A program made the position numbers and the translations under genes. Of a DNA stretch of 12,601 nucleotides, positions 1-12,601 are shown piece after piece. Origin of the DNA: Oscillospiraceae bacterium (GTDB lineage Bacteria > Bacillota > Clostridia > Oscillospirales > Oscillospiraceae); contig JAFXBH010000031.1 in the NCBI GenBank assembly GCA_017521875.1, forward strand, positions 1-12,601. Direction: 5' to 3'. The notes under the pieces were generated by a model that saw only the letters and a program-made list of their open reading frames with translations, was not told the DNA's origin and ran no database searches. How positions within the stretch are numbered: position 1 is the first letter of the stretch; each line of letters begins with the position of its first letter.

Positions 1-251
1 AAGAGAAGAGAAAAGAAGAAGTAGGCGGCGCATCCGCGCCCGCCGACCACCTCCAAGCCCTTGGCGGAACCCTTGGGAAAGGGGTTGTTTATTTGACTGA
101 GCAGCAGGACGATGCCTTATTGGAACGGTTGGGCTTGGCTGCATATCAGCGGTATGTGGAGCGGTTGGCGGATTATATTTTATTACACGGAGATATTCAA
201 AATCATTATGCAACGATTTTGAAATGGTATGAGGAGGACACAAGGGTATGA
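1..251 (+). CDS. C-terminal part of a probable phage replication/replisome-organiser protein (5' end outside window)
   Basis: The reading frame is open from the left edge (first full codon at base 3) to TGA at 249-251, leaving about 82 residues. A linker rich in Ala, Gly and Pro is followed by a segment beginning VYLTEQQDDALLERLG and ending DIQNHYATILKWYEED. From memory of the family, this pattern (a short helical domain ending in a HYATILxW motif) is common at the C-terminus of DnaD-like or replisome-organiser proteins of Firmicutes phages, which help load the host helicase at the phage origin. The N-terminal DNA-binding domain is not visible, so the role is inferred from the tail alone. The stop overlaps the next start (ATGA at 248-251), so the two genes are probably translationally coupled. 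Confidence 0.55.
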   Translation, partial: EKRKEEVGGASAPADHLQALGGTLGKGVVYLTEQQDDALLERLGLAAYQRYVERLADYILLHGDIQNHYATILKWYEEDTRV

Positions 252-424
252 GTTATCAATGCAGAAACTGCCGTGCGGTGTTTGAAGAGCCGTTGATCGA
301 GTCGGAAAGACATGGCTTTACATACGGTCCGTATGAAACGGTCGAGGTGTGCCCTTCCTGTAGAGTGCCGGGAATGTTTTCGGAATTGGAGGAAGAGGAT
401 GAAGAACTATTGGAAACCGCCTAA
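248..424 (+). CDS. Small zinc-ribbon protein, 58 aa
   Basis: This 58-residue protein starts at ATG 248, which overlaps the upstream stop as ATGA. It has two Cys pairs, C5-x-x-C8 and C35-P-S-C38, separated by a stretch containing HGFTYGPYE, and an acidic tail of Glu and Asp. The paired CxxC knuckles suggest one structural zinc ion. Similar small proteins with an HG..PPYE middle and a CP.C second knuckle are common next to replication and nuclease genes in Clostridia phages, but I know of no assigned function. Its last 26 bases overlap the start of the next gene. The real-gene call rests on the coupled start, the paired cysteines and the family resemblance. Confidence 0.7.
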   Translation: MSYQCRNCRAVFEEPLIESERHGFTYGPYETVEVCPSCRVPGMFSELEEEDEELLETA

Positions 425-758
425 ATACGGAAACCGAAAGGTAACGGTGGGCGGAGAAACCTTTGACTCCCAACGAGAATATGACCGTTATTGTCAACTG
501 CGGTTGATGGAGAAGGCGGGATTGATCAAGGAACTTCGCCGACAGGTGAAATTTGTTCTGATTCCGTCGCAAAAGAAGAATGGCAAGGTTGCCGAGCGGG
601 AATGTGCCTACTATGCGGATTTTGTTTATCTGGAAAAGGTAGGGCTTGGCGAGTGGCAAACGGTCGTCGAGGTTGCCAAGGGAATGAAGACCGAAGTATA
701 TAAGATCAAGAAGAAGTTAATGCGGTATGTATATGGATACGAAGTGAAGGAGGTATAA
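399..758 (+). CDS. DUF1064-family nuclease-like protein
   Basis: The 119-residue product starts at ATG 399, preceded by GGAGGAAGAGG. A longer in-frame start at 312 is unlikely because its extra residues do not resemble the family. The N-terminus (KPPKYGNRKVTVGGETFDSQ then REYDRY) and the middle (VKFVLIPSQKKNGKVAER, YADFVY, then VVEVAKGMKTEVYKIKKKL) match DUF1064, a phage family with a predicted PD-(D/E)xK nuclease fold, thought to act in recombination or DNA processing near replication genes. An odd point is that the usual VVEDVKG motif reads VVEVAKG here, so the acidic residue two before the Lys is a Val. The protein may be inactive or use the preceding Glu. The next gene's ribosome binding site lies in its last codons. 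Confidence 0.8.
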   Translation: MKNYWKPPKYGNRKVTVGGETFDSQREYDRYCQLRLMEKAGLIKELRRQVKFVLIPSQKKNGKVAERECAYYADFVYLEKVGLGEWQTVVEVAKGMKTEVYKIKKKLMRYVYGYEVKEV

Positions 759-760
759 CA

Positions 761-1111
761 ATGGAACAGCAGGAAATAAAGATCCGAAGTTTTTTAATGG
801 ATATCGGAGTGGATCCCAGCTTGAATGGGTATCACTATTTGGTTTATGCAGTACAGCTCGTGCAACGCGCGTTGGATGAGGATGATGTTCGTAAACCGAT
901 AATGGAGATCTATTCTGAGGTCGCAAAGAGATTTAAGACCACACCTTTGCGGGTGGAGCGGGGGATCCGCCACGCGAAAGAGAAGGTGTTCAATAACCCG
1001 ACGATTACCTGCAATGAATATTTTTGTGCGTTGATCGATTGGGAGTCGGGAAAGGTCAGCAACGGAATTTTTATCTTCACATTGGCAGAGCATCTGCGGT
1101 TAAAAGAATGA
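761..1111 (+). CDS. Stand-alone Spo0A C-terminal (effector) DNA-binding domain protein
   Basis: The 116-residue product has ATG 761 after a strong GAAGGAGGT site. It resembles the whole effector domain of Spo0A, the master regulator of sporulation. The first helix contains IGVDPSLNGYHYL (residues 15-27; Spo0A has IGVPAHIKGYLYL). The helix-turn-helix contains EIYSEVAKRFKTTPLRVERG followed by IRHA (residues 49-72), with the Arg-Val-Glu-Arg-x-Ile-Arg-His recognition helix kept. The end (LAEHLRLKE) matches the Spo0A C-terminus. There is no receiver domain or phosphorylation site, so activity would not need phosphorelay input. It likely binds DNA as a phage regulator, or it could interfere with host sporulation. 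Its stop overlaps the next start (ATGA 1108-1111). Homology is from recalled sequence, not a search. Confidence 0.82.
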   Translation: MEQQEIKIRSFLMDIGVDPSLNGYHYLVYAVQLVQRALDEDDVRKPIMEIYSEVAKRFKTTPLRVERGIRHAKEKVFNNPTITCNEYFCALIDWESGKVSNGIFIFTLAEHLRLKE

Positions 1112-1851
1112 GCATCGTTAAGTGTAATTGGAGCGGTGGAAAGGACAGCACATATGCAACCTTTCTGCACATTCAGCAAGGGGATGAAGTTAAAGTTGTG
1201 AACTACATTCCGATGCTGAACGACCACATCCCAATGCTTTTAAAATGTCATTACGAGTTCATTCTATCAACGGCGGAACGCTTTCGGAAGATGGGGGCAA
1301 CGGTGGATATCGTGAGCGGAATGACCTATGTGGATTTTGTCCATTACCGTTCCACGAGAGGAAAGCACAAGGGGCGGTCGTTTGGCTTCCCGCCATTTCA
1401 GCGTGGTTGGTGCAATTTCAAAAGAGACTCCAAAATTAAAGCGCTTGAACAAGTTGATGTAGGAGACTATGACTATGAGGATATAGCCATTGCTTTCGAC
1501 GAAGTAGAGCGTCACAATCAGTTGAATGATACCAAGAGAAGTATTTTGGTCGAGAAAAAAATCACAGAACACGACGCTCGAATCGGGTGCATCGAGAACA
1601 ACCTTCTTTCTCCACACTATGACCTCCTCAAGCGCGATGGATGCACCCTTTGTCCAAATGCATCTGCCGTAGAACGGCAGATGTGGTTTCACGATTATCC
1701 CGAAGCGTTTGATATCGTTCTCGATCTGCAAGAGTTTGTGCGTAGAGAACGACCGGATCAAACGCCGCTGCGAAATCACAGGTGGTTCATTGAAGAGGAT
1801 TTACAAATTTGTTTCTTCGATGATATGAAGACAAGGTACATTATTAATTAA
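1108..1851 (+). CDS. PP-loop ATPase, PAPS-reductase-like (N-type ATP pyrophosphatase superfamily)
   Basis: The start is taken at ATG 1108 (247 residues), which overlaps the upstream TGA and puts the PP-loop at the N-terminus. An upstream in-frame ATG at 1024 would add 28 residues with no family match. SGGKDS at residues 9-14 is the ATP-binding PP-loop. A central segment with FPPFQRGWCNFKRDSKIKAL resembles the RWC...K region of PAPS reductases. Near the C-terminus, GCTLCPNAS supplies a CxxC (C179, C182). In this superfamily the enzyme splits ATP to AMP and pyrophosphate to activate a substrate, often in sulfur chemistry. Phage members are common, but the substrate is unknown; DNA or RNA modification, or sulfur activation, are possibilities. 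The catalytic fold is well supported and the role is not. Confidence 0.8.
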   Translation: MSIVKCNWSGGKDSTYATFLHIQQGDEVKVVNYIPMLNDHIPMLLKCHYEFILSTAERFRKMGATVDIVSGMTYVDFVHYRSTRGKHKGRSFGFPPFQRGWCNFKRDSKIKALEQVDVGDYDYEDIAIAFDEVERHNQLNDTKRSILVEKKITEHDARIGCIENNLLSPHYDLLKRDGCTLCPNASAVERQMWFHDYPEAFDIVLDLQEFVRRERPDQTPLRNHRWFIEEDLQICFFDDMKTRYIIN

Positions 1852-1877
1852 AAATGATTAGAAAGGAATAAATAACC

Positions 1878-2294
1878 GTGACGATCAAAATGGTTTTAGA
1901 TAAGGGAGCGATTATCCCTACCAGAGGCCATGCAGATGATGCAGGTCTCGATTTGTATACCAGAGAGATGCTGCTGGTCAAGCCGAAGAAGTCAAAGACG
2001 GTAGACACAGGAGTACATATTCAGATCCCGAAGGGATATGTCGGATTTCTGAAGAGTAAGAGCGGACTCAATGTGAATAGCAGCATCTTATCCGAGGGCG
2101 TTATCGACAGCGGGTACACCGGAAGCATTCGTGTAAAGTTATACAACCACGGCGAGGTTCCGGTCTTGATCAACTCCAGAGAGAAGATCTCGCAGTTGGT
2201 GATCCTGCCCATCATCACTCCAGACCTTGAAGTTGTGGATGCTTTGGAAGAGACCGAGCGTGGCGATGGCGGGTTTGGAAGTACAGGGAAGTGA
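1878..2294 (+). CDS. dut: dUTP diphosphatase (dUTPase)
   Basis: This 138-residue enzyme hydrolyses dUTP to dUMP and pyrophosphate, keeping uracil out of phage DNA and feeding dTMP synthesis. All five motifs of the trimeric family are visible: AGLDL (22-26); KSKSGL (59-64), where Lys replaces the common Arg; GVIDSGYTG (74-82) with the catalytic Asp77 and the base-pocket Tyr80; REKISQLVI; and the C-terminal arm RGDGGFGSTG (128-137). Length is normal for the family. The start is GTG 1878, with GAAAGGA about 10 bases upstream; the short 5' gap (1852-1877) shows nothing else. It closes the GC-richer left block, and the next genes differ in composition. Confidence 0.95.
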   Translation: MTIKMVLDKGAIIPTRGHADDAGLDLYTREMLLVKPKKSKTVDTGVHIQIPKGYVGFLKSKSGLNVNSSILSEGVIDSGYTGSIRVKLYNHGEVPVLINSREKISQLVILPIITPDLEVVDALEETERGDGGFGSTGK

Positions 2295-2305
2295 GGCGCA
2301 GAACG

Positions 2306-2629
2306 ATGACCGATAACGAGATTATAAAGGCTAAATCTATGCTCAAAAAATTAGAAGAAGCATATGAAGCATATTACGATACAAGCAAGGGTATGCCCTA
2401 TGATATTGATGTAACTTTAAGGGAAACGGCAATTTGTCTTGAAAAGGCTCTTAACGAAATCAACCGCCAAAAGGCAGAGATTGAGAGGTTGCGTAAACAA
2501 CTATATAATGCCGAAGTGTGCATAGACGAACTTGAATACGCTTACGAAAAAGTAGGACATTCCAATAGCAGGGTTGATGAGGCTCTTGAAAAACACAACC
2601 TTGTAAAAGAAATGGTGGGTGATGTGTGA
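2306..2629 (+). CDS. Hypothetical coiled-coil protein, 107 aa
   Basis: Start chosen at ATG 2306 with GAGG about nine bases upstream; a GTG at 2291 in the same frame overlaps the dUTPase stop and has its SD-like sequence too close. The protein is mostly helical and charged. Residues from about 45 to 75 (EKALNEINRQKAEIERLRKQ and onward) have the heptad spacing of a coiled coil. I do not recognise a named family, but proteins of this type are frequent in the accessory stretches of Clostridia phages. It is the first gene of an AT-richer cassette that runs to about 3850 and has base use unlike the dUTPase before it. Its stop and the next start share one base (TGATG). Confidence 0.6.
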   Translation: MTDNEIIKAKSMLKKLEEAYEAYYDTSKGMPYDIDVTLRETAICLEKALNEINRQKAEIERLRKQLYNAEVCIDELEYAYEKVGHSNSRVDEALEKHNLVKEMVGDV

Positions 2630-2928
2630 TGAAGCATTTCACATCAGAAGAAAAATACAAAATCATCAAGCAAACCGCCGATGGTTCTATGATAGGAATA
2701 CATAATTTTGGACTTTTGCACGAAATAGCCGATGCTTTGGATATGAAAAACAATTCGGGAATATTCTTGCAGTCAATAAGTCATAGGATTACAAGAATTA
2801 TGCGAGAGTTGATAAAAAATGGCTATCCAATAAAGGAGTATCGCATTAAATGTTGCAGTTGGAGCGAAAAAGAAACATGGCACCCTTGTTTCAAGATAGA
2901 AGAAAGGAGTAACAACAATGCAGAATGA
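2629..2928 (+). CDS. Hypothetical protein, possible winged-helix fold, 99 aa
   Basis: The start is ATG 2629, overlapping the upstream TGA by one base, with GGTGGGTGAT as a weak ribosome site. The sequence begins MKHFTSEEKYKIIKQTADGS and includes GLLHEIADALDMKNN, then a helix with ITRIMRELIKNGYPIKEY and a C-terminal strand-like part with CCSWSEKETWHPCF. The layout (helices followed by a basic hairpin) would fit a small winged helix, but no motif proves DNA binding. Comparable proteins appear to be common in phages of gut Clostridia, without an assigned function. Composition is AT-rich like its neighbours, and its last 11 bases overlap the next gene. Confidence 0.55.
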   Translation: MKHFTSEEKYKIIKQTADGSMIGIHNFGLLHEIADALDMKNNSGIFLQSISHRITRIMRELIKNGYPIKEYRIKCCSWSEKETWHPCFKIEERSNNNAE

Positions 2929-3118
2929 GTTGAAGCCTTGCCCGTTTTGTGGGGCTAAATCAGAATTATGTATGGAACCGTGGGATTTTGAAAAAAGAGA
3001 ACCTGCAAAGGATGCTAAATATGTTGTTGAGTGCGGAGAATGTCTTTCGCGTACAGATACTTACAATTCCGAAGACGAAGCGATCGAAGCGTGGAACAGG
3101 AGGACTGACAATGATTAA
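2918..3118 (+). CDS. Lar-like zinc-ribbon protein (restriction alleviation family)
   Basis: The 66-residue product starts at ATG 2918 with AAAGGAG eight bases upstream. It has the Lar-family layout: ELKPCPFCG at the N-terminus (C8, C11), a second pair at C39-G-E-C42, and the closing signature EDEAIEAWNRR. Lar of the Rac prophage reduces type I restriction by modulating the host restriction-modification enzyme. Most short phage members share only this zinc-ribbon shell, so anti-restriction activity is a guess here. Position in a run of small accessory genes fits an early host-takeover role. It overlaps the genes on both sides by 8 to 11 bases. Confidence 0.75.
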   Translation: MQNELKPCPFCGAKSELCMEPWDFEKREPAKDAKYVVECGECLSRTDTYNSEDEAIEAWNRRTDND

Positions 3119-3233
3119 GTTTTATTCTTGGTATATAAAAGAACTTGAAGCACAAAAAATGAGAAAACAAGCCGACAAAAAAGCCGAGGAAAAAGGAATA
3201 GAGAGGTATGTTGACAATAGAAATGAGAGATAG
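3111..3233 (+). CDS. Small basic helical protein, 40 aa
   Basis: A 40-residue frame from ATG 3111 has a perfect AGGAGG (3098-3103) seven bases upstream, the best ribosome site in the cassette, so it is probably translated. The start overlaps the end of the Lar-like gene and the stop overlaps the next start by 26 bases, matching the packing of its neighbours. The product starts MIKFYSWYIKELEAQK and continues as one very charged helix rich in Lys and Glu. No family is recognised. The alternative is a non-coding overlap, but the ribosome site argues against it. Confidence 0.5.
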   Translation: MIKFYSWYIKELEAQKMRKQADKKAEEKGIERYVDNRNER

Positions 3234-3576
3234 GTTGATAGGATTAATAAAACAAGCAACCACTTCGCACCTTGATTATCTTGAAAGCATAGACCAAAAA
3301 GGCTTGACAGATACAGATGGAAGAGCAAAATTTATTGCCGACCACCTTTTAGCAAACGGTGTTATCGTACCGCCTTGTAAGGTGGGGCAAATTGTTTATC
3401 CTCTTATGGGTGGATTTGTTGAGGAAATGAAAGTGAGTCGTTTTGTTTTAGTATTGAAACCAAACGAACGCCACCCAATTGACTATATCAAAGAAATTTC
3501 TGATATCGGCAAAACCGTATTCCTCACCAAAGAGGAAGCAGAGAAAGCGTTAAGGGAGCGTGATGGAAATGGCTGA
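3208..3576 (+). CDS. Hypothetical phage protein with KVGQIVY / GKTVFLTKEEAEKAL signature, 122 aa
   Basis: ATG 3208 is preceded by AAAAGGA about ten bases upstream. The middle contains FIADHLLANGVIVPPCKVGQ followed by IVYPL, and the end contains IGKTVFLTKEEAEKALRER. This combination is familiar from many Clostridia phage accessory proteins, in which a small beta-barrel-like core is followed by the GKTVFLT strand and a final helix. No function is assigned to the family that I know of. The gene overlaps the small helical protein upstream and the next gene downstream. It shares the AT-rich composition of the cassette. Confidence 0.65.
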   Translation: MLTIEMRDRLIGLIKQATTSHLDYLESIDQKGLTDTDGRAKFIADHLLANGVIVPPCKVGQIVYPLMGGFVEEMKVSRFVLVLKPNERHPIDYIKEISDIGKTVFLTKEEAEKALRERDGNG

Positions 3577-3898
3577 ATATATTGAGCTGGAAGAATTGAA
3601 AAAGGTTTTGTCAAACGAAGCGGTACATTGCTTAACTTTTCAAAAGAAAGGCGAAGCGAGAGGACTTGTAAAAGCAAAAGAGATTGTTAGCAAACTACCC
3701 GCCGCCGATGTGGTTGAGGTTGTAAGGTGTAAGGATTGCATTCATTGGGGCGGTGAATATGATACAAATGAATGTTCTTTAATTACACAATTAGCAAATC
3801 CCGATTATTGGTTAAAAACTGCACCCGATGATTTTTGCAGTAGCGGTGTAAGAAAGGATGAAAAAGATGATCATTTACATAGCAGGTCCGATCAGTAA
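3563..3898 (+). CDS. Cys-rich phage accessory protein (CKDC zinc-ribbon type), 111 aa
   Basis: Start taken at ATG 3563 (AAGGGA six bases upstream); GTG 3560 and ATG 3569 are alternatives. The N-terminal half is helical (YIELEELKKVL, then LVKAKEIVSKLPAADVVEVV). The C-terminal half has C56-K-D-C59, C71 and C92 in DDFCSSG, a likely zinc site. Proteins with ADVVEVVRCKDCxHW and a DFCSxG ending are widespread in gut phages, with unknown function. Family members usually stop shortly after DFCS.GxRKDE; this one reads on for about ten residues (DDHLHSRSDQ) into the start of the next gene, suggesting its original stop was lost at a recombination junction. Confidence 0.65.
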   Translation: MEMAEYIELEELKKVLSNEAVHCLTFQKKGEARGLVKAKEIVSKLPAADVVEVVRCKDCIHWGGEYDTNECSLITQLANPDYWLKTAPDDFCSSGVRKDEKDDHLHSRSDQ

Positions 3899-4160
3899 AG
3901 ATCCGGACTATAAAGAAAAGTTTGGCGCGGCAGAATGTGCGCTGACAAAAATGGGGCATAGCGTGATCAATCCGGCGTTCTTGCCGACGGATCTGGGCGA
4001 TTGCACCGATTATATGAAATTATGTTTCCCGATGATTGATGCTGCGGATGCGGTGGTGATGCTGGACGATTGGGAAGAAAGTTGCGGTGCTTGCAGGGAA
4101 TGGGGATACGCGATGGCGCAGGATAAAATTGTGCTGCCATTCAATGCCTTTGTTTTTTGA
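3867..4160 (+). CDS. DUF4406 protein (nucleoside-2-deoxyribosyltransferase-like fold)
   Basis: Start taken at ATG 3867, nine bases after AGAAAGG; an in-frame ATG at 3858 directly abuts that site and is less likely. The 97-residue product begins MIIYIAGPISKDPDYKEKF, the classic DUF4406 opening, then GHSVINPAF, and later DAADAVVMLDDWEESCGACR, whose end matches the family segment with an acidic catalytic position. The fold is that of nucleoside deoxyribosyltransferases, which move deoxyribose between bases, so a part in nucleotide salvage or modified-nucleotide supply is plausible, but no activity is proven for these short phage forms. Composition returns to a higher GC level at this gene. Confidence 0.78.
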   Translation: MIIYIAGPISKDPDYKEKFGAAECALTKMGHSVINPAFLPTDLGDCTDYMKLCFPMIDAADAVVMLDDWEESCGACREWGYAMAQDKIVLPFNAFVF

Positions 4161-4174
4161 AAGGATGGTTCGGA

Positions 4175-4240
4175 ATGAATTGCAGGATCACTAAAACAAA
4201 AGGTGTCAGCAGGAATAAGGTGACCGAGTTCTCTTTATGA
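4175..4240 (+). CDS. Short leader ORF, 21 aa
   Basis: ATG 4175 follows GAAAGGA with about nine bases of spacing, and the frame ends in TGA at 4238-4240. The product (MNCRITKTKGVSRNKVTEFS plus Leu) matches nothing I know. Its stop overlaps the next ATG as ATGA (4237-4240), and that next gene has no ribosome site of its own. The simplest reading is a coupled leader that delivers ribosomes to the 58-aa gene. It could also be the head of a longer gene broken by a frameshift, with the next ORF as its tail. Confidence 0.4.
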   Translation: MNCRITKTKGVSRNKVTEFSL

Positions 4241-4413
4241 CCTCTATTGCTTATGTGCTGCACGAGCACGGATTCGAGGGAGAGAAGGTTCTGAAGATCC
4301 TCAAGGACATCGAAGATGTGGCGGATAGCATGGTGGATGACTACATCGCATTCAATGATATCCGCAAGGTACTTAAAGATGAGTATGATTTTGAAATTCG
4401 GATGAAGGGGTGA
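4237..4413 (+). CDS. Hypothetical acidic helical protein, 58 aa
   Basis: The frame starts at ATG 4237; there is an in-frame stop at 4216-4218 and no other start between. The product begins MTSIAYVLHEHGFEGEKVLK and continues with an acidic helix (DIEDVADSMVDDY) to a basic end. I do not recognise the family. No SD lies at a proper distance, so translation probably depends on termination of the 21-codon ORF just upstream. It resembles a C-terminal half more than a complete protein, so a split gene is possible. It fills the stretch between the DUF4406 gene and the Cys-containing gene, overlapping the in-frame upstream ATG at 4413 of the latter by one base. Confidence 0.5.
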   Translation: MTSIAYVLHEHGFEGEKVLKILKDIEDVADSMVDDYIAFNDIRKVLKDEYDFEIRMKG

Positions 4414-4418
4414 TGCTT

Positions 4419-4634
4419 ATGGGGAAAAGGTATGTATCGGCATATGCGGAATGCCCTTTTTACCACTCGGAGGATGAACAGAAAATCTATTGCGAAGGGG
4501 TGGACGAGAAATCGTCCATCCATTTGGCGTTTAATTCCAAGTCCGAGCGAAAAAGGTATCGGCAGGAAAAGTGCGGGAAGAATCACAAAGAATGCCACAT
4601 TGCCAAGATGTTATATGCAAAGTATGGAGAATAG
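4419..4634 (+). CDS. Conserved Cys-containing protein found before phage terminases, 71 aa
   Basis: ATG 4419 lies eight bases after AAGGGG; GTG 4410 and ATG 4413 are in frame but too close to that site. The product opens MGKRYVSAYAECPFYHSEDE and contains YCEGV, IHLAF and CGKNHKECHIAKMLYAKYG. Four cysteines (12, 25, 52, 59) could bind zinc. I recall proteins with this RYVSAYAECPFY...CEGV...C..C.IAKML pattern in very many Clostridia phages, placed between the early genes and the terminase, without a proven function; the position and likely zinc site make a late-gene regulator a reasonable guess. It is the last gene before the intrinsic terminator that closes the left block. Confidence 0.7.
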   Translation: MGKRYVSAYAECPFYHSEDEQKIYCEGVDEKSSIHLAFNSKSERKRYRQEKCGKNHKECHIAKMLYAKYGE

Positions 4635-4636
4635 AG

Positions 4637-4669
4637 AAAGGAGAGAAAAAACTCTCCTTTTTTTCTTTT
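4637..4669 (+). terminator. Rho-independent terminator after the early/accessory block
   Basis: A perfect 9-bp stem, AAAGGAGAG (4637-4645) with CTCTCCTTT (4652-4660), has an A6 loop and is followed by TTTTCTTTT. It begins three bases after the stop of the 71-aa gene and precedes the small terminase by 70 bases, dividing the early or accessory transcripts from the head operon. The spacer 4670-4739 must then hold a late promoter or be read by antitermination. Only a weak extended -10 (TGGTATAAG, 4713-4721) without a good -35 is visible there. Confidence 0.85.
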
Positions 4670-4739
4670 GAGGGGTGGATTCCTTAAACGGTGGGTGGAG
4701 GTGTATATTGATTGGTATAAGGGTCGGAAAGGAGTTCCT

Positions 4740-5210
4740 ATGAATTGGGAAGCAATCAAGACCGAGTACATCACTACGGATACCAGTTATCGCAAGTTGA
4801 GTGAAAAATACAGCATTAGCCGAGCCACGATAACACTTCGAGCCAAGCGCGAGGGGTGGGTTGCATTGAAAAACCAATTTAATGCTGAAACTATGGCAAA
4901 AACTCAAAATGCAATCGTTAAAGATCGTGTAAAGAGAGCAGACAGGCTATACAGGGCGGCGGACAAACTTCTTGATATGATCGAGAAGCGAATGGATGCA
5001 CCTGAATTTATCGCATATGACACACAATCCTACCGTCACATTGCGTCTTGCCTTAAGGATATCAAGGATATTCATTCCATCAAGACCGATGCCGAGATGA
5101 GAGAGCAAGAAGCGAGGATCAAAAACCTTGAGAAGCAGGCGGAGCAGGAGGATACGGCAAGAGAGGTCACCGTTACCATAGCGGGAGGTGAGGACTCTTG
5201 GCAAAAGTAA
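4740..5210 (+). CDS. terS: Terminase small subunit
   Basis: Start taken at ATG 4740 (156 residues), five bases after GGAAAGGAG; an in-frame ATG at 4668 lies inside the terminator tail and adds an unrelated N-terminus. The N-terminal helix-turn-helix (residues about 8-40: YITTDTSYRKLSEKYSISRA then a basic KREGW) matches small terminases that recognise the phage packaging site. A helical oligomerisation region follows, and the end is a charged coiled coil (EQEARIKNLEKQAEQED) for contact with the large subunit. It lies directly before the large subunit and overlaps it by 13 bases. It is the first gene of the head operon. Confidence 0.85.
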   Translation: MNWEAIKTEYITTDTSYRKLSEKYSISRATITLRAKREGWVALKNQFNAETMAKTQNAIVKDRVKRADRLYRAADKLLDMIEKRMDAPEFIAYDTQSYRHIASCLKDIKDIHSIKTDAEMREQEARIKNLEKQAEQEDTAREVTVTIAGGEDSWQK

Positions 5211-6625
5211 ACATCGATATTCCAGAACCGAATGAAAAGCAGAAACTCTTCCTTGCGGATCAGCATCGCCATGTTGCATACGGTGGCGCCAGAGGAGGCG
5301 GTAAGAGTTGGGCGGTCAGAGTTAAGGCACTTCTTCTTTGTTTGGCGTGGGCAGGGATCAAGATATTGATCGTGCGTAAGACCTATAAGGAACTTACAAA
5401 CAACCATATAAATCCTCTTAAACGGATGATTCCGAAAGAGGTGGCGCGATACAACAAGACCGAGAAGGTGTTTACCTTTGCCAATGGATCTACCATATGG
5501 TTTGGATACTGCGCCAGCGACAGCGACCTTGATCAGTACCAAGGCGCGGAGTATGATGTCATCTTCTTTGACGAGGCTACGCAACTGCAGGAGGAATGGC
5601 TGAAGAAGATCAACCTCGCGGTTCGTGAACCGAATGGGCTGCCGAAGAGAACCTATTACACCTGCAACCCCGGCGGAGTCTCTCACAATTACATTAAGCG
5701 GCTTTTTATTGAGCGCAAATATGAGGGCGCAGAGAAGCCCGAAAACTACAACTTCACGCAGGCTCTTGTTACTGACAACAAGGTGCTGATGGAAATCCAA
5801 CCCGAATACCAAGCGGAGTTGATGGCTTTACCACCGAAATTGAGAGAGGCTTGGCTATACGGCAGTTGGGACATCTTTGAAGGGCAGTTCTTCGAGGATT
5901 TCTATGACCGTGAGGAGCATTATTCCGATCGGCAATGGACTCATGTCATTGAACCCTTCGAGATCCCTGAAGGGTGGAAAATCTACCGATCCTTCGACTG
6001 GGGATACAATAAGCCGTTCTCCTGCGGATGGTGGGCGGTGGACTATGATGGCGTGGTGTATCGCATCCTTGAGTTATATGGATGTACGCAGACTCCAAAC
6101 GAAGGTGTCAAATGGACTCCTCCAAAGGTATTCTCGGAGATCCACCGCATCGAGACTGAGCATCGATGGCTGAAGGGCAAGAACATCATCGGTATAGCCG
6201 ACCCTGCGATATGGGATGCAGAGACCGGTGAGTCCATTGCGGATGTTGCGGCAAAGCATCAAGTGTATTTCCAACCGGGCGATCACAAGAGAATCCCCGG
6301 ATGGATGCAGATGCACTACCGATTTGCATTTGATGAGAACGGATTTCCGATGATGTATGTCTTCAACAACTGCAAGGCATTTATCAGAACGATACCGTTG
6401 CTCCAATATGATGAGCATAAACCTGAGGATCTGGACACCGATGGCGAGGATCATGTGGCGGATGAAGTTCGCTATTTCTGCATGAGCAGACCCATCAAGC
6501 CGAGGCAGGCGGCGGTACCCGATGAGTACCATAACAACCCGCTGAACATCTTCCTGGATATCCCCAAGGAAGATATCATGGCTAAGACAAGCAGACCCAA
6601 GATGGAGATTATAGGAGGCAAGTAA
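5198..6625 (+). CDS. terL: Terminase large subunit (packaging ATPase-nuclease)
   Basis: The 475-residue motor pumps DNA into proheads through the portal and cuts concatemers. TTG 5198 is used as start because GGGAGGTGAGG lies just upstream and the protein begins near the adenine-binding region. Walker A is GGARGGGKS (29-37). Walker B is DVIFFDE (120-126) with catalytic Glu126, followed by a coupling motif in TYYTCNPGG. The C-terminal RNase H-like nuclease shows three acidic positions: Asp267 in FDWGY, Asp335 in IADPA and Asp422 in ADEVRYF. Length is normal. It overlaps the small subunit by 13 bases and shares one base with the portal start (TAATG), so the three are probably translationally coupled. 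Confidence 0.96.
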   Translation: MAKVNIDIPEPNEKQKLFLADQHRHVAYGGARGGGKSWAVRVKALLLCLAWAGIKILIVRKTYKELTNNHINPLKRMIPKEVARYNKTEKVFTFANGSTIWFGYCASDSDLDQYQGAEYDVIFFDEATQLQEEWLKKINLAVREPNGLPKRTYYTCNPGGVSHNYIKRLFIERKYEGAEKPENYNFTQALVTDNKVLMEIQPEYQAELMALPPKLREAWLYGSWDIFEGQFFEDFYDREEHYSDRQWTHVIEPFEIPEGWKIYRSFDWGYNKPFSCGWWAVDYDGVVYRILELYGCTQTPNEGVKWTPPKVFSEIHRIETEHRWLKGKNIIGIADPAIWDAETGESIADVAAKHQVYFQPGDHKRIPGWMQMHYRFAFDENGFPMMYVFNNCKAFIRTIPLLQYDEHKPEDLDTDGEDHVADEVRYFCMSRPIKPRQAAVPDEYHNNPLNIFLDIPKEDIMAKTSRPKMEIIGGK

Positions 6626-8646
6626 TGGGGTTATTTGACCGTAAGAAAAAAGAGAATATAGACCCTGCACAGAGACAGCCGACCAACGAAGAGCAGATGA
6701 TGCGTAGACAGTCTGCTCCTCGCCCCGCGATGGAGGATGCCGCAAGAGAAGCCATTGCAAAGTCTATGGCGGCAAATGACGGCGCCGTGGATGGTTTCAA
6801 GGTTCTCGCGCAGGTGATCGGCAAAGAGCAGATTCATGCGGCGACTCAAACGCTGATGAAATACAAACAAGGCAAAGCCAATCTGGAGCAGAGAATCGTT
6901 GACAATGAGCAATGGTATAAACTCCGCCATTGGGAGTGCATGAGAGACAAGAAGCAGGTGGTTCAACCGACCTCTGCTTGGCTTTTCAACTGCATTGCCA
7001 ATAAACACGCCGATGCGATGGACAATTTCCCCTCCCCGAACATTCTCCCCAGAGAAGAGGGGGACAAGCCTGAGGCGGAGCGGTTGACTTCCATTGTGCC
7101 AGTCATTCTGGATCAGTGCGATTATGAGCAGGTGTACTCCGATGTATGGATGTATAAACTCAAGAGCGGCACCGGTGTATACGGTGTCTTCTGGGATAAG
7201 ACCAAACTGAATGGCTTGGGCGATATCTCCATTAAGAGAGTGGATCTGATTGATCTCTTTTGGGAGTCGGGCATCACCGACATTCAAAAATCCCGCCATG
7301 TCTTCCATGTGAAGTTAGTGGACAACGACCTTCTGATCAACGAGTATCCGCAGTTGCAGGGCAAACTCGGCACCTCCACTATTGATGTTGCCAAGTATGT
7401 CTACGATGATTCGGTGGACACAAGCAATAAGTCTGTTGTGGTGGATTGGTACTACAAGAAGGCTTCGGGCAGCAAGACGGTGCTTCATTATTGCAAGTTT
7501 GTCAACGATGAGGTGCTGTTTGCCACCGAGAACGATCCCAAGTTTGCGGAGCGTGGATGGTATGACCACGGCGAGTATCCCTTCATCTTCGATGTCCTCT
7601 ATCCTGTGGAGGGTACTCCTGCAGGATTCGGATATATCGATATCGGCAAGGATGCTCAAGCATATATCGACAGAGGCAATCAAGCCATTATGCAGAATAT
7701 GCTTGCCAATGCCAAACCGAGACACTTCATCCGTACCGAGGGCACCGTAAATGAAACGGAGTATGCCGATATGACCAAGGATTTTGTCCATGTGGATGGA
7801 AACCTCGGTCAAGACAGCATCCTTCCCATTCAGGGCAAGCCTCTCAGCAATGTCTATGTTGAGGTCATCCACGATAAGGTCGATGAACTCAAGGAGACCA
7901 CCGGAAACCGAGACATCTCCACCGGCGGCACCACTTCGGGTGTTACTGCGGCATCCGCGATTGCGGCGATGCAGGAGGCAGGCTCCAAACTCTCCAGAGA
8001 CAATAACAAGGCTTCCTACCGAGCCTTCCGCAGAATGTGTTTGATGATCATCGAATTGATCCGACAGTTCTATGACCTTCCGAGATGTTTCCGCATTATG
8101 GGCGAGAATGGTGCTGCACAATTCGTTCAATACAACAACGCAGGGATTCAGCCGCAGGCGCAGGGCGTGGAGATGGGTGTCGATATGGGATACCGCAAGC
8201 CGCTCTTCGATATTGAGGTAACTGCTCAAAAGCAGTCTCCCTACAGCAAGATGGCACAGAACGAACTTGCGCTTCAGTTCTTCAACGCAGGGTTCTTCAA
8301 TCCGCAGATGGCGGATCAGGCTCTCGCTTGCATTGATATGATGGACTTCGACCGAAAAGAGTTCATTATGCAGAAGATCGCCCAGAACGGCGGGATGTAT
8401 CAGCAGATGCTTATGATGCAACAGCAGATGCTGAGGATGGCGCAGATGCTGGATCGGTATGAAGGCACCAACCTTGCCGATCAGATTGCCGCAGGAATCA
8501 CCGGCGGTACCCCTGCCGCCCCTGCTCAAGGTGGCACGGCGGGAGGCGCGGCCAAGACCGAGGCACTCGGCGGAGAGGGTGGCGGTGAATCCACCCACAC
8601 CCAAAAGGCGAGACAGCGGGTGGCGGAGTCCACCGATCCCACCTAA
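6625..8646 (+). CDS. Portal protein, P22-like
   Basis: The 673-residue product starts at ATG 6625 after ATAGGAGGC. It forms the dodecameric DNA gate at one capsid vertex, bound by the terminase during packaging. The size, the NEQWYKLRHWECMR region, the DNFPSPNILPRE segment (about 133-144), GTGVYGVFWDK (182-192) and the helical NRDISTGGTTSGVTAASAIA part match long portals of the P22 type. The C-terminus is Met and Gln rich (MYQQMLMMQQQMLRMAQML), like a barrel or coiled-coil crown, then ends in a Gly/Ala-rich tail. A very long antisense frame lies across it, but that is a codon-bias shadow. The next gene follows after nine bases. Confidence 0.93.
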   Translation: MGLFDRKKKENIDPAQRQPTNEEQMMRRQSAPRPAMEDAAREAIAKSMAANDGAVDGFKVLAQVIGKEQIHAATQTLMKYKQGKANLEQRIVDNEQWYKLRHWECMRDKKQVVQPTSAWLFNCIANKHADAMDNFPSPNILPREEGDKPEAERLTSIVPVILDQCDYEQVYSDVWMYKLKSGTGVYGVFWDKTKLNGLGDISIKRVDLIDLFWESGITDIQKSRHVFHVKLVDNDLLINEYPQLQGKLGTSTIDVAKYVYDDSVDTSNKSVVVDWYYKKASGSKTVLHYCKFVNDEVLFATENDPKFAERGWYDHGEYPFIFDVLYPVEGTPAGFGYIDIGKDAQAYIDRGNQAIMQNMLANAKPRHFIRTEGTVNETEYADMTKDFVHVDGNLGQDSILPIQGKPLSNVYVEVIHDKVDELKETTGNRDISTGGTTSGVTAASAIAAMQEAGSKLSRDNNKASYRAFRRMCLMIIELIRQFYDLPRCFRIMGENGAAQFVQYNNAGIQPQAQGVEMGVDMGYRKPLFDIEVTAQKQSPYSKMAQNELALQFFNAGFFNPQMADQALACIDMMDFDRKEFIMQKIAQNGGMYQQMLMMQQQMLRMAQMLDRYEGTNLADQIAAGITGGTPAAPAQGGTAGGAAKTEALGGEGGGESTHTQKARQRVAESTDPT

Positions 8647-8655
8647 GGAGGATAT

Positions 8656-9000
8656 ATGGTCAAGGTAAGATTCGAGCATAGCGAGGATGGAAAGTCCCTC
8701 ATCCTCACCGCAAAAGGGCATTCCGAACAGGCGGACATCGGGCATGACATCGTATGTTCGTCTGTATCGATCCTCACTTACACCATCGCGCAGGTTGTTA
8801 AGACGATGCACGATCAGGGTAAGTTGAAGAAGAAACCCACGATTCGCTTGGAGAGCGGGGATGCCGTTGTCGTATGCAAGCCGAACAAGGCGTACTTCAA
8901 CGAGGCATATCACGCATTCTGCGTGGTGGAGACCGGCTATAACCTGCTCCATCACAACTATCCAAGGTTCGTGGATCTTAAAAAGTTTGGTGAGGCGTAA
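8656..9000 (+). CDS. prp: Prp-family cysteine protease (L27-processing type), probable prohead maturation protease
   Basis: The 114-residue product starts at ATG 8656 after AAGGAGG. It matches Prp (YsxB), the Firmicutes protease that trims the N-terminal extension of ribosomal protein L27: a first strand VKVRFEHSEDGKSLILTAKG, then GH(S) with His22, and GHDIVCSSVS with Cys34, the same positions as the catalytic pair of Staphylococcus aureus Prp, as I recall them. Length (about 105-115) is normal. It sits between portal and scaffold, the usual place for a prohead protease. The scaffold and capsid proteins just downstream both carry NLQxFA motifs, so they are probably its substrates. It might also act on host L27. 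Confidence 0.92.
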   Translation: MVKVRFEHSEDGKSLILTAKGHSEQADIGHDIVCSSVSILTYTIAQVVKTMHDQGKLKKKPTIRLESGDAVVVCKPNKAYFNEAYHAFCVVETGYNLLHHNYPRFVDLKKFGEA

Positions 9001-9055
9001 GCCTTAAATATAAACCAAGGAGTCGCTCCCCTTAAGAGCAGAAAGGAAAATGCTT

Positions 9056-9988
9056 ATGGAAAGCAAAAACATTCTCCTGCGACTCAATCTCCAGATGTTT
9101 GCCGAAGGCGGCGGTGGAGATGGTGGCACAGCCGCAGGAGCGGGCGAAACAGGGGTGGCCGCCGCACCTCAAGCAAAGGGCGTAAAATCCAATCCGCTTG
9201 CCGATGTCAAGTATGGCATCCAGGAGGATGGTGTGCAGGGCGCCGATGCACAGGAAACTACCGTTGAGACTCCTCCCGATCGCAACGCTGAGTTCGAGAA
9301 ACTCATCAAAGGGGAATACAAAGACCTTTTTGATGCTCGGATGCAGGACACGATCCAAAAGAGACTCAAAGGCACCAAGGAGACCGTTGAGAAGTATGAG
9401 GCTCTCTCTCCGACCCTTGAATTGCTCTCCCGAAAGTATGGAGTTGATGCAAGCGACATCAACGCTCTGAACAAGGCCATCGAAGAGGATGATTCCTACT
9501 ACGAGGAAGAAGCCTTGGAAAAGGGCATCACCGTACAGCAACTCAAGGAAATACGAAGGATGGAACGAGAAAATGCCGACCTGAAGAGACAGATGCGGGC
9601 GCAATCTGCGAAAGAGAATGCGGACCGGTTATATGCATCTTGGATGGAACAGGCGGAAAAGACCAAGGGAGTCTACCCCACCTTCAACCTGCAGGCGGAG
9701 ATGGCCAACCCTCAATTTGTGAATCTGTTGCGTAACAATGTGGATGTGCGGACGGCTTATGAGGTTCTGCACAAGGATGAGATCATCCCTGCGGCCATGC
9801 AGTTTACTGCCAAGACCGTAGAACAGAAACTTACCAACAAGATCATTGCCAACGGTGCGAGACCGTCTGAGAACGGTACCTCTTCCCAAAGTGCGGCGGT
9901 AGTAAAGAGTGATGTGTCACAACTCTCCAAGGCGGATAGAGAAGAAATCATCCGCAGAGTTCAACGAGGAGAGAAGATCCGTTTCTGA
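9056..9988 (+). CDS. Capsid scaffolding protein with N-terminal Prp cleavage motif
   Basis: Start taken at ATG 9056 (310 residues), nine bases after GAAAGG; the in-frame ATG at 9050 is too close to that site. The N-terminus reads MESKNILLRLNLQMFAEGGG, with an LNLQMFA motif like the L27 processing site, predicting a cut after Phe15. A flexible Gly/Ala-rich stretch follows, then charged helical segments including a coiled coil (EIRRMERENADLKRQMRAQS) and a basic C-terminus (EEIIRRVQRGEKIRF), the usual capsid-binding end of a scaffold. Assignment rests on position before the capsid gene, composition and the shared motif. It would line the prohead interior and leave before or during packaging. Confidence 0.82.
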   Translation: MESKNILLRLNLQMFAEGGGGDGGTAAGAGETGVAAAPQAKGVKSNPLADVKYGIQEDGVQGADAQETTVETPPDRNAEFEKLIKGEYKDLFDARMQDTIQKRLKGTKETVEKYEALSPTLELLSRKYGVDASDINALNKAIEEDDSYYEEEALEKGITVQQLKEIRRMERENADLKRQMRAQSAKENADRLYASWMEQAEKTKGVYPTFNLQAEMANPQFVNLLRNNVDVRTAYEVLHKDEIIPAAMQFTAKTVEQKLTNKIIANGARPSENGTSSQSAAVVKSDVSQLSKADREEIIRRVQRGEKIRF

Positions 9989-9995
9989 TAACCGA

Positions 9996-10033
9996 TTTGA
10001 TCTCCTTGCCCAATAACAGAAAAGGAGATTAAA
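9996..10033 (+). promoter_or_regulatory. Hairpin that would sequester the major capsid gene ribosome binding site
   Basis: TTTGATCTCCTT (9996-10007) pairs with AAGGAGATTAAA (10022-10033) over 12 bp with one G-U pair, leaving a 14-base loop. The right arm contains the AAAGGAG ribosome site of the capsid gene (ATG 10037). The left arm starts eight bases after the scaffold stop, so a ribosome finishing the scaffold would overlap its base and could open it. This suggests coupled or RNase-tuned capsid translation; the pairing is seen, the function is inferred. Confidence 0.55.
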
Positions 10034-10036
10034 AAC

Positions 10037-11035
10037 ATGAACGCTATTTACACCATTAACCTGCAGTTGTTTGCAGGTACCCTGAACACCCAAACCACTC
10101 TTCTGAACGGCGAAGGCAACAACCTTTCCCCTGAGATGAAGACCTTCTACGACATGACCCTTATCGATGAGGCTTCTGCTCAGTTGGTTCACGATCAGTT
10201 CGGTCAGAAGAGACCTATCCCCGCCAACGGCGGCAAGCGCATTGAGTTCCGCAAGTTCGACAACCTGCCCGATGCGATGACTCCGCTGACTGAAGGCGTT
10301 ACCCCCGATGGCAACAAACTGAATGTTTCTACCATCGAGGCTACCGTTGATCAGTACGGCGACTACATCGTGCAGTCCGATGTTCTGGAACTGACCTCCA
10401 TCGACAACACCATCGTTGAGGCTACCAAGATTCTTGGTAAGCAGGCAGGCTCCACTCTGGATGCCGTTGTCCGTGGTGTCCTGGCGGCAGGTACCAATGT
10501 TCTGTTCAGCGGCGGCAAGAACAAGCGTGGCGATTTGACCGCTGCCGACACCCTGAGTGTTCAGGATGTCAAGAAGGCTGTTGCCATCTTGAGAGCGAAT
10601 AACGCTCCCACCATCAACGGCGACTATGTCGCTATCATTCATCCCTATGCCGCCTACGATCTCATGAGCGATGAGAAGTGGGTTGAGGCGCATAAGTATG
10701 CAAAACCCGAAAACCTGTATACCGGCGAGATCGGTAAGATTGCAGGCGTCCGCTTTGTGGAGACCTCCAACGCTACCGTTTACGAAGGCGCTGCAGGCAA
10801 TGTCTTCGGTACCATCATCCTCGGCGAGGGTGCTTACGGCGTTACCGAGATCACCGGCGGTGGTTTGCAGACCATCGTTAAGCAGAAGGGTTCTGCGGGC
10901 ACCGGCGACCCCTTGGATCAGAGATCCAGTGTGGGTTGGAAGGCTCTGAAGACTGCCGAAAGACTTGTGGAGAACTATATGATCCGCATCGAGTCCATCG
11001 GCGAATTCTCCGCCAATGTCACGCCCAATGCCTAA
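10037..11035 (+). CDS. Major capsid protein, N4-gp56 family, with N-terminal Prp cleavage motif
   Basis: The 332-residue product starts at ATG 10037, nine bases after AAAGGAG. After the opening MNAIYTINLQLFAG it shows the N4-gp56 capsid pattern: MTLIDEASAQLVHDQFGQKR, GGKRIEFRKFDNLP, LTEGVTPDGNKLN, and the long helix region around STLDAVVRGVLAAGTN, then YVAIIHPYAAYDLMSD and a C-terminal ENYMIRIESI strand. It forms the HK97-fold shell. The NLQLFA motif predicts removal of 12 residues by cutting between Phe12 and Ala13. Codon use is strongly biased, as expected for the most abundant virion protein. It is flanked by hairpins on both sides. Confidence 0.95.
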   Translation: MNAIYTINLQLFAGTLNTQTTLLNGEGNNLSPEMKTFYDMTLIDEASAQLVHDQFGQKRPIPANGGKRIEFRKFDNLPDAMTPLTEGVTPDGNKLNVSTIEATVDQYGDYIVQSDVLELTSIDNTIVEATKILGKQAGSTLDAVVRGVLAAGTNVLFSGGKNKRGDLTAADTLSVQDVKKAVAILRANNAPTINGDYVAIIHPYAAYDLMSDEKWVEAHKYAKPENLYTGEIGKIAGVRFVETSNATVYEGAAGNVFGTIILGEGAYGVTEITGGGLQTIVKQKGSAGTGDPLDQRSSVGWKALKTAERLVENYMIRIESIGEFSANVTPNA

Positions 11036-11045
11036 TTGATCACTT

Positions 11046-11074
11046 GAGGGGAGGAGGAACTCCCTCCTCTCCTC
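11046..11074 (+). other. Strong stem-loop after the major capsid gene (attenuator or mRNA-stabilising hairpin)
   Basis: GAGGGGAGGAGG (11046-11057) pairs with CCTCCTCTCCTC (11063-11074) over 12 bp with one G-U pair and an AACTC loop. It starts ten bases after the capsid stop. Only a poor T run (ATTCAAATTTT) follows, so it is more likely a partial terminator or an mRNA 3' stabiliser than a full stop; the downstream genes belong to the same operon. Confidence 0.6.
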
Positions 11075-11095
11075 ATTCAAATTTTAGGAGGAACT

Positions 11096-11347
11096 ATGGC
11101 TAATACTACTGAAACCAAAGCAACCGAAAAGAAAGAGACCAAAAACACTGTTAAGATGGTCAAAATCAAACTGCCTCGCGGCAGAAAAGACGAAGGCGAT
11201 GCAACTGTCGGCGTAAACGGAAACATCTTCAAGATCAAAAGAGGTGTTGAAGTCGAAGTCCCCGACTATGTTGCCGATGTTCTCGCTAACAGCGAAGCAA
11301 CCACGGAAAAGGCTTTTGCCTACCAGGATTCGGTTCAGAAAAACTAA
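11096..11347 (+). CDS. Small basic protein after the capsid gene, 83 aa
   Basis: ATG 11096 follows TAGGAGG with four bases of spacing. The N-terminal 20 residues are a charged Thr/Lys/Glu-rich tail. The core (MVKIKLPRGRKDEG, then VGVNGNIFKIKRGVEVEVPD, then YVADVLANSE) is familiar from small proteins that directly follow N4-gp56-type capsid genes in Clostridia phages. The VNGxxxxIKRGVEVEVP part looks like a small beta domain. It could be a minor head or decoration protein, but I know of no direct proof. It sits between two hairpins, so its expression may differ from that of the capsid gene. Confidence 0.72.
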   Translation: MANTTETKATEKKETKNTVKMVKIKLPRGRKDEGDATVGVNGNIFKIKRGVEVEVPDYVADVLANSEATTEKAFAYQDSVQKN

Positions 11348-11352
11348 AGATT

Positions 11353-11378
11353 ATGGGGGAGTCCTTGCACTCCCCCAT
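11353..11378 (+). other. Stem-loop between small head gene and connector gene
   Basis: ATGGGGGAGT (11353-11362) pairs perfectly with ACTCCCCCAT (11369-11378), a 10-bp stem with a CCTTGC loop. It begins five bases after the upstream stop. Only three T residues overlap and follow the stem, so full termination is doubtful; partial attenuation or mRNA processing within the head operon is more likely. Confidence 0.55.
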
Positions 11379-11398
11379 TTCCGAATGGAGGGACATTT

Positions 11399-11770
11399 AT
11401 GACCATTATTGAAGCAATCACCTATATCGATAATATTAAGCCGAACACATATTCGCAGGAGGATAAGGTCAAATGGCTTTCCAACCTTGACTGCACAATA
11501 AAAAATGAAATCATCGACACCCACGAAGGTGCCGATGCAATTCAATTCAGCGGATACGGCGATGATACAGACATTCACACCGAACTGCTTGTTCCGTCTC
11601 CGCACGATGATATGTATCACAAGTGGCTTGAGGCACAGATCGACTATGCCAACGGCGAATACGGCAAGTATAACAACAGTATGACGATGTTCAATACTGC
11701 ATATTCGGCATATGCGAATTACTACAACAGAACCCATATGCCGCTTGGGACGAAAATAAAATTCTTTTAA
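11399..11770 (+). CDS. Probable head-tail connector/adaptor protein, 123 aa
   Basis: ATG 11399 follows GGAGGGA by six bases. The sequence (MTIIEAITYIDNIKPNTYSQ at the start, WLSNLDCTIKNEIIDTHEG in the middle, then TELLVPSPHDDMYHKWLEAQ and YNNSMTMFNTAYSAYANYYN near the end) matches a common Clostridia phage family placed just after the capsid gene. The helical layout and position suggest the first adaptor ring under the portal, as gp6-like or gp4-like connectors form. No catalytic motif is present. Function is inferred from position and family memory. The next gene begins 13 bases later. Confidence 0.68.
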   Translation: MTIIEAITYIDNIKPNTYSQEDKVKWLSNLDCTIKNEIIDTHEGADAIQFSGYGDDTDIHTELLVPSPHDDMYHKWLEAQIDYANGEYGKYNNSMTMFNTAYSAYANYYNRTHMPLGTKIKFF

Positions 11771-11782
11771 GGGGGATAGACA

Positions 11783-12601
11783 ATGAAATTACCTACCCTC
11801 AATACTCTTGAAACATCACGAGAGATGACAGCAGACTTCCGTGGATACAACCACAACCAATCCATTGGCGGCGGCGAGTTCTACGATATGAAGAACCTCA
11901 CATCCGCTTATTACCCGCTCCTTTCTCCGAGAGGCAAGCGCGGCACATACCGCTTCGAGGACGAAGTGGTGGATGATGAGGGCAACATCATCGAAAGACC
12001 GACCAATGTGCAGGGGATCATCGCAAAGGACAACCTTTGCTTTGTGGCGGACGGAAAGTTCTACATCAACGGCAAAAAGGTTGAAGGCACTCAAGGTGAT
12101 CCTTTTTACCTTGATTCCGAAGGAAAGAAGCATCTGGTATCGATGGGTGCCTATGTTGTCATCTTCCCCGATAAAAAATATATAAACACGCTGGAGCCTT
12201 CAGACTATGGATCTCTGGAGAATGTACAGGAATCTAAAGGAAGCCCTGTAGCCTTCACTATTGCCGACAAGGATGGCTCCGTTATAAAACCCCAAACCAC
12301 GAAGCCTCCGGAACCCCAAAACGGTGACCTGTGGCTCGATACCTCTGTCAAACCGAACGCTTTGAAGCGATGGAACGAGTCGACCGGTATGTGGGTGCAA
12401 ATGGCTACCACCTATGTTCGCATCGATTGCCCCGGCATCGGCGTTGGTTTCAAAGACGGAGACGGCGTTTTCATCAGCGGACTGAAGGATGTTCAACTCG
12501 TAGAGGCAATAAACGGAGGCAACATCTCTGATGACGGAATTTCCGCCATTGACGGAGCGTTTGTTATCCAAAAGTGTACCGATAACTACATTATCGTCAT
12601 C
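11783..12601 (+). CDS. Virion structural protein, possible tail nozzle/DNA-stabilisation protein (3' end outside window)
   Basis: The frame is open from ATG 11783, after AAGGGGG, to the right edge (273 codons). It begins MKLPTLNTLETSREMTADFR, then GGGEFYDMKNLTSAYYPLLS followed by PRGKRG, then VQGIIAKDNLCFVADGKFYI and YVVIFPDKKYI. This order, a gene-start list of nodes, a scale to a reference and repeated read-out strands, resembles the opening of P22 gp10 and T7 gp12-type tail proteins with beta-propeller folds. Together with the P22-like portal that hints at a podovirus-like tail. The resemblance is one of pattern only, so a different tail or baseplate protein is possible. Confidence 0.6.
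   Translation, partial: MKLPTLNTLETSREMTADFRGYNHNQSIGGGEFYDMKNLTSAYYPLLSPRGKRGTYRFEDEVVDDEGNIIERPTNVQGIIAKDNLCFVADGKFYINGKKVEGTQGDPFYLDSEGKKHLVSMGAYVVIFPDKKYINTLEPSDYGSLENVQESKGSPVAFTIADKDGSVIKPQTTKPPEPQNGDLWLDTSVKPNALKRWNESTGMWVQMATTYVRIDCPGIGVGFKDGDGVFISGLKDVQLVEAINGGNISDDGISAIDGAFVIQKCTDNYIIVI

Follow-up and report, generated by a model that had tools for sequence, protein, structure and literature searches.

The stretch of DNA analyzed here (the window) is an entire contig of 12,601 bases (C82) from a bacterial genome assembly (G000) of 1.66 Mb that is 82% complete. Its plus strand carries, in order, genes for the terminase large subunit (TerL), a P22-type portal, a Prp cysteine protease, a scaffold protein (SP) and a major capsid protein (CP), and then further downstream genes. 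The TerL gene (5198..6625) matches Terminase_6N (E 2e-10) and phrog_2 (E 1e-45), and the portal gene (6625..8646), of P22/podovirus type, matches P22_portal (E 9e-33) and phrog_156 (E 5e-84). The SP gene (9050..9988, with an alternative ATG start at 9056) lies between the portal and capsid genes. Its product matches phrog_13908 (E 7e-87), a family for which no function is given, and also weakly matches phrog_2932, head scaffolding (E 0.002). The CP gene (10037..11035) matches phrog_1357 (E 6e-90) and Phage_capsid_3/4. In content, the window represents the head-gene region of a gut-bacterial phage of podovirus type, found in this assembly.

The Prp gene (8656..9000) encodes 114 amino acids that score 48.4 bits against Peptidase_Prp (PF04327), for which the curated cut-off is 27. 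The codons of the catalytic residues His22 (8719..8721) and Cys34 (8755..8757) lie on the same strand, and the aligned His and Cys are kept across phage Prps. Gly21, Gly29, Asp31 and Ser38, whose roles are described for the Staphylococcus aureus enzyme SaPrp (PMC9405229), are all present. An AlphaFold2 model has a mean pLDDT of 92.8, falling to 63 in residues 21-30. Its confident structure matches are Prp structures only, including 7kld, which is SaPrp with a covalently linked product. The Pfam match, the predicted fold and the catalytic residues together mark the protein as a genuine Prp. The initial annotation had placed a Prp-like protein with His22 and Cys34 between portal and scaffold, and gene order bears this out together with the same three lines of evidence.

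Of 120 distinct phage Prp sequences, 118 conserve the dyad, and the other two (L014 and L114) were extracted as fragments. The dyad is also conserved in 31/31 host-side Prps, one of which (L189) belongs to another prophage. The window Prp shares with host Prp (YsxB, MEROPS C108) its fold, dyad, the four residues named above and the predicted site. Unlike the host enzyme, it does not lie between rplU and rpmA, the location of ribosomal Prp, and it falls on a separate branch of the Prp tree. It lies instead within the head cluster, near portal and scaffold, as a prohead protease would, and classical prohead protease families are absent from the matches of the eight window proteins scanned.

SP and CP each have an L27-like site near the N terminus, the arrangement that marks Prp-dependent capsid processing of the 80alpha type. 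The predicted SP site, NLQMF/A (the slash marks the cut), occupies 9086..9103 on the plus strand with the cut between 9100 and 9101, and the predicted CP site, NLQLF/A, occupies 10058..10075 on that strand with the cut between 10072 and 10073. The surrounding sequences are RLNLQMF/AEGG and TINLQLF/AGT, and both sites are kept in relatives. Mature CP is predicted to start at Ala13, in agreement with the start expected at the outset. A scan of plus-strand open reading frames (ORFs) for [ND]LQx[FLM]A near the start codon found SP and CP only, so the statement that the scaffold start LNLQMFA and the capsid start INLQLFA have no counterpart on other head proteins holds in the window.

Relatives were collected with the capsid protein, which is a better bait than Prp: a scan of IMG/VR with the window Prp alone found no relative, and a scan of a phage collection gave a single record (E 0.01). 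The capsid relatives comprise 70 loci from IMG/VR and the best 80 of 330 from GTDB genomes, the record titles of the latter naming mostly Clostridia, Oscillospiraceae or Ruminococcaceae metagenome-assembled genomes (MAGs). Named genomes carrying the family are likewise mostly Clostridia. Loci were scorable for Prp if they held enough upstream DNA, those with fewer than 2000 bases between the locus end and the start of the capsid ORF being left out. Prp is present in 118 of 129 scorable loci, window included, and in 101/109 after dereplication. Also left out of this count were Bacillus phage Pascal and Paenibacillus phage API480 (L005 and L006), whose capsid proteins are homologous but which lack a site and show no Prp within the DNA fetched. 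Where a locus shows both Prp and scaffold (127 cases), the order is Prp, SP, CP in 125, with fusions in the remaining two.

Eight of the 109 dereplicated scorable loci have no detected Prp. Most of these retain at least one site, so host Prp may serve there; in some, the upstream DNA holds a non-portal gene, so a Prp could lie elsewhere. A few other members deviate as well. L003 has a diverged Prp and no scaffold site, the Prp of L115 scores 26.1 bits, slightly below the Pfam cut-off of 27, and the sites of L106 and L123, both from hosts with short L27, are unrecognized by our scoring matrix.

That matrix, a single one for all sites, was built after the motifs had been seen. In the dereplicated family, 104/123 CP and 98/123 SP N termini score at least 8.5, a level attained by 0.65% (CP) and 0.51% (SP) of shuffles and by 1 of 281 N termini of other ORFs at the same loci. 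The occurrence of sites on these N termini thus exceeds chance. The literal motif [ND][LIM]Qx[FL][AGS] is found on 68/123 CP and 59/123 SP N termini, and on both proteins in 45/123. The P1 Phe is retained in nearly all recognizable sites, even where the P3 Gln is lost.

A survey based on window-family Prps kept the best 80 of at least 279 relatives, and 66 of the 81 loci analyzed (five added isolates included) proved to belong to the same family; it is therefore no test of generality. Such a test is provided by siphophages, whose capsid proteins lie outside the window-family model (matched by 0/87 siphophage-type Prp loci). Prp lies behind the portal gene or among the head genes in cultured siphophages that infect Oenococcus, Enterococcus, Lactococcus, Latilactobacillus, Dorea and Brochothrix. 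In phiS13, phiFL3A, PLgT-1, TP712 and BL3, Prp directly follows the portal gene, as in the window, and both scaffold and capsid protein bear NLQxFA-type sites; in the Latilactobacillus and Dorea phages, one protein does so by the strict motif. Among the 78 siphophage loci with at least 3.6 kb downstream of Prp, site-bearing ORFs follow in 77, two or more of them in 68, and no locus has one upstream. This survey took the best 80 of 360 relatives. Its 50 distinct Prps, which are mutually related, are followed by a site-bearing ORF in 50/50 cases and by two or more in 43. The survey of Prp linkage with NLQxFA motifs that the initial annotation had proposed thus finds the unit to be general, and comparative sequence analysis confirms the Prp-SP-CP association as real. 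A caution given there, that phage Prps may already be annotated, was correct: PHROGs and the RefSeq records of phiS13, phiFL3A, PLgT-1 and BL3 label them "peptidase".

Enzyme and sites also vary together. The SP site and the CP site of the same phage are identical at 4.53 of six positions on average in the 112 of 123 phages retained after dropping those with either site scoring below 6. Permuting CP sites among relatives gives 3.71-4.26 positions (p 0.0005 whatever the cluster depth, the 36 close CP clusters included). In some lineages, NLQLF/A is replaced in both proteins by, for example, DLRLF/D or LNLF/D. Such sites accompany an altered His-Cys loop: at P1' of SP or CP, 11 of the 16 phages whose loop is non-canonical have an acidic residue or Asn, vs 5 of the 84 whose loop is canonical (Fisher 1e-7, naive in that kinship is ignored). 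The P3 Gln bonds to Gly29 and Asp31 in SaPrp, as reported in PMC9405229. Gln is present at P3 of both sites in 78/90 phages that keep Gly29 and Asp31, and in 2/10 where either is lost (Fisher 2e-5, again naive to kinship); this comparison kept 100 of the 106 phages with a usable Prp, by the same score threshold of 6. Sign tests controlled for phylogeny on the capsid tree are not significant for either SP/CP or Prp/site pairs, too few independent changes being available, and for loop vs P3 Gln on the tree, one of the two test directions fails to lean as expected. The comparisons suggest that where the substrate-clamping loop of Prp is altered, the P3 Gln is usually lost from both sites.

In several relatives, Prp and scaffold are encoded in one frame with a site at the joint. 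These are Faecalibacterium prausnitzii APC923/61-1 (L161, L412), the fecal phage record MT836159 (L004) and a Eubacterium MAG (L413). One such joint reads QEKMVELQLF/AEGG. In L413, where the loop is altered, the joint site is SVDLCRF/DGE and the capsid site VNLRQF/DDM. With the fused protein as query, one scan found a single viral contig; the L161 fusion, used for a protein search, gave 6703 matches. Among the 120 matches listed, which are close relatives and so not independent, the junction site is kept in 118 and the GHx11C spacing in 119.

Thirty of 31 Faecalibacterium genomes match the fusion query, and the same 30 have Prp, in one copy in 28 and in two in G049 and G081. The reading frame around Prp has at least 310 residues, the length of a scaffold fusion, in 24 of the 30, and 126-187 residues in six (G087, G088, G089, G093, G095 and G097). 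The fusion is thus common in Faecalibacterium, as far as reading frames indicate, but not universal. In 20 loci picked by hand, 19 of which had long reading frames in the genome scan, Prp and scaffold share one frame in 19 and are interrupted in one (L431, from G097); a junction site with an ATG directly before it is present in 20/20. L27 was matched in 27 Faecalibacterium genomes and read in 24, and is short in all 24. The genes of one such locus (L424) match TerL, portal, Prp plus phrog_13908, capsid, phrog_12105 and an internal virion protein, and all of these families except the last are shared with the window.

F. prausnitzii ATCC 27766 makes particles of ~40 nm with ~9 kb of DNA, in which LC-MS found the capsid (RCH50849.1) and portal (RCH50851.1) proteins of the gene transfer agent FpGTA I (PMC12946183). 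From its distribution and gene content, the fused locus is probably FpGTA I. By text search, neither "protease" nor "Prp" occurs in the main text of that paper, and our comparison suggests a maturation protease for this published agent. In the fused relatives, the protease would enter the procapsid on the scaffold and then free itself, and the in-frame ATG just before the joint site could also give free scaffold. The fusions lend indirect support to an action of Prp on head proteins inside the procapsid. We lean toward a broader reading along these lines, which assigns capsid maturation in an entire class of Clostridia podoviruses, and in FpGTA I, to Prp. In Faecalibacterium genomes it would be mostly fused to the scaffold, enter the procapsid, release itself at a junctional DLQLF/A and trim CP. 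There it would be the only kind of Prp and would have no extended L27 to cut, so that enzyme and sites could co-evolve, several phage lineages losing the P3-Gln rule by which bacterial Prp is tied to L27.

The hosts themselves were examined for L27 and Prp. The assembly that holds the window has its own chromosomal Prp behind rplU on contig C103, which ends before rpmA, and L27 was not found in this 82% complete assembly. A control search found no Prp in E. coli. Twelve relatives of the same genus were examined, and 11/11 with L27 have the long form MLKIGIQ[FY]FAH. A genus with long L27 and an assembly with a chromosomal Prp mean that host Prp could act on the window phage. The start of L27 could be read in 41 of the 50 host genomes searched; it is long in 27 and short in 14. 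Among the 14 with short L27, a Treponema MAG is the only one with a Prp adjacent to L27. The remaining 13, whose L27 starts with MAHKKG or MASKKG, lack such a neighbor; they include Gallibacter, Cuneatibacter and Faecalibacterium isolates. The prophages fetched from those 13 hosts carry Prp in 13/13 cases. Thus, in part of the host range the phage enzyme has no possible L27 role. Conversely, five Prp-less loci come from genomes with a readable L27 (L104, L126, L132, L141 and L157), and 5/5 are in long-L27 hosts with Prp beside L27, four of which hold further Prps besides the adjacent one. This is consistent with a confinement of Prp-less prophages to long-L27 hosts, in a sample too small for proof.

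We consider the window Prp, with a probability of about 85%, to be the phage's own capsid-maturation protease, cutting between Phe and Ala in the L27-like NLQxF/A sites of SP and CP. It would remove 12 N-terminal residues from CP and 15 or 17 from the scaffold, whose extension may, by analogy with 80alpha, serve folding or assembly before removal. In 80alpha, cutting of either protein is reported to be dispensable (PMC5744158), so the cutting step may be non-essential. The sequences show the genes, the catalytic residues, the predicted fold, the two sites, a unit that is conserved and co-varies, and fused relatives with a joint site. Cutting itself, its timing in procapsid assembly and its purpose are inferred, and comparison supports this mechanism well.

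Host Prp might instead cut SP and CP, leaving the phage Prp redundant or unrelated to the head. There is a precedent in 80alpha, whose capsid and scaffold proteins are described as cut by host Prp (PMC5744158), and some family members have sites and no detected Prp, the five with a readable L27 all coming from long-L27 hosts with an adjacent Prp. We nevertheless regard this as improbable. Prophages of the 13 hosts with short L27 and no adjacent Prp carry the enzyme all the same, its catalytic dyad is free of decay, and fused and co-varying forms of Prp and site speak against cutting by host Prp only. Membership in the family of ribosomal Prp, together with the long L27 of the window host's genus, could also point to L27 processing during infection. 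That the phage enzyme serves the ribosome is extremely doubtful, however, for Prp is linked to site-bearing head genes and persists where L27 has no extension, both in the 13 named host genomes and in Faecalibacterium, with its 24/24 short L27 genes.

A different objection concerns the leader rather than the enzyme. For 80alpha, an intact SP leader is reported to be required and its cutting not (PMC5744158), and the NLQxFA leader might therefore be an assembly or folding signal that Prp binds as a chaperone and does not cut. Against this reading, which is very unlikely, stand the conservation of the catalytic His and Cys in phage Prps, the P1 Phe that nearly all recognizable sites hold even where the P3 Gln is lost, and the site at the Prp-scaffold joint of the fusions.

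Comparison with known systems places this unit beside several partial counterparts. Like the window phage, 80alpha has an L27-like site on both scaffold and CP, cut by Prp according to PMC5744158 and PMC9405229. Unlike the window phage, it has no protease of its own and depends on the host alone, whereas the window phage encodes Prp beside its substrates and a host copy is also present. The siphophage "peptidase" systems share the position of Prp and the two sites with the window and differ in capsid protein. In Streptococcus phage Cp-1, orf13, which we take to be the protease gene, encodes a protein that scores 18.5 bits against PF04327 (cut-off 27) and matches phrog_4478 (E 0.0013). According to a 2025 review (PMC12445089), the protease of Cp-1 belongs to MEROPS C108 and clan CR and trims the major head protein of the phage. 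On that account, Cp-1 resembles the window phage in encoding a C108 protease for its major head protein, but it has no NLQxFA in the first 100 residues of that protein, and orf13 does not lie between portal and scaffold.

The fused Prp recalls lambda C/Nu3, in which protease and scaffold share one frame with an internal scaffold start. One frame and a possible internal scaffold start are likewise found in P2. The lambda and P2 proteases belong to families unrelated to Prp, whereas the enzyme of the fusions here is Prp, and the joint carries an L27-like site. The P2 protease-scaffold gene is mentioned in PMC6893505. A paper on a Shewanella phage discusses Prps under ORF22, and the capsid gene of that phage is ORF63 (PMC10846135). 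No description of the linked unit or of the fusion was found in the literature searched; a 1998 paper on Cp-1 and Prp papers of 2015, 2017 and 2022 (Biochemistry), which are outside that scope, may mention phage Prp beside such sites.

The role of host Prp cutting in 80alpha is given as unclear in PMC5744158. An enzyme encoded together with its substrates, even in hosts that offer no ribosomal substrate, makes the role of the cut testable apart from an essential host gene. The family also forms a natural series for the specificity of Prp, which is a proposed antibiotic target (PMC9405229).

The origin of the phage enzymes was addressed with an unrooted Prp tree (147 rows, 117 columns), in which 76 of 144 inner branches are open. 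A supported clade (96) holds 28 of 29 host Prps together with the siphophage Prps of phiFL3A, PLgT-1 and TP712, which suggests that these three enzymes may derive from hosts. The fourth siphophage Prp in the tree, from Dorea phage DO134P1, lies outside this clade. The initial annotation had proposed a complete maturation unit of the phage's own, in which a ribosome-processing enzyme took over the role of prohead protease. The linked Prp-SP-CP unit stands by comparison; on the direction of the takeover, a poorly resolved tree is silent as to which role came first. Window-family Prps lie outside the host clade, which gives no sign of recent capture from a host. The window Prp adjoins that of L010, and its family looks like an older phage lineage.

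The protease gene prp and the scaffold gene mostly share one reading frame in Faecalibacterium, with the predicted L27-like cut site at the joint. Among the 20 Faecalibacterium loci read, this frame is broken in L431 (genome G097) alone and unbroken in the other 19. In five genomes of the Faecalibacterium genus set (G087, G088, G089, G093, and G095), Prp is probably unfused, because its frame spans only 126-151 aa. A diverged Prp, with a His-Cys spacing of 15, is encoded by phage locus L003 (MT835662.1); no site is recognizable in the scaffold of this locus, and its capsid protein starts with KLNLFD.

Upstream of the packaging genes, the window carries genes for DUF1064 (312-758), dUTPase (1878-2294), the restriction-alleviation protein Lar (2918-3118), and DUF4406 (3858-4160). 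An ORF at 1108-1851, which has no Pfam match at E 0.01, resembles a PAPS-reductase-like phage protein, as judged by eye.

Several siphophage loci (L315, L317, L377, L389, and others) have a third site-bearing ORF of ~140-150 aa, located ~4.6-5.1 kb downstream of prp, that possibly encodes a tail protein. The motif is mentioned for the phi13 major tail protein in PMC5744158.

The record titled "Enterococcus phage Efs 1-1-1" (L083, OR846610.1) contains the bacterial genes rplU, prp, and rpmA, and the L27 encoded there starts with MLLTMNLQLFAHKKG. These genes are probably host DNA within the phage record.

In G008 (the genome of locus L095, titled Candidatus Treponema caballi MAG; L234), prp adjoins a gene for short L27 (MGRKKGG), which lacks the N-terminal extension that Prp cuts. 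The G008 bin also contains a prophage of the window family, defined by a homologous capsid protein. The G008 arrangement may reflect a non-L27 role of Prp or a binning error. Another prophage of this Clostridia-associated family, L125, lies in a bin titled as Bacteroidota (Muribaculaceae MAG), which is likely the result of binning contamination.
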